Assembly: GCF_904846615.1 (NCBI RefSeq)
Contig: NZ_CAJHBK010000001.1
Span: 744,001-808,000 of the forward strand
DNA length: 64,000 nt
Direction of reading: 5' to 3'
From: Psychrobacter sp. JCM 18902
GTDB taxonomy: Bacteria > Pseudomonadota > Gammaproteobacteria > Pseudomonadales > Moraxellaceae
The notes under the pieces are model-generated. The model saw only the letters and a list, made by a program, of their open reading frames with translations. It did no database searches and was not told the origin of the DNA. The first letter of the stretch is position 1; each line of letters begins with the position of its first letter. The position numbers were made by a program, and so were the translations under genes. Positions 1 to 64,000 of the stretch are shown here, piece after piece.

Positions 1-64
1 TGAGACGGATATGGGTGCTATTTTTACTAGTGGTGCTTTGCATATGCTTTAAAACCTTAATATC

Positions 65-117
65 AGTGCTAAGTGCTAAGTGCTAAGTGCTAAATGCTAA
101 ATGCTAAATGCTAAGTG
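65..117. repeat. Tandem heptamer repeat (7 copies)
   Basis: Seven head-to-tail copies of a 7-bp unit lie here: four AGTGCTA followed by three AATGCTA, then a partial AGTG. It sits in the spacer downstream of the minus-strand nudC stop. Seven-base periodicity does not preserve a reading frame, so it is unlikely to be coding. Copy number in such arrays tends to vary by slippage; no function can be read from the sequence. Confidence 0.9.
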
Positions 118-187
118 TGCTCTGAGCGCTGACATTAGAATAATAGGATAATAACGATATTGATAAATGCTGCATTGATATTATAGA

Positions 188-1249
188 TTAAAGCAAAATA
201 CCTTGATCATTGGCAATTTGTGCAATCAGCGCGTAAGCAATGCTACCTTTTGAGGGTATTTTTGGCAAATTTGATAGATCAAAAAAATCGGCGTGCGACA
301 GCTCATCTTCTTGGATAACAATTTCGCCAGCTGCATAAGAAGCGCGAAAGCCTAGCATTAAATTAGACGGAAATGGCCATGGCTGACTGCTGACGTAACG
401 AATATCTGATAAACTGATATTTACCTCTTCTGCCACTTCGCGCACCACCGCGTGTTCTAGGCTTTCACCCACTTCTACAAAGCCTGCAATCAAACCGTAT
501 AGTAACGGTCGTGGCGACTGTAATAAATGAGGCGCTGTTTTTTGCTGTCCATAACGATGATGATGGGCTAGCAAAATCTGCATTTCACCAGTTTGCGGAT
601 TCGGGCGAGTAATAGCCGTGATGACGCAGGGTTGTACACGTGGGTATTGGCGCAATCGGCACACTGGACAGACCATCGCACGCTCATCTCGTTTGGCATG
701 AATGGTTGGGGCAGCACAGCGACTACAAAACTGTGTATCTGTTTGCCAGCGCAATAACTGTATCGCTTGGCTAAGCTGATCGGACAAAGCCACGGGCAAC
801 TGAGTAATCAGCTGGCGATAAGGAACAAACGCATTGCCGCTGCCCTCAGCGATGATGGGCAGTGCAATATGATGTGCAATTGCATAGTCATAAGTAATGG
901 CGCTAGCCGCTTGCGCAGTAAAGGTGTGGGGAGTATCAATCGAACTGTCGGCACTTTCTAGAGTATCGGAACTTTCTAAAATATCGGCATACTTCAGAGT
1001 ATCTACACTCGCGTTAGTATGCTTGACATCAGGCGACCAGTGACGCGGTGCTAGGCTTTCGAGTAGCGTGACATGACCAACTTGATAAGCAAGCTGGGTC
1101 TCCTCGTCTGAATGTGTAGCGGATGGGGGTAATTCAAGCTGCACGGGCCACCATCCATTAGGTAGCTGGCGGCATAAAACAGTATCATCACTAAATATAA
1201 AAGCGCTGGTCATAGGTAAAATTCCAAACCGGTTACGGTCAGTACGCAT
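188..1249 (-). CDS. nudC: NADH pyrophosphatase / NAD-cap hydrolase NudC
   Basis: This is a Nudix hydrolase that cleaves NAD(H) to NMN(H) and AMP and, in characterised NudC proteins, removes NAD caps from RNA. A four-cysteine zinc ribbon is visible (C175, C178, C194, C197), followed by a complete Nudix box at about residues 255-277 with the pattern GxxxxxE...REVAEE. At 353 aa it is longer than E. coli NudC (about 257 aa). The extra length lies in the N-terminal part, which includes a Ser/Asp-rich stretch around residues 75-105. It starts at an ATG with no strong Shine-Dalgarno. It is a stand-alone gene followed by a heptamer repeat. Family assignment is firm; the choice between NADH and RNA cap as main substrate is inferred from the family. 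Confidence 0.88.
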   Translation of the reverse strand: MRTDRNRFGILPMTSAFIFSDDTVLCRQLPNGWWPVQLELPPSATHSDEETQLAYQVGHVTLLESLAPRHWSPDVKHTNASVDTLKYADILESSDTLESADSSIDTPHTFTAQAASAITYDYAIAHHIALPIIAEGSGNAFVPYRQLITQLPVALSDQLSQAIQLLRWQTDTQFCSRCAAPTIHAKRDERAMVCPVCRLRQYPRVQPCVITAITRPNPQTGEMQILLAHHHRYGQQKTAPHLLQSPRPLLYGLIAGFVEVGESLEHAVVREVAEEVNISLSDIRYVSSQPWPFPSNLMLGFRASYAAGEIVIQEDELSHADFFDLSNLPKIPSKGSIAYALIAQIANDQGILL

Positions 1250-1279
1250 CAGTGTTGATACGGACTTTTTTTAATTGAA

Positions 1280-1394
1280 GTAAAGTCAATCCTATATCAT
1301 TCGGATACGGTGTCAGTCAGGCTCGCTCAGCACTAGTATTCGTAGTGCTTTCAATCACATTGCTTGTATCTAGCTTATATGGGATCGACTATAT
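1280..1394. repeat. Dispersed intergenic repeat, copy A
   Basis: This spacer sequence matches, in inverted orientation, the stretch at 47873-47980. Shared blocks include AGTCAATCCTATAT at one end, GATACGGTGTCAG and GGCTCGCT inside, and a CGACTATA end. The outer ends are imperfect inverted repeats of each other (AGTCAATCCTATAT versus ATATGGGATCGACT). It resembles a small non-autonomous element or a mobile intergenic repeat. No coding potential is visible. Confidence 0.75.
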
Positions 1395-1462
1395 ATAAAT
1401 GAAGGGCTATGGCAGCAAAGCCGCCATTAAAATATCATTTTAGTGCTTAAGTATGATAAAAA

Positions 1463-3145
1463 TTAGGCTGCGAGTAGATGACTCAAGCTCTGCTGTCCCA
1501 CATCTAATGCTTGTTTGCTGACTGGGCGATTATGCTCAAAACCATCTAGATGATGATCGACGGCCATAATGACATCAGCGATACAGGCAAGCGTACTGTC
1601 TTCAATGCGTTGCCCATCTTCGATACGTTGCTGAAGATAATTGGCCAATTGACTGAGCATGCTGGCAGGTGTTGGTAGCTGTAAGAAGCGCACAGCCCCT
1701 GCCACTTGGCGCATCATCTCAGGTATGTTCTGGATATTGAGCATATCACGCTCTGGCTCAGCCAAATAATCGTTAATGGCTTGTTCTGCACTCGCAATAG
1801 CGGAACGACTTTCTTGTATCAAAGTATCATTAGCCGTATTGAGCTGATGTAAAGAGATATGCGGGTTATTCAGTGGCAAATAGATGGCCCCTGGTGTGTG
1901 CATTTCTGCCATTGCAATGGTGGCGTTTTCCGCATGCATTAATGCCAACAGCAAGTGATCGAAATCATCAGGCGAGGGCGTTTGCCAATGACTAACAGCT
2001 TCTGCTGCTACGCTGAGACTATTGGCGGCATTTGATAAACCAAGCAAGCGTAACGCTGAGCTCAATTCTGTTAGCTCTTCGATAATCTGTGCGGTTTGCA
2101 TATCGACAGGGTTCAATGAATCACCACGTGCGTAGCTATCCACATTTTCTTTGATGGTATTAATTTGGGTCTGAATGATGGTGTTCAGCGTATCGGTCAG
2201 GGCGCGATTAGGACCGAATAAGAAACGCTTCATTTGTTCAAGTTGCGCGCTTTCCAAGTGGTTGCTGGCGTATTGCTCACGCAGTCGTTGCGCTGCATCA
2301 CTGTCACGCTGGCAAGCAAAACTGACCAAATCAGCAAAACGTTTGTCCATCACAGGCAAGTAGCTTTGGAATTGCTGCTCTAAATAAATCAGTGTGTGTT
2401 TTTGACTCAGATTTAGCGGTAATATCGTGGCAATGTCAGTGACAGCTGCGGTGGCCGCTTGCCAAAATAGACTGCTGGTGTTTGATGCTATCAAAGCACA
2501 CGCTGCACTCATGGCGTCAAGTTTCTGCTGATCGTCTGGGCTAACGTTGCCATCTTGATTGAGCAGAGCGACTCCAAGACCACTACGATAAGCATAAGTT
2601 AGTAGTTCAGTGTCTAGGTTAAGCTCGTCAAGTGGTTGGAAGTTTTGTTCAGGGTTGGCAATGATGACACTACTGCTACCAAAGGCTGCAAAATAGTCTG
2701 CTGTGATAGGGGTTTCTTGCCCGTGAGCGTTGAGTTTATTGATAACAGGTAGTAACAAGGTTGGCTCTACCGACTCTGTCAAAAGCACAAACTCGATATA
2801 GCGATCCAGTGTCATAATGGCTTCTGATAAGTCCATAATCAAGCTGGTATCGTTATTATCACCATTATCATAGAGGCGCTGTAAACCATTGACAATAGCG
2901 GTATTCAAAGCCTCTGCACCAACCAAAGATATCAGCTCAAAGATGCAAGACAGCTGCTTTAGCACAGTGATAGAATCTAATAATAAAGGGGCTTGACTAT
3001 TATCATCATTAAATTCACTCAGATGAATCTCAGTATCTTTTAAGGTTACGATGATCTCATCATGCAACAAATGTAGCGATGGTAGATTGAAATCAGTAAC
3101 ACTAAGCGTTGGGGCCGTTAACTTCATTTGCGCAGACTGGTTCAT
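1463..3145 (-). CDS. fimL: FimL/ChpA N-terminal-like scaffold protein
   Basis: This largely helical protein of about 560 aa resembles FimL of Pseudomonas, a relative of the N-terminal part of the type IV pilus chemosensory kinase ChpA. FimL lacks histidine-kinase and receiver domains and links the Chp system to cAMP signalling and twitching. No catalytic motifs, signal peptide or membrane segments are visible. The open frame extends upstream to a GTG at 3208. The ATG at 3145 (22 codons in) is preferred because it has a GGAA-type ribosome site and opens with an ordinary soluble N-terminus. It ends about 210 bp from nudC and is probably monocistronic. The family call is by overall resemblance and length, so the symbol is provisional. 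Confidence 0.5.
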   Translation of the reverse strand: MNQSAQMKLTAPTLSVTDFNLPSLHLLHDEIIVTLKDTEIHLSEFNDDNSQAPLLLDSITVLKQLSCIFELISLVGAEALNTAIVNGLQRLYDNGDNNDTSLIMDLSEAIMTLDRYIEFVLLTESVEPTLLLPVINKLNAHGQETPITADYFAAFGSSSVIIANPEQNFQPLDELNLDTELLTYAYRSGLGVALLNQDGNVSPDDQQKLDAMSAACALIASNTSSLFWQAATAAVTDIATILPLNLSQKHTLIYLEQQFQSYLPVMDKRFADLVSFACQRDSDAAQRLREQYASNHLESAQLEQMKRFLFGPNRALTDTLNTIIQTQINTIKENVDSYARGDSLNPVDMQTAQIIEELTELSSALRLLGLSNAANSLSVAAEAVSHWQTPSPDDFDHLLLALMHAENATIAMAEMHTPGAIYLPLNNPHISLHQLNTANDTLIQESRSAIASAEQAINDYLAEPERDMLNIQNIPEMMRQVAGAVRFLQLPTPASMLSQLANYLQQRIEDGQRIEDSTLACIADVIMAVDHHLDGFEHNRPVSKQALDVGQQSLSHLLAA

Positions 3146-3305
3146 AGGTGTTTTTCCATAATGTACTGATGAGAATGGCGATGGTTTAAATGATGATCGA
3201 AAAAGCACTTGCTGGTAACGTTTTAACGCTTAATATAACAATAATCAAGCCTATATTATACAAATGTTATTGCTCAAAGATTGATATCATCAACTTATAC
3301 GGCGA

Positions 3306-4922
3306 CTACATATTGGCTTTTAGCTCAGGATACGCTTCAGCGAGCGCGGCATACCACTCTTGATTGGTATTTTCATCCGTAGATGACTCTAGCAACAAAG
3401 ACGCTAAATTGGCAAAACTGGCGTGTGCTGTCTGCCCACCATCTGTTTGCGTGTCTTCTTCGATGGCGAGTGTAACCTGCCCACCTGTCATCGCCAGATA
3501 AACTTCTGCTAAAATCTCTGAATCAAGTAAGGCGCCGTGAAAAGTACGATCTTGCTTTCCCACATTTAGGCGACGCACTAAAGCATCTAGAGTGTTTTTT
3601 TGCCCAGGATATTGCTGCTTTGCCATGACCAGCGAGTCAGTCACTTGTACGCGCTCAGCAAAGTCGTTCATACCAACTTTGGCAAACTCCATGTTTAAGA
3701 AGTTCATATCAAAGGTGGCGTTATGAGCGATAATTTCTGCGCCGTCCATAAAATCATAGAGCGACTGAGCAACTTGATCAAAGGTAGGTTTGTCGGTCAA
3801 AAATGCCTCAGAAATACCATGGATACGAATGACTTCATCATCCATGCCGCGCTGTGGATTGATATAAACGTGGAGCTTTTCACCCGTAAATTTACGCCCG
3901 ATCATCTCCACGATACCGACTTCGATAATACGGTCGCCTTTTAACGGATCAAGACCTGTGGTTTCAGTATCCATAATGAGCTGGCGATCAGACTCATGAC
4001 GATGGATAGGTTTGGGTAGCAGCGGTATAAAATACGGATTGGCACGGCTGGTGTCGCCGTCAAATTTTGGTGTATTAGCTTCTTCTATGCCAGTAACGGT
4101 AGCAGGCACATGATCATTTATCGTTGCATCAGTCATAGACGTTTGGGTTTCCGGCATCTCTATTTTACTCATTGGTTTGCTAGCATTATGCTGATAGCGA
4201 TCGGCTTCTATTACAGCATCTTTACTCATCATATCATCGGCAGGGTTTGTATCGTTATCAGTGTCTATGACATCTTCGTCAAGCTCATCATCTGTCATAT
4301 CCAGACCCAGTGGATCGAAACTTAGCCAGTCATCGTGAGCAGCATTTTGCGCTGTATTAGGCATTATTTGCCCTTTTTTTTTAGCTGTGGCTTGCGGCTC
4401 TATGCTCGATAATTCTTCACTGCTGGACGTCACGCCTAAGTTTGCCAGCTCGTCCGCTTTTTCATTGCCTGCATGTCCTGCGTGACCTTTTACCCAATGC
4501 CAGTCAACATCGCGCTGTTGACACAGCTTATCTAATTGCTGCCAAAGGTCTTGATTGGCGACAGGTTTTTTACTTGCCGTTTTCCAGCCTCTTTTTTTCC
4601 AACCCTCTATCCATTCGGTGATGCCTTTTTTGACATAGCTTGAGTCTGTCCAAATCTCGAGGTTGTGCTCATGCGGGCTATGGGTCAATGCTTGTATCGC
4701 GCCCATCAACTCCATGCGATTATTGGTCGTCTCTTTATCACCGCCGTACAAATCTTGTGTACGTCCATCACTAAAAATGAGGTGTGCGCCCCAGCCACCA
4801 GCGCCGGGATTGCCTTTACAGGCACCATCCGTATAGGCCACAGTGGTGTTTGATTTGGCGGCCAACGGATTCATCGCGTTACTGGTGTTGAATGGCTGCG
4901 CTGAGGTGCGATTGTCTGACAT
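3306..4922 (-). CDS. rnhA-dnaQ: Ribonuclease HI - DNA polymerase III epsilon (DnaQ) fusion
   Basis: Two replication enzymes are joined in one 538-aa chain. Residues about 25-165 form RNase HI with the acidic active-site set D32 (YTDGACKG), E71 (NRMELM), D93 (WTDSS) and D157 (GNEKADELA), plus H147. After an acidic linker of about 150 residues comes the DnaQ 3'-5' proofreading exonuclease. Exo I is MDTETTG (D318, E320), Exo II is [12 protein letters not shown], and Exo III is in [14 protein letters not shown]. All catalytic residues are present in both halves, so both activities are expected. In E. coli, rnhA and dnaQ are separate, divergent neighbours. There is no stop or frameshift between the halves. 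The linker contains in-frame Met codons (for example MPNTAQ), which could in principle give a separate DnaQ. Confidence 0.93.
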
Positions 4923-5346
4923 AAAAAATTATTGACCTAAAAATTGATAAAAATAGGGAGGGTTGGAGGGATTTTGCTCGCGTTGTTTTTACACCAGCGC
5001 TTCCGTTATATTTTGGGAATGAGTATAACAAATCTATCGTTGATGTGGGCAATCGTAATGCACAAAGTCGCCAAAAGCACAGATCATAATAGTAACCTTG
5101 CTATTTTCTGTTAAAATGAGCTGTGTTGCGACACAGTGTCAAACGGTATTGACTACGCAGCAGAAAAAACAGCAGTTTGCTGGCGTCAATTAGTAGCGCA
5201 AATCATTCGACAGTGCCAATAGTTGATGAAAACATGCCCTAGAAAATCACGTTAACATTAAGATTGTCGTCATCACTGTTTAAAGATAGTTTTTTTAAAG
5301 ACAATTTTCATAAAAGTTTAATGCATGAATGCAGGATAACCCTATT
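4923..5346. other. Intergenic region, no gene seen
   Basis: This spacer separates the minus-strand rnhA-dnaQ start from the plus-strand lipoprotein gene and must carry both promoters. It is AT-rich. I saw no ORF with a ribosome site, no tRNA and no clear terminator. Confidence 0.5.
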
Positions 5347-5901
5347 ATGTCCTTACGCTCAAACATTTTTTATAAAAGGCTGATGTGCTTACCAGTCGGC
5401 ATAGCGGTGAGCAGCGCGCTATTTTTAAGTGCTTGCAACGATAGCAACATTCAAGCTGATACTGGAATGGTCGAAGCGGCGATAGACTTATCGGTTTTTG
5501 AAGGTTGTTACACGGTTAGTCATGACGAGCCTGCCCAAATAAAAGTCAGTCAACAGGATGGCTCGTGGGTGATGCAGATGAAAGAGCCGGCAAGTGCGAA
5601 GCGCGTTTGGGATGACGCTGAGCCGCTAGAAGTGATTAAAAATAGCGAAATTCCGCAGTTTTTCTCTATTGACCCTGACAATGTCGATGCGGTCATTGGG
5701 CGTCCTGATCGAGTGCTAGTACTGGCTCATGTGAAGCCTGCCTATGCCAATATCGATCCACTCTTAGATAGTGAATACTTATCCTATATTTATCGCGGTG
5801 CCAATACCATCTATCGTGTCGAGTGTGATGATGTTAATACCGATATTTTAGCCAATCCACATGCCAATATTGTGATTGATAATGTTAATGAGAGCCTCTA
5901 A
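5347..5901 (+). CDS. Predicted lipoprotein of unknown function
   Basis: The protein has about 184 aa. An N-terminal lipoprotein signal is clear: basic residues, a hydrophobic stretch and the lipobox LSAC, so the mature chain would be lipidated on Cys and exported. The rest is a small soluble domain with scattered cysteines (EGCYTV, VECDD) and no motif I recognise. The open frame begins with an ATG at 5329, but the ATG at 5347 follows AGGA at 5332-5335 at good spacing and gives a better signal peptide. It is followed 70 bp later by a small membrane-protein gene on the same strand, possibly co-transcribed. Function unknown. Confidence 0.7.
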   Translation: MSLRSNIFYKRLMCLPVGIAVSSALFLSACNDSNIQADTGMVEAAIDLSVFEGCYTVSHDEPAQIKVSQQDGSWVMQMKEPASAKRVWDDAEPLEVIKNSEIPQFFSIDPDNVDAVIGRPDRVLVLAHVKPAYANIDPLLDSEYLSYIYRGANTIYRVECDDVNTDILANPHANIVIDNVNESL

Positions 5902-5971
5902 ACAAGCATGGCTCATAAACAGAATTTATGATCAATAGTGTTATTTTAAACAGTGTTTTGCTATAAACCGT

Positions 5972-6298
5972 ATGTCATTAGAGTTAAGCAATATGAATTT
6001 TTTTAGTTACGTGGTATTGGGCGGATTTTCTTATGCAGCGGGTTGGGCAATCAGAACCTATGTACTTGATAAGAAGCCTGAACCTGAGCAACCTTACAAT
6101 CTAAAGCATCCTGCAATTTTGGCGTACTTAGGCGGTTTCTTTATTATTATGCTGATTGTCTCGTGGCTGATTGGTCGCTATGCGCTTGGGCATGCTGCCA
6201 TCGATTTACCGTTTATTATTATCAATAGCCTCGTTGCAACTTTTGTCTATTCGTTCGGCCTCAATCCAGAAAAAGCTCGTTATGATGTTCCAGATTAA
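5972..6298 (+). CDS. Small membrane protein, unknown function
   Basis: This 108-aa protein has three hydrophobic segments. They lie near residues 8-25, 48-66 and 75-98, the first followed by a charged loop containing KKPEPEQP. No family was recognised. The first ATG is used; a second Met at residue 8 (position 5993) is an equally possible start because neither has a strong Shine-Dalgarno. It lies 70 bp behind the lipoprotein gene and is followed by a strong terminator, so the two may form one transcript. Confidence 0.6.
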   Translation: MSLELSNMNFFSYVVLGGFSYAAGWAIRTYVLDKKPEPEQPYNLKHPAILAYLGGFFIIMLIVSWLIGRYALGHAAIDLPFIIINSLVATFVYSFGLNPEKARYDVPD

Positions 6299-6326
6299 CA
6301 CACGTAGATAATTGCTATTAATAAAT

Positions 6327-6371
6327 AAAAAAGCCACGGCTGATACATTGATTGTCAGTCGTGGCCTTTTT
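6327..6371. terminator. Bidirectional rho-independent terminator
   Basis: The stem GCCACGGCTGA (6333-6343) pairs with TCAGTCGTGGC (6355-6365) with one G-T pair. It is flanked by A-rich sequence on the left and T-rich on the right, so it can serve the plus-strand membrane-protein gene and the convergent minus-strand DUF1232 gene. Confidence 0.88.
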
Positions 6372-6422
6372 ATAACGATTATTTTTTATAACGATTATTT
6401 CAGGATGATAGCTTGTACAAAG

Positions 6423-6821
6423 TTACCTGTTTTTCTTTAAGTCAGTAGCGGTTTGTTTTTTCTTCCAAGTTTGATATTTTTGCAAATCTTTTTCGACCAA
6501 CTTCAAGCAAAAGGTGAGTACTAGCGCATCGTCAATATGACCGATAAAAGGTATGAAATCTGGAATGATGTCAATTGGGTTGAGAGTATAGAGCAGTCCA
6601 ACCACACCTGCTGAAATGGTCTTGTAGGGAATGTCGCGATAGTTTCCTTGATAGTAGTCTTTAATCAAGCTCATGAATAGCATCAAATCTTTGGCAAAAC
6701 GCTCAAGATGGCTACTGTCTTTTAGCTTTTCTTGCAGTTTTTGTTCTTCGTTGATGAGGTACTCTAAATCAGTATCCAATATGTCCTCTTTTTTCTGTTT
6801 ATCAGTCGCTTTCTCAGCCAT
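6423..6821 (-). CDS. YkvA/DUF1232-type membrane protein
   Basis: This 132-aa protein has the DUF1232 signature in its central part (about residues 70-115): the pattern LLYTLNPIDIIPDFIPFIG followed by a conserved D-D pair in HIDDALV. These are typical of the YkvA family of small membrane-associated proteins, whose function is not established. The N-terminus is highly charged and helical, the C-terminus is Lys-rich. It converges on the terminator at 6327-6371. Confidence 0.8.
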   Translation of the reverse strand: MAEKATDKQKKEDILDTDLEYLINEEQKLQEKLKDSSHLERFAKDLMLFMSLIKDYYQGNYRDIPYKTISAGVVGLLYTLNPIDIIPDFIPFIGHIDDALVLTFCLKLVEKDLQKYQTWKKKQTATDLKKNR

Positions 6822-7075
6822 TATTATTATCCTTATTTAACCGAAATCGGTATTCTCATACTACAACAAAGTCGCGGAATGTGCCAATAAGGCTAGGTTT
6901 CTGGTATGTATCATGGCTAGCATGGCGAAAAATTAAATAGTGGCAAGGGTTGGGCAACTATCATAGCCAAAAAAGTGTTTACAATATGCTGCTGTGCGGT
7001 TTAAGCAAGTAGACTGCAAAGATAAAGATGGGTTAAAAATATATCAAAATAAAAATGATAAGGTGGCAGCGAGAG

Positions 7076-8353
7076 ATGGTTTTCAAGAGTCAGTTATTAA
7101 CAGATGATAGAAACAAAAATGAGCATACAGCGATTGAAACAACATCTGAGCTAAGCCGTCGGCAGTTTTTGCGTCGAGTAGGTGTCAGTGCGGGTACTGC
7201 GGCATTGGCGATGCAAGGTGTTTCTCAGGTATTTGCCGCCAGCCCTATCGACCCTAATAATAGTCCGCAGCTCACCAAGGATGATTTGCCAACCGCGTTA
7301 TTGGGTGAGCGTTCATCATCACAGCCGTCACTCACACAGACAAGTTGTATTACGCCAACGATTGAGACGCGGCTGTTTGCCAGCTCCAATGTTGGGGGTA
7401 GTGACGAACGTAATGAATTGGCATTGGAGCGTATGGCCTGTGCGGGTTTTAACGTCAATAATCCTACGATTACTAAGCGGCAGTATTTGCGCTTTGCTGG
7501 CACGGATTCACAGCGCGCGAGTGATTTGCAAAACATCGCTACTGGCGCAATAGCCGCCCCAAAATTGTTACTCGGCGTGCGCGGCGGCTATGGTGCAATG
7601 CGCATATTACCGATGATTGATTGGTTGACGCTAGGACGTATTATGCAGGAGCGCGGCACGATACTGGCGGGCTTTAGTGATGTGACTGCTATTCAGTGTG
7701 CGCTATTGGCAAAGGGTGATATGAGCTCACTCGCAGCACCGATGCTCTATAGCGAGTTTGGCAATACCAAACCTGACCAAGTCAGCTGTCGGCAATTTGT
7801 AGACGCGTTAACTAATCCTAACTTAGCCATTACTATACAAGATGCATCGTTAACCAGTTCTCAGTTACCCAGTGTCTTAGCCAATAATGAGCCCAAAGCA
7901 ATAACGGGCACTATATGGGGCGGCAATCTGAGTGTGGTATCAGCGCTGGCAGGTAGTGAGTATTTACCGCGCATTGATGGCGGCATTGTGTTCTTAGAAG
8001 ATGTGGGCGAGCAACCTTATCGTATCGAGCGCATGTTATATGACTTGTACCTCGCAGGTATCTTTAAGCATCAACAAGCCATTGTATTTGGCGCGTTATC
8101 GGGCACAGGTGAAGACAGCTATGACAAACGCTACGATGTTGCGACAGTCATTCATCAATTGCATGAACTGACCGGATTACCCATTTATAGTGGCATGCGC
8201 TTTGGTCATATTGGACAAAAACACAGCTTTCCACTCGGAGCGACTTGTCAGCTAACACCTAATACCGATGGTGGCTATCAGTTAGCATTTAGCGATTACC
8301 CAACCATCAAGGCTGATGCTATCCAAGTAGAAGGGTTATGGCAAACTGCTTAA
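7076..8353 (+). CDS. ldcA: LD-carboxypeptidase (peptidase S66) with Tat-type signal
   Basis: The enzyme removes the terminal D-Ala from muropeptide tetrapeptides during murein recycling. The S66 hallmarks are RGGYGAMR, the nucleophile Ser in GFSDVTAIQ (codon at 7676-7678), GGNLSV, EDVGEQPYRIERML with the catalytic Glu, and FGH with the catalytic His. E. coli LdcA (about 304 aa) is cytoplasmic. This protein adds about 120 residues, including SRRQFLRR followed by a hydrophobic segment and an Ala-x-Ala-like end, a twin-arginine signal pattern. The ATG at 7076 has AAGGTGG at 7060-7066 nine bases upstream, and is preferred over the ATG at 7055. A periplasmic location would be unusual for this role and is inferred only from the signal. 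Confidence 0.85.
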   Translation: MVFKSQLLTDDRNKNEHTAIETTSELSRRQFLRRVGVSAGTAALAMQGVSQVFAASPIDPNNSPQLTKDDLPTALLGERSSSQPSLTQTSCITPTIETRLFASSNVGGSDERNELALERMACAGFNVNNPTITKRQYLRFAGTDSQRASDLQNIATGAIAAPKLLLGVRGGYGAMRILPMIDWLTLGRIMQERGTILAGFSDVTAIQCALLAKGDMSSLAAPMLYSEFGNTKPDQVSCRQFVDALTNPNLAITIQDASLTSSQLPSVLANNEPKAITGTIWGGNLSVVSALAGSEYLPRIDGGIVFLEDVGEQPYRIERMLYDLYLAGIFKHQQAIVFGALSGTGEDSYDKRYDVATVIHQLHELTGLPIYSGMRFGHIGQKHSFPLGATCQLTPNTDGGYQLAFSDYPTIKADAIQVEGLWQTA

Positions 8354-8400
8354 ACGCTAAACATTAAGCACTAATCTCTAACTACTATGCATTGCCATGA

Positions 8401-9423
8401 CTAAATCGCTAACCGCGAAAACTTATCTTGATATTCTTTTGGGGTTAGCTCTGTTGCGCGTTTGAATAGGCGTGTAAACGAGGAGATATCATCATAGCCA
8501 ACTTGCTCCGCCAGCGATTTTATCGTGACATTCCCTGATTCTAATAAACGTTTTGCCTGTTCAATTCTGACTGCTTGAATATATTCAATCGGGCGCATAG
8601 CAACAGCAGACTGAAAACGTCTGTTTAAAGTACGCGGCGTGATATTGACCATGGCAGCCAATCTACTCACCTGAATAGTCTGATAAAAGTTTTCCTCAAT
8701 GAATTCTTGTACTTGCTTGATCAGTTGGTCTGAATGCGGCTTATGCAAGGTCACATTGGTATAGCTGTTTTGACTGCCTCTCTTGCTATCTATAATTTGG
8801 GTTTTGGCTACTTGAGTAGAAATCTCACGTCCGCAGTAACGCTCTATCAATAACAGTCCTAAGTCATAAAAGGCGCTGCCACCTGCCGCACAAAATATAT
8901 TACCGGATTGGCTGTCTGATTTGCTTTTTGAGTGAGTGACAAACTGATTTTCTTGTAAGTCAACGAGTGGAAAGTCCGCTTTGAATTTACTGGCGTAACC
9001 CCAGTGTGTGGTAGCGATTCTATTATCTAATAATCCTGCCTTTGCCAAAAAGAAAGCACCGCTACAGTTGCTAGCTATATCTGACTTGGTGTCTGCCAAC
9101 CGCGTTAGATGGGGTATTAACGCTGCATTTCGGCTCAGTACCTTATCAATTGAATCGCCAATCGTCGGAATCAATAGCAAGTCGCATTCCGCCACGTCCT
9201 GAATATCGCAATGCGCTTGCATGATTAATCGATTGCTACATCTGATATCTACGCCACCAACGCTTGCTATCTGCACATTGAACCGTGGCTCTACTGTCTC
9301 ATCTAAAAATCGTTGCCAACTGACACCCGTAAATGAGAATAAATCTAACGCACCTGTCAATGCGCTACCGAGCACACCATCGAATCCAATGATGATGACT
9401 TTAAAGGGTTTGAAGTAGGGCAT
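8401..9423 (-). CDS. GlxA-family transcriptional regulator (DJ-1/PfpI plus AraC HTH)
   Basis: The protein has 340 aa. The N-terminal part (about residues 8-200) is a DJ-1/PfpI-like class I amidotransferase fold of the type found in GlxA, CdhR and ArgR-type regulators, with a cysteine in NCSGAFFLA. The C-terminal part (about 230-335) holds two AraC helix-turn-helix units, including SRLAAMVNITPRTLNRRF and SLAEQVGYDDISSFTRLF. It is transcribed divergently from the acyl-CoA dehydrogenase at 9625 across about 200 bp and most likely controls that cluster. The inducer cannot be deduced. It meets ldcA tail to tail. Confidence 0.85.
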   Translation of the reverse strand: MPYFKPFKVIIIGFDGVLGSALTGALDLFSFTGVSWQRFLDETVEPRFNVQIASVGGVDIRCSNRLIMQAHCDIQDVAECDLLLIPTIGDSIDKVLSRNAALIPHLTRLADTKSDIASNCSGAFFLAKAGLLDNRIATTHWGYASKFKADFPLVDLQENQFVTHSKSKSDSQSGNIFCAAGGSAFYDLGLLLIERYCGREISTQVAKTQIIDSKRGSQNSYTNVTLHKPHSDQLIKQVQEFIEENFYQTIQVSRLAAMVNITPRTLNRRFQSAVAMRPIEYIQAVRIEQAKRLLESGNVTIKSLAEQVGYDDISSFTRLFKRATELTPKEYQDKFSRLAI

Positions 9424-9624
9424 AGCTGTCTATTCTCCTTTCGCTGTGCTGAGCAGAATTTAATTTTCTAACCGAAAATATCAATTTTCTATCTGAATTC
9501 TCGAAATATAAACGCTATTTATGTCGTATTTGACCATAATTATGTCATAAATGACAATACGGTAAGACGTTAAATTAGATTAATATCGATTGATAACCAA
9601 ATTTAATCAGTTAACGAGAATACT

Positions 9625-11430
9625 ATGGCAGCAGATACGCTAATCAATGACTTTGAGTTACCGTTCCAATTATATGATGTATTGGGCACTGAAAATTTAA
9701 CCAAGCATACCAAGTTTGCAGAGCATAGCCGCGAAACATTTGATGCCGTATTGGATACAGCCAATAAAATTGCGACCCAGTTGTTTTTGCCGCATAACCA
9801 CGTAGCAGATAAGAACGAGCCACAGTTTGATGGCAAAAAAGTCAGCATGATAAGTGATGTAAAAGTCGCTTTTGATGCATTCCGTGAGTCAGGATTTATC
9901 GCAGGTCGTTATAGTTTTGAAGACGGCGGCATGCAGTTGCCTGAGACAGTGATGACAGCCGTTGCAGGTTATTTTATGGCTGCCAATCCTTCAACCACCG
10001 CTTATCCTTTTTTGACCACAGCGGCCATCAATGTCATCTCACATTTTGCCAGTGATGAGATTAAAGCCGCCTTTATGCCGCGCATGCTGACAGGTGAATT
10101 CACTGGAACCATGGCATTAACAGAGCCACATGCAGGTTCGTCACTTGCAGATATCAAAACCACTGCGGTAAAACAAGACGATGGTTCTTATCGCGTCAAA
10201 GGCAGCAAGATTTATATCTCAGCAGGTGATCATGAGCTGTCTGACAATATTGTTCATTTAGTATTGGCCAAAGTCCCAGGTGGTCCAGGTGGCGTCAAAG
10301 GTATCTCTTTATTTGCCGTGCCAAAGTATCGCTTAAACGCTGACTTGTCTGTCGGCGAGCGAAATGATGTACATTTGACTGGACTGATTCATAAGCTTGG
10401 TTATAGAGGCGCGACTTCTACAGCACTGAGCTTTGGTGATGACGGCGAGTGTTATGGGTATCTAATTGGTGAAGAGCACTTTGGCTTACGCTATATGTTT
10501 AAGATGATGAATGAGGCGCGTATCGCTGTCGGTTTTGGCGCATCGATGGTGGGCTATCGCGGTTATCAATACTCACTTGATTATGCCAAAGACAGAACGC
10601 AAGGCAGAATCGCTCCAAACAACAAACCTGAAGATGCGGCAACTGCCATCATCAATCATGGTGACGTAAAGCGCATGCTATTGGCACAAAAAGCCTACTC
10701 TGAAGGCGGCATCTCATTATGCCTATATGGTTCAAACTTGATTGACCGTATCAACACTTGTGAAGATGAAACGCTAAAGAATGAGCTAACAGAATTACTA
10801 GACCTGCTCACTCCAGTATTAAAAGCATGGCCATCTGAGTATGGGCCAAAAGCCAATGATTTGGGTATTCAAGTATTGGGCGGTGCAGGTTATACACGTG
10901 AGTATCAAGCCGAGCAGTTCTGGCGTGACAATCGCCTGAATCCTATCCATGAAGGCACAAACGGCGTGCAAGCATTAGATTTGTCATTTCGTAAGTTATG
11001 GCAAAAAGGTGGTCTGGGCATTCAAATCCTAAAACGTGAAATCACAAAAGATTTAGAAAGCATCACTACACCAGAAACGGCTCAATTAGCAGGTAAATTG
11101 ATGCCTTACATGGGTCATCTACATGAAGTGTTGGTGCATCTCAGCAAAGTGTTACAAACCGAAGAAGCCGTGACATTGACGGGCAACGCGCAAGCACTGA
11201 TGAATATCTTTGCCTCAATTGTGCTGAGCTGGATTTGGATTCGTCAAGCGAGTAAGGCTGAGCAGCTATTAAGCACCACACAAGATACTGAGCAACAGAA
11301 TTTTTATAAAGGCAAGATACAAGCGGCAAAGTATTTTATCGATTGGGAACTACCATTAGTTAAACGCGACATCGAATTATTAACCAACACCAACTCTGTT
11401 TGCACGGATATGCAAACAGAATGGTTCTAA
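9625..11430 (+). CDS. Acyl-CoA dehydrogenase, long (about 600 aa) subfamily
   Basis: This FAD enzyme introduces an alpha,beta double bond into an acyl-CoA. The 601-aa length and the C-terminal extension mark the long bacterial subfamily rather than the 380-aa mitochondrial type. Visible motifs include TEPHAGSSLADI (flavin/substrate loop), VLGGAGYTREYQ, and NPIHEGTNGVQALDL, whose Glu is in the usual catalytic-base position. The ATG has a weak purine-rich site (AACGAGAA). It is the first gene of a run with the NADPH oxidoreductase 22 bp downstream, followed by two SDRs. The substrate is unknown; no acyl-CoA ligase lies in this cluster. Confidence 0.88.
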   Translation: MAADTLINDFELPFQLYDVLGTENLTKHTKFAEHSRETFDAVLDTANKIATQLFLPHNHVADKNEPQFDGKKVSMISDVKVAFDAFRESGFIAGRYSFEDGGMQLPETVMTAVAGYFMAANPSTTAYPFLTTAAINVISHFASDEIKAAFMPRMLTGEFTGTMALTEPHAGSSLADIKTTAVKQDDGSYRVKGSKIYISAGDHELSDNIVHLVLAKVPGGPGGVKGISLFAVPKYRLNADLSVGERNDVHLTGLIHKLGYRGATSTALSFGDDGECYGYLIGEEHFGLRYMFKMMNEARIAVGFGASMVGYRGYQYSLDYAKDRTQGRIAPNNKPEDAATAIINHGDVKRMLLAQKAYSEGGISLCLYGSNLIDRINTCEDETLKNELTELLDLLTPVLKAWPSEYGPKANDLGIQVLGGAGYTREYQAEQFWRDNRLNPIHEGTNGVQALDLSFRKLWQKGGLGIQILKREITKDLESITTPETAQLAGKLMPYMGHLHEVLVHLSKVLQTEEAVTLTGNAQALMNIFASIVLSWIWIRQASKAEQLLSTTQDTEQQNFYKGKIQAAKYFIDWELPLVKRDIELLTNTNSVCTDMQTEWF

Positions 11431-11452
11431 GGACAACTCTAAGGACAGAGAC

Positions 11453-12460
11453 ATGACAAAAATGAATAAACAGTGGCGATTAAAAGCAAGACCAGTAGGC
11501 GAGCCTAGTGCCGAGACTTGGGATTATACTGAGACAGAAATCCCGACGATCACCGATGGTCAGCTACTGATTAAGGTTGAATACATCTCTATCGATCCGG
11601 CGATGCGTGGTTGGCTAAACGATGCCAAATCTTATATTGCACCGGTACAGATTGGTGACGTCATGCGTGCTGGTACTGTAGGTGAAGTGATTGAAAGCAA
11701 GCATGAGAAGTTTGCGGTTGGTGACTATGTCGCAGGTCACGATGGCGTGCAGTCTTATGCCGTCAGTGATGGTGCCAATCTGTATAAAGTTGATCCAAAA
11801 ATTGCGCCATTGTCTTATTACTTGGGTGTACTCGGTATGCCGGGTATGACAGGGTATTTTGGTTTGCTAAAAACAGGTCAGCCAAAAGCGGGCGAGACTG
11901 TGGTCGTCTCTGGCGCAGCTGGTGCCGTTGGTAGCTTGGTTGGTCAAATTGCTAAGATCAAAGGCTGCCGTGTTGTCGGTATCGCAGGCGGCGCTGAGAA
12001 ATGCAAATTCTTAGTCGATGAGCTTGGGTTCGATGCAACGATTGACTACAAAAACGAAGATGTGAAAAAAGCACTGAAGAAAACCTGTCCTGATGGCGTT
12101 GATGTGTACTTTGACAACGTAGGCGGTGATATCTTGAATGATGTACTCACACAAATCAATCTGCATGCGCGTATCGTCATTTGCGGTGCGATTAGTCAGT
12201 ATAACAACACCACAGAAGTCAAAGGCCCATCGAACTATTTATCATTATTGGTCAATCGTGCCCGCATGGAAGGCATCGTAGTATTCGATAATCTCAAAGA
12301 ATATCCAGTCGCCATGAAAGATATTGCTGGCTGGATTCAGTCAGGTGATATGAAAGTAAAAGACCATATCGTTGAAGGTATCGAGACGTTCCCAGACACG
12401 TTAATGATGCTCTTTAACGGTGAAAACTTCGGCAAACTGGTACTTAAGGTAGAGGGATAA
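11453..12460 (+). CDS. NADPH-dependent MDR oxidoreductase (prostaglandin/CurA-like)
   Basis: This 335-aa zinc-independent medium-chain dehydrogenase/reductase belongs to the group including leukotriene B4 12-hydroxydehydrogenase/PTGR and bacterial CurA. These reduce the C=C bond of alpha,beta-unsaturated carbonyls with NADPH. Evidence is the N-terminal block IDPAMRGWL, the nucleotide-binding motif SGAAGAVGSLVGQIAKIKG, and VDVYFDNVGG. Zinc-ligand cysteines of alcohol dehydrogenases are absent. Spacing is 22 bp after the acyl-CoA dehydrogenase and 3 bp before the SDR, so it is operonic. The specific substrate is inferred only as an enoyl/enone intermediate of the same pathway. Confidence 0.85.
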   Translation: MTKMNKQWRLKARPVGEPSAETWDYTETEIPTITDGQLLIKVEYISIDPAMRGWLNDAKSYIAPVQIGDVMRAGTVGEVIESKHEKFAVGDYVAGHDGVQSYAVSDGANLYKVDPKIAPLSYYLGVLGMPGMTGYFGLLKTGQPKAGETVVVSGAAGAVGSLVGQIAKIKGCRVVGIAGGAEKCKFLVDELGFDATIDYKNEDVKKALKKTCPDGVDVYFDNVGGDILNDVLTQINLHARIVICGAISQYNNTTEVKGPSNYLSLLVNRARMEGIVVFDNLKEYPVAMKDIAGWIQSGDMKVKDHIVEGIETFPDTLMMLFNGENFGKLVLKVEG

Positions 12461-12463
12461 ATC

Positions 12464-13258
12464 ATGACACTGAATACAAACGGAATTGCATCAGATGTAG
12501 CTAGTAATGTGGCTGGTAAAAGAATTTTGATCACGGGCGGTGCCTCAGGTATCGGCGCAGCAAGCGCGTTATTACTGGCCAGTCGCGGTGCAAAAGTCGT
12601 GATTGGGGATATGGCAGAAGAGATGGGTGCTGCGGTTGCCAAGCAAGCTCAAGACGCTGGTAACAGTGTCGTCTTCAAAAAAGTAGACGTGACCAGTGGT
12701 GACGAAGTGCGTGCGTTATTCGACTTCGCAGTAGAAACGCTTGGTGGCCTAGATGTGGTGGTAAACAATGCTGGTATCGACCATAAGCCCTCGCCAATGC
12801 ATGAGCTAAGCGATGATGATTTTGATCGCAATATCGCTGTCAACTTAAAAGGTGTATGGCACTGTATGCGTGCCGCCGTCAACTGTATGCTGCCTAATGG
12901 TGGTGGTCATGTGATTAACGTGGCATCTATTGCTGGTCTACGTTCAGCGCCGATGATTTCAGCCTATAGCGCGGCTAAACATGGTGTTATGGGTCTGACC
13001 AAGTCTGCTGCCCATGAGTATGCGCGCGCCAATATTCGTTTCAACGCGGTCTGCCCAAGCTTCATCGATACGCCGATGGTACGCAATACCATGGCAACGA
13101 TGGATGAGCGTACGCAGCAAGCAACTATCAAAGCCAGTCCAATGCGCCGTCTAGGAGATGTGAATGAAATCTCTAGTGCGATTGCATGGCTAGCCAGCGA
13201 TGAGAGTACCTTTATGAATGGTCATGCCTTTACACTCGATGGTGGTATGCTGGCGTAA
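12464..13258 (+). CDS. SDR-family oxidoreductase
   Basis: This 264-aa classical short-chain dehydrogenase has the cofactor motif TGGASGIG near residue 26, the NNAG motif, a catalytic Ser in VASIAGL, and the YxxxK pair in YSAAKHG. An Asp after the second beta strand (IGDMAEE) suggests NAD(H) preference. The ATG is 3 bp after the previous stop, pointing to translational coupling. It probably oxidises a hydroxyacyl-CoA or alcohol intermediate; the substrate cannot be told from sequence. Confidence 0.88.
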   Translation: MTLNTNGIASDVASNVAGKRILITGGASGIGAASALLLASRGAKVVIGDMAEEMGAAVAKQAQDAGNSVVFKKVDVTSGDEVRALFDFAVETLGGLDVVVNNAGIDHKPSPMHELSDDDFDRNIAVNLKGVWHCMRAAVNCMLPNGGGHVINVASIAGLRSAPMISAYSAAKHGVMGLTKSAAHEYARANIRFNAVCPSFIDTPMVRNTMATMDERTQQATIKASPMRRLGDVNEISSAIAWLASDESTFMNGHAFTLDGGMLA

Positions 13259-13442
13259 CTATGACAATTGAGCGCTCATTATGCAATTTATTAGTGCTCG
13301 ATAATCGCTGTTAGACATGACAGCGATTATCTGCGTTTAGTTATCCAATTTTAGACGCCTGTTTTAGATACATGTTCTAGATACATGAATTCAGCGCTCA
13401 AGAATGATGGAAAATATAAAGTTGATAAAAATATAAGGAATC

Positions 13443-14207
13443 ATGATGAAAGATTTATTTGATTTAACCGGTAAGGTTGCTTTGGTTACTGGCGCAAGCC
13501 GCGGTATTGGCGAATCTATTGCTCGTTTATTGGCATCAAGAGGCGCGCACGTTATCGTCTCTAGCCGCAAAATCGATGCTTGCCAAGCAGTCGCTGATAG
13601 CATCATCGCAGATGGTCACAAAGCCAGTGCTTTTGCTTGTCACGTGGGCGAGATGGCACAGATTGATGCGATTTTTGAGCATATTAAAAGCGAGTTTGGC
13701 CAAATTGATATCTTGGTCAATAATGCCGCAGCCAACCCATATTATGGTCATATCTTAGATACAGATTTAGCGGCTTTTGATAAAACCGTGGAAGTAAACA
13801 TTCGCGGTTACTTCTTTATGTCGACAGCCGCTGGCAAAATGATGAAAGAGCAAGGTGGCGGCGTCATCTTGAATACCGCATCGGTCAATGGCTTGGTGGC
13901 AGGCGATAAGCAAGGTATTTACTCAATCACCAAAGCGGCGGTCATTAGTATGACCAAAGCTTTTGCAAAAGAGTGTGGCCCACTTAATATCCGCGTCAAT
14001 GCTTTACTGCCAGGTCTAACTGATACCAAGTTTGCCTCTGCTTTGACGACCAATGATAAAGTCTTGAAAATGGCACTACATGCTATTCCACTCGGGCGCG
14101 TTGCGAATCCTGACGAGATGGCTGGCACAGTGTTGTATCTAGTGTCTGATGCCTCAAGTTATACCACAGGCGCGACTATCGTTGTCGATGGCGGTATGTT
14201 AGCTTAA
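13443..14207 (+). CDS. SDR-family oxidoreductase
   Basis: This second classical short-chain dehydrogenase has 254 aa, with TGASRGIGESIARLL near residue 17, NNAA, a Ser in TASVNGL and the YxxxK motif in YSITKAAV. An Arg/Lys pair (SSRKID) after strand two hints at NADP(H). It is separated from the first SDR by 184 bp and is only moderately similar to it, so it is not a recent tandem duplicate. A second Met at codon 2 is an equal start. It ends 47 bp before a terminator, marking the end of this transcript. Confidence 0.87.
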   Translation: MMKDLFDLTGKVALVTGASRGIGESIARLLASRGAHVIVSSRKIDACQAVADSIIADGHKASAFACHVGEMAQIDAIFEHIKSEFGQIDILVNNAAANPYYGHILDTDLAAFDKTVEVNIRGYFFMSTAAGKMMKEQGGGVILNTASVNGLVAGDKQGIYSITKAAVISMTKAFAKECGPLNIRVNALLPGLTDTKFASALTTNDKVLKMALHAIPLGRVANPDEMAGTVLYLVSDASSYTTGATIVVDGGMLA

Positions 14208-14253
14208 TCAGCAAAGCTACAGCATATAAGTTCAAGAACAGCTTACTATTAAG

Positions 14254-14287
14254 AACTGCATGAGATTAATTTTCATGCGGTTTTTTT
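14254..14287 (+). terminator. Rho-independent terminator
   Basis: AACTGCATGA (14254-14263) pairs with TCATGCGGTT across a short AT loop and is followed by a run of T. It lies downstream of the second SDR and upstream of the CitE-like gene. Confidence 0.8.
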
Positions 14288-14424
14288 CAATTGGATTTTT
14301 GATTGAGTGTTTAAATAGTCTTAGAGTCGATTGTATCGATAAATGATCAATTTAAAGTAAAAATAGGCTGTGTAATGGCATAATAAAGCTGCTAACCGCT
14401 ACTTGAACAATATAGGAATTAAGC

Positions 14425-15279
14425 ATGAACTCAGTGACCAATCATAAAATAAATATAACTTATCAAAATAAAACATGGCTGTTTGTACCAGCGACTCGCA
14501 TTGATAGAGTAGCCAAAGCCTTTGCTAGTGGTGCAGATGCAGTTATTGTCGATTTGGAAGATGCCGTTGCGCCAGAAGATAAAGCAGATGCCCGCAAAGC
14601 ATTACAACAATATCATGACAGTGTAGATTATCAGCCGATTTGGGTACGTATCAATAAGGCAGGTAGCGAAGAATTTTTCAAAGACATCGTGCTTTGTCAA
14701 AAAATGCAAAATTTAGCTGGCGTGTTACTAGCTAAAGCTGAGCAAGTCGCCGACATAGAGAGCGTACATCAGCTTATCAATTTACCCATGATTGCACTGA
14801 TTGAGAGTGCTGTTGGATTATATCAAGTCGATAATATGGCAAAAGCAGTCGGATTGGCCGCGTTTAGCTATGGTTTTCTAGATTTGTGCAATGATTTACG
14901 CGTACAAGTAGGTACACCTGCTGCGGATGTCATCGCCAATCAGATTCGCTATCAGTTGGTTTTGACCTCTAAAGTACATGAGTTGGCAGCGCCCATCGAT
15001 ACTGTTTATCCTGATTTTAATGATGAGATAGGACTAAGCGCCCGAGTAAGTTTATGGTCACAGATGGGTATGTCAGGAATGCTGTGTATTCATCCCAAAC
15101 AAGTAGCTGTCGTCCAGCAGGCATTAAAGCCGACTGACAAAGCATTGTCATTTGCTAAGCGTGTGGTCGAAGAGTATGAGCGAAGCGGGCAGGCAGTGTT
15201 TGAGATAGATGGTCAAATGGTAGACGCGCCAGTGATTGAGCGTTGTCGCCAGCTATTAGGTTATTTATTGACGAAGTAG
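14425..15279 (+). CDS. HpcH/HpaI aldolase / citrate lyase beta (CitE-like) protein
   Basis: The protein has 284 aa. CitE-like enzymes carry out Mg-dependent C-C bond cleavage or hydrolysis of malyl-, citramalyl- or citryl-CoA-type substrates. Family blocks are WLFVPATR at the N-terminus, ADAVIVDLEDAVAPEDK, WVRINKAGS (Arg), IALIESAVGL (metal-binding Glu) and the later FGxxD-equivalent AFSYGFLDLCNDL. CIHPKQV near residue 230 is typical. Without citrate lyase alpha or gamma genes nearby it is probably a stand-alone lyase or thioesterase. It is in the same orientation as the preceding CoA cluster but behind a terminator, so it may have its own promoter. Confidence 0.83.
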   Translation: MNSVTNHKINITYQNKTWLFVPATRIDRVAKAFASGADAVIVDLEDAVAPEDKADARKALQQYHDSVDYQPIWVRINKAGSEEFFKDIVLCQKMQNLAGVLLAKAEQVADIESVHQLINLPMIALIESAVGLYQVDNMAKAVGLAAFSYGFLDLCNDLRVQVGTPAADVIANQIRYQLVLTSKVHELAAPIDTVYPDFNDEIGLSARVSLWSQMGMSGMLCIHPKQVAVVQQALKPTDKALSFAKRVVEEYERSGQAVFEIDGQMVDAPVIERCRQLLGYLLTK

Positions 15280-15339
15280 AAGGGGAGCAAATAATGGTTT
15301 ATTATGCATCATACTTATTTATGATTTAAAAAGAGCTCT

Positions 15340-15753
15340 ATGATTTTCATTAGCAATACCATTAGCCTTAATGACAATGAAGTAGAAATTAGCGCGATAC
15401 GTGCGCAGGGCGCTGGTGGACAGAATGTCAATAAAGTGTCGTCTGCTATCCATCTGCGTTTTGATATCCATGCCTCAAGCCTGAGTGATGTCATTAAGCA
15501 GCGTTTATTGGACAGTAAAGACAGCCGAATCACCAAAGAAGGCGTACTAATTATTAAGGCGCAGCAATTTCGTACCCAAGAGCGGAATAAGATAGATGCC
15601 TTTGAGCGGCTGCAAAGCTTTATTATAAAAGCCACTCATGTCAATCAAACCAGAAAGCCAACTAAACCTAGCAGAAATGCTAAGCGCAAACGGGTGGATC
15701 AAAAGACCCAGCGCGGCAAAACAAAAGCCTTGCGCGGTAAAGTGGATTTTTAA
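15340..15753 (+). CDS. arfB: Alternative ribosome-rescue factor / peptidyl-tRNA hydrolase ArfB
   Basis: The protein has 137 aa. ArfB (YaeJ) rescues ribosomes stalled without a stop codon by hydrolysing peptidyl-tRNA. The catalytic GGQ motif is present at residues 26-28 (AQGAGGQNVNKV), as in class I release factors. The C-terminal 35 residues are very rich in Lys and Arg, matching the tail that enters the empty mRNA channel. Length fits the family (about 140 aa) and there is no codon-recognition domain of full release factors. It is followed by a bidirectional terminator. Confidence 0.92.
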   Translation: MIFISNTISLNDNEVEISAIRAQGAGGQNVNKVSSAIHLRFDIHASSLSDVIKQRLLDSKDSRITKEGVLIIKAQQFRTQERNKIDAFERLQSFIIKATHVNQTRKPTKPSRNAKRKRVDQKTQRGKTKALRGKVDF

Positions 15754-15793
15754 ATAGGTGGCTTATTTCCTATTTTTAAATGAACGAGAAAGC

Positions 15794-15828
15794 AAAATGC
15801 CAGCCCATGTAAGTGGCTGGCATTTTTT
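15794..15828. terminator. Bidirectional rho-independent terminator
   Basis: AAAATGCCAGCC pairs with GGCTGGCATTTT around a 9-nt loop, with A and T tracts on the two sides. It serves arfB and the convergent MFS gene. Confidence 0.9.
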
Positions 15829-15873
15829 ATAGTCTTATTTACTATCAGGTCTTTAGCTATCCCAGTCTTTTGC

Positions 15874-17073
15874 TTAACCAAGTCTTCTACTTAACTCGGG
15901 AAAGCGCTTTATCATAAATAACATCAATAGCAGTGCCACACTGGCGATAGCCGCGCCAACATAGCCCACACTCGATATGGAAATATGCGTTACTGCATAA
16001 CCACCAAACAGCGCACCTGCGCCAATGCCTAAGTTGATAATCCCTGAGAACATTGACATCAGCATGTCTTGGGCTGTGACATCAACCATGATGACTTTGG
16101 CTTGCATAGAGATAATCAGCAGCATCAGCGCGGCGCCCCACAGTAATGCAATGAAACTCAGTGCCCAGATGGAGGTCACGGCAAACAATAGCACCAGCAT
16201 AGATAGCAGCATTAATATGATCGATATCAGCATCAATCTGGTATTAAAACGATCACCCCAACGGCTAAAAATCACACTACCTGCAATCCCTGCTACCCCA
16301 AATAATAGCAAGACAACAGTCGCGGCGTTTTCACTTATAGCGCCAACCTGCCGCATAAAGGGTTCGATATAAGAATAAGCGGTATAGTGAGCGGTAAAGA
16401 CCAGTAAAATAAGCAGATACAAACAGACCAATAAGGGGTTTTTGAGCAGTTCTGGAATTTTTCTAAACGAGCCTTCAAACATACTTGGTAGCGTGGGCAA
16501 TAGCCTTGCTTGCAAGATAAACACGATAAAAGCAATCACGCCAATACCGCCAAAGGTTGCCCGCCAGCCAAACCATTGACCGACTAAGCGCCCTAATGGT
16601 ACACCGAGCACCATCGCCAATGAAGTACCGGTCGCAAGTACACTAAGTGCCAGTGCTTTTTTGCCTTCTGGTGCTACGCGTATCGCAATCGCTGCGGTGA
16701 TGGACCAAAATATCGCGTGTGATAGCGCAATACCCACTCGGCTGATGAGCAATACATCAAAGCTCCATGCGAATACTGACAAGGCGTGGCTGGCAATAAA
16801 AACCACAAACAAGCCTAAGAGTAAGCTTTTACGCTCAAAACGGCTGGTGAGCAGCATCAATGGTAACGACATGGCCGCAACAATCCACGCATACAGCGTC
16901 AACATCCAGCCAGTCTCTGCCGTGGTGATGGAAAAATCTTGGGCGATATCGCTTAATAGGGCGACAGGGACAAATTCGGTGGTATTCATAATAAAGGCGC
17001 TGACGCCCATCAAAAATACTTGGAAATACTGAGTTCGGCGAGCATTTGAGCTCACCTCAAAGTTGTGTTTCAT
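15874..17073 (-). CDS. MFS sugar/drug efflux transporter (SotB/AraJ-like)
   Basis: This is an inner-membrane major facilitator of 12 hydrophobic segments, about 399 aa. It fits the DHA1-type family of SotB, YdeA and AraJ, with an early FIMNTTEFVPVALL segment, SRFERKSLLLG in the loop after TM2, and GRLVGQWFGWRATF near TM5. The open frame runs to a TTG at 17106; the ATG at 17073 is preferred because it places a short hydrophilic N-terminus before TM1. Characterised relatives export sugars, arabinose or drugs; the substrate here is unknown. It is divergent from the LysR gene at 17502 across about 430 bp. Confidence 0.85.
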   Translation of the reverse strand: MKHNFEVSSNARRTQYFQVFLMGVSAFIMNTTEFVPVALLSDIAQDFSITTAETGWMLTLYAWIVAAMSLPLMLLTSRFERKSLLLGLFVVFIASHALSVFAWSFDVLLISRVGIALSHAIFWSITAAIAIRVAPEGKKALALSVLATGTSLAMVLGVPLGRLVGQWFGWRATFGGIGVIAFIVFILQARLLPTLPSMFEGSFRKIPELLKNPLLVCLYLLILLVFTAHYTAYSYIEPFMRQVGAISENAATVVLLLFGVAGIAGSVIFSRWGDRFNTRLMLISIILMLLSMLVLLFAVTSIWALSFIALLWGAALMLLIISMQAKVIMVDVTAQDMLMSMFSGIINLGIGAGALFGGYAVTHISISSVGYVGAAIASVALLLMLFMIKRFPELSRRLG

Positions 17074-17106
17074 ATGATCCAATACAAATAAAGAGGGCGC
17101 TAACAA

Positions 17107-17501
17107 ATAATGTTAGCTGAAAAATAATTCATGAGATTAAAAATAATGGCGGAAATAGGTCGTAATGATGAAAAAGAGGAGGGCAAGATAGCAAATCAGT
17201 TGCAGTATGTCAGAGCCTATCATCAGACCCTGCTATTTTATCAGTAATAGACCGTGTTTTTGTAGGATAGTCTTTAAAATTAACAATTGAATAATTGGTT
17301 AAATAATTAAGTGGACTGTCAAATTTCTACCTAAGTAAATCTGATGATGGCATTATTGTCAGTTACATAGTGCTTATAGTGAGGTATCGCTATTTGAGTT
17401 TGAATATAGGTATGATGACGCCATAGGCTAGGAATGCCTGATAACGTGATTTTAAATAATCATTGATATTTTACTAAGATGGAATAAAAGAAAAGCAATC
17501 T
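17107..17501. other. Divergent intergenic region with an imperfect dyad
   Basis: This is the promoter region between the MFS exporter and the LysR regulator. At 17280-17302 an AT-rich imperfect inverted repeat (TTAACAATT, GAAT, AATTGGTTAA) could be a regulator site. No ORF or RNA gene was seen. Confidence 0.45.
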
Positions 17502-18449
17502 ATGAAAACCGACACCAATAAACCATTAGCCTTTAGACGATATCCATCGACGACGGCGCTGCAATGTTTTGAGACCGCTGCTCGTCATTTGAGTTTTACC
17601 AATGCCGCGCAAGAGATGCACATGACCCAAAGCGCCATCAGTAAGCAAGTGGCGCAGTTAGAGGAGATGCTAAACCTGTCTTTATTTTATCGGACGCCGC
17701 ATCGGATTTCACTGACCCCTGCTGGCAAGGCATATTATCTTGAAGTGTTAGAGATTTTAAAACATATCGAGGTAGCGACCACCAATTTGATGTCGCATAG
17801 CAGTAATACTGAGCTGCTAAAAATTATCTCGCATCCGACATTTTGCGCCCGTTGGTTGATTCCAGCACTCAGTGGCTTTAGTCAAGAATATCCCCTTATT
17901 AACTTGGATATTAAAGAGCTGGCAGGGCCGTTCTTTTCTGAAGACCAAAATGCCGATATTGCTTTTTTATACGGTGATGGCATGTGGGGCAATATGGAGG
18001 CCATAAAATTGTTCGATGAATACTGCGTTGCGGTCTGTCAGCCGCAGTATTTGCAAGATAATATGCTCAGCACCGAGTGTTTAAATGACTATGTTTTATT
18101 GCAAATAAGTTCACGCTTAAGTGCGTGGTATGAGTACTTTAAGCAACAAGATATCAGCGTCGATGGCACTTTTGTAGGTCCACGTTTTGAGACTTTTCAT
18201 GCTTGCATCTCTGCCGCCTTACTTGGCTATGGTATAGCCTTGGTGCCGTTGCGTTTGGTTGAGCCTGAGCTACAATCAGGCGCTTTAGTCATGGCGTGGG
18301 ATTATGCGGCAAAGGGTCGCGGCAGCTATTATGTGACGTATCCTGTTTCTTCAGGACAATCGCATAAGGTCAAAGCAGTTTTAGAATGGATTACGGCTTA
18401 TTTAATAATCTCAGATCAGCGTGAAAAGGCGTTAGGGCTGGTTTTATAA
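17502..18449 (+). CDS. LysR-family regulator, GcvA-like
   Basis: This 315-aa regulator has the N-terminal winged helix-turn-helix (about residues 15-75) with LQCFETAARHLSFTNAAQEM and TQSAISKQVAQLEE, then a periplasmic-binding-like effector domain. The pattern places it in the GcvA branch, where regulators of amino-acid catabolic genes are common. It lies directly upstream of the aminotransferase/HglS/AmaB/AmaA genes and is the likely local regulator of that module. A matching dyad is present before two of those genes. The effector is not known; an intermediate of lysine or pipecolate breakdown is a reasonable inference. Confidence 0.85.
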   Translation: MKTDTNKPLAFRRYPSTTALQCFETAARHLSFTNAAQEMHMTQSAISKQVAQLEEMLNLSLFYRTPHRISLTPAGKAYYLEVLEILKHIEVATTNLMSHSSNTELLKIISHPTFCARWLIPALSGFSQEYPLINLDIKELAGPFFSEDQNADIAFLYGDGMWGNMEAIKLFDEYCVAVCQPQYLQDNMLSTECLNDYVLLQISSRLSAWYEYFKQQDISVDGTFVGPRFETFHACISAALLGYGIALVPLRLVEPELQSGALVMAWDYAAKGRGSYYVTYPVSSGQSHKVKAVLEWITAYLIISDQREKALGLVL

Positions 18450-18510
18450 TTTATATCTTATTATTGTATTCTACAAAGTTATCTACTGTGAGAATCTAAA
18501 ACGCTAAACA

Positions 18511-18540
18511 AAAAAACTGCCTTAATACGCAGTTTTTTTT
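18511..18540 (+). terminator. Rho-independent terminator
   Basis: AAAAAACTGC pairs with GCAGTTTTTT around an 8-nt loop, followed by T residues. It closes the LysR transcript. Confidence 0.85.
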
Positions 18541-18574
18541 GTTTTTAAAGGATTCTTTTAGGAAGTTGATTCAC

Positions 18575-18600
18575 TGGTAATGACAAAAAGGAATGCCACC
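18575..18600 (+). promoter_or_regulatory. Candidate regulator half-dyad upstream of the aminotransferase
   Basis: The sequence AATGACAAAAAGGAATG, about 80 bp before the aminotransferase ATG, shares the ACAAAAAGGAATG-type core with the perfect dyad CATTCC-AAAAA-GGAATG at 21579-21595. Two related sites in front of two genes of one pathway suggest binding by the adjacent LysR protein. This is inference from sequence similarity alone. Confidence 0.45.
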
Positions 18601-18677
18601 ACAACTATTATTCGTTTGCTGCTGGAATGATGTTTTGTTGAAATGAGTCTAACTCAAGGAAGAGATAGAGATTCATC

Positions 18678-19949
18678 ATGGACAAGCTTTATAACGTGAC
18701 CGATGCCTTTACGATGGTGCATCCGCTCACGCTCGTCAAAGGAAAAAATGCTAGAGTTTGGGACGACAATGATCGTAGCTATATCGATTTTGTTGGCGGA
18801 ATTGGTGTTTTAAACTTTGGTCATTGCCACCCCCACATCGTGAAAGCCATCATCCAGCAAGCCCAGTCGCTGATTCACTATGCCTACAATGCGGCAGCAC
18901 ATCAGCCTTATCAAACCTTTATGCCGCGATTGTGTGAGCTGGTGTCTATCAATGGCGAACTGGCAGGGATGCTCACCAACTGCGGTGCAGAAGCCACCGA
19001 AAATGCCATAAAAATCGCTCGTCTAAAGACAGGTCGCACAGGCGTTATTGCTTTTGGTGGCGGTTTTCATGGGCGCACGCTGGCTGCCGTCAATCTCAAT
19101 GGTAAGGTCGCGCCTTATAAGCGCGGGTTTGGTGTATTAGGGAGCGGCGTTTATCACATTCCTTTCCCCAGTCCCGATAACAACGTCAGCGACGAGCAAG
19201 CGATTGACGCGCTACAGCGTTTATTTATGGTAGAAACCGATATCGACAATATCGGTGCCATCATCGTCGAACCTGTACAAGGGGAAGGCGGTTTTCAATT
19301 GCTGTCGCCCACCTTTGCGCAGTATCTACGTAAGTTTTGTGATGAGCATGGCATGTTACTTATCATGGACGAAATCCAATCTGGCTACGGGCGTACGGGT
19401 ACACCGTTTGCTTTTACCCATTTAGAGATTGAGCCTGATCTTATTTTACTCGGCAAGAGTATTGCGGGCGGCTTGCCTTTAGGTGCGGTCATAGGAAAGG
19501 CTAGTGTGGTCAATGGTCTCCCCAAAGGCAGCTTGGGCGGCACTTATTCGGGCAATCCAGTTGCTTGCGCCGCTGCCAATGCCACGCTTGATATCATGCA
19601 AGCCGATGACGTTTGGCAGTCAGCCAAGCATTATGCCCAGACGATTGAGACGACCATCAGCCAATGGCAACAAGAAGGTATCTCACCTTGGTTATTTGGT
19701 CTTACGGGTATCGGTGCGATGCGCGGTATTGAGCTGCGTCATCCTGAGCATGATGTGCATCCGAGTGTGATGGCGCAAGTATTAACCAAAGCACGTGAGA
19801 AGGGATTGCTGCTCATGCCAAGTGGGCAATATCGCCATATCATTCGCTTATTACCGCCACTCACCATAGAGCCTGACACCCTAAAAGAAGGGTTGGATAT
19901 TCTAAAAGAGGTGCTCATCGCGCTTCCTGATGGATTGCCTGCCGCTTAA
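18678..19949 (+). CDS. Class III aminotransferase (2-aminoadipate/4-aminobutyrate type)
   Basis: This PLP-dependent omega-aminotransferase has 423 aa. The PLP lysine is K260 in LLGKSIAGGLPLGAVIG. TNCGAEATENAIKIAR and FHGRTLAAVNL are the GabT/PuuE-type blocks, and MDEIQSGYGRTG holds the PLP-ring Asp. By sequence alone it would be called 4-aminobutyrate aminotransferase. Its neighbours, HglS 110 bp downstream and then AmaB and AmaA, make 2-aminoadipate to 2-oxoadipate the likely physiological reaction, as in the Pseudomonas putida D-lysine/pipecolate route. The second function is inferred from context. Confidence 0.85.
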   Translation: MDKLYNVTDAFTMVHPLTLVKGKNARVWDDNDRSYIDFVGGIGVLNFGHCHPHIVKAIIQQAQSLIHYAYNAAAHQPYQTFMPRLCELVSINGELAGMLTNCGAEATENAIKIARLKTGRTGVIAFGGGFHGRTLAAVNLNGKVAPYKRGFGVLGSGVYHIPFPSPDNNVSDEQAIDALQRLFMVETDIDNIGAIIVEPVQGEGGFQLLSPTFAQYLRKFCDEHGMLLIMDEIQSGYGRTGTPFAFTHLEIEPDLILLGKSIAGGLPLGAVIGKASVVNGLPKGSLGGTYSGNPVACAAANATLDIMQADDVWQSAKHYAQTIETTISQWQQEGISPWLFGLTGIGAMRGIELRHPEHDVHPSVMAQVLTKAREKGLLLMPSGQYRHIIRLLPPLTIEPDTLKEGLDILKEVLIALPDGLPAA

Positions 19950-20059
19950 TGTTTAGGCGTGCTTGGGATTGATAGCGCATCGTCATAAGCAAATGCTCGA
20001 AATCAAATACTTATTATTAAGCTAAAAATTTATTAACTCTATTACAAGGATGTTTATTT

Positions 20060-21529
20060 GTGAAAAATAGTAGCGTCAGTCCAGATAAGGATTTTATCTG
20101 CAGCGATGATATTCGCCATGATTTCTCTATGGCCATGTCAGCCATGTATCAGAACGAGGTGCCGCTATACGGTGACTTGGTTGATTTGGTCAGTGAGGTC
20201 AATACCGAAGTATTAACCTCACATCCCGATATTAAATCACAGCTGCTGCATACAGGCGAGATTGAACGTCTGAGTATGGAGCGCCACGGGGCGATTCGGC
20301 TGGGTACCGCAGCAGAGCTGAGCATGATGCGCCGTCTTTTTGCCGTGATGGTTATGCACCCTGTCGGCTACTACGATTTAGCGCCTGCTGGCGTGCCCGT
20401 GCATTCAACAGCTTTTCGCGCACTTGACTCGCATTCTTTGCATAAAAGTCCCTTTCGTATTTTTACCTCGTTATTGCGTTTAGATTTGATTGTCGATGAA
20501 AATTTACAACAAGAAGCTACGGCCACACTGGCGCAGCGTCAGATATTCACTGCTGGCGTTATTGAGCTCATTGAGATTTTTGAGGCGCAAGGTGGCTTGA
20601 CCACTGAGCAAGCAGAGCAATTTGTCCAAGAAGCGCTAGAGACATTTCGTTGGCATGATAAAACGCCGGTGGCAAAAGCGCTCTATCAGCGTCTACTAGA
20701 TCAGCATCCACTTGTCGCTGATGTGGTCGGCTTTAAAGGTCCGCATATCAATCATTTAACGCCTCGAACCTTGGATATTGATGCTGTACAACAAGGCATG
20801 CAAGCCCGCGGCATACCTTCAAAAGCCATTATCGAAGGGCCACCGCGTAGAGCGTGTCCAATCTTATTAAGGCAAACCAGTTTTAAAGCACTACAAGAAG
20901 CGGTTGGCTTTAAAGTTGCTGATACCTCAGACCCTAGCAATGGGGATTATGAGCAAGGGCACCATACCGCGCGCTTTGGAGAGATTGAACAACGCGGTGT
21001 GGCGTTAACACAAAAGGGCCGCGCGCTTTATGATGAATTATTGGCCGAAGCTCGCCGCCAGCTTGGTGCTACCCCAAATGAGGACAATGCGGCTCAATAC
21101 AATCAAATTTTAACCAAGGTATTTACCGCTTTTCCTGATGATTATCAAACTCTACACGATGAGGGGCTGGCGTATTTTTATTACCAGTTGACGGATAGCA
21201 CCCTTGATTCTGAGGACGGTCAAGCGTTGTTAGCCGTCACCTTAACCAATGATGACCTGAATAAAGTGCCTAATGCTAAGTTGACTGCTCTGATTAATGA
21301 TGAAGTGCTTCGCATTGAACCTATCGTTTATGAAGACTTTTTGCCCGTCAGTGCCGCTGGTATCTTTCAATCAAATCTGCAGGAGGCGCAGCCAAGCCAA
21401 TATGACGGTTACTCAAGCCAACAAGAGTTTGAGCGTGATTTAGGTTCCGCCATTTATGATGAGATGGCATTGTATGAAGCGATGCAAGCGCAAAGTCTTG
21501 AGCAGTGCCTGTCTAGTGTCAGTGTTTAG
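20060..21529 (+). CDS. hglS: 2-oxoadipate dioxygenase/decarboxylase (HglS, DUF1338)
   Basis: This is a DUF1338 protein (E. coli YdcJ family) of 489 aa. The characterised member HglS is an Fe(II) enzyme converting 2-oxoadipate to D-2-hydroxyglutarate with O2 and loss of CO2. Candidate metal ligands are H115 (PVHSTAF), H229 or H232 (GPHINHLTPRTLDID), and E308 or E310 (FGEIEQRG), matching the two-His-one-carboxylate pattern. The start is GTG with ACAAGGA upstream; no better ATG exists near it. Placement between an aminotransferase and AmaB is exactly what the lysine/2-aminoadipate route needs. A D-2-hydroxyglutarate dehydrogenase is not seen in this window. Confidence 0.85.
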   Translation: MKNSSVSPDKDFICSDDIRHDFSMAMSAMYQNEVPLYGDLVDLVSEVNTEVLTSHPDIKSQLLHTGEIERLSMERHGAIRLGTAAELSMMRRLFAVMVMHPVGYYDLAPAGVPVHSTAFRALDSHSLHKSPFRIFTSLLRLDLIVDENLQQEATATLAQRQIFTAGVIELIEIFEAQGGLTTEQAEQFVQEALETFRWHDKTPVAKALYQRLLDQHPLVADVVGFKGPHINHLTPRTLDIDAVQQGMQARGIPSKAIIEGPPRRACPILLRQTSFKALQEAVGFKVADTSDPSNGDYEQGHHTARFGEIEQRGVALTQKGRALYDELLAEARRQLGATPNEDNAAQYNQILTKVFTAFPDDYQTLHDEGLAYFYYQLTDSTLDSEDGQALLAVTLTNDDLNKVPNAKLTALINDEVLRIEPIVYEDFLPVSAAGIFQSNLQEAQPSQYDGYSSQQEFERDLGSAIYDEMALYEAMQAQSLEQCLSSVSV

Positions 21530-21578
21530 TAAAATTTAGGCTAAAAATAGCCAGCTTATAGCCGACTTATTAGCACGT

Positions 21579-21595
21579 CATTCCAAAAAGGAATG
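21579..21595. promoter_or_regulatory. Perfect inverted repeat upstream of amaB
   Basis: CATTCC-AAAAA-GGAATG is a perfect 6-bp dyad with a 5-bp A spacer, 105 bp before the amaB ATG. The arms contain ATTCC/GGAAT, compatible with a LysR-type T-N11-A box. A related half site precedes the aminotransferase at about 18580. Because it sits between hglS and amaB it implies separate control of amaB. Confidence 0.55.
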
Positions 21596-21699
21596 ATTGC
21601 AAGAAATTTATTATTTTGCAACTTAGTAGGTAGCAGGGTAATTTTATAAGTCAGTCAAGGACGTAGTAAACCATTATACCAATATGCAAGGGATTGATT

Positions 21700-23190
21700 A
21701 TGATTAAGCAATATATGTCTGCAATGGGCGTAGAAGAAGCACACTATCAAAATGGCGACTTTGAAGTCACCACCCCAATTGATGGCTCAGTCATCGGTAA
21801 AGTCACGTTAGATACAGTGGCTGACGTCGATACTAAAATCCAAAATGCCAAACAAGCTTTTCAAGAATGGCGTGTCGTTCCTGCCCCTAAACGTGGTGAG
21901 CTGATTCGTCTGTTGGGTGAAGTCCTGCGTGAGCACAAAGAAGACCTAGGTATCTTAGTATCGTTAGAGGCCGGAAAAATCAAAGAAGAAGGCCTTGGCG
22001 AAGTACAAGAAATGATTGATATTTGTGACTTTGCCGTGGGCGTATCGCGTCAGCTTTATGGTCTAACCATCGCCTCAGAACGCCCAGGTCACCACATGCG
22101 TGAGACATGGCATCCACTTGGTGTCATCGGCGTCATCTCGGCCTTTAACTTCCCAGTCGCCGTTTGGTCTTGGAACACGGCGCTGGCCATCGTCTGTGGC
22201 AACCCTGTCATCTGGAAACCTTCAGAAAAAACCCCACTTGTCGCCTTAGCGTGCCAAGCGTTATTTGAAAAAGCCTTGGCAAAATTTGGTGAGGCACCAG
22301 CACATTTATCGCAAATCATATTGGGTGAAACCGATATTGGTAATGCGTTGGTTGAAAACAAAGACATCGCCTTGGTCAGTGCCACCGGCAGTACACGTAT
22401 GGGCCGAGAAGTAGGACCAAAAGTCGCTGAGCGTTTTGGTAAATGCTTGCTTGAGCTTGGTGGTAATAACGCCATGATTTTGGCACCAACGGCGGACTTG
22501 GATTTGGCGCTACGTGGCATTCTATTCTCAGCGGTAGGAACGGCAGGGCAGCGCTGCACCACCTTACGCCGTCTGTTCGTTCATGAGTCGGTCAAAGACG
22601 ATATCTTACCGCGCGTTAAGTCTGCATACGAGACGGTGAGTATCGGCCATCCGCTTGAAGGCAATCTAGTCGGTCCACTGATTGATGAAGACAGCTTTAA
22701 TAACATGCAAGCGGCGTTAGAAAAGGCCCGCAATACTGGCGGTAAAGTCACGGGCGGCGAACGGGTGCTGATGGATAAATTCCCCGATGCTTATTATGTG
22801 ACCCCTGCGATTGTTGAGCTTGATGAGCAAAATGACGTGGCACGTAGTGAGACGTTTGCACCGATTTTATATGTCATGCCTTATAAAGAATTTGACGATG
22901 CGCTAGCGATGCAAAACGATGTGCCACAAGGGCTGTCATCTTGTATCTTTACCAATGACTTACGTGAAGCTGAAACTTTCCTCAGCGATCGCGGTAGTGA
23001 TTGCGGTATTGCCAACGTCAATATCGGCACCAGTGGCGCTGAAATTGGCGGCGCATTTGGCGGCGAAAAAGAAACCGGCGGTGGTCGTGAATCAGGTTCA
23101 GACGCATGGAAAGCTTATATGCGCCGTCAGACCAATACAGTCAACTATTCAACCGAGCTACCACTAGCGCAAGGCATCAACTTTGGCTAA
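21700..23190 (+). CDS. amaB: L-2-aminoadipate-6-semialdehyde (piperideine-6-carboxylate) dehydrogenase
   Basis: This aldehyde dehydrogenase of about 496 aa is related to AmaB/ALDH7. It oxidises 2-aminoadipate semialdehyde, in equilibrium with piperideine-6-carboxylate, to L-2-aminoadipate. The active site is complete: E252 in CLLELGGNN and C286 in GTAGQRCTTLRR. Further ALDH7-type blocks are FNFPVAVWSWN and IGTSGAEIGGAFGG. The ATG at 21700 follows AAGGGATT and is preferred over the upstream TTG at 21694. It follows hglS by 170 bp and precedes nhaC and amaA, so it supplies the step after AmaA. Confidence 0.88.
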   Translation: MIKQYMSAMGVEEAHYQNGDFEVTTPIDGSVIGKVTLDTVADVDTKIQNAKQAFQEWRVVPAPKRGELIRLLGEVLREHKEDLGILVSLEAGKIKEEGLGEVQEMIDICDFAVGVSRQLYGLTIASERPGHHMRETWHPLGVIGVISAFNFPVAVWSWNTALAIVCGNPVIWKPSEKTPLVALACQALFEKALAKFGEAPAHLSQIILGETDIGNALVENKDIALVSATGSTRMGREVGPKVAERFGKCLLELGGNNAMILAPTADLDLALRGILFSAVGTAGQRCTTLRRLFVHESVKDDILPRVKSAYETVSIGHPLEGNLVGPLIDEDSFNNMQAALEKARNTGGKVTGGERVLMDKFPDAYYVTPAIVELDEQNDVARSETFAPILYVMPYKEFDDALAMQNDVPQGLSSCIFTNDLREAETFLSDRGSDCGIANVNIGTSGAEIGGAFGGEKETGGGRESGSDAWKAYMRRQTNTVNYSTELPLAQGINFG

Positions 23191-23300
23191 TAACAATATG
23201 ACGTGACGTGATGCTTGTTAAGTAGGCTCAGCGCTTATTTAGCAAGCCAATTATTAGCTATTTTGGTCGCCAATTATTAAGTATTTATTGTTTTAGTATG

Positions 23301-23353
23301 AAAGCCTGCGGAAGTGATGAATAACTATTCATGATTTCAAAACAGGCTTTTTA
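23301..23353 (+). terminator. Terminator-like long hairpin
   Basis: AAAGCCTG pairs with CAGGCTTT, enclosing a second helix (TGATGAAT with TTCATGAT), and is followed by T residues. It separates amaB from the nhaC-amaA pair. Confidence 0.7.
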
Positions 23354-23473
23354 CACCCTTTGCCGTAACCTTTTCGCACTTTTTTCAGCATTATCAGCAG
23401 CCATGGATTGGTTGTTTCCACTACTGTTATATCTATGACAGCAGTATCCACTACTAAGGAAGGTAGGTATCTT

Positions 23474-24934
23474 ATGATGGATGATAAACCTTATGACGAA
23501 ACTAAAGAGGGCTACGATCCGTCTTCTAGTTTTTTATTAGATATTGCACCTCTGGTGTTGACTGCCATTATTCTAATGGTGCAGTTTTTTGTATTCAAAG
23601 ATTTTACCCCTCATATTCCTTTAGCTTGCGGTATTTTAATCACTGGCTTGTTTATGAAGCTGCGTGGCCGTGACTGGGATGGCATGGAACAACGCTTTTT
23701 AAAGGTTGTTAAAATTGGTCTACCAGCGATGATTATCCTAATGGGTGTGGGTATGCTCATTGGTGCTTGGATTATTGCTGGTACCGTTCCTACGATTTTA
23801 TACTACGGTTTTAGCGTTTTTTCTCTTTCATCATTCCTAGTCTCTGTCTGTATCATCTGTGCCATTATTTCTGTCGCAACCGGTACCTCTTGGGGCACGG
23901 TTGGAACGGTCGGTCTTGCCATGATGGGTATTGGGCTAGGATTGGGTATTCCGCCGTCACTAACGGGCGGTGCTATCGTCTCTGGTGCTTTTTTCGGTGA
24001 CAAAATGTCTCCATTATCTGACACCACCAACTTAACGCCAGCGGCGGCTGGTGTTGATCTTTGGGAGCACATCCGCGGTATGTTGCCAACCACGGTACCT
24101 GCTATGGTAACTGCATTGATTATCTATGCTTGGATTGGTATGGGTTACGGCGCAGAAAATGTCGATTTAACCTCAATTAAAGAAATTCAAACCTCACTAG
24201 CGGCCAATTATAACTTAAGCATCATTACGTTATTACCTGCTGTGGTCGTTGTCATCGCAGCGGTGATGAAAATGCCTGCTATTCCAACGGTATTGTCTGG
24301 TGTGTTGGTCGCAGGATTGGTCGCGTTTTTTATGCAAGGCGTGGGTGTGCATGACATTTTTACTGTCTTACAAAATGGCTTTGTCAGTGAAACGGGCTTT
24401 GCTGTCGTGGATCAACTGCTGTCTAAAGGCGACATTATGTCGATGACATGGGTCGTGACCTTAACCATCTTTGCTTTAGCATTCGTCGGCTCAATTGAGC
24501 ATTACGGTACGCTCAAAGCCATCATGGCAAAAATTAATAAAATGGTGAAATCGAGATTTGGTTTAGTAATGACCACTTATGCCAGCACGCTTGGTGTTGG
24601 TACGCTCATCGGTGACGTCTATACCACACTGGTATTGCCAGGCCGTTTATTAAAAGACAAATATCAAGAAATGGGCTACAAGCGTACCACGCTTACTCGC
24701 TCTATTGAAGATTCCGGAACTCTGTTATCTCCGCTTATTCCTTGGAACATGGGCGGTAGCTTCGTCGCGGCAACACTAGGTATTGCGACACTCACTTATG
24801 CACCATTTGCCTTTGCTTGTTGGTTATCACCGCTATTTGGTTTGCTATGGGTGTTCTTAGACAAATTTATCCCCCGTGAAGAACCTATTGTTAATAACGA
24901 CTCAAGCGCGCTCTCCACTGTAGATAACGTGTAA
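23474..24934 (+). CDS. nhaC: NhaC-family Na+/H+ antiporter
   Basis: This inner-membrane protein of about 486 aa has 11-12 hydrophobic segments and typical NhaC-type blocks such as ATGTSWGTVGTVGLA, GAFFGDKMSPLSDTTNL and ALAFVGSIEH. NhaC proteins exchange Na+ (or in relatives organic solutes such as malate/lactate) for protons. The ATG at 23474 follows AAGGTAGG. The open frame upstream reaches only a TTG at 23408, so 23474 is the better start. It is 17 bp upstream of amaA, which suggests co-transcription. In this setting it may import pipecolate or another substrate rather than only handle Na+; that is inference. Confidence 0.82.
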   Translation: MMDDKPYDETKEGYDPSSSFLLDIAPLVLTAIILMVQFFVFKDFTPHIPLACGILITGLFMKLRGRDWDGMEQRFLKVVKIGLPAMIILMGVGMLIGAWIIAGTVPTILYYGFSVFSLSSFLVSVCIICAIISVATGTSWGTVGTVGLAMMGIGLGLGIPPSLTGGAIVSGAFFGDKMSPLSDTTNLTPAAAGVDLWEHIRGMLPTTVPAMVTALIIYAWIGMGYGAENVDLTSIKEIQTSLAANYNLSIITLLPAVVVVIAAVMKMPAIPTVLSGVLVAGLVAFFMQGVGVHDIFTVLQNGFVSETGFAVVDQLLSKGDIMSMTWVVTLTIFALAFVGSIEHYGTLKAIMAKINKMVKSRFGLVMTTYASTLGVGTLIGDVYTTLVLPGRLLKDKYQEMGYKRTTLTRSIEDSGTLLSPLIPWNMGGSFVAATLGIATLTYAPFAFACWLSPLFGLLWVFLDKFIPREEPIVNNDSSALSTVDNV

Positions 24935-24951
24935 TTTAGAAGGAATATAAG

Positions 24952-26238
24952 ATGTTGCAAGAGCAATGTTTGTGGAATATGACCGCACCTATTATTGATA
25001 CTTACAGCCAGATGAATAGCGACACCGAAGCGACTATCTGTATCATAGGCGGCGGTTATACAGGGTTGTCGGCGGCGATTCATTTAGCAGAAAAAGGCGT
25101 CAAAGTTATCCTCTTAGAGAGTCATACGATAGGCAGTGGCGGCTCCGGTAAAAGCGTAGGGCTCGTCAATGCAGGTACTTGGGCGCGCCCTGATGATTTG
25201 AATATTGCGCTAGGTGAAGCGGCAGGTGAGCGTCTAACTGAAGCCCTCGGACAAGCGCCAACCTTAGTATTTGACTTAATCAAACGTTATAATATCGACG
25301 CCCAAGCTACTCAAGCCGGTAATATCCACATGGCACATAACGCTAAAGGCGAAGTCGATGTCGACATTAGATACGAGCAGTTGAGCCGCCGCGGCGCGAA
25401 CGTTGAAGTACTAACCGGCAGCAAATGCCATGAATATTGCGGTACCAAAAGTATCAATAAAGCACTACTCGATCATCGGGCTGGTACCATAAACCCACTG
25501 GCTTATGTCAGAGGACTCGCAAAAGTAGCAACCAGTCTTGGTGTCACTATTTATGAGCATTCCGCTGTTGAAGCCTTAGAAAAGGTGGATGGCTATTGGT
25601 ATGCAAGGACTTCTAAAGCGCGCGTGAAATCTGAGCGCGTCATTATTGCGACTAACGCCTATACCGAAGGCGAGTGGACAGAAATTAAAAAGACGTTTTA
25701 TCTGGTGTATTACTATCAGATTGCATCTGAGCCGCTCAGCGGAGAAGCGGCAGACCGCATTTTGCCATACAAAACAGGAGCATGGGATACACGCTTGGCC
25801 TTGTCTAGCTTTCGCCGTGATGACGACGATCGCCTATTATTGGGAACGGTGGGTGGTACACAGCTTAAACCAAAATCCTTTTATCAATCATGGGCCAATG
25901 CGGTGCAAAAAAGCTATTATCCAGATTTGCCAGCATTTAAGTGGCAGTACGAGTGGACTGGTAGCTTTGGCTTCACGCAAGATCATATTTTTCGAGTCAT
26001 GGAGCCCGACGAGGGCTTGCTGACAGCAACGGCCTATAATGGTCGCGGCATTACCACAGGCACACTAATGGGTAAGTGCTTTGCCGATTATATAATGACG
26101 GGTAATAGAGACAGTATTCCCTTACCATTTAAGACCTTAGAAGAGGCAAAAGTTTCTTTTGGCGGGATGAAATCTGGCTTTACTGAGTTGGGATTGACCT
26201 TATATCATGCAGGACAATGTCTAAAAATAATTAGGTAG
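24952..26238 (+). CDS. amaA: FAD-dependent L-pipecolate oxidase-like enzyme
   Basis: This DAO-family flavoprotein has 428 aa. The FAD-binding motif IIGGGYTGLSAAIHLAEKG is near residue 30, and the C-terminal TAYNGRGITTGTLMGK is typical of the second FAD contact. Relatives include AmaA (L-pipecolate oxidase) and PuuB-type oxidases. The order with amaB, hglS and an aminotransferase favours L-pipecolate to piperideine-6-carboxylate. The ATG has AGAAGGAA upstream. It ends the module. PuuB-like gamma-glutamylputrescine oxidase is the main alternative; the absence of other puu genes and presence of HglS speak against it. Confidence 0.75.
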   Translation: MLQEQCLWNMTAPIIDTYSQMNSDTEATICIIGGGYTGLSAAIHLAEKGVKVILLESHTIGSGGSGKSVGLVNAGTWARPDDLNIALGEAAGERLTEALGQAPTLVFDLIKRYNIDAQATQAGNIHMAHNAKGEVDVDIRYEQLSRRGANVEVLTGSKCHEYCGTKSINKALLDHRAGTINPLAYVRGLAKVATSLGVTIYEHSAVEALEKVDGYWYARTSKARVKSERVIIATNAYTEGEWTEIKKTFYLVYYYQIASEPLSGEAADRILPYKTGAWDTRLALSSFRRDDDDRLLLGTVGGTQLKPKSFYQSWANAVQKSYYPDLPAFKWQYEWTGSFGFTQDHIFRVMEPDEGLLTATAYNGRGITTGTLMGKCFADYIMTGNRDSIPLPFKTLEEAKVSFGGMKSGFTELGLTLYHAGQCLKIIR

Positions 26239-26398
26239 CTTTGTTGAGTCATCGTCTGATTTTTTCTACCGTTTTTAAATATAAAGGTATTCAGACTTTG
26301 ACGGCGATAGAGAGACCGTAACAATCGTGTGATTACCAAAGCGTATTAATATCAGTATTTATTTTCTATTATCTGATATGCTATCATCTTTAAGTCAT

Positions 26399-26611
26399 TA
26401 TCGTGGGTTTAACAGTTTTGTCATTGCCAGCCATTATCGTTATAAATGGTGGCGTACAAACCTTGCAACTTCCAGCACGATATAAAACAATTCTGGTAAA
26501 GCGCATGAGCCTGTACTCCGACATCCTCATTTGTGCCTGATTTTATTTGCCTATTTGGGCGTATTTCAACCTTTTTCGTCGGAGTTACAGGAGTCTAAGG
26601 TGTTCAATATC
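26399..26611 (+). ncRNA. Candidate structured cis-regulatory leader, copy 1
   Basis: This untranslated leader precedes the gene at 26612 and matches the leader at 51624. Elements seen by eye: outer helix TATCGTG (26399-26405) with CACGATA (26476-26482). Inside it is a hairpin (GTTTTGT with ACAAAC, GCCAGCCATT with AATGGTGGC) whose sequence differs from copy 2 but still pairs. Next comes a near-invariant block including GCAACTTCCAGCACGATAT and CTGGTAAAGCGCATGAGC. Last is a long stem CCTGTACTCCGAC (26510-26522) with GTCGGAGTTACAGG (26578-26591) that covers an AGGAG. This looks like a regulated RNA leader; no known class was recognised. Confidence 0.65.
26505..26540 (+). CDS. Candidate 11-codon leader peptide (upstream ORF), copy 1
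   Basis: An ATG in the conserved leader opens 11 codons (MSLYSD, then five residues ending in Ala) and stops at TGA. The same start, length and stop exist at 51717-51752, with the first six residues identical and residues 7-10 different. A weak GGTAAAG precedes it. The ORF overlaps the 5' half of the long stem, so its translation could open or close that stem. It may be fortuitous, because the conserved part is also the base-paired part. Confidence 0.4.
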   Translation: MSLYSDILICA

Positions 26612-27067
26612 ATGAGCCACATTGCTAACCAATCCAAATATACCCGTCATTATCATCCACGCCATCTTCTTGCCCAGTATGCGATCAATCAGATAGCGAC
26701 ACTTGAGCTGCGTTCGCAAGATATTGTCAAAGCCATGGGCTATCCTATCAAGCATACCATCCCTGCTTGTGAGCGCCTACGTCATGTATTATCGAATAAA
26801 TACCTTGGGCTTGATGGCAGCTATATGGATAAATATTTTACCGCTGAAGAATTTTTAGCCGTGCTATTTTCTGTGCTGGATATCCCTCATACGCCGTTTG
26901 CAGAAGACATTGCCCAGATCAAAGATGCTGCTGTGCACGCTCAGCATGATAATAAAAATTCATCCTATGGCAGTGTAAGCAATGCCTATCAACAGATGAG
27001 TGAACAAGATTATGAAATGGTTGATAGATTAGAAAAATATAAGCTAAAAAAATCTAAGGAATGTTAA
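26612..27067 (+). CDS. Unknown protein, short paralogue of the protein at 51805
   Basis: The protein has about 151 aa with no family recognised. It aligns with the product at 51805-52446 over the whole N-terminal 100 residues. Shared blocks are MSHI, a basic H-Y-x-PRHxLA segment, RSQDIV-AMGYP-K, RLRHVLS, a TA-EFL segment and FAEDIAQI. The RSQDIVKAMGYP region has the spacing of a helix-turn-helix. About 60-70 residues found in the paralogue before its C-terminal MVD segment are missing here, so it could be a shortened copy. The open frame begins earlier at a TTG (26531), but the ATG at 26612 matches the paralogue's MSHI start and follows AAGGTG at 26597-26602. A terminator follows. Confidence 0.7.
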   Translation: MSHIANQSKYTRHYHPRHLLAQYAINQIATLELRSQDIVKAMGYPIKHTIPACERLRHVLSNKYLGLDGSYMDKYFTAEEFLAVLFSVLDIPHTPFAEDIAQIKDAAVHAQHDNKNSSYGSVSNAYQQMSEQDYEMVDRLEKYKLKKSKEC

Positions 27068-27098
27068 TTTTTAAGCATTAGTTTTTAAGCATTAAGTA

Positions 27099-27126
27099 AA
27101 GCCTCACTGCAAAGTGAGGCTTTTTT
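27099..27126 (+). terminator. Rho-independent terminator
   Basis: GCCTCACT (27101-27108) pairs with AGTGAGGC (27113-27120) around GCAA, followed by six T. Confidence 0.92.
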
Positions 27127-27211
27127 CGTTGTGATCTTTTATGGTGAAATTGAAAAATTGGCTGGTATGAATACTTCATAATATCGTACAAGTTATTGTA
27201 TATCGAACTGA

Positions 27212-27916
27212 CTATATATCAGGCTTTGATATGGCTCGCCATAAAATCACGAATAACGCATCAAACTCTGCATTAATGGGTGTATCGGTCTGGCGGATGA
27301 TATGCATCAAGCCAAGACGACTGATAAAACCCATAAACACATCAAAAAGTATATAAAGGGGCACGGTGTCATTTAGTACTCCGCGGTTTTGACCATCTTC
27401 TAATACATTCAAAAATGCGCCAATCAGCTCCTTATTTTCATAAATTGCAATATTACGTATACGCGATGCCGATACCGAAGACAGCACCATCACGGCATCA
27501 GGATGCGAATCTACAAAGTCAAAACAGACCCATAATGTCTTGCGCAGCCGATCTTGCACGCTATCAATGCCTTGCAAATGATCCATGATGCGCGCCGCCA
27601 ACCTGCCTAATACAATATCCATGATGGTATAAAACAGTGTTTGCTTATCACCAAAATATTTATACAGCGTCTGTAGTGAGACATTGGCAGACTTTGCAAT
27701 CTGCGCCATGGTCACCTCATTAGAGTCAAAACCTGCAAACACTTTACGAACGGCTTTTTCAATTTTTTCTAAAGTAGCAGGGCGCATATCGGATAAGGGT
27801 GCCAAGGCGCGGGTTTCAATCGTGCTAGGTATCTGGCTCGTGGTTTTCATCGTTGGTTTCGTAGCTCCTTTACGGTAGGTATTTTTAGATAGCTCATGCT
27901 TGAAGTAGTACATCAT
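27212..27916 (-). CDS. TetR-family regulator of the fatty-acid degradation operon
   Basis: The N-terminal helix-turn-helix lies at about residues 45-95 (VTMAQIAKSANVSLQTLYKYFGDKQTLFYTI), followed by an all-helical ligand domain. The frame gives 234 aa from ATG 27916; a Met at residue 23 (MKTTSQ) is a plausible alternative start that would trim an atypical N-terminus. It is divergent from a beta-oxidation operon. Two copies of GGTAATT-AA-AATTACC lie between the genes, one near each promoter, as expected for a self-regulating repressor released by an acyl-CoA (FadR/PsrA/AcrR-like logic). The ligand is inferred. Confidence 0.83.
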   Translation of the reverse strand: MMYYFKHELSKNTYRKGATKPTMKTTSQIPSTIETRALAPLSDMRPATLEKIEKAVRKVFAGFDSNEVTMAQIAKSANVSLQTLYKYFGDKQTLFYTIMDIVLGRLAARIMDHLQGIDSVQDRLRKTLWVCFDFVDSHPDAVMVLSSVSASRIRNIAIYENKELIGAFLNVLEDGQNRGVLNDTVPLYILFDVFMGFISRLGLMHIIRQTDTPINAEFDALFVILWRAISKPDI

Positions 27917-27945
27917 TTAAGGATTAATAAGATAAAAGTAAGTTG

Positions 27946-27961
27946 GGTAATTTTAATTACT
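27946..27961. promoter_or_regulatory. Operator dyad 1 (TetR site candidate)
   Basis: GGTAATTTTAATTACT is the reverse complement of the site at 28055, except for the last base. It is a 7-2-7 dyad, 30 bp upstream of the TetR start codon, fitting autorepression. Confidence 0.7.
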
Positions 27962-28054
27962 ATTATTATTTAATTGGTTGCGCATAGTCTTTTACTGTCC
28001 TAGTATAAGTTTTGTATGATATTAAAGATAAAGAATGCTTAGATTGTATATAAC

Positions 28055-28070
28055 GGTAATTAAAATTACC
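28055..28070. promoter_or_regulatory. Operator dyad 2 (TetR site candidate)
   Basis: GGTAATTAAAATTACC has perfect 7-bp arms around AA, 110 bp upstream of the acyl-CoA dehydrogenase ATG and 109 bp from the first copy. Duplication of the same dyad in one divergent promoter region is strong evidence for a shared regulator site. Confidence 0.75.
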
Positions 28071-28106
28071 ATAAGTAATATGTTTACACTCAATAGTATT
28101 TTATAT

Positions 28107-28143
28107 TAGGGCGTGTCCTCGTTTGAATTGAGGACACGCCCTA
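28107..28143. mobile_element. MITE remnant: solo terminal inverted repeats
   Basis: GGGCGTGTCCTC and GAGGACACGCCC face each other around only 9 bp and are flanked by TA on both sides. These are the same termini as the elements at 35948-36121 and 54353-54515, so this is an internally deleted copy. It lies 37 bp before the acyl-CoA dehydrogenase start and would form a 12-bp hairpin in the 5' untranslated region. Confidence 0.8.
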
Positions 28144-28179
28144 GCCATTATCAACTTCCCCTCGTCAAGGACAGACAAT

Positions 28180-29331
28180 ATGAGTATTGAAAAATTCACC
28201 CCGAACTGGATGACCGAAGAGCACCAGATGGTGCATGATAGCGCGCTTAAAATGTTTCAATCGTGGGAGCCAAAGGACGAGCAGTGGCGCAAAAACGGCA
28301 TGATTGACCGTGCCGCGTGGGAAGAGGCGGGCGCGATGGGTTTCTTATGTGCATCGATTCCAGAGGAATATGGCGGCGGCGGTGGTGACTTTGGTCATGA
28401 AGCGGCGCTTCTTTATGCGCAGGCTGAGGCTAATCAATCCGGATTCGGCGGCATGGTGCATTCAGGTATTGTCGCGCCTTATATCTTGAGTCATGGTACG
28501 GAAGCGCAGAAAAAAGAATGGCTACCTAAGATGGCGACCGGTGAGTATGTGGCTGCGATTGCTATGACCGAACCAGGCACAGGCTCAGACCTACAAAACA
28601 TCAAAACCTATGCCGTAAAAGATGGTGATGATTACATTATTAATGGCTCAAAAACCTTTATTACCAATGGTCAGCATGCCAACCTGATTTTGCTCGCCTG
28701 CAAAACCGATCGTGAAAAAGGTGCGCAAGGCGTTTCGCTTATCGTGGTAGAAACGGACAAAGTAGAAGGGTTTGAGCGTGGTCGTAATCTCGATAAGATT
28801 GGTCTGACCTCACAAGATACTTCAGAGTTATTTTTCAGCAATGTACGTGTGCCGCAAAAGAATTTGCTTGGCACAGTAGAGGGCATGGGTTTTATTCAAA
28901 TGATGCAAGAGCTGCCACGTGAGCGTCTAATCATTGCTTTAACGGGCGTTGGTGCGATGAAGCTGGCGATTAATTTGACCCTAGAGTATGTCAAAGGTCG
29001 TGAAGCCTTTGGCAAACCGATTTGGAAATTTCAAAATACGCGCTTTAAAATGGCAGAGTGCTACGCTGATTATCTCGCTGCTAGCACAATGTGTGATGCC
29101 GCTGTCGATGCCATGTTAGAAGGCAAGTTGACGGTACCACAGGCGTCTTTGATTAAATATTGGGTAACCCAAAAGCAGTGTGACGTGATCGACGAATGCG
29201 TCCAGCTATTTGGCGGTTATGGTTATATGACAGAATACCCGATTGCTCGCCTATATGCTGATGCGCGAGTACAAAAAATCTACGGCGGCACCAATGAAAT
29301 CATGAAAGAGTTGGCGTCACGCTTTATGTAA
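28180..29331 (+). CDS. Acyl-CoA dehydrogenase (LCAD-like)
   Basis: This 383-aa FAD enzyme catalyses the first step of beta-oxidation. It has AMTEPGTGSDLQNIKT (flavin loop), a QLFGGYGYMTEYPIARLYAD block and the C-terminal YGGTNEIMKE. The Glu found as YEGT in medium- and short-chain enzymes is Gly here, as in long-chain and isovaleryl-CoA dehydrogenases, where the base sits on another helix. It is the first gene of a five-gene operon (dehydrogenase, thiolase, FadB-like, AMACR-like, CoA ligase) under the divergent TetR regulator. Chain-length preference is inferred as medium to long. Confidence 0.88.
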   Translation: MSIEKFTPNWMTEEHQMVHDSALKMFQSWEPKDEQWRKNGMIDRAAWEEAGAMGFLCASIPEEYGGGGGDFGHEAALLYAQAEANQSGFGGMVHSGIVAPYILSHGTEAQKKEWLPKMATGEYVAAIAMTEPGTGSDLQNIKTYAVKDGDDYIINGSKTFITNGQHANLILLACKTDREKGAQGVSLIVVETDKVEGFERGRNLDKIGLTSQDTSELFFSNVRVPQKNLLGTVEGMGFIQMMQELPRERLIIALTGVGAMKLAINLTLEYVKGREAFGKPIWKFQNTRFKMAECYADYLAASTMCDAAVDAMLEGKLTVPQASLIKYWVTQKQCDVIDECVQLFGGYGYMTEYPIARLYADARVQKIYGGTNEIMKELASRFM

Positions 29332-29433
29332 TTGTCTATTTTAATTGTTAGTTCTAGTTCTTGATTCTAACATGGCGATTATATTGCCATCATCCATCAT
29401 GGTTATTTATTCAAAAAATAAAAAGGGATTTTT

Positions 29434-30642
29434 ATGACTGAGACTGCTTACATTTATGACGCCATCCGTACCCCGCGTGGTAAAGGCAAAAAGGATGGCT
29501 CTTTGTATCAGGCGTCACCGATTTGGCTTGCTCGTACCTTGTTAAAGGAAATGCAACAGCGCCACCATTTGGATACCAGTTTGGTCGATGATGTGGTGCT
29601 TGGTTGCGTGACGCCCGTTGGCGAACAGGGCTCTGATATTGCCCGTATTGCGGTCATTGACGCTGGCTGGGCGCAAAGTGTCGCGGGTGTCACTTTATCT
29701 CGGTTTTGTGCCTCAGGTCTGGAGTCTATCAATCTGGCCGCTGCCAAAATTATGTCAGGTATGGAGGACATGGTGGTTGCAGGCGGCGTAGAATCGATGA
29801 GCCGCGTGCCGATGGGCTCTGACGGCGGGGCATGGTATATGGATCCACGGGTTAATGAAGCGACGCATTTTGTCCCGCAAGGCGTTGGCGCGGATACCAT
29901 AGCGACGTTAAAAGGCTTTAGCCGCACCGATGTTGATGCGTTTGCTACCGAGTCACATCGCCGCGCCGCGCATGCTTGGGAGCAGGGCTATTATGATAAA
30001 TCGGTCGTTCCCGTCACGGATATCAATGGCATGACGTTATTGGATAAAGACGAAACCATTCGTCCTAATACCAATATCGAAACCTTAGCTGGCCTCAATC
30101 CTTCTTTTATTATGCCGGGCAAGATGGGCTTTGATAGTGTTATCTTGGACAGATATACCACCATTGAAAAAGTGAATCACGTGCATCATGCGGGCAATTC
30201 ATCAGGCATCGTCGATGGTGCGGCAATTTGCTTAGTGGGTAGTGCAGCTGCTGGCAAAAAAGCAGGTCTAAAACCACGTGCCAAAATTACGATGGCTGCA
30301 GTCATTGGCTCAGAGCCTGCCATTATGCTGACAGGGCCAACGCCTGCCTGCCAAAAAGCGCTCAAAAAAGCGGGCATGCAAGCTTCAGATATAGACCTAT
30401 GGGAAATCAATGAAGCCTTTGCTGCCGTTCCGCTGAATACTGTCGATGACTTTGGCATCTCGCTTGATATCGTCAATGTCAATGGCGGCGCTATCGCTAT
30501 GGGTCATCCACTTGGCGCAACGGGCGCGATGCTCATGACGACTGTGCTTGACGAGTTAGAACGTCGCGATCTGAAAACCGCGATGATTACGCTGTGTGTG
30601 GGTGGCGGTATGGGCATCGCTACTATCATTGAGCGCGTATAG
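29434..30642 (+). CDS. Acetyl-CoA C-acyltransferase (thiolase, FadA-like)
   Basis: This 402-aa thiolase performs CoA-dependent cleavage of 3-ketoacyl-CoA. The nucleophile is C92 in [11 protein letters not shown]. The NEAFA motif, GHPLGATGA (catalytic His) and CVGGGMG (second Cys) are all present. Spacing is 102 bp after the dehydrogenase and 85 bp before the FadB-like gene; AAAAAGGGA precedes the ATG. The FadB partner that follows makes a trifunctional-type complex likely. Confidence 0.9.
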
Positions 30643-30727
30643 TGCTGATAGCGCTAATAGATTTTAGTGATTGTCATTAGTTTCTAGTGACTGATATCGA
30701 CATAGAATAATATAAAAAGGATTTGAA

Positions 30728-32899
30728 ATGAGCACAAACAGCGTAGACGCCATCAATGCATTGAACCACTTTTCTGCCGAATCTGATAATGGCATTATCA
30801 CCGTCACGATTGACCAAAGCAGTCGCAAAATGAATGTCATCGGCGACGGTTTCACCGATAGTTTTGCAGTGATGACTGACAGCTTTATTAACGACGCGTC
30901 CGCCAAAGGTTTGATTTTAACCTCTGGCAAAGAGACGTTTGTGGTCGGTGCTGATATTGATCAGTTGGCTAATATTAAAACCGCTGAACAAGCGTTTGAG
31001 CTGGTCGAAGACCTGAAAGCCAGTTTACGCAAACTAGAGAAATCTGGTAAACCTGTCGTCGCTGCCATGAGTGGAACGGCACTTGGCGGTGGTTTGGAGT
31101 TGGCATTGGCCTGTCATTATCGTATTGTGATTGATTCGCCTAAAACCAAATTGGGTCTACTAGAAGTCAAGCTGGGTTTACTACCGGGTGGCGGCGGTAC
31201 TCAGCGTTTACCGCGATTGGTCGGTATTCAATCAGCGTTAGAATTGATGACCCAAGGGAAAGAACTGCGTCCAACGGCTGCTAAATATATGGGTTTAATT
31301 GATGCCGTTGCCACTGATAAAGCCGATATGCTCAAGCAGGCGACAGACTGGATTAACGCCAATCCCAGTGCCCAGCAGCCATGGGATAAAAAAGGTTTTA
31401 AAATTCCCGGCGGTGATAGTAAAAATCCTAGTATTGTGCCGATATTTTCTATTGCACCAGCCATGGCCAATCAAAAGTCACACGGCAATTATCCAGCCAT
31501 TACTCATATCATGTCTTGCGTGTTCGAGGGCTGTTTAGTGGATATCGATACGGGACTCGAACTTGAGTCGCGTTACTTCGCGGCTTGTGTGCTGTCTGCT
31601 GAATCTAGAAATATGATTAATACGCTATGGACGCAGCTAAACAGCATCAAAAAAGGTCAATCTCGTCCTGATGGTTTTGAGCGGACACAAACCAAAAAAG
31701 TTGGCATTCTAGGTGCTGGCATGATGGGTGCAGGTATCGCTTATGTCACCGCAAAGGCGGGGATCGACGTTGTACTCCTCGACACTGAAATGGCAGGCGC
31801 TGAAAAAGGCAAAGCATATTCTGCCACCATTTTGGATAAAGCCATTAGCCGTAAACGCTCCACGGAAGATAAAAAACAGGCGTTACTCAATCGTATCAAG
31901 CCAACCATTTCTTATGAGGATTTGGCAGACTGTGACCTTATCATTGAAGCGGTGTTTGAAAATCGTGAGATTAAAGCCAAGTGTACTGAGCAATCTGAGG
32001 CGGTGATTCCTAACACGGCTGTCTATGCGTCTAATACGTCGACACTTCCTATCACTGGATTGGCAAAAGCCAGCACCCGACCCAATCAATTTATCGGGCT
32101 ACACTTCTTTTCGCCAGTCGATAAGATGCCGTTGGTTGAGATTATCATGGGCGAGCAAACGGATGACACCACTTTAGCAAAAGCCTTTGATTATGTGCTA
32201 CAAATCGGTAAAACACCTATCGTCGTCAATGACAGTCGCGGCTTTTATACGTCACGGGTATTTGGTACTTATGTCTCAGAAGGCGTGGCGATGTTAGGCG
32301 AGGGCGTTCATCCGCGCAGCATCGAAGTTGCTGGCATGAAAACCGGTATGCCCATGCCGCCACTGGCATTGCAAGATGAGGTTTCATTAAGTTTGGCGCT
32401 ACACGTGAGCGAACAGCAGCAGTTGGATATGGCAGCGGAAGGTAAACCCATTGCTGTGCGTCCCTCGTACGAGATACTGAAAACGCTGGTCAAAGAACAC
32501 AATCGCGAGGGCAAAAAGAACGCCAAAGGCTTTTATGAGTATACCGATAATGGCGACAAATACTTGTGGCCTGAGCTGATGAATTTATACCCAGCAAAAG
32601 CAGAGCAGCCATCACAGCAAGATTTAATCGACCGTTTGATGTTTATCCAAGCCAATGAATCTGCTAAATGTTATCAAGAAAATGTCGTGCGCTCTGTCGC
32701 TGATACCAATATCGGCTCCATTTTTGGTTGGGGCTTTGCGCCACATCAAGGCGGTACGCTACAGTTTATTAATGCGATGGGGTTAGAGGCGTTCATCACG
32801 CGTAGCCGTGAACTTGCGGCTCAATACGGTGAGCGTTTTGAGCCAGCGCAGATTGTGCTAGACATGGCAGATAAAGGTGAGGTGTTTTCTGATGACTGA
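30728..32899 (+). CDS. FadB/FadJ-like enoyl-CoA hydratase / 3-hydroxyacyl-CoA dehydrogenase
   Basis: This bifunctional beta-oxidation protein has 723 aa. The crotonase half covers about residues 1-300, with the oxyanion region SGTALGGGLELALACHYR and LGLLPGGGGTQRLPR. The dehydrogenase half begins near residue 320 with VGILGAGMMGAGIAYV (NAD site), followed by ASNTSTLPI and GLHFFSPVDKMPLVEI with the catalytic His. The C-terminal helical domain completes the family architecture. An AAAAAGGA site precedes the ATG. The stop overlaps the next start by 8 bp, so translation is coupled to the downstream CoA-transferase-like gene. Confidence 0.92.
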   Translation: MSTNSVDAINALNHFSAESDNGIITVTIDQSSRKMNVIGDGFTDSFAVMTDSFINDASAKGLILTSGKETFVVGADIDQLANIKTAEQAFELVEDLKASLRKLEKSGKPVVAAMSGTALGGGLELALACHYRIVIDSPKTKLGLLEVKLGLLPGGGGTQRLPRLVGIQSALELMTQGKELRPTAAKYMGLIDAVATDKADMLKQATDWINANPSAQQPWDKKGFKIPGGDSKNPSIVPIFSIAPAMANQKSHGNYPAITHIMSCVFEGCLVDIDTGLELESRYFAACVLSAESRNMINTLWTQLNSIKKGQSRPDGFERTQTKKVGILGAGMMGAGIAYVTAKAGIDVVLLDTEMAGAEKGKAYSATILDKAISRKRSTEDKKQALLNRIKPTISYEDLADCDLIIEAVFENREIKAKCTEQSEAVIPNTAVYASNTSTLPITGLAKASTRPNQFIGLHFFSPVDKMPLVEIIMGEQTDDTTLAKAFDYVLQIGKTPIVVNDSRGFYTSRVFGTYVSEGVAMLGEGVHPRSIEVAGMKTGMPMPPLALQDEVSLSLALHVSEQQQLDMAAEGKPIAVRPSYEILKTLVKEHNREGKKNAKGFYEYTDNGDKYLWPELMNLYPAKAEQPSQQDLIDRLMFIQANESAKCYQENVVRSVADTNIGSIFGWGFAPHQGGTLQFINAMGLEAFITRSRELAAQYGERFEPAQIVLDMADKGEVFSDD

Positions 32900-34031
32900 G
32901 CTGATGGTTAATTCTACGATTCATTCTATGCTTGATTCTGTGATTAATACGAGCACTGGTTCAATGATAGATTTAGTGGCAGATTGCTTACAAGGGCTGC
33001 GCGTCGTTGATTTGACTCGTAATTTACCGGGACCTTTTGCCACACGTTTGCTTGCAGATTTGGGCGCAGAAATCATTAAGATTGAACCCAAAAATGGTGA
33101 TCCTGCCAGAGCCTTTGGTGAATTGTTTAAAGCACTAAATCATGGCAAAACTACTGAAAGTCATGATTTCCGTGATCCTCAAGGTATTGCTGCTATCAAA
33201 GCGCACCTCAAAGATGCTGATGTTATGTTGGACAGCTTTCGCCCCGGCGTCCTAAAAGGCATGGGACTAGATGCCAAAACGCTGCATGCGATTAATCCAA
33301 AGCTAGTCATGGTATCGATTACTGGTTATGGTTTGGCATCTAGCGATTCGAAAATTGAGATTAATCATGACTGGGCTGATAAAGCCGGTCATGATATTAA
33401 CTTTATGGCGATGAGCGGTGTTTTAGACCAATTAAAGACGGCGAGTGGTGAGCAGGCAATGCCTAACGTTCAATTTGCGGATTTGGCAGGCGGCAGTGAT
33501 ACCGCTGTGATTTCATTGCTTGCTGCAGTGTTCGCCGCCCAGCGGACGGGCAAAGGTCGTCATGTTGCGATTAGTATGACGCATAGTTTGTATCAACATA
33601 TGATCATGCCAAAGGCAACGGGAACACTGGTGAAAAGCTTTTCAGGGCAACAACCAGCACCGCAGCATGATTTTTTGGGTGGATTATTACCTTGCTATCG
33701 CCTATACAAAACAGCAGACAAACGTCATATGGCCGTTGGTTCGTTAGAGCTGAAATTCTGGCAAGGGCTGTGTGAAGTATTGGATTTGTCTGCGCTCAAA
33801 AACAGCCATTGGCAACTTGGGGTTATGCCAAATACCTCTGAAAGCCAAGCGGCGGCTAAGGTGATAAGCGATAAATTTGCCAGTCAAACACTTGAGCATT
33901 GGCAGCAAGTTTTTGCGCTCGTTGATGTCTGTGTCACCCCTGTGCTTAGCCTCAGTGAAGCAAAAACACATCCCTTATTTGCCCATCAAGATGCGTATGA
34001 TGCAACGTCAGGATGGCAGCAGGTTCAGTAG
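32892..34031 (+). CDS. CaiB/BaiF-family protein, AMACR-like
   Basis: This family III CoA-transferase fold protein has about 379 aa. Blocks include VVDLTRNLPGPFATRLLADLG, LDSFRPGVLKGMGL, VSITGYG and GHDINFMAMSGVL. The last is the pattern of alpha-methylacyl-CoA racemases, where His and a later Asp (FADLAGG) are catalytic. In a beta-oxidation operon, racemising 2-methyl-branched acyl-CoA to the S form would let branched chains enter the pathway; CoA transfer is the alternative. The start chosen is ATG 32892, overlapping the end of the fadB-like gene, with AGGTGAGGTG upstream. The frame also opens at GTG 32877. Confidence 0.8.
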   Translation: MTELMVNSTIHSMLDSVINTSTGSMIDLVADCLQGLRVVDLTRNLPGPFATRLLADLGAEIIKIEPKNGDPARAFGELFKALNHGKTTESHDFRDPQGIAAIKAHLKDADVMLDSFRPGVLKGMGLDAKTLHAINPKLVMVSITGYGLASSDSKIEINHDWADKAGHDINFMAMSGVLDQLKTASGEQAMPNVQFADLAGGSDTAVISLLAAVFAAQRTGKGRHVAISMTHSLYQHMIMPKATGTLVKSFSGQQPAPQHDFLGGLLPCYRLYKTADKRHMAVGSLELKFWQGLCEVLDLSALKNSHWQLGVMPNTSESQAAAKVISDKFASQTLEHWQQVFALVDVCVTPVLSLSEAKTHPLFAHQDAYDATSGWQQVQ

Positions 34032-34102
34032 TTATGTTTTTTATGAGAAATGCTTCAAAGCCATTGAGTTTTTCATAAGTTAATTACCAAGGAAGGTAAG
34101 TT

Positions 34103-35788
34103 ATGGATCAGTTTTGGACGCAGCATTATCCTAAAGGGATAAATGCACAGATAACGCCGCCACATAATACATTGATTGACATGTTTGATGACAAATTAAC
34201 AGAATATGCCAGCCATGAATTTATCACCAACATGGGTGTTACTTATTCTTATGGGCAAGTGGATAGCATGTCATTGGCTATTGCGGCTTGGGTTCAAAGT
34301 CTGGGTCTAGCAAAGGGTTCGGTCATAGGCATCATGATGCCCAATGTCAACCAGTACCTGCCTATAGTCATAGGGGTAATTCGCGCTGGTATGGTCACAA
34401 CGCTCATCAATCCGCTGTATAGTCCTCGTGAATTGAGACATCAATTGGCTGACTCAGATACTGCTGTATTATTTATATTAGAACCATTTTGCAAAACGTT
34501 AGAGAAAATTATCAAAGACACGCCTGTCAAAACCGTGGTCATCAGCAAGATTGGCGATATGTTAGGAGTAGTGAAAGGTGCGCTTGTTAATATCGCTGCC
34601 AAATATGTCAAAAAAGCCATTCCCCGTTATCAGTTGAAATCCAATTCTCATTATACCGTGACTCGCTATAAAGCGGTTTTAAAACGCGCCAAAAAATTAA
34701 GCTATTCTCGTCCTACCATTCAAGCGGACGACTTATTAATGCTGCAATATACTGGCGGTACGACAGGTGTTGCCAAAGGTATTTTGATTACCAATCAAAA
34801 TGTTGTGACCGCCACTTATCAGTTTGTCGAATGGTTCAAGCCAGTCTATGACGCCATGTCTGATAGTACTCAAATAAATACCATTGTCGCTTTACCGCTG
34901 TATCATATTTATGCGTTTATCTGCTCAATAGTTGGGTTGAGTGTGGGTCAGCATCTCACACTGGTTACCAATCCACGTGATATTGAAGGGTTTATCAAGA
35001 TATTGCGCAAGCGTCCTTTTCATCTATTGCCTGGTGTCAATACTTTGTTCCAAGCCCTGCTGATGAATCCCAAATTTAAGGAGCTGGATTTTTCCGCATG
35101 CAAATTAACCCTAGTTGGTGGTATGGCAGCGACCCCTGAAACCGCTAAGCGCTGGCGTGAAGTCACAGGTCTGCCTATCCTCGAAGGCTGGGGTATGTCT
35201 GAGACGCTAGGCGTGGGTACCGCCAATCCATTTAATGGCACTGAATATAGTGGCAATGTAGGGTTACCACTGCCTAGTGTCGATATCAATATCCGTGATG
35301 AAGATGAAAATATTCTCGCCATAAATGAAGTTGGTGAGATGTGTATCAAAGGTGACAACGTCATTACTCATTATCATAATATTGACAATACGACGTTTTT
35401 TACCGCTGATGGTTACTTAAAGACAGGTGATATTGCGTCTATGAACGAGCAGGGTGCTATTAAGATATATGACCGTAAAAAAGACATGATTATCGTCAGT
35501 GGTTTCAACGTTTATCCTAACGAAGTAGAAAACATCATTGAGGAGCACCCTAAGGTTGCCGAATGTTCAGTGGTTGGTATCGATGATAAGTTGCAGGGTC
35601 AGTCGGTCAAAGCCTACGTTGTAAAATCTGATAACAGTTTAAATGAGGATGATATTAAAGCGCTGTGCCAAGCAAATCTGGCCGCCTATAAATGCCCGCG
35701 TCATATCGAATTCATAGACGAGTTACCCAAATCAACTGTCGGAAAAATACTGCGTCACAAGCTGAGAAAATTGGCTCATGAAGCGTAA
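34103..35788 (+). CDS. Long-chain fatty acid-CoA ligase (FadD-like AMP-forming)
   Basis: This ANL-superfamily enzyme of 561 aa activates fatty acids to acyl-CoA through an acyl-AMP. The P-loop is YTGGTTGVAKG, followed by GWGMSE, the hinge-region YLKTGDIA and YDRKKDMIIVSGFNVYP, and a catalytic Lys in PKSTVGKILRHKLR. AAGGAAGG precedes the ATG. It is the last gene of the operon and supplies its substrates. A moderate hairpin at 35873 follows the stop. Confidence 0.9.
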   Translation: MDQFWTQHYPKGINAQITPPHNTLIDMFDDKLTEYASHEFITNMGVTYSYGQVDSMSLAIAAWVQSLGLAKGSVIGIMMPNVNQYLPIVIGVIRAGMVTTLINPLYSPRELRHQLADSDTAVLFILEPFCKTLEKIIKDTPVKTVVISKIGDMLGVVKGALVNIAAKYVKKAIPRYQLKSNSHYTVTRYKAVLKRAKKLSYSRPTIQADDLLMLQYTGGTTGVAKGILITNQNVVTATYQFVEWFKPVYDAMSDSTQINTIVALPLYHIYAFICSIVGLSVGQHLTLVTNPRDIEGFIKILRKRPFHLLPGVNTLFQALLMNPKFKELDFSACKLTLVGGMAATPETAKRWREVTGLPILEGWGMSETLGVGTANPFNGTEYSGNVGLPLPSVDINIRDEDENILAINEVGEMCIKGDNVITHYHNIDNTTFFTADGYLKTGDIASMNEQGAIKIYDRKKDMIIVSGFNVYPNEVENIIEEHPKVAECSVVGIDDKLQGQSVKAYVVKSDNSLNEDDIKALCQANLAAYKCPRHIEFIDELPKSTVGKILRHKLRKLAHEA

Positions 35789-35872
35789 CAACTACTCAAC
35801 AGACTCTCATCAATAACATCTACGTTTAACGCATTTTGTCTGTCATCTATTGGCAGGCTTTCTGTTTTTAGA

Positions 35873-35910
35873 AGACCTCATTTAATGGTATTAAATGGGG
35901 TCTTATATTT
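35873..35910 (+). terminator. Probable terminator of the beta-oxidation operon
   Basis: AGACCTCATTTAA pairs with TTAAATGGGGTCT across TGGTA (two non-Watson-Crick positions), followed by TATATTTT. Stem stability is good but the T tract is weak. Confidence 0.6.
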
Positions 35911-35947
35911 TGAAAAATGCTCATGGGATTGTTTTCGATACTTTATC

Positions 35948-36121
35948 TAGGGCGTGTCCTCATTTTAAAAATGGTGATAAAAATGAGATAAATTGCCGTC
36001 AAATAAGGAAGATAGCGCCGTTAATATCGAGATATTAATAAGCTATTTGACGATGTTTAACAAAATTTAGCCATTTTTAGCCCATTTAGAGAGTAATTGA
36101 TTGAATTGAGGACACGCCCTA
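35948..36121. mobile_element. MITE-like element, full copy (about 170 bp)
   Basis: Termini GGGCGTGTCCTCA and TGAGGACACGCCC are perfect inverted repeats, flanked by TA on both sides. The interior is AT-rich with no ORF and shares most of its sequence with the element at 54353-54515. TA flanks are the signature of IS630/Tc1-mariner target duplication, so it is probably mobilised by such a transposase elsewhere in the genome. It lies between the fadD-like gene and the ABC importer. Confidence 0.8.
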
Positions 36122-36231
36122 ACGTTGTTTGATGTCATCGTATTGTCATGGCTCTTTAACCAAAATGTCACAACTACTGGCTACACTGCTGACCTAGGCA
36201 ATACAAATAATAAATGATCAGGTTGGTTGAT

Positions 36232-37155
36232 ATGTTAGAGCTTAGAGGTGTGACGAAAAAGTATGAGAATAAAGTCATCTTTGAAGATATTTCCCTCAAA
36301 ATTAATAAGGGCGAAATCGTCTCAATCTTAGGGCCTTCTGGCTGTGGTAAAACGACTTTATTGCATATTATCTTAGGTTTGACAGGTATCAATGGCGGTC
36401 GTCTTGCTTATAACGGCGAAGACATTACACGAGTGCCGATGAAAAAAAGAGGCTTCAATATTGTCTTTCAAGACTATGCACTGTTCCCCAATCTAAATGT
36501 CAAACAAAACATCGAATACGGTCTACGCAATAATCCCCATATTAGTACGCAAGCAGAAGTCGATGAACTGGTCGACTTACTCGATATCAAAGCCCACCTA
36601 AATAAACGCATCAGCCAATTGTCTGGTGGTCAAAAGCAACGCGTGGCACTCGCACGCACTTTGGTGATGAAGCCTAAAATTCTGTTATTAGATGAGCCTT
36701 TATCTGCGCTAGATGGTGTCATCAAAGAAACCATCAAAGCACGTATTCGCGAGATTTCCGTTCGCTATCAGTTGACGACTTTAATAGTCACTCATGATCC
36801 AGAAGAAGCCATGACGTTATCTGATCGTATTTTACTGCTCTCAGATGGCAAAGTGGCACAGTTCGCGACACCAACGGAAATCATTCGCAACCCAGCCAAT
36901 GATTTTGTCAAAAACTTCATTCTCAATCAGCTCAATATTAAGCGTCGCAATATCTTAAGTTTATTCGCGGATGATGGCGCAACTATCGATCCCTTAAGCA
37001 AGTATACCCAGCGCCAACATTACGGTCAGAATGACAGTGAGGTGACTCATCGTTATGACGATATCGATGGTATGGACATTATCGACAATACCGACGATCT
37101 TAACGTTATCAAAGACAGTCATCAGCAAAAACGAAAAGATGCCACCATCAATTAA
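36232..37155 (+). CDS. ABC transporter ATPase, 2-aminoethylphosphonate-type (PhnT-like)
   Basis: This ATPase of about 307 aa has Walker A GPSGCGKTT, Q-loop QDYALFP, signature LSGGQKQR, Walker B LLLDEPLSALDG and the switch His in THDPEEA. It belongs to the Fe3+/polyamine/phosphonate importer group, with a shortened C-terminal domain ending in a polar, Asp-rich tail. The ATG at 36232 gives the normal MLELRGV start; another ATG lies at 36214. A permease and a lipoprotein binding protein follow on the same strand. The substrate is assigned from the downstream catabolic genes. Confidence 0.83.
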   Translation: MLELRGVTKKYENKVIFEDISLKINKGEIVSILGPSGCGKTTLLHIILGLTGINGGRLAYNGEDITRVPMKKRGFNIVFQDYALFPNLNVKQNIEYGLRNNPHISTQAEVDELVDLLDIKAHLNKRISQLSGGQKQRVALARTLVMKPKILLLDEPLSALDGVIKETIKARIREISVRYQLTTLIVTHDPEEAMTLSDRILLLSDGKVAQFATPTEIIRNPANDFVKNFILNQLNIKRRNILSLFADDGATIDPLSKYTQRQHYGQNDSEVTHRYDDIDGMDIIDNTDDLNVIKDSHQQKRKDATIN

Positions 37156-37219
37156 TATTGATTAAAAATAAAAATGCCGTGAATGACCGTATTTGACCAT
37201 TTGATCGTCTTGGATATTT

Positions 37220-38914
37220 ATGAAATTGAGCAATTCACCCCTCATAAAAGCAATTTGGCTATTCGTTGCTGTTTTATTCGTCATGTTTATGTTTGTGCCA
37301 TTAGTCAAACTGCTGGCACTGTCTTTGAATGTCGGTGATGCATTAGGGCTAGAAAACTACACCAGTATTTTGAGCAGTGATGGCTTTTTGCAGACCATGC
37401 AAAACAGCTTTTTTGTGGCGACGATGAGTGCGCTTAGCGCGACGTTTTTGGGCTTTATTTTGGCTTATACCGTGCATTGGACCAATTTGCCCAAAAGTTT
37501 TAAACAATTTATTAAGCTGGCGGCATTATTTCCTATGTTGTTGCCAACCGTAACCTACGGCTTTGCCATTATTTATACTTTTGGTAAACAAGGCTTGCTT
37601 ACTCAGATTCTTGGCTTTCAGCTGTTTGAGGACATATATGGCTTTTATGGCATGTGGCTTGGTTATACCATTTATACCTTGCCCATTGCTTTTTTATTAT
37701 TGAACAATACGTTCCAGTATTTGGACAAAAAGTTCGTCGTTGTATCAGAGTTGATGGGAGACTCTCCTTATCGCCAGTTTGATATGACTGTGGTGCGCCC
37801 TCTAATCGGTACCTTTGCAGCAGCGATGATTCAATGTTTCTTTTTAGCCTTTACAGACTTTGGTATTCCAGCGTCGATTGGGGGGCAATATAGCGTCATC
37901 GCCACTGAGCTTTATACCCAAATCTTAGGCGCGTCACCGTCATTCGAAAAAGGGGCAGTGGTTGCGTTATTTATGCTGGTGCCATCCATCCTAAGCATCG
38001 CCATACTATGGTACGTGGCACGCTTCAATGTGCGCTATGACTCAGTTGAAATGATTGATCTGCCCACCTCAAAAATCAAAGACCGTGTTTTGGCGGTGTT
38101 ATCGAGTGTGATTTTAGCCTCACTGTTACTGGTATTCGCCGTGATATTCATTATCCCATGGATTAAGTCATGGCCTTATCAGATGGTCTTCACCACCGAG
38201 ATTGTCAGCGAGGCTTTAGAGTCTGCCAATCTGATGCGGGTCTATAAAAACTCATTACTTGTGGCGGTATTAACGGCGGTGTTTGGCACCTTGATTACGT
38301 ATTTTTCAGCCCTGTTATACGAGCGCTCAAGCCTGTTTAAACTGGGTAAATTCAGTATTGAAAGCTCAGCATTGGTAACCAATACGGTGCCTGGAATGGT
38401 CGTAGGTATTGCCTATTTGATGGTGTTTTCGGGGTCGGCGGTCGCCAATACTATTTTTATCATCGTGATTAGCAACATCATTCATTACTTTGCCACGCCT
38501 TATTTAATGAGTAAAAACGCACTGTCTAAAATGAATTTGGGCTGGGAGACGACGGCTGGTCTGTTGGGTGACTCATGGTTTACATCGTTACGCCGCATCG
38601 TCGTGCCCAATTCGTTTTTTACGCTGATTGAAGTCGCTTCATTCTATTTTATCAGTGCCATGGTGACGATTAGCGCGGTTATCTTTATTTCAGGTGCCAA
38701 AACCATGGTACTCACCACCAAGATAGTCGAGCTACAGCACTTTGCGCGCTTCGATGAGATTTTTATCCTGTCACTAATGATATTGCTGACTAATATTGGC
38801 GCACTGATGTTGTTTGCTATTGTCCGTCATATTTATAGCAAAAGGCTCTCTGGTACAACGGCAATAAAAACCAAGAAAAAACCTAAGTCAATGGTGGTAC
38901 CAACGTCTTCTTAG
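37220..38914 (+). CDS. ABC transporter permease, fused two-domain (phosphonate-type)
   Basis: This 564-aa inner-membrane protein has about 12 hydrophobic segments arranged as two binding-protein-dependent permease halves (roughly residues 1-275 and 290-550). Each half has an EAA-like loop, for example SELMGDSPYRQFDMTVVRPL and TTAGLLGDSWFTSLRRIVVP. The fused layout matches FbpB/PhnU2-type permeases, which work as one chain with an ATPase and a lipoprotein. It is 64 bp after the ATPase gene and 102 bp before the binding-protein gene. Confidence 0.85.
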   Translation: MKLSNSPLIKAIWLFVAVLFVMFMFVPLVKLLALSLNVGDALGLENYTSILSSDGFLQTMQNSFFVATMSALSATFLGFILAYTVHWTNLPKSFKQFIKLAALFPMLLPTVTYGFAIIYTFGKQGLLTQILGFQLFEDIYGFYGMWLGYTIYTLPIAFLLLNNTFQYLDKKFVVVSELMGDSPYRQFDMTVVRPLIGTFAAAMIQCFFLAFTDFGIPASIGGQYSVIATELYTQILGASPSFEKGAVVALFMLVPSILSIAILWYVARFNVRYDSVEMIDLPTSKIKDRVLAVLSSVILASLLLVFAVIFIIPWIKSWPYQMVFTTEIVSEALESANLMRVYKNSLLVAVLTAVFGTLITYFSALLYERSSLFKLGKFSIESSALVTNTVPGMVVGIAYLMVFSGSAVANTIFIIVISNIIHYFATPYLMSKNALSKMNLGWETTAGLLGDSWFTSLRRIVVPNSFFTLIEVASFYFISAMVTISAVIFISGAKTMVLTTKIVELQHFARFDEIFILSLMILLTNIGALMLFAIVRHIYSKRLSGTTAIKTKKKPKSMVVPTSS

Positions 38915-39016
38915 TCTTACTCATCGGTCAAGCGCATTGATAAGACTTATTTTCGTTTTATATTTTAAGCAACAACTTTTTCAGTATTAAAACCTCAACA
39001 AATAATAGGACAAATA

Positions 39017-40021
39017 ATGTTTTTATTTAAAACGTTAGTGGCAAGTTTCGCGTGTGGGATCGTCTTAGCAGGTTGTAGTTCACCTGAGTCGGAAGGAGGT
39101 GCTTCTAGCAACGTCGAAGAAGTGGTCATTTATAGCAATGCCGACGAAGAAGCGGTCGAGGTCATCCAAGAGGTTTTAGACGAAGCAGGCTATGAAGGTC
39201 AGTATGTCTTTCAGTCTTTTGGGACAGGGGAGTTGGGTGGGCGTTTGCTGGCAGAAGGCGATAATACAGAGGCTGATATGGTGACGATGAGCTCGTTCTA
39301 CTTAGAAAGCGCCCAAGCCAAGCATCCTATGTTTAAAGAATTGACCTTTGACGTTGACCCGCAAGTGGCGGTCCCAAATTACTATGCACCAATACTGGGC
39401 TTTACGGGCGCTATTATTTTAAACACAAAAGAGATGGCGGCGCAAAATCTGCCCAGACCAACCAGTGCCAAGGATTTGGCAAACCCGATCTACAAAAATA
39501 AAATTGCGATGGTGGATCCTAATGGCTCATCGACAGGTTGGCTCTTTATTCAAGACGTCACCGCTACTTATGGAATGGGCGCTGAAGGGCAGAAAATTAT
39601 GAACGATATCCGCACCAATGCGGGTCCAAACTTGGAGTTGTCAGGCTCAGGTCCGATCAAAAAAGTGATGGCAGGTGAGGTGCCGATTGGTTTTGGCTTG
39701 CGTCATCAAGCAATCGCAAACAAAGCACAAGGCTTGCCTATTGATTATGTTGACCCAAGCGAGGGGAATTATACGCTGACGGAGTCGGTAGCCGTTATTG
39801 ATAAAGCCGAGAACATCAATCCAAATGCGATGAAAATGGCTGAAATCATTGTTAAAAATGCGCGTCCAAAATTATTAACGATATACCCAAATGTGATTTA
39901 TGACGGTGAAACAGTCGCTCCTGACAATCAAATCAAAAACAGTAAAACGTACGGCGAGCCACTGACGGCTGAGCTGTTAGATAAGCACAGAGCGTTTTTC
40001 CATGGACAAACTGAATCGTAA
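39017..40021 (+). CDS. Phosphonate-type ABC substrate-binding lipoprotein
   Basis: The protein has 334 aa. The signal ends in the lipobox LAGC, after which a Glu/Ser-rich tether leads to a type 2 periplasmic-binding fold (VVIYSNADEEAVEVIQE). It resembles iron and 2-aminoethylphosphonate binding proteins. The later motif SSTGWLFIQDV fits a ligand-binding loop. Linkage to a phosphonatase-like hydrolase and a flavin amine oxidase supports an aminophosphonate ligand, but Fe(III) or another anion cannot be excluded by sequence reading alone. Confidence 0.82.
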   Translation: MFLFKTLVASFACGIVLAGCSSPESEGGASSNVEEVVIYSNADEEAVEVIQEVLDEAGYEGQYVFQSFGTGELGGRLLAEGDNTEADMVTMSSFYLESAQAKHPMFKELTFDVDPQVAVPNYYAPILGFTGAIILNTKEMAAQNLPRPTSAKDLANPIYKNKIAMVDPNGSSTGWLFIQDVTATYGMGAEGQKIMNDIRTNAGPNLELSGSGPIKKVMAGEVPIGFGLRHQAIANKAQGLPIDYVDPSEGNYTLTESVAVIDKAENINPNAMKMAEIIVKNARPKLLTIYPNVIYDGETVAPDNQIKNSKTYGEPLTAELLDKHRAFFHGQTES

Positions 40022-40162
40022 ATGAATCTATAAAAACCGTGATGAGTAGTCATTATTCAAATGCACTATTTCATCGGCTAGTGGAATCCTTAAAACAAGG
40101 ATTGAGCCGCTAAAACATAAATTGAGTATCATTTGTAATCAATCATAAAGAAGAAAAAAGCT

Positions 40163-41305
40163 ATGACAGGGACAAGTAAATTATCAGATAAACAGTATGA
40201 TGTGGTCGTCGTTGGGGGCGGTATCGTTGGTCTTGCCAGCGCTTATGCTGCCGTAAAAAAAGGGCTGAAAGTGGCGCTGGTAGAGCGTGAAGCACAGAAT
40301 AAAGATGCCTCGATTCGTAACTTTGGCTTTGTGACGGTTAGTGGTCAGCGTAGCGGTGAACATTGGCAACGTGCCATGCACTCACGCAATATCTGGGCGG
40401 ATATCGCGCCAAAAGCCGGTATCAAGGTTGAGCATACCGGTCTGCACATGCTGGTTCAGCGCCCTGAAGCGATGAGCGTTGCCGAAGCATTTTTGAAGAA
40501 TGAAATGGGCGAGTCCTGTCGCTTATTGAGCCAATCAGAAATACAGGAGCAGACGCCTTATCTTAAAACAGGTTTGGGCGTTTTATATAGCCCGCACGAG
40601 CTGAGAGTCGAGTCAAATACCGCGATTGGCAAATTGGCGGACTGGTTAGCACAGGTGCATGGCGTGGATTTTTATAACAAAACCACGGTTCAGGCGGTTG
40701 ATCTACCCACTGTTCATACCAGTCGAGGGGCACTACAGACAGCGCATTGTGTGATCTGTCCTGGGGCAGATTTACATGGCTTATATCCTGATACTTTAGC
40801 GCAGTCTGATGCCAAACTCTGTACCCTCAATATGATGCGCGTGATGCCAAGGCAAGCATTCAAACTAAATGCTGCTGTCATGTCAGATCTGAGTTTTGCT
40901 CGTTATGATGGGTTTGCTCAGCTACCAGAAGCCCGTGCGCTTATCAGCTTACTTGATAACACCCAAGCTGCTGAACGAAAGGCTGGCGTACACTTAATCG
41001 TTGTTCAATCAGCGGATGGCTCACTTATCATTGGTGACAGTCATGATTACTGTGATAAAGAGCTGCCCTTTAGAGACACTTGTCAAGATAACTTAATCAT
41101 CAACGAGTTCAAAAAAGTCATGGATATCGGTGAGGTAGACATCACTCAGCACTGGTTAGGGGTCTATCCAAGTGCCGACAATGTCGTGTTTAAAGCATCA
41201 CCAGAATCAGGAGTTGCCATCGGTACCATCACAAGCGGCACAGGCGCATCAACGGGATTTGCCTTTGGTGAAGAGTTAATTAATTTAGTATTGGAGTCAA
41301 AATAA
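40163..41305 (+). CDS. FAD-dependent oxidoreductase, phosphonate-cluster type
   Basis: This DAO-family flavoenzyme has 380 aa. The FAD motif VVVGGGIVGLASAYAAVKKG is at the N-terminus and SIRNFGFV follows. The family I associate with it (TIGR03364) is repeatedly encoded beside phosphonatase-like hydrolases. Recently described members oxidise N-alkylated 2-aminoethylphosphonate to phosphonoacetaldehyde (from memory). The stop codon overlaps the next ATG by one base, so the two enzymes are made together. This arrangement supports the order amine oxidation, then C-P cleavage. Confidence 0.75.
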   Translation: MTGTSKLSDKQYDVVVVGGGIVGLASAYAAVKKGLKVALVEREAQNKDASIRNFGFVTVSGQRSGEHWQRAMHSRNIWADIAPKAGIKVEHTGLHMLVQRPEAMSVAEAFLKNEMGESCRLLSQSEIQEQTPYLKTGLGVLYSPHELRVESNTAIGKLADWLAQVHGVDFYNKTTVQAVDLPTVHTSRGALQTAHCVICPGADLHGLYPDTLAQSDAKLCTLNMMRVMPRQAFKLNAAVMSDLSFARYDGFAQLPEARALISLLDNTQAAERKAGVHLIVVQSADGSLIIGDSHDYCDKELPFRDTCQDNLIINEFKKVMDIGEVDITQHWLGVYPSADNVVFKASPESGVAIGTITSGTGASTGFAFGEELINLVLESK

Positions 41306-42051
41306 TGAATACAGATATTCATCGTATCAAAGCGCCATTCGACGCGATCAAACTGTGTGTCTTTGATATGGCAGGCACGACCGTCAATGAAAACAATTTG
41401 GTTTATAAGACCGTATGTGATGCGATCAATCACACCCTACAACAGGTTGGTCAAACAGACATTCAGGTTAATCTAGAGGTGTGTTTAGAGTTTGGGGCTG
41501 GCAAAGAAAAGCGACAAGCCATTAGCGATATACTCAATGAAGTATGCAAACATGACAATACCGCGACCGCTGATAGTGAAAAATGGACGGATGCTGCCTT
41601 TAATACGTTTAAATCAGCGTTGGCATCAGCCTATACCAAGGACACGGTAGCAACCTTCGATAGCATGCTAGATTTTTTCAATCAGTTAAAGCAGTCGGGT
41701 AGAAAAGTCGTGCTAAATACGGGCTACGATATTCAGACTGCCAATAAAATATTAACCCTTTTAGGATGGTCAGTGGGTCGTGATATTGATGCTTTGATTA
41801 CAGCAGATGATGTGCACAATGGTCGTCCTGCACCAGATATGATTACCCTTGCTATGGACAAGTTTGGGATTGAGCATTCGCAACAGGTATTGAAAGCAGG
41901 GGACAGCGGCATCGATATCGAAGAAGGCAAAAATGCCCATTGTGGTCTATGTATTGGGGTGCTCACTGGTGCTCAAACCCATGTGCAACTGGAGAAATAT
42001 TCACCAGATATCGTGCTTGAGAAGCTCACGGATCTGGCGTCATTAATCTAG
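41305..42051 (+). CDS. Phosphonatase-like HAD hydrolase
   Basis: The protein has 248 aa. The HAD nucleophile motif is FDMAGTT with D21; the DxA form is the one found in phosphonoacetaldehyde hydrolases. K67 in FGAGKEKRQAI aligns by eye with the Schiff-base Lys of PhnX. Later motifs are LNTGYD and AGDSGIDIEEGKNA (metal Asp). It likely cleaves the C-P bond of phosphonoacetaldehyde made by the preceding oxidase, giving acetaldehyde and phosphate. It starts in the stop codon of that gene. Phosphonatase-like rather than true PhnX is the cautious label. Confidence 0.78.
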   Translation: MNTDIHRIKAPFDAIKLCVFDMAGTTVNENNLVYKTVCDAINHTLQQVGQTDIQVNLEVCLEFGAGKEKRQAISDILNEVCKHDNTATADSEKWTDAAFNTFKSALASAYTKDTVATFDSMLDFFNQLKQSGRKVVLNTGYDIQTANKILTLLGWSVGRDIDALITADDVHNGRPAPDMITLAMDKFGIEHSQQVLKAGDSGIDIEEGKNAHCGLCIGVLTGAQTHVQLEKYSPDIVLEKLTDLASLI

Positions 42052-42105
42052 AGTATGTCCTCAATTTAATTGAGGCATCTATATGGGCTAAAAATGGCTA
42101 GATTA
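42049..42105. mobile_element. Degraded MITE fragment
   Basis: TAGAGTATGTCCTCAATT at the end of the phosphonatase-like gene is a mutated version of the MITE terminus. The following GGGCTAAAAATGGCTAGATT matches the reverse complement of the interior of the element at 35948. The second terminus is not recognisable. The gene's TAG stop lies inside the terminus, so the element supplied or borders the stop codon. Confidence 0.55.
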
Positions 42106-42136
42106 AGACATGGGGTGCTTTAATGGCGCATTTTAG

Positions 42137-42180
42137 AAGGAGAGGAATCATTATATGGTTTCTCTCCTCCTTATTTTATG
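42137..42180 (+). terminator. Rho-independent terminator
   Basis: AAGGAGAGGAA pairs with TTTCTCTCCTCCTT (one bulge), followed by ATTTTAT. It ends the phosphonate operon. Confidence 0.75.
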
Positions 42181-42269
42181 GAAGTAACAATAGATATAAG
42201 GACAGACAGGCTTATCAACTTTCGAACAGCATAATATGTGGAATATTTGTCTTAAAATTTTAGCTCGCG

Positions 42270-42815
42270 CTACTGCTGCTCTAATGCTTTTAGACCTGCT
42301 TTGGCGATGTGTACATCTTCGCTGCCATGTGCGCCGCCCACCCCGATACCACCGACTACGATACCATCGATATGAATGGGCACGCCGCCATCTAAGATAA
42401 GGATGTTTTCATCCAAATAGCGTAGGTCTTCAGGAATCGTGCCGTCTTTGATGCCTTTGGCGATGACCGCCGTTTCTCTTTTTTGTGAGTTTGCGGTATA
42501 GGCTTTTTTGTAACTGGCACGCACGGTATGCACGCCTGCGCGGTGATCTCTGAGCACTGCTAAGGTTTGTCCAGAGGCGTCAACGACGGTCACAGATACC
42601 ATCAAATTGTTGTTTTTGGCTTCTAATGCGGCGGCATTCACCATGTTTTGTGCCATCTCGCCAGTCAATAATGGAATGGTGGCCATCTCTGCTCCTTGGG
42701 TTATTACGTTTGATTTAATCACTGGCACTTGATACTGTGAGTGTGAGGTGTTGGCACACGCGGAGATGGACAACAGTGAGGTTGCAAGCGCGGCATAGAT
42801 AACGAGTTTTTTCAT
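42270..42815 (-). CDS. Exported GlcG/HbpS-family heme-binding-like protein (DUF336)
   Basis: The protein has about 181 aa. An N-terminal signal ending in SAC suggests a lipoprotein, followed by the GlcG/HbpS (DUF336) fold with [20 protein letters not shown] and [20 protein letters not shown]. The ATG at 42815 follows AAGGA at spacing 7; the open frame extends to 42947 but without a better site. It lies downstream of and in the same direction as cynX, so it may be the last gene of the cyn operon. Members bind heme or small molecules; the function here is unknown. Confidence 0.8.
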
Positions 42816-42885
42816 AATCAGTCCTTTCATAGTTAATCCTTGAGGTTGTTTTGAATATCGCATGACGTGACTCAATACGCCTGAA

Positions 42886-44097
42886 TCAAAGCTTAGACAA
42901 GTTAATTGCCTGATGATAACTTGCTGGGGCAAACTTGATGGTGACAAACAGCATACCGATAAGGCTGATCAATAACATCCACCAAACCGCTTGAAAATTG
43001 CCAGTCGACTCGCGTAGCACACCTGCGATATAAGGCGCGATGGCAGTAATAATAAAGCCAATGCCTTGGACAAATGCTGCCAGTGCCCCAGCGAGTTTGG
43101 GTTTGGACAAATGATCTAACGCGACGGTTAATGTCAATGAAAAGCAAGCACCAAGACCACAGCCAATCAAGGCAATCCACAAGATGAGTAAAGCTGTCGG
43201 CATGGTAATCAAACCTATAAATCCAGCAAGTTGTATCCCTACGGCAAAAAACAACCAAGGTCGGCGGTCGAGACGATGGGCGGATAACATTGGAATAACC
43301 AGCGCACCAATGACCTGAAAAATCGTCATGATACCGATCAGCTCGCCACTACTTTGCGCGCTCCAGCCCAAAGTCTGCGCATAGCTTGGCAACCATGCAA
43401 TCATACAAGCATATCCAGCATTTGCCAGACCAAAATAACTTGCCAGCAGCCAAGCACGGCGATTGCCAAAAAAGTTGATTTTTACCCCGTCGTCTCGATT
43501 TTCCATCTGCTCAGAGGGGCGTCGCCACCACAGCACGAGGGCAAAAACTGGCACTATCAGCCAAATACCCAAACCAGATTGCCAACTGCCGTAATGTTGA
43601 GCGACCACGGGACTCAAGATAGCGGCAACCCCGCCACCAGTCATCAGTGCAGCAGAGTAAACGCCCATAGCAAGTGGTACACGCGCAGGATACCAGCGTT
43701 TGACCACACCAGGTGTCATTGCTTGCACGATGGCGATACCTGTACCACCTACTAAGGCACTGGCTATCAGCGTCCCTCCAGTATCTAACCACAAGCGCCA
43801 TAAACCCGCTAAGGCAATCGAAAACAGACCGCCTGTGATCCACGCGCTTTCACTAAATCGTCGCCCAAGCCAAGGCAACAGTAGCGGAAATATACCCATA
43901 CACAGCATCGGCAGCACTACCAATAAAGAGGCGGCTTGTAAACCCATCGCTGTACTTAGGCGAATTTCTGTCAGCAACGGACCAGTAGAAGTGATCGTTG
44001 GGCGCAGCGTCATCGCCAACCCAGCAATCACCAGCATAGGAAACAACAAGGTCAGTATCGACGAACGCGCCGTGGAAGAGATATGATCGGTACTCAT
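42886..44097 (-). CDS. cynX: Cyanate transporter CynX-like MFS protein
   Basis: This 403-aa inner-membrane MFS protein of 12 segments belongs to the CynX/NimT family, with [16 protein letters not shown] in the first part and GMFSLT-like [15 protein letters not shown] later. Its position directly downstream of cynS and cynT supports cyanate uptake, although CynX transport activity has been little studied in any organism. Spacing to cynS is about 175 bp. The N-terminus is short and polar before TM1. Confidence 0.85.
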
Positions 44098-44272
44098 GAA
44101 TAATGTAAAATCCGTATTAAGAAAGGCAGTACCAAAAAATCACCGCCTGAGTCGCCAAAAAAGCCGCCGTCACTATATGCCGAACGCCGACTTTTTCAAT
44201 AAGTGCTACTTTTAAAAACTGCTATTTGCTGATAAATCTGCTATTCAAAGCATTATTTAACAAAAGCGCCAT

Positions 44273-44743
44273 TTAAAAAGGTTTGAATGGTAAGAATTTA
44301 CCATCTAAAGTAATCACTGCGCGGTCACCACCTTCTGGGTCAGCTACTTTTTTGATATCCATTTTAAAATTAATAGCGCTAATAATGCCATCACCAAACT
44401 GCTCATGAACCAAGGCTTTGAGCGTGGTGCCATATACTTGCATCATCTCATAAAAACGGTAGATTGTCGGATCTGTAGGGATGTCGCTACCGACACTACC
44501 GCGTGATGGGATGCATTGTAGTAACGCGATGGCGTCCTCATCAAGTCCTAAAGTTTCACCAACTTTTTGGGCGGCATCAGCAGGTAGCGGATGCTGACCT
44601 AGTAAAGCGGCAGTGACAAAGACATCACTCAGATTAGTTCCTGAAGCGATTTGCTCAAATGACAGATTCTTTGCCGCTTTGGCAGCAATGATGGTGTCCG
44701 TTAATGTTTGACGTGCGGTGTTGCTTACTTGAGACTGAATCAT
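44273..44743 (-). CDS. cynS: Cyanate hydratase (cyanase)
   Basis: The protein has 156 aa, the family's usual length. It converts cyanate and bicarbonate to ammonia and CO2 (through carbamate). The three catalytic residues sit at exactly the E. coli positions: R96 and E99 in IYRFYEMM, S122 in DGIISAINF. The N-terminal helical domain and the C-terminal [14 protein letters not shown] block are complete. AAAGGT precedes the ATG. It is downstream of cynT, which resupplies bicarbonate. Confidence 0.97.
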
Positions 44744-44856
44744 AATAATACCTTTTGAGGTTGGTGGTGGTTATTGGGTTAATGATGCTTATGAATTATT
44801 TGGGTTAATTGATTTTCTGATTATGCATAGTCATTGATAATGACAGTTATATAACG

Positions 44857-45519
44857 CTAAACGGCGACTGCCAGTGGCGATATCGGATAAGCACGAACCT
44901 CAGTGTGCGTTGCCAATGAGACAAATTCATTGGTCACGCCGTCTAAGGCATCGATATCACCGGACTCGATATCATAAACCCAGCCATGTAGTGCCAAACG
45001 ATTTTCTCTTAGCGCCAAACGTATCGAAGGATGGGTTTTGATGTTTTCGATTTGAGCGATGACATTTTCACGAACCATAGAGGCGACCCGATCGCTATCA
45101 CTGGCGTGTTCACGGGCTTCATTGACTACCCGTGCTGAGTCAGCGTAGCGTAGCCAGCTGCCTACCGCTGGCATATGATCCATGCAGGTGCAGTTGGCAA
45201 TCGCAGTCATCGCGCCGCAGTCTGAGTGCCCGCAAATCACCACATCCGTGACTTTTAAAGCGGTAATAGCATACTCAACTGAGGCCGATACACCACCAGG
45301 CTCAGGACCATAAGAAGGCACAATGTTGCCCGCATTTCGAATCACAAACAGACCACCGGGTTCGTGTTGAGTAACGAGCTCGGGCACTAAGCGGCTGTCT
45401 GAACAAGAAATAAACAGCGTGCGCGGGTTTTGTTTGGTCGCTAAGTTTTTGAATAAATTGGCGCGCTTAGGATAGGCGTCACTGTGAAATTTTAGAAAAC
45501 CTTCAATAATATCTTTCAT
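44857..45519 (-). CDS. cynT: Beta-carbonic anhydrase CynT
   Basis: The protein has 220 aa and very close overall resemblance to E. coli CynT (219 aa). Zinc ligands are C39 (ISCSDSRL), H98 and C101 (CGHSDCGAM), with D41/R43 as the conserved pair. It rehydrates CO2 to the bicarbonate that cyanase consumes and so prevents bicarbonate depletion. It is the first gene of the operon, divergent from cynR across 138 bp. Confidence 0.95.
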
Positions 45520-45657
45520 CGCGTTGGTCTCTGTGTAGTTGATGAAAGGAATGATACGCCGCTATCGTTATAAGGTAAAATACTGGTATATTATGATGTC
45601 GATAATAATTACTTATGACCAAACCTTGATCAATCCCTAATCCACACGAGATGACCC
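45520..45657. promoter_or_regulatory. cynT/cynR divergent promoter region
   Basis: This 138-bp AT-rich spacer separates cynT and cynR. By analogy with E. coli the CynR site should lie here; the sequence around TTATAAGG and GTCGATAATAATTAC is AT-rich but I could not single out one box. Confidence 0.5.
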
Positions 45658-46566
45658 ATGATTCTTCGGCACATTAAGTATTTCTTGGCAGTGGCAAAGT
45701 ACCAAAGCTTTACCCAAGCAGCAGCGTCTTTGTACGTCTCACAGCCAGCGTTATCGCAGCAGATTAAGCAGTTGGAAGAAGGTCTAGGCGCGACTTTATT
45801 TGATCGCTCTGGTCGCCGTGTCACATTGACCGATGCCGGTGACGTCTATGCGCGCTATGCCCATAGAGCCTTGCAGGATTTGGAGGAAGGACGGCGCGCC
45901 ATTCATGACGTGCAGGATCTCAGTCGCGGTGCGTTGCGGATTGCAATTACGCCTACTTTTACCACGTATTTGCTTGGACCTTTAATCAAAGCGTTTCATA
46001 CTCGTTATCCGAGTCTCACGCTAAGCGTGCAGGAGATGTCACAGGAGCAGATGGAAAAGCAAATACTCGATGATGAGTTTGATGTGGGTATTGCTTTTGA
46101 AGATGTGCAGTCTGCCGATATCGATACACAAACCTTGCTGATAGAGACGCTCGCACTGGTTGTTAGTAAACATAACGCTCTTGCTAAGCACGCGGCGATT
46201 GACCTGCCAACGCTAAACGCGCAGTCACTGGTATTGCTGAGCCGCGAATTTGCCACGCGCGAACAGATTGAGCATTATTGTCGCCAGCATGACATTGCGC
46301 CAAACGTACTGATGGAGGCAAACTCGCTAAGCGCAGTGATCGAAATGGTTCGCCATACCCAACTGACCACCTTATTACCTTCCAACATCGCTCATAATTA
46401 TGATGAGCTGGTGGCGATTACCTTAGCGCCGTCTTTGCTCCAGCGTACAGCGGTATTACTACAACGAAAAGGTGCGTATCAGAGCGCTGCTACCAAGGCA
46501 TTTGTTGCGTTGGCACATGAGGTCTGTTCGAACACGGTTGAATCCAATGCACTGTTTTTCAAATAG
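45658..46566 (+). CDS. cynR: LysR-type activator of the cyn operon
   Basis: This 302-aa regulator has the N-terminal helix-turn-helix (RHIKYFLAVAKYQSFTQAAASL, then SQPALSQQIKQLEE) and an effector domain of the CynR type. Divergent placement against cynTSX makes it the cyanate-responsive activator, as in E. coli. A frame-wide overlap with the next gene is absent; the small membrane protein starts 47 bp later. Confidence 0.88.
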   Translation: MILRHIKYFLAVAKYQSFTQAAASLYVSQPALSQQIKQLEEGLGATLFDRSGRRVTLTDAGDVYARYAHRALQDLEEGRRAIHDVQDLSRGALRIAITPTFTTYLLGPLIKAFHTRYPSLTLSVQEMSQEQMEKQILDDEFDVGIAFEDVQSADIDTQTLLIETLALVVSKHNALAKHAAIDLPTLNAQSLVLLSREFATREQIEHYCRQHDIAPNVLMEANSLSAVIEMVRHTQLTTLLPSNIAHNYDELVAITLAPSLLQRTAVLLQRKGAYQSAATKAFVALAHEVCSNTVESNALFFK

Positions 46567-46613
46567 AATAAACTCAAAAAACGAACGGTCACGATGAGAC
46601 AGGCAAAAGGTCA

Positions 46614-47000
46614 ATGACGCAAACCTTAATTCACTATTTTTTTCACTTCGGCATGCCTTTAATCTTGGCTTATGTGTTTTTTCGCAATGATTATAAAAAA
46701 GTTTATCTGATATTACTCGCCACTATGCTGGTTGATTTGGATCATCTGCTAGCAACGCCTATTTTCTCGCCCAATCGCTGTAGTATTAACTTTCACCCGC
46801 TGCACAGTTATTATGCAATGGCAGTATATGTGGCTATGTTAGTGCTGCCTAAGCCATATAAAGTCATAGGTTTGGGCTTGCTGTTGCATATGCTGACGGA
46901 TCTGAATGACTGCTTTATGACGTATGCCCAAATCCCCCAAGCGTTGGATGATGCGCCAGCTCGTGAGCTGGTCATATGGCTAGCAAGTAGGTTTAAGTAG
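46614..47000 (+). CDS. Small membrane protein (DUF6122-like)
   Basis: This 128-aa protein is mostly hydrophobic with three or four segments. It has several His residues in a recurring pattern: HYFFHFGMP, MLVDLDHLLATP, NFHPLHSYY and LLHMLTDLNDC. The D-DHL and HPLHS motifs recall metal-dependent membrane hydrolase-like proteins of the YdjM/DUF6122 kind. Function not established. It follows cynR by 47 bp and might be co-transcribed. Confidence 0.65.
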   Translation: MTQTLIHYFFHFGMPLILAYVFFRNDYKKVYLILLATMLVDLDHLLATPIFSPNRCSINFHPLHSYYAMAVYVAMLVLPKPYKVIGLGLLLHMLTDLNDCFMTYAQIPQALDDAPARELVIWLASRFK

Positions 47001-47140
47001 TATTTTTAACTTTTCATCGCATGTTCATTAATTCCGTATTTATTATGGGCATATTATATTTTCTAAAGAATCGGATTATTTACTGAGAAGTTAGTTCTGC
47101 ACTAAGCCTAAATTCAGTATTCAGACAATAAATATAGACA

Positions 47141-47175
47141 AAAAAAGCCTCACTTATTAATAGTGAGGCTTTTTT
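47141..47175. terminator. Bidirectional rho-independent terminator
   Basis: AGCCTCACT (47146-47154) pairs with AGTGAGGCT (47162-47170), flanked by A and T tracts. It is shared by the plus-strand membrane-protein gene and the minus-strand META-domain gene. Confidence 0.9.
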
Positions 47176-47211
47176 ATTGAGTGACTCGTTTAGCACTCTA
47201 TACGGCAATAA

Positions 47212-47700
47212 CTACTTAGCAACCGCTTTAAAATTTGCTACTTGGTTTGCATTGGTAATGGTCAAGACAGGCACGTTATTGGCATTTTTGCTCATGCTAT
47301 ATTTACCATTTACGGTTGCTAGCGCAGCACTATCAAAGCTGGCTTGTGGGGCAGGGCAAGCCATTCTTGTGCTTCTTACTGGACCCAAGGTTACCTCGCC
47401 ATTTACTACCTTATATTCAGCACTCATATTGTTACAAGTATTCATCAAAGTAACGATATTGCTCCCATTCGCCGTCAAAAAATCGAGGGTTAATGGTTCG
47501 GCTGGATTAAGGAATAATGGAGTAATGGTCTCGCCCTTGGTGTTTTTGGCATCCACGAGTTGCCAATGATAGGCTTGTAATGCATCCGAGGTAATAGGCT
47601 GGGTAACGGGTGCACTTGGCGTAGATGTGGTTTGACAACCTGCTGCCAATGTTCCCACTGCTAAAACGCTTGCCATCATTATCTTGGTCATATTTTTCAT
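47212..47700 (-). CDS. META-domain (HslJ-like) lipoprotein
   Basis: The protein has 162 aa. The lipoprotein signal ends in LAAGC. The mature part has the META/HslJ pattern: WQLVDAKNTKG near the start, LDFLTANGSNIVTLMNTCNNMSAEYKV in the middle and STRMACP with the conserved Cys, then a predicted beta strand LTIT. HslJ-type proteins are envelope proteins linked to stress or novobiocin tolerance; the exact role is unknown. AAGGA precedes the ATG. Confidence 0.85.
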   Translation of the reverse strand: MKNMTKIMMASVLAVGTLAAGCQTTSTPSAPVTQPITSDALQAYHWQLVDAKNTKGETITPLFLNPAEPLTLDFLTANGSNIVTLMNTCNNMSAEYKVVNGEVTLGPVRSTRMACPAPQASFDSAALATVNGKYSMSKNANNVPVLTITNANQVANFKAVAK

Positions 47701-48004
47701 ATAAAGTCCTTTATTGCTTCAATTATTATATAGAGACATTTATCTCAAAATTATTGTGCTCGCTGCCCCAATAACTGACATGAGACGCTAGTAGATGCAG
47801 GCATTATTACAAAGCAATGATAGCGATACAAGCGCCAGTAACCATTCAAATACCAAGTTGTTTTTATGTTGATATAGTCGGTTCAATATAATTTGGATAC
47901 AAGGAAGGCAAGCGAAAGTACTACAAATAGTAGACTAAGCGAGCCTGACACCGTATCTGATTTATATAGGATTGACTATAAATCTTTAGCACAGCCTATT
48001 GCTA
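47701..48004. other. Intergenic region carrying a dispersed repeat
   Basis: This contains the promoter of the META-domain gene on the left and, at 47873-47980, the second copy of the dispersed repeat. No other gene was seen. Confidence 0.6.
47873..47980. repeat. Dispersed intergenic repeat, copy B
   Basis: This is the inverted counterpart of 1280-1394. Ends TATAGTCGGTTCAATATAAT and ATATAGGATTGACTATA are imperfect inverted repeats. Interior blocks GCGAGCCTGACACCGTATC and CAAGGAAGGCAAGCGAAAG match the other copy's reverse complement in part. No coding capacity. Confidence 0.75.
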
Positions 48005-48454
48005 TTAGGCGACCACATCATTACGTTGAGATAGCAGATGGTTTGCTGGAATAGGAAACACATTGTCATAAATCCAGTTATAAACAAAAGCATGTACCAA
48101 GTAGAAAGTAGCCATTGTAATATCCATGAGAAAGGCTTGCCAGAGGCTGATGCCTAAGTGCCACGCAATTATTGGTAGGAATAATAACAGCAGACCACCT
48201 TCAAATAAAAACGCATGCAACATCCGTAGTGGAACCGTCTTATGTACATTGCCGCGTAGCTTCAGCATGCTGTGGTCAAATAACAGGTTGTAAAAATAGT
48301 TCCACAACGTCGCGATAATCGAAGCAGCCACGGCGATAAGACCTATCGACTGAATATCAAAGCCAAATAACCAGCTTGCCAACGGTACAAATATAATTAA
48401 ACCTATTATCTCAAAACCCAAAGTATGACGAATACGATCTTTCACGGTGCGCAT
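48005..48454 (-). CDS. PACE-family efflux transporter (AceI-like)
   Basis: The protein has 149 aa and four membrane segments formed by two tandem BTP repeats. GFEIIGLIIFVPLASW carries the membrane Glu typical of the proton-coupled PACE family. WNYFYNLLFD and then R-x-x-HA-x-x-FE-x-G, LGISLWQAFLMD and Y-x-W-x-YD-x-VFP are family motifs. PACE proteins export biocides such as chlorhexidine, and short-chain diamines. AGGAAG precedes the ATG. A LysR gene is divergent, as is usual for aceI. Confidence 0.9.
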   Translation of the reverse strand: MRTVKDRIRHTLGFEIIGLIIFVPLASWLFGFDIQSIGLIAVAASIIATLWNYFYNLLFDHSMLKLRGNVHKTVPLRMLHAFLFEGGLLLLFLPIIAWHLGISLWQAFLMDITMATFYLVHAFVYNWIYDNVFPIPANHLLSQRNDVVA

Positions 48455-48544
48455 GAAGCTTCCTAGTTGAATCAGTTATTTTCGCGCCTATTGTATCTGT
48501 TAAACTATTATAACCAAGTTAGAACCTATAGGATTTTTAGATAG

Positions 48545-49423
48545 ATGAGCCTTTCATTAGAGCAACTGCAAGCTTTTGTCGCCACGGTAGAGACCGGTTC
48601 TTTCTCAGCCGCCGCCCGTTATCTAGGCAAGGCGCAATCTGCTATTAGCACGGCGGTGTCAAATTTAGAAATTGATTTGGACAACAGCTTATTTGTCCGC
48701 AGTGGACGCTATCCAGTCCTAACGCCAGCTGGAGAGCGCTTACTGGTAGAGGCGCGAGTGATATTAGAGCGTTGTGAGCATTTTCGCGGGGTGGCTAAAA
48801 GTCTGGGCGAAGGAGTAGAGAGTCGATTGGTACTGGCGGTTGATGAGCTGTATCCCGAAGCAACGTTGGGCGGATTGATGGAAGAGTTTTCGCGTCGATT
48901 TCCTAGTGTGGAGCTGGAACTATTGTTTCCGCTGATGGAAGATGTCAGCCGCTTGGTGCTAGAAGATCGCGCCGATTTGGGTATTATGTGGCGTCAAGAG
49001 ATACTACCTTCAGCGCTGAATTTTCATGGGCTTGGTTGGGTGTCGATGAAAATGGTGTGCGCGCCGAACCATGAGCTAGCCCGTCAGCCAGTGGGGTGGG
49101 AGGAGTTGAAACGCTATCGGCAATTGATGGTGGCCACTCGCAATCATAGCGAAGAAAAAGCACGGTTGAGAATAGCATCTGATGTCTGGTGGGTTGAAAG
49201 CCAATGGGTCATTGTTGAGCTGGTACAGCGCAATCTAGGCTGGGCATTCGTGCCTGAACATGTGGTAGCCAGTGCCTTAGATAATGGTTTTTTAGTCGAG
49301 CCAATATTGGACTTTAACGATCATGATTGGCCAGTGGCTTTAGAAATTGTATGGCACAAGCAGCGTCCTCTAGGTAAAGCGGCTGCTTGGTTGAAGTCGG
49401 CTGCGATTGCGCTAAATAAGTAA
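48545..49423 (+). CDS. LysR-family regulator, AceR-like position
   Basis: The protein has 292 aa. Helix-turn-helix: LQAFVATVETGSFSAAARYLGK and SAISTAVSNLEIDL, followed by an effector domain (ELYPEATLGGLMEEFSRRFP). It is divergent from the PACE gene with a 90-bp spacer; such pairs are regulatory partners in Acinetobacter (AceR/AceI). The inducer here is not known. Confidence 0.85.
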   Translation: MSLSLEQLQAFVATVETGSFSAAARYLGKAQSAISTAVSNLEIDLDNSLFVRSGRYPVLTPAGERLLVEARVILERCEHFRGVAKSLGEGVESRLVLAVDELYPEATLGGLMEEFSRRFPSVELELLFPLMEDVSRLVLEDRADLGIMWRQEILPSALNFHGLGWVSMKMVCAPNHELARQPVGWEELKRYRQLMVATRNHSEEKARLRIASDVWWVESQWVIVELVQRNLGWAFVPEHVVASALDNGFLVEPILDFNDHDWPVALEIVWHKQRPLGKAAAWLKSAAIALNK

Positions 49424-50066
49424 TATTAAGCGGTCAATAATAGTGAGTTTTAAAGGGTCGTCCATTTATTGCAGGTGCACTATCTATAAAATTTATAATG
49501 TTGTCGATAGATTTGAGTAGGTTATAAATTTAAACGGTTTTTAATAAAAATGCTTTAGTGGTCAAGATATACTACGCTTCAATCCAAATTATGTGTTTAA
49601 CTTAAATATACGATAACGCTGAGCGACAGCAGTTGTCGCCCGCTTTAATTGGACGCTTTATTTTTCTCGATTTTTATATTATAGTTACTGAGTTAGGACG
49701 TTATTCAGTCAGGAAAACAGCAACATAGAGTTAACCCTCGAGGCGCAACGCTTCACCCTATAACTTCGCTATTGCTGTTAAATATCAATACTCTGGCTGG
49801 CATTAATCATTATTTTTCTAGTCAACTAAACCCAAGATACTCATAAATTATAGCTGTCATATCGAAGATGGCACAGATTTCATATTGTTAAAAATAAGTT
49901 TAAATAACCTCTAAAATCATCATTGGAACACTCATTTACTTCTTAACGTTGCTCTAAAAGCGGCGGACAAGCTCGTCTGACTTAAATTTGATCTGAGAAT
50001 CACACAAAATTAAAAATACTACAAGCTACTGATATTCAAAATAAATTAAAAAATAAGGATAATATT
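49424..50066. other. Long AT-rich intergenic region
   Basis: These 640 bp lie before the accessory gene stretch. A small hairpin (GCGAC-AGCAGTT-GTCGC) lies at about 49622-49639. No ORF with a ribosome site, tRNA, integrase site or terminator was seen. The base composition is visibly more AT-rich than the catabolic clusters. Confidence 0.5.
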
Positions 50067-50957
50067 ATGACAAACACAACTAACACTTTTGAGCAAAAAC
50101 GTATCGATAATTTAAATTGGTCAAGTGGATCAAAACTGCCTAAATCCATTCAAGATAAGGTACAAACTAAACCAAAGATACCGTTGTTTTATCTGCATAA
50201 CGAGTCTATCAATAACTATGAAGATGATATCTACTTTGTGAATAATAGCGATGAGACATTGAGCTTTGTTGCTCCCTATGAGCTGATGAAGAGAGATTCA
50301 GATTGCTCTGAGGTAGTGGTTGCTGCCGAACCAAGTGAACGTGACATATCCCTCACTTATACTGATGTATTGCCCAAGCAAGGCGTGAGAATTGATCGTC
50401 AACATATCATCTATGATAGTGATTATCTCAATCAGATTATTGTGTATACCATGAGTCGTGCCAGCAAGGAGATGTGGGGAATATGGCGTTTGAATGTGTG
50501 CGAAAAAGGCATGTTTTCGTCATCCTATCCATTGCTCTGGGAGGAGGGTACTAAGCCCTCACACGTTGTAAGTGCCGATAAACTGAATGATCCCAAAGAT
50601 CGTCCTATTTTACCTTGTGTATTGCCCATACGTCAGCAGTTATACCAAGAGTGGGTCAATCATTATGATAAGGCGAGTGTAAGCTTGATGAGGTCTATCA
50701 CCGATATGATCTATCGTTATGACTTTGGTATTGTGGGATGTTATTACAATGATACTTGGGATGAGTACAGCAGTGAGGCGGAGCAGATTGCTAATCGTCT
50801 GATTCAAGGTGATGCCGATAGCGCAGATGAGGTTCTCGCGATGATGACTAGGGTCTATGACGTGTCATTTGGTGCTGGATATACGAGGATTCCTATGGAT
50901 GTCGCTGAGCGCATTTATGGCCTATGGTTGAAGCATAAAAGTAATGCTAATAAATAA
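50067..50957 (+). CDS. Unknown protein, possible DUF1871-like C-terminus
   Basis: This 296-aa soluble protein has no signal or membrane segment. I do not recognise the N-terminal 200 residues. The C-terminal 90 residues (YNDTWDEYSSEAEQIANRL, followed by a V-LAMMTRVYDVSFG helix and AERIYGLWLKH) recall the DUF1871/immunity-like pattern of a D-EY-x-EA-x-x-I helix; this is weak. AAAATAAGGATAA precedes the ATG. The alpha/beta hydrolase gene follows after 24 bp, so the two are co-transcribed. Confidence 0.55.
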   Translation: MTNTTNTFEQKRIDNLNWSSGSKLPKSIQDKVQTKPKIPLFYLHNESINNYEDDIYFVNNSDETLSFVAPYELMKRDSDCSEVVVAAEPSERDISLTYTDVLPKQGVRIDRQHIIYDSDYLNQIIVYTMSRASKEMWGIWRLNVCEKGMFSSSYPLLWEEGTKPSHVVSADKLNDPKDRPILPCVLPIRQQLYQEWVNHYDKASVSLMRSITDMIYRYDFGIVGCYYNDTWDEYSSEAEQIANRLIQGDADSADEVLAMMTRVYDVSFGAGYTRIPMDVAERIYGLWLKHKSNANK

Positions 50958-50981
50958 AAAAATCCTTAAAAGGAGAGGACT

Positions 50982-51566
50982 ATGATGTTTCCTATTGAAA
51001 ATAATGACACGTTTTTACTGTTCTCTCACGGTCTTGATTCGAGTAATGAGACCAGTAAATATACTTGTATTAGCCGTGAGCCCAAAACCTGCCAAACCGT
51101 CAATTATCGAGATAATTTCAACGAGATTTTCGATATTTATGAGGCGTTAATTTTAGAAAAAATGAAGCAATATCCGCGAGTCGTCTTGGCAGGGCATTCA
51201 CTTGGTGGCTGGTTTGCCAATTATTTCGCCCACAAATACAATTTGCGTGCGCTATTAATAGCGCCTTGCATTTATCCCAGTGAGGTTTTAGCAGACCGCA
51301 TACCAAAAGTGGCTGATATGAAACTGTCATTTCCGACCTCGAATACTGAGATGGTAGTAGTCATGGTTGAGGTTGATGATGAATGCTTAGATGTAGCCGT
51401 CGCCAGACGCACGTTGGTCAACTTACCTGAGAGCTGGGAAGTGGAGTATTTTGAGCGTGGTCATCACCGTATCGCCCGTAGCGAAGACATTTGGTATCAC
51501 TTGGTTCATCTGTGCGAAGACCCCATTATCTGGATGGATGACGCGACATATCATGGTGAATATTAA
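50982..51566 (+). CDS. YqiA/RBBP9-like alpha/beta hydrolase
   Basis: The protein has 194 aa. The nucleophile elbow is AGHSLGGW with S73; LLFSHGLDSS supplies the oxyanion region, and RGHHRIARSED near residue 165 carries the likely catalytic His. The size and layout fit YqiA/RBBP9-type small esterases. A Shine-Dalgarno AAGGAGAGGA is strong. It is 24 bp after the unknown gene and 58 bp before the structured leader at 51624. The substrate is unknown. Confidence 0.78.
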   Translation: MMFPIENNDTFLLFSHGLDSSNETSKYTCISREPKTCQTVNYRDNFNEIFDIYEALILEKMKQYPRVVLAGHSLGGWFANYFAHKYNLRALLIAPCIYPSEVLADRIPKVADMKLSFPTSNTEMVVVMVEVDDECLDVAVARRTLVNLPESWEVEYFERGHHRIARSEDIWYHLVHLCEDPIIWMDDATYHGEY

Positions 51567-51623
51567 ATACCATCAGCCTTGAAGTAAGGCCTTATTAATT
51601 ACTATTATAAAGAACTAAAAAAC

Positions 51624-51804
51624 TATCGTGGGTTTAACGGTTTGCCAAGTTTTTCAAAAATCACTTAGCAAACATTGCAACTTCCAGCACGATATAAAAC
51701 CACTCTGGTAAAGCGCATGAGCCTGTACTCCGACAAGGCTATCCATGCCTGATTTGACTTGCCTATTTGGGCTTATTCTTATTGTCGGAGTTCAGGAGTC
51801 ACTG
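51624..51804 (+). ncRNA. Candidate structured cis-regulatory leader, copy 2
   Basis: This is homologous to 26399-26611. Outer helix TATCGTG (51624-51630) pairs with CACGATA (51688-51694). The inner hairpin has GTTTGC (51640-51645) with GCAAAC (51668-51673) plus AAGT with ACTT; the sequence differs from copy 1 while pairing is kept. The long stem CCTGTACTCCGACA (51722-51735) pairs with TGTCGGAGTTCAGG (51783-51796) at 13 of 14 positions. Its 3' strand overlaps the AGGAG at 51794-51798, which lies six bases before the ATG at 51805, so folding would block translation. A small AGGC/GCCT hairpin lies inside the loop. Confidence 0.68.
51717..51752 (+). CDS. Candidate 11-codon leader peptide (upstream ORF), copy 2
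   Basis: ATG opens MSLYSD then five residues ending in Ala, with TGA at the same place as in copy 1. The middle codons differ, yet length and stop are kept. The stop overlaps an ATG at 51745 that is in frame with the main gene. A coupled start or ribosome-controlled switch is possible; the data are two sequences only. Confidence 0.4.
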   Translation: MSLYSDKAIHA

Positions 51805-52446
51805 ATGTCTCATATCAATAGCCAAAATCTCACGCCTTGCAAATATACTCATCGTTATACGCCGCGGCATCCTTTGGCAAAAGAGGCGGTTAGCCAAATA
51901 GAGAAATGTGAACGACGTTCGCAAGATATTGTCCAAGCCATGGGTTATCCGCCAAAACACATCATATCCGCCTGTAGTCGTCTGCGTCATGTATTGTCTA
52001 GCGACATACTAGGACTTAATGCGACAGATATTGATAGCTACTTTACTGCTCATGAATTCTTAAAAGCATTATTATCCGTGCTCGATATAAAGTACGACAC
52101 CTTTGCAGAGGATATTGCGCAAATCCAATATGACTTGGCGCATTATCCTTATCCGCTACCGCAATATCAATTGCGAGCGGTCATCGACTTTACATGGAGT
52201 GAGGGCGCTAACTGGATGTCGCGCGGCGTGGCTAGCAGTAAGGCTGTTGCGTATTTACCGCAAAATATTGCCAAAATGAATGCGGCAAAGCGTGAGTTGG
52301 TGATTCAACAATGTCTGGCTGCGCATTATGCAGAATATAACGGTCACTTGCCGTATAATGGCGTGATTAACGGTTATCAACTTATCATTGAACAGCGTCA
52401 TGAGATGGTTGATAGCATCGAGTATGATCTGCCGCAGTGTGAGTAG
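51805..52446 (+). CDS. Unknown protein, long paralogue of the protein at 26612
   Basis: The protein has about 213 aa, no known family recognised. The N-terminal 100 residues align with the protein at 26612: MSHI, YTPRHPLAKEAV, RSQDIVQAMGYPPKH, RLRHVLSSD, FTAHEFLKALLSVLDI, FAEDIAQIQ. The AMGYP region looks like a helix-turn-helix. The C-terminal half adds a Trp-rich segment (FTWSEGANWMSRG) and ends with NGYQLI-EQRHEMVDSI, which returns to similarity with the paralogue. The start was chosen from the AGGAG at 51794-51798 and from the shared MSHI; the open frame reaches back to 51745. Confidence 0.72.
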   Translation: MSHINSQNLTPCKYTHRYTPRHPLAKEAVSQIEKCERRSQDIVQAMGYPPKHIISACSRLRHVLSSDILGLNATDIDSYFTAHEFLKALLSVLDIKYDTFAEDIAQIQYDLAHYPYPLPQYQLRAVIDFTWSEGANWMSRGVASSKAVAYLPQNIAKMNAAKRELVIQQCLAAHYAEYNGHLPYNGVINGYQLIIEQRHEMVDSIEYDLPQCE

Positions 52447-52520
52447 GATGTGATACATCACTCATCAATTGGTAGCATTAACATTTAACACAGCATACCC
52501 AAATAAAAAGGCCGTCCCCA

Positions 52521-53261
52521 ATGACCGATACTAATCCTTATAACCCGTATAATTTTTTACCTGTACAGCCGACTGGTAGAAACGAGACCGATACTGCCAA
52601 CACTTATGCGCCTGAAGACATGATTAAAATATATGAGCAGCAGTTTTTGATACCAGTACCTGAAGAAAAGCTGACCGAGTTTTTACCCGCGCTAAAAAGC
52701 TTCTATGATATCGACGATCATACGTTAGATGTGAGTGCCATTATTTTCGACGCAATCGCAGACGCCTCTATCATTTACAATCATAAGGTCAAAGTGGGCG
52801 ACTATCAAATACTAGGTGGATTGATAGAGGAAGCGATTGAATACGATGAAGACAGTGATGAAAGTAATAAAGATGACCAAGCCACTGAAGACCTATCCGT
52901 TGAAGACAAAGACATTCAAGCCTATACATTAGAATGTAAGCGTACTTTTTTCATTAATGAGGTAGAGATACCTTATCATTTCAACTTGTTTATTTATGGT
53001 GATGGCTATTCTACTTTAACCAAAAAAGAAACCGTGCTAGAAAAAATGTATTGGTTCGTTAGAGGACGCTTCGAAGAAAATCTATTAGACGACACTGAAG
53101 ATAATGACAGTTTAGACTCAATCAATGAGCAGCTAGCCAGTTTGGGTATTCGGAAAATGGATTTGACCACCATAGACGAAGTAATAAGTTATGTAGAAGA
53201 CAGTATCATAGATGATGCCATGGTAGAGGCGCTTAACAAGTTATTAGATGCTGCTGAGTAG
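52521..53261 (+). CDS. Acidic protein of unknown function
   Basis: The protein has 246 aa and is strongly acidic, including a D/E/S/N-rich stretch at about residues 110-130. There is no signal or membrane segment. No recognised domain. The helical C-terminus ends in a D-D-A-M-V-E-A pattern. It precedes the NADAR/DUF6977-like gene by 123 bp in the same orientation. The acidic charge would suit a binding partner or nucleic-acid mimic, but nothing shows this. Confidence 0.55.
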   Translation: MTDTNPYNPYNFLPVQPTGRNETDTANTYAPEDMIKIYEQQFLIPVPEEKLTEFLPALKSFYDIDDHTLDVSAIIFDAIADASIIYNHKVKVGDYQILGGLIEEAIEYDEDSDESNKDDQATEDLSVEDKDIQAYTLECKRTFFINEVEIPYHFNLFIYGDGYSTLTKKETVLEKMYWFVRGRFEENLLDDTEDNDSLDSINEQLASLGIRKMDLTTIDEVISYVEDSIIDDAMVEALNKLLDAAE

Positions 53262-53384
53262 GTAGCTATCCGTAAAATTGATGTCAAAACAATACGTTTT
53301 AATGTCAGTTTTTATGAGAGCCGTTGTAAAAGAATATTTATATAAGATTAGCTATAAAAGACTATTGATATAAGGCGCATTGCT

Positions 53385-54119
53385 ATGCAACAAACACAGA
53401 ATTCTGTGGATCAAAGACAAGATGCTGTAGAACACAGACCCGTATTCATGCCGAGAACCAACAGTGACAATCTGGTAAAAACAGACATGGTTAGGTTTGA
53501 GCGGCATGTGGGGTTTGCCAGTCGCCAAAAGAAAAAATCAATCAATGATATGCATCAAGTCATTCGCAAAAAGTATGGCTTTAGTCATGTCCTTGAGCTA
53601 TCGAGCAAGTCTGGTAATAAATTGAGTTTTCCGCTGAGTCCATTAAGCTTGAAGCTAACAAATGAACAAGATGGGCAGCAGTACAGTGTCGAAAATGCCT
53701 TTCAAAGCAGTATGATTTTTGAGGATGGTGGCCCCTATACTGACTTGTTAAGTGCGCCGCCAAGACAAGCCAGAAAGGACGAGCGCTTAATGACCTCGGG
53801 TGAACTGATTGGCTATAATTATTTTGGCATGGAGTGGAGCGTAGAGCCATTGACCACATTTTATGATTGGCTCTATGTGAATGCCCTAAAGCAAAACCCG
53901 CATTTGCATGAAGAAGTTATGCAATATCAAGCCTTTACGGATCGTGAGTTTAATCCTAAAAAGTCTATCCATTGTGCGGCTTATGCACTGGCGATGTTTG
54001 TGGCGCTCAATAAACGCGAGTTGCTCGATAACATTGAAGACCCCGCAGTATTTTTTAATTTATATCATGAATTCAAAATAAGTAATACTGAGCAGCTTTT
54101 AGAAGCGGGTTGGGTTTGA
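53385..54119 (+). CDS. NADAR/DUF6977-like protein (DarT-associated antitoxin family)
   Basis: The protein has 244 aa. The layout matches, from memory, the DUF6977/NADAR proteins linked to DarT1 toxins. It has RPVFMPR at the start, a SRQKKKSINDMH segment, LELSSKSGNKLSFPLS, VENAFQSSMIFEDGGPYTDLL, the FYDWLYVNAL block, and FTDREFNPKKSIHCAAYALAMF at the end. NADAR proteins of this group remove ADP-ribose from DNA guanine and act as antitoxins. No DarT (DUF4433) gene is beside it, so it would be an orphan or paired with the unknown acidic protein upstream. The family assignment was not searched. Confidence 0.6.
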   Translation: MQQTQNSVDQRQDAVEHRPVFMPRTNSDNLVKTDMVRFERHVGFASRQKKKSINDMHQVIRKKYGFSHVLELSSKSGNKLSFPLSPLSLKLTNEQDGQQYSVENAFQSSMIFEDGGPYTDLLSAPPRQARKDERLMTSGELIGYNYFGMEWSVEPLTTFYDWLYVNALKQNPHLHEEVMQYQAFTDREFNPKKSIHCAAYALAMFVALNKRELLDNIEDPAVFFNLYHEFKISNTEQLLEAGWV

Positions 54120-54204
54120 TCGTTAAAGCGGTAATTTATGCAGTAAAAATTATCAAGATAAACTTATGATATGCTAATCAAGCGACTTTATGATATATGA
54201 GAAT

Positions 54205-54227
54205 AGCCAAGCTTGTCTTGGCTTTTT
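54205..54227 (+). terminator. Rho-independent terminator
   Basis: AGCCAAG pairs with CTTGGCT around CTTGT, followed by T residues. It ends the NADAR-like gene transcript. Confidence 0.8.
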
Positions 54228-54352
54228 CATGCCTAAAAACTTTTGATACCTAAAAAATCAAGCACCTTAGTCTGGTTGATTTTAGCGTTATATATTTCAA
54301 CAGAACGCTTATTACTCTTAATTATGTAGATGTGATATAGACTTACGAATAC

Positions 54353-54515
54353 TAGGGCATGTCCTCATTTTAAAAATGGCGATAAAAATGAGATAAATTG
54401 CAGTCAAACAAGGATAATATCGAGATATTATCTGCGCTATTTGACGCCGTTTGGCAAAATTTAGCCATTTTTAAACCATTTATATAACTATCGATTGAAT
54501 TGAGGACGCGCCCTA
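54353..54515. mobile_element. MITE-like element, second full copy (about 160 bp)
   Basis: Termini GGGCATGTCCTCA and TGAGGACGCGCCC (two mismatches to the 35950 copy) are flanked by TA. The interior is collinear with the 35948-36121 element (ATTTTAAAAATGG, AAAAATGAGATAAATTGC, ATATCGAGATATTA and AAAATTTAGCCATTTTTA), with a few indels. It lies between the NADAR-like gene and tRNA-Gly. Confidence 0.8.
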
Positions 54516-54544
54516 AGTATGACTATAATTCTAGAAAATTAGAC

Positions 54545-54582
54545 AAAAAAAATCCCCACTTCTTATTTAAGAAGTGGGGATT
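54545..54582 (-). terminator. Terminator downstream of tRNA-Gly
   Basis: AATCCCCACTTCTT (54551-54564) pairs with AAGAAGTGGGGATT (54569-54582) around ATTT. Read on the minus strand it is followed by a T run (A tract at 54545-54550), ending the tRNA transcript. Confidence 0.85.
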
Positions 54583-54605
54583 TTAGTGCTTTTTTAAGCC
54601 ATATT

Positions 54606-54680
54606 TGGAGCGGGAAAAGAGATTCGAACTCTCGACCCCAACCTTGGCAAGGTTATGCTCTACCACTGAGCTATTCCCGC
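54606..54680 (-). tRNA. glyT: tRNA-Gly (anticodon GCC)
   Basis: Minus-strand cloverleaf: acceptor GCGGGAA with TTCCCGC, D-arm AGCTCAGTGGTAGAGC, anticodon arm ACCTTGCCAAGGT with GCC, T-arm AGAGTTCGAATCTCT, discriminator T and encoded CCA. Length including CCA is 75 nt. It is a single tRNA gene followed by its own terminator. Confidence 0.96.
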
Positions 54681-54941
54681 TAATTATCAATTAACTATCG
54701 TCAGTTGATGAAGGCGTATTATACGCAGTTTTTTGAACGTGTCAACAGTTAGTATGAAAAAAAGTAAAAGATAGTAAATTGGCATATTATCCTAGCCTTC
54801 ATCTGTGATATAACAGATTGTTGTAATCTATATTCCAAAAGCTTTGCTTTCTATAAATAGGCTGGAATACAGTTTTATAATGACTTTAACCATATTAATC
54901 ATTTTCATGAGTTATAAAGATAACACTTAAGGATAAGTACT

Positions 54942-56612
54942 ATGAGTCAACAATATACCATCGCTGATTATTTGTTTGATCGTGTCGCAGAAGCAGGCGC
55001 ATCAGAGATATTTGGCGTACCTGGTGATTTCAACTTAACGTTTTTAGACAATATTATTGCCTCTGATAAGCTGCGCTGGGTGGGTAATACCAATGAGTTA
55101 AATGCAGGTTACGCAGCGGACGGCTATGCACGTGAGCGCGGCTTTGCGGCGATGGTGACGACCTTTGGAGTGGGAGAATTGTCAGCGATTAACGCGACCG
55201 CAGGCTCTTTTGCTGAGTATGCACCAGTGCTTCATATCGTGGGCGCGCCAAGTACGTCTCTACAAGATTCGAAGCGCCGCATCCATCACTCACTTGGTGA
55301 TGGCGTGTTCAATCATTTTATTAAAATGGTAGAGCCGGTCACGGTAGCACGAGCGCAGCTTACCCCTGAAAATGCTGCCTCAGAAATCGATCGTGTGATT
55401 CGCTTAATTCTTAAAAAACATCGCCCAGGCTATCTGTTACTATCGCCTGACGTTGCTCGTCAACCTATTTATCCACCGACTACAAAGCTTGTGGATAGCC
55501 AAGAAGACATCACCAGTCAAGCAGCATTGGCAGACTTTAAGCAAGCGCTCATAGAGTTTCTGCCAAACAAAACCACGACGCTGATGGCAGATTTGATGGT
55601 GCATCGTTTGGGATTACAGCCGCAGCTTAAGGCATTGATTGCCGATACGGATATTCCTTATACGACGTTATCATGGGGCAAAACTTTGCTTGACGAAAAT
55701 AGTGAGCGCTGGGCAGGGACTTATGCTGGCGTGGCATCACGTCCCGTGGTCAAGGATGCAGTCGAAAACTGTGAGTGCTTAATAAAAATAGGTGTGCAAT
55801 ATACCGATACCACGACGGCAGGTTTTAGCCAAGATATTGATGAAAATGCAGTGGTTGATTTGCATTATGAGCGCGCGAGCATTGCTGGCAAAAACTTTGC
55901 GCCCATTGCCCTAAAAGACGCCCTAAAAACGCTACATGAAGTCTTGACCTCAGATATTAATATTGTGCCAAAGCAGTTCTGTAAAGAAGTCAAGCCGCAT
56001 GAGCAGCAGGGTAAGGACGATGAGGCTATTCTTCAAGATGATCTATGGCATATCATTGCCGATCATCTAGACCATAATAATTTGGTGTTTGCAGAACAGG
56101 GAACGGCGTATTTTGGCATCAGTGATGTGCGTTTACCAGAAGGCGTGACTTGTTATGGACAACCAATGTGGGGCTCGATTGGTTATACGTTGCCGGCAAG
56201 TTTGGGTGCGGCTATTGCATCGCCAAATAAGCGCAGTGTCTTATTGATTGGTGATGGCTCAGCATTATTGACCATTCAAGAAATCGCGGTGATGATTCAA
56301 GAGCATATCAATCCAGTGATTGTACTGATTAATAATGATGGCTATACCGTGGAGCGGGCGATTCATGGTGAAAACCAGCGCTATAATGACATTCCTAAGT
56401 GTAACTGGCAGATGATGCCAAAAGCTTTTGGTGCCACCGATGATAATAGTCTGCTACTAAAAGCAGAAACAGCAGGCGAGTTAAAAGCAGCTCTTACGCA
56501 AGCAGCGGCTGTAAAAGACAAGTTGGTTATGTTGGAGGTCATCGCTGATAAGCATGATATCCCGCCACTACTCGCCGATATCAGTGCCGCACTGAAGCCA
56601 AAAAACGATTGA
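54942..56612 (+). CDS. Thiamine-diphosphate 2-oxoacid decarboxylase (pyruvate/indolepyruvate type)
   Basis: The protein has 556 aa. Three-domain Pdc/IpdC architecture: catalytic Glu at E52 in NTNELNAGYAADGYAR, a middle domain, and the ThDP motif GDGSALLTIQEIAVMI ending in INNDGYTVE. His-His is present in KRRIHHSLGDG as in pyruvate decarboxylases. The substrate (pyruvate, indolepyruvate, phenylpyruvate or branched 2-oxoacids) cannot be separated by eye. AAGGATAAG precedes the ATG. A strong terminator follows. Confidence 0.88.
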   Translation: MSQQYTIADYLFDRVAEAGASEIFGVPGDFNLTFLDNIIASDKLRWVGNTNELNAGYAADGYARERGFAAMVTTFGVGELSAINATAGSFAEYAPVLHIVGAPSTSLQDSKRRIHHSLGDGVFNHFIKMVEPVTVARAQLTPENAASEIDRVIRLILKKHRPGYLLLSPDVARQPIYPPTTKLVDSQEDITSQAALADFKQALIEFLPNKTTTLMADLMVHRLGLQPQLKALIADTDIPYTTLSWGKTLLDENSERWAGTYAGVASRPVVKDAVENCECLIKIGVQYTDTTTAGFSQDIDENAVVDLHYERASIAGKNFAPIALKDALKTLHEVLTSDINIVPKQFCKEVKPHEQQGKDDEAILQDDLWHIIADHLDHNNLVFAEQGTAYFGISDVRLPEGVTCYGQPMWGSIGYTLPASLGAAIASPNKRSVLLIGDGSALLTIQEIAVMIQEHINPVIVLINNDGYTVERAIHGENQRYNDIPKCNWQMMPKAFGATDDNSLLLKAETAGELKAALTQAAAVKDKLVMLEVIADKHDIPPLLADISAALKPKND

Positions 56613-56646
56613 GTGAGTAATAAAAAACTCGCTTCATAAAAATAAA

Positions 56647-56684
56647 TAGCCCCATTTAGCACCATTGCTAGATGGGGCTTTTTG
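56647..56684 (+). terminator. Rho-independent terminator
   Basis: AGCCCCAT pairs with ATGGGGCT, with nested TAGC/GCTA inside, then T residues. It closes the decarboxylase transcript. Confidence 0.9.
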
Positions 56685-56805
56685 CACTTTTTTATCATAT
56701 AGATTAATTAATCAGCTATTACTCTTATGTCGGTTTGCAGACTTTAGTATCATGGTGGATTGGGCTATTTCCAGCCCTTATCATTCCATAGGAGATGACC
56801 CCGTC

Positions 56806-57141
56806 GTGATTTGGTTAAAAATGCTTATTGGTGCTCTAATGGTATTGGCGATTCAATTATTCGCGCAAACCAGATTTTTTTATTTGGCAGCACTCGCGCC
56901 ACTGTTCCCCACATTTACATTAATCAGTCACTTTATTGTTGGTACTGAGCGTAGCCCCGCTGATTTAAAAGTCGCATTAATATTTAGTATGCTCGGTGTC
57001 ATACCGCACCTTATTTATACCTTTGTGGTGTTTTTTAGCATCGGTTACGTCAGCTTATATAAGGCATTACTGTTCGGCGTTGTCGCTTGGACAATAGCCG
57101 CAGCGATTTTGGTCCTTACATGGCAGTACATTCAGGCTTAG
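56806..57141 (+). CDS. glpM: GlpM-family inner-membrane protein
   Basis: The protein has 111 aa. It matches E. coli GlpM (109 aa) in layout: IWLKMLIGALMVLAIQL, then FFYLAALAPLFPTFTLISH and VG-ER, and a last segment ending WTIAAAILVLTW. There are four hydrophobic segments. The start is taken as GTG 56806 because AGGAG at 56790-56794 lies 11 bases upstream and the length then fits the family. An upstream ATG (56752) would add 18 atypical residues. GlpM affects alginate production in Pseudomonas; its molecular role is unknown. Confidence 0.8.
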   Translation: MIWLKMLIGALMVLAIQLFAQTRFFYLAALAPLFPTFTLISHFIVGTERSPADLKVALIFSMLGVIPHLIYTFVVFFSIGYVSLYKALLFGVVAWTIAAAILVLTWQYIQA

Positions 57142-57349
57142 TTGTGGTTAGAAAAAAACGTAAACTCTGTCAAAGGGCAATATATCAAAGGTATATATGA
57201 AATTCAGTACATATTTCTACAGATAATTTTTATAGATTCGGTCGTAGATGTTATTCTTAAGAGCGATTTTATGGTGCGACCTGTAGCCAACTAAAATTAT
57301 CGCGATAACTCCATTCATTACAATTTATAAAAATAGGGCTTAAAAAAAG

Positions 57350-59125
57350 ATGGATACCTTAAATATCATCTATCTCGTAGGAGCATTGTTAATTTTCGCC
57401 AGTATTATGGCAAGTACGTTATCGGCGCGCTTAGGCGTTCCGCTATTGCTGCTGTTTTTGATCGTAGGGATGTTGGCTGGCGAAGATGGCATTTTAGGTA
57501 TCGAGTTTGCCCAATACGGGCTTGCTAATTTCGTTGGGCAGGCGGCTCTTGCTTGTATCTTGTTAGATGGTGGGCTACGCACGTCTTTTAAGTCATTTCG
57601 AGTGGGTCTCAAGCCTGCTATTACCTTAGCCACTTGGGGCGTACTTGCGACGGTAATGATACTGGGTATATTCGTCACTTGGCTACTCGATGTTGATTGG
57701 CGACTTGGTTTGTTGATGGCGGCCATTGTCGGTTCAACCGATGCAGCAGCGGTATTTTCGCTATTGCGTAATGGCGGCGTCAAGCTCAACGATCGTGTGC
57801 AAGCCACACTGGAGCTAGAATCGGGCGCGAACGATCCTTTGGCTATTTTGCTGGTGACAGGATTAATCGCCTTAAATGTTGATCCCGCTGGACAGACGGT
57901 ACTGGGATTTTTAGGGCTGCTATTACAGCAGCTTGGCTTTGGTTTGGGCATGGGCTTACTGTTTGGTTATTTATTGGCAAGGCTATTACCAAAAATACAC
58001 TTGGCAGAAGGTATGTATGCCATTTTGATCATGTCTGCGGGCTTGGCCGTTTTTGCCGCAACCAATCTGATTGGTGGCAGTGGATTTTTGGCAATTTATC
58101 TCACCGGTGTGCTAATTGGCAACCATAAAGTGCGCTCAACTGAGCATGTGATGCGGGTGATGGATAGCTTTGCGTGGTTGTCACAAGCGGTATTATTTGT
58201 GGTACTAGGGTTATTGGTGACGCCATCGCATGTAATTGATGTTTGGTATTACTCCGTCGCGATTGCTGCTTTTATGATTTTTATTGCTCGCCCTATTGCG
58301 GTCTATACCAGTGTGAAACCCTTTAAATTTAAAGACAGAGAAATCGGCTTTATTTCTTGGGTAGGTCTGCGCGGCGCGGTTCCTATTACGCTTGCCATAT
58401 TACCGGTGATGGCGGGAATAGATGGCGCTTTTATGTTGTTTGATATTGCTTTTGGCGTGGTGGTTTTGTCTTTGATTTTACAAGGCACGACCATTCCTTT
58501 TATGGCAAATTTATTTAAAGTGCGTATTCCTAGTAATAAAGATCCAGAAGAAGAGCATGAGGTTTGGGTATCTGACAAAGCAAGCATTACTTTATATGAG
58601 TTTGAAGTAAAGTCAGGGGCATTTGCGATTGATCGTCATCCAATGGCCATCTCTAAGCGCATAAACCCTGATGAAATCAGTGTCTTTGCCTTGGTACGCA
58701 GGCAGCATATAATCGTTGTTGATGAAAACACCAAGCTCAAATGCGGTGATAGGGTGTGGTATGCGATGACAGGAAACCACGCCACCCAAATTGCTAAGAT
58801 TTTCAACGATACGACCCTTGACCATAAAGCCATGGATGACTTCTATGGCGATTGGCTGCTATCCCCAAGTGTGAAGCTTGGAGATTTGCCGTTTTTTACC
58901 GGTATTATGGCGTCTGAGTCGCTGGTCGATAAACTCAAATCCAAATCTGAGGACAGCGCCAAAAGCATGTGGGATCAAACGGTCGCTGAATATATCAATG
59001 ATAGCTTAGAGATAAAGCCAGTATCGGGTGATACGGTCGATATCAATGACGAATGGGCGTTGATCATAAAAGAAGTGGATGATAAAGGAAAGCTTAGAAC
59101 CATTGGTTTAAAGCATCTAGAGTGA
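57350..59125 (+). CDS. nhaP2: K+/H+ antiporter NhaP2 (CvrA) type
   Basis: This 591-aa CPA1 antiporter has 12-13 hydrophobic segments up to about residue 390, with the ion-site block GSTDAAAVFSLLRN and the NDPL motif in ESGANDPLAILL. The cytoplasmic part (about 400-591) includes a TrkA-C-like domain (EFEVKSGAFAIDRHPMAISKR) and a further extension. Family members exchange K+ (or Na+) for protons across the inner membrane. It is monocistronic between spacers of about 210 and 30 bp. It converges on the LysR gene without a clear terminator. Confidence 0.88.
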   Translation: MDTLNIIYLVGALLIFASIMASTLSARLGVPLLLLFLIVGMLAGEDGILGIEFAQYGLANFVGQAALACILLDGGLRTSFKSFRVGLKPAITLATWGVLATVMILGIFVTWLLDVDWRLGLLMAAIVGSTDAAAVFSLLRNGGVKLNDRVQATLELESGANDPLAILLVTGLIALNVDPAGQTVLGFLGLLLQQLGFGLGMGLLFGYLLARLLPKIHLAEGMYAILIMSAGLAVFAATNLIGGSGFLAIYLTGVLIGNHKVRSTEHVMRVMDSFAWLSQAVLFVVLGLLVTPSHVIDVWYYSVAIAAFMIFIARPIAVYTSVKPFKFKDREIGFISWVGLRGAVPITLAILPVMAGIDGAFMLFDIAFGVVVLSLILQGTTIPFMANLFKVRIPSNKDPEEEHEVWVSDKASITLYEFEVKSGAFAIDRHPMAISKRINPDEISVFALVRRQHIIVVDENTKLKCGDRVWYAMTGNHATQIAKIFNDTTLDHKAMDDFYGDWLLSPSVKLGDLPFFTGIMASESLVDKLKSKSEDSAKSMWDQTVAEYINDSLEIKPVSGDTVDINDEWALIIKEVDDKGKLRTIGLKHLE

Positions 59126-59157
59126 TTAACAGCAGGGTAGCTATTTGCCGTTATTAT

Positions 59158-60057
59158 TCACAAAAGACGCGTCATTTGACTTAAAAACTCGGCGACTTGT
59201 TTGTGTAAGTTTTCTCGATAAGCCCAATGATGCTTGACCTCGTAACTGGCCTCATTGGGCAGTAATATTTTCATCAGCCCCATTTCTTCATAACGCTTGG
59301 CTAAATCATTAGGCAAGTAACCAACATGATGACCCGCCAGAATGAGCTGCGCGGTTGCCTCCATATGATAAGTGGTGGCACTCAAGGTTTTTGGGCGGAC
59401 ATGATTGATACTCAAATCGGTAATATAGCCTCGTTTTATCCATGGATAGTTTTGTTCCAAATCCTCAAAAGTTAACCCATCTGACCCATAAAACAATCGA
59501 TGCTCGCGTCCACAGCAGACCACCTGCTTTTCAATAAATGCTGGCTGAAAAGTGAGTAGTGGTGGAAAACTGCCAAAATATCCCACACCAATATCACTCT
59601 CGTTGCTTAGCAGCTTCTCTAGCATGCTTTCAGGGCTTTGCACATCGATAGAAAAGTGGATAAGGGGATTGTCACGATAGCTAGCAGCCAAGCATTGGCG
59701 CAAGGCATCATAAAAAAATGTCGGCATCTGGTCAATGAGACACAGTCGGATATGACCGCCACGCACCGAATCCAATTGGCGAATATAGTGCAGTTGATGC
59801 TGAAAACTGGCAACCGCTTCAGTAAAACTCAAACAGGCTTCATAAACCGCTGCGCCATCTTCTGTCAGCTTAAAACCCGCGCGTCCGCGATGACAAAGCG
59901 TCATGCCTAAGCGATCTTCTAAATGGGTCAAATGACCACTAATGACAGAGGTCGTCACATTTAAGCGAGACTGTGCGGCTGTCACGCCCTGACACTCTAC
60001 AATCGCCATGAAGCTACGCAAGGTTTTGATGTCTATTTTTATCAATTCATCTAGCAT
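59158..60057 (-). CDS. LysR-family regulator of the guanidino/arginine pair
   Basis: The protein has 299 aa. Helix-turn-helix: LRSFMAIVECQGVTAAQSRLNV and SVISGHLTHLEDRLG, then an effector domain with IRLCLIDQMP. It is divergent from the ureohydrolase at 60291 across about 230 bp and so is the likely regulator of that gene and of the 2-ketoarginine decarboxylase. Pseudomonas gbuA is likewise controlled by a LysR protein. The ligand is inferred to be an arginine or guanidino-acid intermediate. Confidence 0.82.
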   Translation of the reverse strand: MLDELIKIDIKTLRSFMAIVECQGVTAAQSRLNVTTSVISGHLTHLEDRLGMTLCHRGRAGFKLTEDGAAVYEACLSFTEAVASFQHQLHYIRQLDSVRGGHIRLCLIDQMPTFFYDALRQCLAASYRDNPLIHFSIDVQSPESMLEKLLSNESDIGVGYFGSFPPLLTFQPAFIEKQVVCCGREHRLFYGSDGLTFEDLEQNYPWIKRGYITDLSINHVRPKTLSATTYHMEATAQLILAGHHVGYLPNDLAKRYEEMGLMKILLPNEASYEVKHHWAYRENLHKQVAEFLSQMTRLL

Positions 60058-60290
60058 CGGTCATTATTCCTCAGTAGCTGTGATGTCCATCAAAATGCAT
60101 CTTCTATTTATCACTTTTCTAACATCAAATTTATACCAAACTTCTGATAATAACGGTTAAATCTAAATTACTACGAAAAACCAGAAGTTTACTTCTAAAT
60201 TTTACCATGGTCTGACTTCAAATATTTAGGTATTGTCAAAGCATATAAAAAATTGCGTATTTTAAACAAACTGAAACAAGGATGTGATTT

Positions 60291-61259
60291 ATGAAATTCA
60301 ATCAACCATTAAGCGGCAACGATATGCCAAGATTTGGCGGCTTTGCTTCTATGATGCGCTTGCCGACTCAGGCTGATGCAGCAGGGTTAGATGTGGCGTT
60401 TGTGGGTGTGCCGTTAGATATTGGTGCGTCAAACCGTAGTGGTGCGCGATTGGGTCCACGACAAATTCGTGATGAATCACGCATGATTCGTCCCTATAAT
60501 GTCGCCACTCGTGCAGCGCCTTTTGAATCTTTACAAGTTGCTGATATCGGCGACGTGCCTATCAATACTTTCAACTTGCTAAAAAGCATTGATATCATCG
60601 AAAAATTCTATACTGATAAAATCGTGAATCATGGGGCTATTCCATTGACTTTGGGCGGCGATCATACCATTGCCTTGCCTATCTTGCGTGCGCTTGCCAA
60701 AAAACACGGCCCTGTCGGCATGGTGCATATCGATGCGCATGCAGATATCAACGATGAGATGTTTGGCGAAAAAATCGCTCATGGTACACCGTTCCGCCGC
60801 GCTGTTGAAGAAAACTTAATCGATGGCAACCGTGTGGTACAGATTGGCTTGCGTGGTACAGGCTATAGCGCCGAAGAGTTTGATTGGTCAACCCAGCAAG
60901 GCTTTCGTGTTGTCCCTGCCGAGGAATGCTGGTACAAGTCGCTGACACCATTGATGGCAGAAGTACGCGAAAAGCTCGGTGATGGCCCCGTCTATTTAAG
61001 TTTCGATATCGATGGTATTGATCCTGCGTTTGCACCGGGTACGGGCACCGCTGAAATCGGTGGCTTGACCTCAACGCAAGCGATAGAAATCATTCGCGGT
61101 ATGCGCGGACTTGATGTGGTGGGTGGCGATTTAGTAGAAGTGTCACCGCCGTATGATCCATTTGGTAACACCTCAGTACTGGCGGCAAACTTGCTGTTTG
61201 AGATGCTATGTATCTTACCGGGTGTGCGCTATGACGATAAGGTAAAGGCGGTGTATTAA
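60291..61259 (+). CDS. gbuA: Ureohydrolase, guanidinobutyrase/agmatinase type
   Basis: This 322-aa arginase-fold enzyme has the dimanganese motifs GGDHTIALP, DAHADIND and SFDIDGIDPAFAPGTG complete. GbuA and SpeB are close, so the family alone does not fix the substrate (4-guanidinobutyrate or agmatine). The next gene encodes a 2-ketoarginine decarboxylase, whose product leads to 4-guanidinobutyrate, so guanidinobutyrase is favoured. AAGGATG precedes the ATG. The product would be urea and 4-aminobutyrate. Confidence 0.85.
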   Translation: MKFNQPLSGNDMPRFGGFASMMRLPTQADAAGLDVAFVGVPLDIGASNRSGARLGPRQIRDESRMIRPYNVATRAAPFESLQVADIGDVPINTFNLLKSIDIIEKFYTDKIVNHGAIPLTLGGDHTIALPILRALAKKHGPVGMVHIDAHADINDEMFGEKIAHGTPFRRAVEENLIDGNRVVQIGLRGTGYSAEEFDWSTQQGFRVVPAEECWYKSLTPLMAEVREKLGDGPVYLSFDIDGIDPAFAPGTGTAEIGGLTSTQAIEIIRGMRGLDVVGGDLVEVSPPYDPFGNTSVLAANLLFEMLCILPGVRYDDKVKAVY

Positions 61260-61382
61260 GAATGATTTATAATCGCAAACTGCTTTTATTAAGCTGCTTT
61301 TTATAAGAGATTAAAGGGCAGTTTGGGTTTAACACTGAACAACTTATTTAAACGCGATTGAACTTTTTAGGATGATTAACTC

Positions 61383-63116
61383 ATGACGCAAACGCTTCAA
61401 ACATCTTCTTCAGCGCCCGCCACGCCGTCTCTGACATGTGGTGAGCTGCTCGTACAGTGGCTAGAGTATTATGGGGTAGAGACCGTATTTGGTATTCCGG
61501 GTGTGCATACGGTCGAGCTATATCGTGGTCTGCCAAACACCAACATCCGCCACGTGACACCGCGCCATGAACAAGGCGCTGGGTTTATGGCTGATGGTTA
61601 TTACCGCGCGTCTGGTAAAGTGGGAGTTTGCTTTATTATTACAGGCCCCGGTATGACCAACATCATGACGGCCATGGCGCAGGCGTTGGCAGACTCCATT
61701 CCGATGCTAGTGATTTCTAGTGTTAATAAAGTGGCAGATACGGGCAGCGGTGAAGGGCACTTGCATGAATTGCACGATCAGCAAGGCATGGTCAGTAAGG
61801 TTGCACTCACGAGCAAAACTATTTGGCAGCCTGAATCGTTACCCAAGGTCATCGCTGAAGCGTTTGCATTATTTAATGGCGCACGTCCGGGACCAGTGCA
61901 TATCCAGTTACCCATTGATGTGATTACCGCCGATGCCAGCCATGTCGCAAAGCCTTCTGATTTAACTCCTTATTTAAATAACTTTGTAAAAAATTCAACT
62001 GATGCACATGGTTTAACGTCACCTCAAGTAATGAGACCGCTGCCCAATCCTGCGCAATTAGATTTTATCGTTGAATCTCTAAAAGCGGCAAAAAATCCAG
62101 TGATACTTTATGGTGGTGGCTGCGTCGATGTCGATCATGACGCGCAAAAACTGGCAGAGCTGATAGATGCACCGACGTTTTTGACCATCAATGCCAAAGG
62201 TCTATTGCCACCTAGCCACCCATTAAGTTTGGGTAGCAATCAGTCATTAGAGGCAGGTCGCGCCGTTATTGCTGAGGCTGATTGGGTATTGGCGATTGGT
62301 ACTGAGCTGGGTGAGACTGATTATGATGTGTTCTTTAATGGTGAATTCAAAATCAATGGCACGCTGATTCGTATCGATTGCGATGCCCAGCAATTACAGC
62401 GTCCTTTTAGAGCAGATATCGCCGTATTGTCCGATGCGCAAATGGCGGTAAGTGGTCTATGTAGTCGTTTAAAGGGTCAGGCGTTAAATCATCAAGCGGT
62501 ATCACGAGTAAACGAGGCAAAAAAAGCACTATTAGCAGGAATGACACCAGACTTTGTTGGGCAAAATGCGCTACTTCAGTTGATTCGAGATGAAGTGAAA
62601 GACGTCATCTTCGTTGGTGATTCAACGCAGCCTGTCTATAGCGGCAATCTTGGTTTTGAGGCATTGGCGACGCGTCGATGGTTTAACTCATCGACTGGAT
62701 TTGGCACGTTAGGTTATGGTTTGCCTGCTGCCATTGGTGCCATGATTGGTTCAAACTGTCCAGTGGTCAGCTTGATTGGCGATGGCGGTATTCAGTTTAC
62801 GATTGCAGAACTTATCTGCGCCGCCGAGCTTGAGCTACCATTGATTGTGCTGCTGTGGAACAACCAAGGCTATGGCGAAATTCGTCGTTATATGGAAGAG
62901 GGTGGGCTACCATTGATTGGGGTCAATATCAAAACCCCAAACTTTGAGCCGCTGGCAGCAGGATTTGGCGCAGGTTATCGCAGAATCACAGCCAAACAGC
63001 AATTGCTCGACGCTTTAAAAGAAGATATCAAGGGCAAGCAACCCATCATCTATGAAGTTGATGAAGCCGATGACTTTTTGATTGAAATGGGTAAAACGTT
63101 CACCTGCTTTAGCTAA
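61383..63116 (+). CDS. aruI: 5-guanidino-2-oxopentanoate (2-ketoarginine) decarboxylase AruI-like
   Basis: The protein has 577 aa. ThDP-dependent acetolactate-synthase-like enzyme with catalytic Glu E63 in PRHEQGAGFMADGY and the ThDP motif GDGGIQFTIAELI ending in LWNNQGYGEI. No AHAS regulatory gene is nearby, as expected for a catabolic decarboxylase. AruI of Pseudomonas acts in the arginine transaminase pathway, making 4-guanidinobutyraldehyde. Adjacency to the guanidinobutyrase and a LysR regulator fits. An AruH aminotransferase is not visible in the window. Confidence 0.82.
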   Translation: MTQTLQTSSSAPATPSLTCGELLVQWLEYYGVETVFGIPGVHTVELYRGLPNTNIRHVTPRHEQGAGFMADGYYRASGKVGVCFIITGPGMTNIMTAMAQALADSIPMLVISSVNKVADTGSGEGHLHELHDQQGMVSKVALTSKTIWQPESLPKVIAEAFALFNGARPGPVHIQLPIDVITADASHVAKPSDLTPYLNNFVKNSTDAHGLTSPQVMRPLPNPAQLDFIVESLKAAKNPVILYGGGCVDVDHDAQKLAELIDAPTFLTINAKGLLPPSHPLSLGSNQSLEAGRAVIAEADWVLAIGTELGETDYDVFFNGEFKINGTLIRIDCDAQQLQRPFRADIAVLSDAQMAVSGLCSRLKGQALNHQAVSRVNEAKKALLAGMTPDFVGQNALLQLIRDEVKDVIFVGDSTQPVYSGNLGFEALATRRWFNSSTGFGTLGYGLPAAIGAMIGSNCPVVSLIGDGGIQFTIAELICAAELELPLIVLLWNNQGYGEIRRYMEEGGLPLIGVNIKTPNFEPLAAGFGAGYRRITAKQQLLDALKEDIKGKQPIIYEVDEADDFLIEMGKTFTCFS

Positions 63117-63166
63117 TGTTAATACGTCAAATATAATAAAGGCTGGTCGCTCAAGGAAGAACATCT

Positions 63167-64000
63167 ATGATGCCACATGCTAACCGCTCGTCTGGTCGCT
63201 TGAGCACCTCGCTGGCAAGCTTATTAACGGATTTATCCGCCGTTGTTGGCGCGACCAATGTATTGACCAAGTCAAGCCAGCAGCAGTCGTATACACAAGG
63301 GGCGATTGCTTCTATCACCGATGCTGTCGCGGCAGTTGTGATACCAGACTCTCTTGTGGCACTATGGCGCGTCATTAATCTCTGTGCGGCGGTTGATGTG
63401 ATTATTATTGCACAGGCTGCTAACACAGGGTTGACCGGAGGCTCGACACCGTACGGAGAGTACGATCGAGCAGTCGTTGTGATTTCTATGCAACGATTGG
63501 GCGGTGTTCATCTGCTCAATGACGCAGCAGAGCTAGTTGCTTTGCCAGCGGCTAGCCTCCAGCAATTAGAATGCAAGCTTGCACCTTTGGGGCGTGAGCC
63601 GCATTCAGTGCTGGGCTCAAGTTGTGTTGGTGCTTCAGTGATTGGCGGTATTTGCAACAGCTCTGGCGGTATGTTGGTGCAGCGTGGTCCGGCGTATACC
63701 GAGATGTCGCTATTTGCCAAACGTAATGCCATGGGTGAGTTTGAATTAATCAATCACTTAGGCATTGATTTAGGCGCAGCTCCAGAAGAGATGCTTGGAA
63801 ACCTACAAGCTGGCACGTTCAATAAAAATCCAGATAGTGCCAACAGCAAGTCCTGTACAAACCATCATTATCAACATAAGGTGCGTGATTGCGAGGCAGA
63901 CACACCTGCTAGATTTAATAATGACCCTAACGGATTATATGAAGCCTCTGGTTCAGCAGGCAAAGTCATCGTCTTTGCGGTTCGAGTCGCGACATTTGCC
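63167..64000 (+). CDS. dld: Quinone-dependent D-lactate dehydrogenase, N-terminal part
   Basis: The gene is open to the window's right edge (278 codons, no stop). It is an FAD-linked PCMH-type oxidase matching E. coli Dld. It has NTGLTGGSTP in the FAD domain, LGREPHSVLGSSCVGASVIG, NSSGG-x-LVQRGPAYTEMSLFA, and RVRDCEADTPARFNNDP-like text near the edge. It oxidises D-lactate to pyruvate and passes electrons to quinone at the inner membrane. The first ATG has AAGGAAG at 63153-63159; a second ATG is adjacent. Not found as a complete ORF because the sequence ends. It is separated from aruI by 50 bp. Confidence 0.9.
   Translation, partial: MMPHANRSSGRLSTSLASLLTDLSAVVGATNVLTKSSQQQSYTQGAIASITDAVAAVVIPDSLVALWRVINLCAAVDVIIIAQAANTGLTGGSTPYGEYDRAVVVISMQRLGGVHLLNDAAELVALPAASLQQLECKLAPLGREPHSVLGSSCVGASVIGGICNSSGGMLVQRGPAYTEMSLFAKRNAMGEFELINHLGIDLGAAPEEMLGNLQAGTFNKNPDSANSKSCTNHHYQHKVRDCEADTPARFNNDPNGLYEASGSAGKVIVFAVRVATFA

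Follow-up and report, generated by a model that had tools for sequence, protein, structure and literature searches.

A conserved, structured RNA leader precedes two paralogous helix-turn-helix (HTH) genes of Psychrobacter sp. JCM 18902 and, in other genomes of the genus, an unrelated leucine-rich-repeat gene. We analysed both copies within one stretch of 64,000 nucleotides (contig NZ_CAJHBK010000001.1, positions 744,001 to 808,000; hereafter the window) together with relatives from other genomes. This RNA is best read as an orphan riboswitch-like translational switch with a putative ligand and putative switching. In its specific form, i.e., a cis-acting switch at the level of translation with a sensing pseudoknot core, a hairpin P3 for the ON state, a helix P4 for the OFF state, and a ligand that sets the balance between them, we consider this model on balance probable.

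An initial annotation of the window had described the same structured leader ahead of two paralogous genes (copy 2 at 51624-51804, copy 1 at 26399-26599), and the sequences bear this out. The outer helix closes with seven of seven base pairs in copy 2 and is found in copy 1 as well (Table 1), while the inner hairpin of copy 2 differs from copy 1 in its bases with the pairing preserved. GCAACTTCCAGCACGATAT and CTGGTAAAGCGCATGAGC are common to both copies, and 13 of 14 positions are paired in a stem of CTGTACTCCGACAA (51723-51736) with TTGTCGGAGTTCAG (51782-51795) whose 3' strand runs into AGGAG six bases 5' of the ATG at 51805. The genes behind the two leaders are paralogues whose products share 61% identity across 108 N-terminal residues. 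A conserved structured cis-acting leader able to cover the ribosome-binding site ahead of an uncharacterised family, as the annotation had proposed, is therefore supported. The stem, though, belongs to a larger system, since its 5' strand also lies inside an alternative hairpin, P3. With an additional pairing of CCAG with CTGG, the outer helix (S1) would become a pseudoknot. When folded alone, the leader of copy 2 reached -53.9 kcal/mol (z -3.4), with none of 200 dinucleotide shuffles as good, while copy 1 was weaker (z -1.8; 12 of 200 shuffles as good) and its minimum-energy fold lacked the outer helix. Single-sequence folding is weak evidence, and we therefore collected relatives and let the comparative evidence decide.

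Table 1. Coordinates of leader elements and associated genes in the window (P, paired element; S, strand pair of the proposed pseudoknot; L, loop; SD, Shine-Dalgarno sequence).
Feature	Position	Strand	Basis
Copy 2: hairpin resembling a terminator (stem 51576-51590; T-rich tail), 3' of the upstream hydrolase gene	51576..51600	+	sequence
Copy 2: promoter-like TTGAAG-18-TATTAT, 16 nt 5' of the S1 strand ATCGTG	51579..51608	+	9/12 matches; shuffled region averages 0.9 such sites, weak alone
Copy 2: S1 5' strand TATCGTG	51624..51630	+	sequence; six inner pairs nearly invariant, outermost U-A or C-G
Copy 2: start of L1, GGTTTAA, conserved	51631..51637	+	GGGTTTA invariant in 30-row alignment; A3, A4
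Copy 2: P2, optional hairpin inside L1	51640..51673	+	inserts close end to end in relatives
Copy 2: S2 5' strand CCAG	51684..51687	+	paired in 97/97 leaders, 4 as G-U, otherwise invariant
Copy 2: S1 3' strand CACGATA	51688..51694	+	97-leader pair count
Copy 2: L3, A-rich loop TAAAACCACT between S1 and S2	51695..51704	+	A3, A4
Copy 2: S2 3' strand CTGG plus TAAA	51705..51712	+	CTGGTAAA invariant in A3 and A4; TTGG in 4/97 leaders
Copy 2: P3 5' strand (GCATG + AGCC)	51715..51723	+	P3 in minimum-energy folds
Copy 2: P4 5' strand = anti-SD strand CCTGTACTCCGACAA, mostly within P3 loop	51722..51736	+	duplex and pair counts
Copy 2: P3 3' strand (GGCT + CATGC)	51737..51748	+	P3 in minimum-energy folds
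Copy 2: P4 3' strand TTGTCGGAGTTCAGG	51782..51796	+	duplex and pair counts; compensatory changes at several pairs
Copy 2: SD AGGAG, partly within P4	51794..51798	+	sequence
Copy 2: gene for 213-aa protein, N-terminal lambda-repressor/XRE-like HTH and unassigned C-terminal alpha/beta domain	51805..52446	+	
Copy 1: -10 hexamer TATCAT with extended TG	26382..26387	+	upstream-sequence survey
Copy 1: S1 5' strand	26399..26405	+	sequence
Copy 1: S2 5' strand 26472-26475, S1 3' strand 26476-26482, then A-rich loop, S2 3' strand 26493-26496	26472..26496	+	sequence
Copy 1: P3 hairpin (GCGCA TGAG / CTCA TGTGC), loop holding P4 5' strand 26510-26523	26501..26536	+	sequence, folding
Copy 1: P4 3' strand 26577-26591 and AGGAG 26589-26593	26577..26593	+	sequence, 97-leader pair count
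Copy 1: gene (GTG start or ATG 26612), HTH domain, full C-terminal domain missing	26600..27067	+	sequence, protein comparison

Besides the two copies in the window's own genome, DNA similarity gave a leader match in 85 of 105 Psychrobacter genomes (one of them, G139, matching only the last 28 leader bases), and a covariance model found the leader in 86 of the 105. Scanned across 348 genomes of the family, the model was positive in 86, all of them Psychrobacter, i.e., in one of 16 genera and none of the other 15. Among 274 genomes of the class it recovered the window's own genome alone, and among 244 genomes of the order six Psychrobacter plus one match beyond the genus (G410; 28.8 bits, E 0.0024) that we rejected as chance, given that neither GGGTTTA nor CTGGTAAA occurs in the stretch read. 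All 79 stretches returned by an exact-pattern scan of GTDB contigs were likewise titled Psychrobacter. The annotation had recognised no named RNA class, and Rfam 15 agrees: at gathering score there was no leader match in the whole window, the loci of 10 relatives, or four leucine-rich-repeat loci, and at a relaxed threshold nothing appeared at E<=5 for 51560-51830. No description of this RNA was found among the titles and abstracts listed by literature searches of open-licence PubMed Central.

Our collection comprised 101 distinct leaders, of which 100 could be anchored; L114, which is without CTGGTAAA, was dropped from later counts. From these, rows were hand-picked for diversity to build the alignments A3 (30 leaders) and A4 (19 leaders), both of which reveal a nearly invariant core composed of AUCGUGGGUUUA, an optional insert, ACUUCCAG, the 3' strand of S1 (S1b), nnAAAA, a few bases, and CUGGUAAAnCG. 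Within this core, S1 (AUCGUG/CACGAU, 6-7 bp) and S2 (CCAG/CUGG) are interleaved with 0 nt between S2a and S1b, and together they would give an H-type pseudoknot with an A-rich third loop. Since S2 and the greater part of S1 are constant, the support for this pseudoknot is complementarity and not covariation. All 77 distinct P2 inserts close an end-to-end hairpin compared with 26.1 expected from shuffles; P2 is missing from 10 short HTH-type leaders and from the leucine-rich-repeat leaders. The 30 diverse leaders share invariant nucleotides in core and loops, as would be expected of a binding site, and a conserved aptamer-like core positioned 5' of an expression platform is an arrangement characteristic of riboswitches.

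The proposed expression platform consists of P3 and P4. P4 pairs CCU..ACUCCGACA with UGUCGGAGU..AGG, the final three bases of which belong to the SD. The best duplex of the two P4 regions was more than 2 sd better than mononucleotide shuffles in 67 of 82 distinct rows, and among the rows printed such duplexes, flanking pairs included, ranged from -12 to -34 kcal/mol. Among 98 leaders counted, 84 have their first ATG, GTG, or TTG at a distance of 8 or 9 nt from AGG. With the SD strand left out, P3 (at least three pairs) was present in the minimum-energy fold of all 48 distinct segments, its folding energy being modestly better than that of shuffles (median z -1.3; 19/48 below -1.5). Because their strands overlap, P3 and full P4 probably exclude each other, though a partial coexistence of the two, as an anti-SD loop docked onto the SD, is also possible.

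An alternative explanation would be a static structure without sensing, in which P4 sets low constitutive translation or works as a stability element or RNA thermometer. In every leader type the SD is covered by P4, one conserved stem would suffice for this purpose, and Psychrobacter is cold-adapted. However, this explanation leaves the invariant upstream core unexplained, and duplexes as stable as those of P4 are ill-suited to melting at growth temperature, so that we judge it quite unlikely. Control by a leader peptide is another option, in which a ribosome on a short upstream ORF (MSLYSD...) starting from a conserved ATG would melt P4 and expose the SD. An ATG indeed lies just 3' of S2 in 82 of 100 leaders, 74 of which have an ORF of 11-13 codons that overlaps the P4 5' strand. 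However, this ATG is absent from the other 18 and from the leucine-rich-repeat leaders, and the ORF runs to 17-36 codons in 8 more through a frameshift or lost stop. P4 was nonetheless scored in all of these 26 leaders except L115, L139, and L147, and the coding similarity is accounted for by pairing constraints. Since 26 of 100 leaders either lack the ORF or have it in altered form, we have rejected upstream-ORF control, which seems very improbable.

Pairing was counted in 97 leaders, i.e., after removal of L139 and L115 (no recognised P4 3' strand) and L147 (pattern failed). Paired cells amounted to 659/679 for S1, 388/388 for S2, and 1126/1164 for the 12 pairs of P4, where the cell totals, like the tree-aware null described below, omit P4i_9, the innermost pair, which is 42% paired. 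Pairing was preserved through changes on both sides at the outermost pair of S1 (U-A/C-G, 12 rows) and, within P4, at the fourth outer pair (G-C/G-U/U-A/A-U, 12 rows), inner pair 5 (C-G/U-A, 9 rows), and inner pair 7 (A-U/U-A/G-C, 3 rows), with two further single rows. Against the tree-aware null, P4 had 26 such rows with 7.2 expected (reached in 12/500) and S1 had 12 with 1.2 expected (reached in 17/500). The paired cells of P4 also exceeded this null (1126 vs 809; 0/500), a result that is too generous because ambiguous root states lower the null mean for some pairs and the null is crude, and the paired cells of S1 did not exceed it (290/500 as high).

In the 30-row alignment, S1, S2, and P3 together were 95.3% paired with 7 cells changed on both sides, and 0/500 shuffles were as high for either measure. 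Slid structures paired 24-43% of cells compared with 95% in the true register, and the number of further pair types was not above shuffles (500/500 as high). P3 showed one cell changed on both sides in these rows, and its sixth pair was unpaired in 13/30. The signal for S1 and S2 in the 19 rows of A4 was weaker (34/500 shuffles as high for paired cells, 8/500 for both-side changes). The covariation that had been proposed as a check on the leader thus came out in part: compensatory changes are present and exceed two nulls, but an R-scape-like all-pairs test on 86 main-type leaders (leaving out the 10 short leaders and L139, L115, L135, and L131) returned no significant pair, which counts against a strong covariation claim. 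Comparison of the sequences supports the invariant core, P2, the potential for P3, and a pairing constraint on P4.

These data also bear on the idea that the element is a DNA-level repeat, e.g., an operator or the end of a mobile element, and no RNA at all. Its very high conservation and its duplication along with the gene would suit such a repeat, and the HTH product could bind DNA. However, P4 shows compensatory changes, the variable-length inserts always close into hairpins, the position of the element is fixed 3' of a promoter-like site and 5' of an SD, and plasmid, phage, and viral collections contained no leader match. We regard this idea as barely credible.

Between the leader of copy 2 and the hydrolase gene upstream of it lies a terminator-like site (Table 1). 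A -10-like hexamer lies 8-22 nt 5' of ATCGTG in 72 of 86 distinct upstream sequences, compared with 11/86 after shuffling, and in 44 of those 72 it is exactly 13 nt away; most of the printed examples read TATCAT and carry an extended TG. TTGACA stands upstream of all 15 intact leucine-rich-repeat leaders and is followed by TATGAT in 11. Given this conserved promoter position, the RNA probably starts close to S1. The promoter region of copy 1 also contains an inverted repeat, TATCAG...CTGATA, over its -35 stretch (26350-26378) that is visible in several relatives and might be an operator for the HTH protein. Terminator-like sites were sought inside both leaders of the window and none was found; we therefore rejected terminator-based attenuation, and control at the level of translation is the natural reading.

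We therefore propose the following course of events, in which we infer that S1 and S2 form a pseudoknot, in what order the RNA folds, in which direction control works, and that a ligand exists and of what kind it is. The transcript would start near S1, as suggested by the promoter, and S1 and S2 would fold into a compact pseudoknot whose third loop is A-rich, and this core would serve as the sensing domain. P3, directly 3' of this core, would form first during transcription and hold the anti-SD strand in its loop. Once the 3' strand has arrived, refolding into the longer and more stable P4 would cover the SD and turn translation OFF; alternatively, P3 would be kept and the SD would stay free, i.e., ON. 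A diffusible ligand bound to the core would stabilise core and P3 and thereby set the balance between the two states. This ligand would most likely be a small molecule or otherwise a trans-acting protein other than the downstream product.

The downstream product as a regulator of its own leader is an alternative. Its N-terminal domain has an HTH fold of the lambda-repressor/XRE-like type, and an ORF of the family starts at most 350 nt from the leader in 86 of 87 pattern-positive leaders, the remaining one (L170) lying ~200 bases from the end of the available stretch. Under autogenous control, this protein would bind the core of its own leader with the N-terminal domain, let P4 form, and thus hold its own level low. 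The consistent position of the family behind the leader and the nucleic-acid-binding fold favour this scenario, as do the seven leaders followed by genes of 117-130 aa for the N-terminal domain only (L110, L120, L129, L131, L133, L135, L136), which would make leader and N-domain the minimal unit. On the other side, the protein has diverged further than the leader core, with near-identical cores ahead of proteins that fall to ~30% identity, and a core scan around two homologues from outside the genus (L148, L149) found the leader absent.

Database searches with the HTH protein gave sub-threshold matches only in Pfam, NCBIfam, PADLOC, and PHROGs, a single match by sequence in the PDB (E 1.7), and nothing at E<=0.001 with Foldseek against the PDB and viral models. 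Beyond Psychrobacter, named members of the family come from Marinobacter, Marinobacterium, and one Vibrio. Judged by eye, the extra-genus gene appears to adjoin a metallophosphoesterase-like gene at L149 (G095), L236, and L238 (G416, G078), and no leader was seen in the stretches read around these three loci. Within the genus, the HTH genes at L134, L121, L135, L139, and L114 are interrupted, truncated, or missing (stop codons or no ORF), so in some species the leader can still be recognised beside a decaying gene.

The expectation that the leader would be tied to one protein family is outdated. The covariance model added 15 good copies that had been missed by the DNA search, plus two degenerate ones (L260 and G106:740053), and in 14 of the 16 loci read the same type of SD switch closes the leader and a start codon comes next; L247 (broken after the SD) and L260 depart from this. 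These copies do not precede HTH genes. At L248 the leader lies directly 5' of a gene for a leucine-rich-repeat protein (Pfam LRR_14, E 1e-31; no result with PADLOC). By coordinates, all 13 close orthologues of this protein (>=218 bits) in the 105 genomes are encoded just downstream of a leader, while weaker matches in the same list are not. Between leader and leucine-rich-repeat gene, a short ORF of ~70 codons is seen in 12 of 15 loci (L249-L259, L261); at L251 the short ORF is present with no leucine-rich-repeat gene after it. The short ORF and the short-leader HTH genes share their opening residues (MT-SSQ), and the leader and first codons were therefore probably transferred together to a new gene. 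An HTH-type leader seems to be the origin of the leucine-rich-repeat leaders, perhaps through a single transfer.

Two candidates were rejected along the way. The second match in G106 (740053) is a degenerate copy with unpaired S2 strands, and no leucine-rich-repeat remnant was found 3' of it. L260 seemed to offer an alpha/beta hydrolase as third target, but a C-terminal remnant of an HTH gene (54 aa, 30% identity, E 2e-5) intervenes between leader and hydrolase and makes this a decayed HTH locus.

The presence of the leader before an unrelated gene argues against pure self-regulation, above all in G122, where leader and leucine-rich-repeat gene are present and an HTH homologue was not found, though such an empty answer alone proves little. 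G012 similarly has a leader with neither an HTH homologue nor a close leucine-rich-repeat orthologue found. Binding by the HTH protein itself is thus possible for the HTH genes but leaves the leucine-rich-repeat case of G122 unexplained unless an undetected relative acts there, and autogenous control as a whole appears unlikely to us. The association with two unrelated gene families, HTH and leucine-rich-repeat, instead supports a riboswitch without strictly defining one. A bolder version of the riboswitch-like switch may be entertained tentatively, with the doubts slightly prevailing: a new, Psychrobacter-confined riboswitch class with an H-type pseudoknot aptamer stacked on an anti-SD-loop hairpin would sense a small molecule and control a leucine-rich-repeat protein as well as an XRE-like regulator. 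Leader and first codons would, as one module, have moved onto a new gene at least once. Two gene families only, neither of them metabolic, in one genus would be unusual for a metabolite riboswitch.

Upstream of copy 2 lie genes for a 296-aa protein (50067-50957) and a UPF0227-like alpha/beta hydrolase (50982-51566), whose clusters are found near 40 and 41 of 87 leader loci, respectively, and which may share a functional neighbourhood with the leader given this frequent co-occurrence. Two genes downstream of the HTH gene, 53385-54119 encodes a DarT1-associated NADAR antitoxin (Pfam E 2e-84); members of its cluster are near 18 of 87 leader loci and also in L251. Some 0.5 kb beyond the NADAR gene, a tRNA gene on the reverse strand (54609-54680), which is the sole Rfam match in the window, might mark the edge of a variable region.

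In type III toxin-antitoxin systems, a pseudoknotted RNA neutralises an adjacent toxin, and the leader could be such an RNA partner of the protein encoded next to it. A small accessory gene immediately preceded by a pseudoknot-like RNA, with a DarT1-type NADAR antitoxin gene nearby, would match this picture. However, 51400-52500 contains no tandem repeat, the protein matched no toxin family and is of the HTH fold, no terminator-like site separates the RNA from the gene, and the RNA also occurs 5' of the leucine-rich-repeat gene. Such a system is highly improbable here.

If the riboswitch-like reading is true, an undescribed structured regulatory RNA is present in about four fifths (86/105) of the sampled genomes of a common cold-adapted genus, and it would provide the first handle on an uncharacterised HTH protein family. 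A defined sensing core, an SD switch, and two unrelated targets would make it directly testable, and its move between gene types would hint at a signal common to a regulator and a leucine-rich-repeat protein.

Among known systems, autogenously regulated mRNA leaders exist for nucleic-acid-binding proteins. The Psychrobacter leader resembles them as a structured, SD-occluding element before a gene for a nucleic-acid-binding fold but, unlike them, also serves an unrelated gene in a genome where the protein homologue was not found. Class I preQ1 riboswitches, as outlined in PMC11625349, fold as H-type pseudoknots with A-rich strands in the minor groove and occlude the SD, and the proposed topology of S1a-L1-S2a-S1b-A-rich L3-S2b near the SD is similar. 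The complementarity of S2 fits this A-rich-loop pseudoknot in 97/97 leaders, yet S2 hardly varies. Unlike preQ1-I, the Psychrobacter leader is without Rfam match, has no recognised queuosine gene downstream, and keeps its SD in the separate helix P4 outside the pseudoknot. In preQ1-III, according to the same paper (PMC11625349), the SD pairs with an anti-SD carried by the loop of a hairpin that flanks the pseudoknot aptamer, and the anti-SD strand of our leader sits in the P3 loop in a comparable manner, though sequence and scaffold differ and there is again no Rfam match. Mutual exclusion of P3 and P4 is likelier here than docking because P4 comprises up to ~13 bp and is probably too long to coexist fully with P3. 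Finally, the leader is like the orphan riboswitch candidates from comparative genomics, for which PMC7266159 is a review, in that a conserved structured leader is known with gene association as the only clue to its ligand; it differs from these candidates in its restriction to one genus and to genes without assigned pathway. What is new here is that the same RNA precedes an unrelated leucine-rich-repeat gene.
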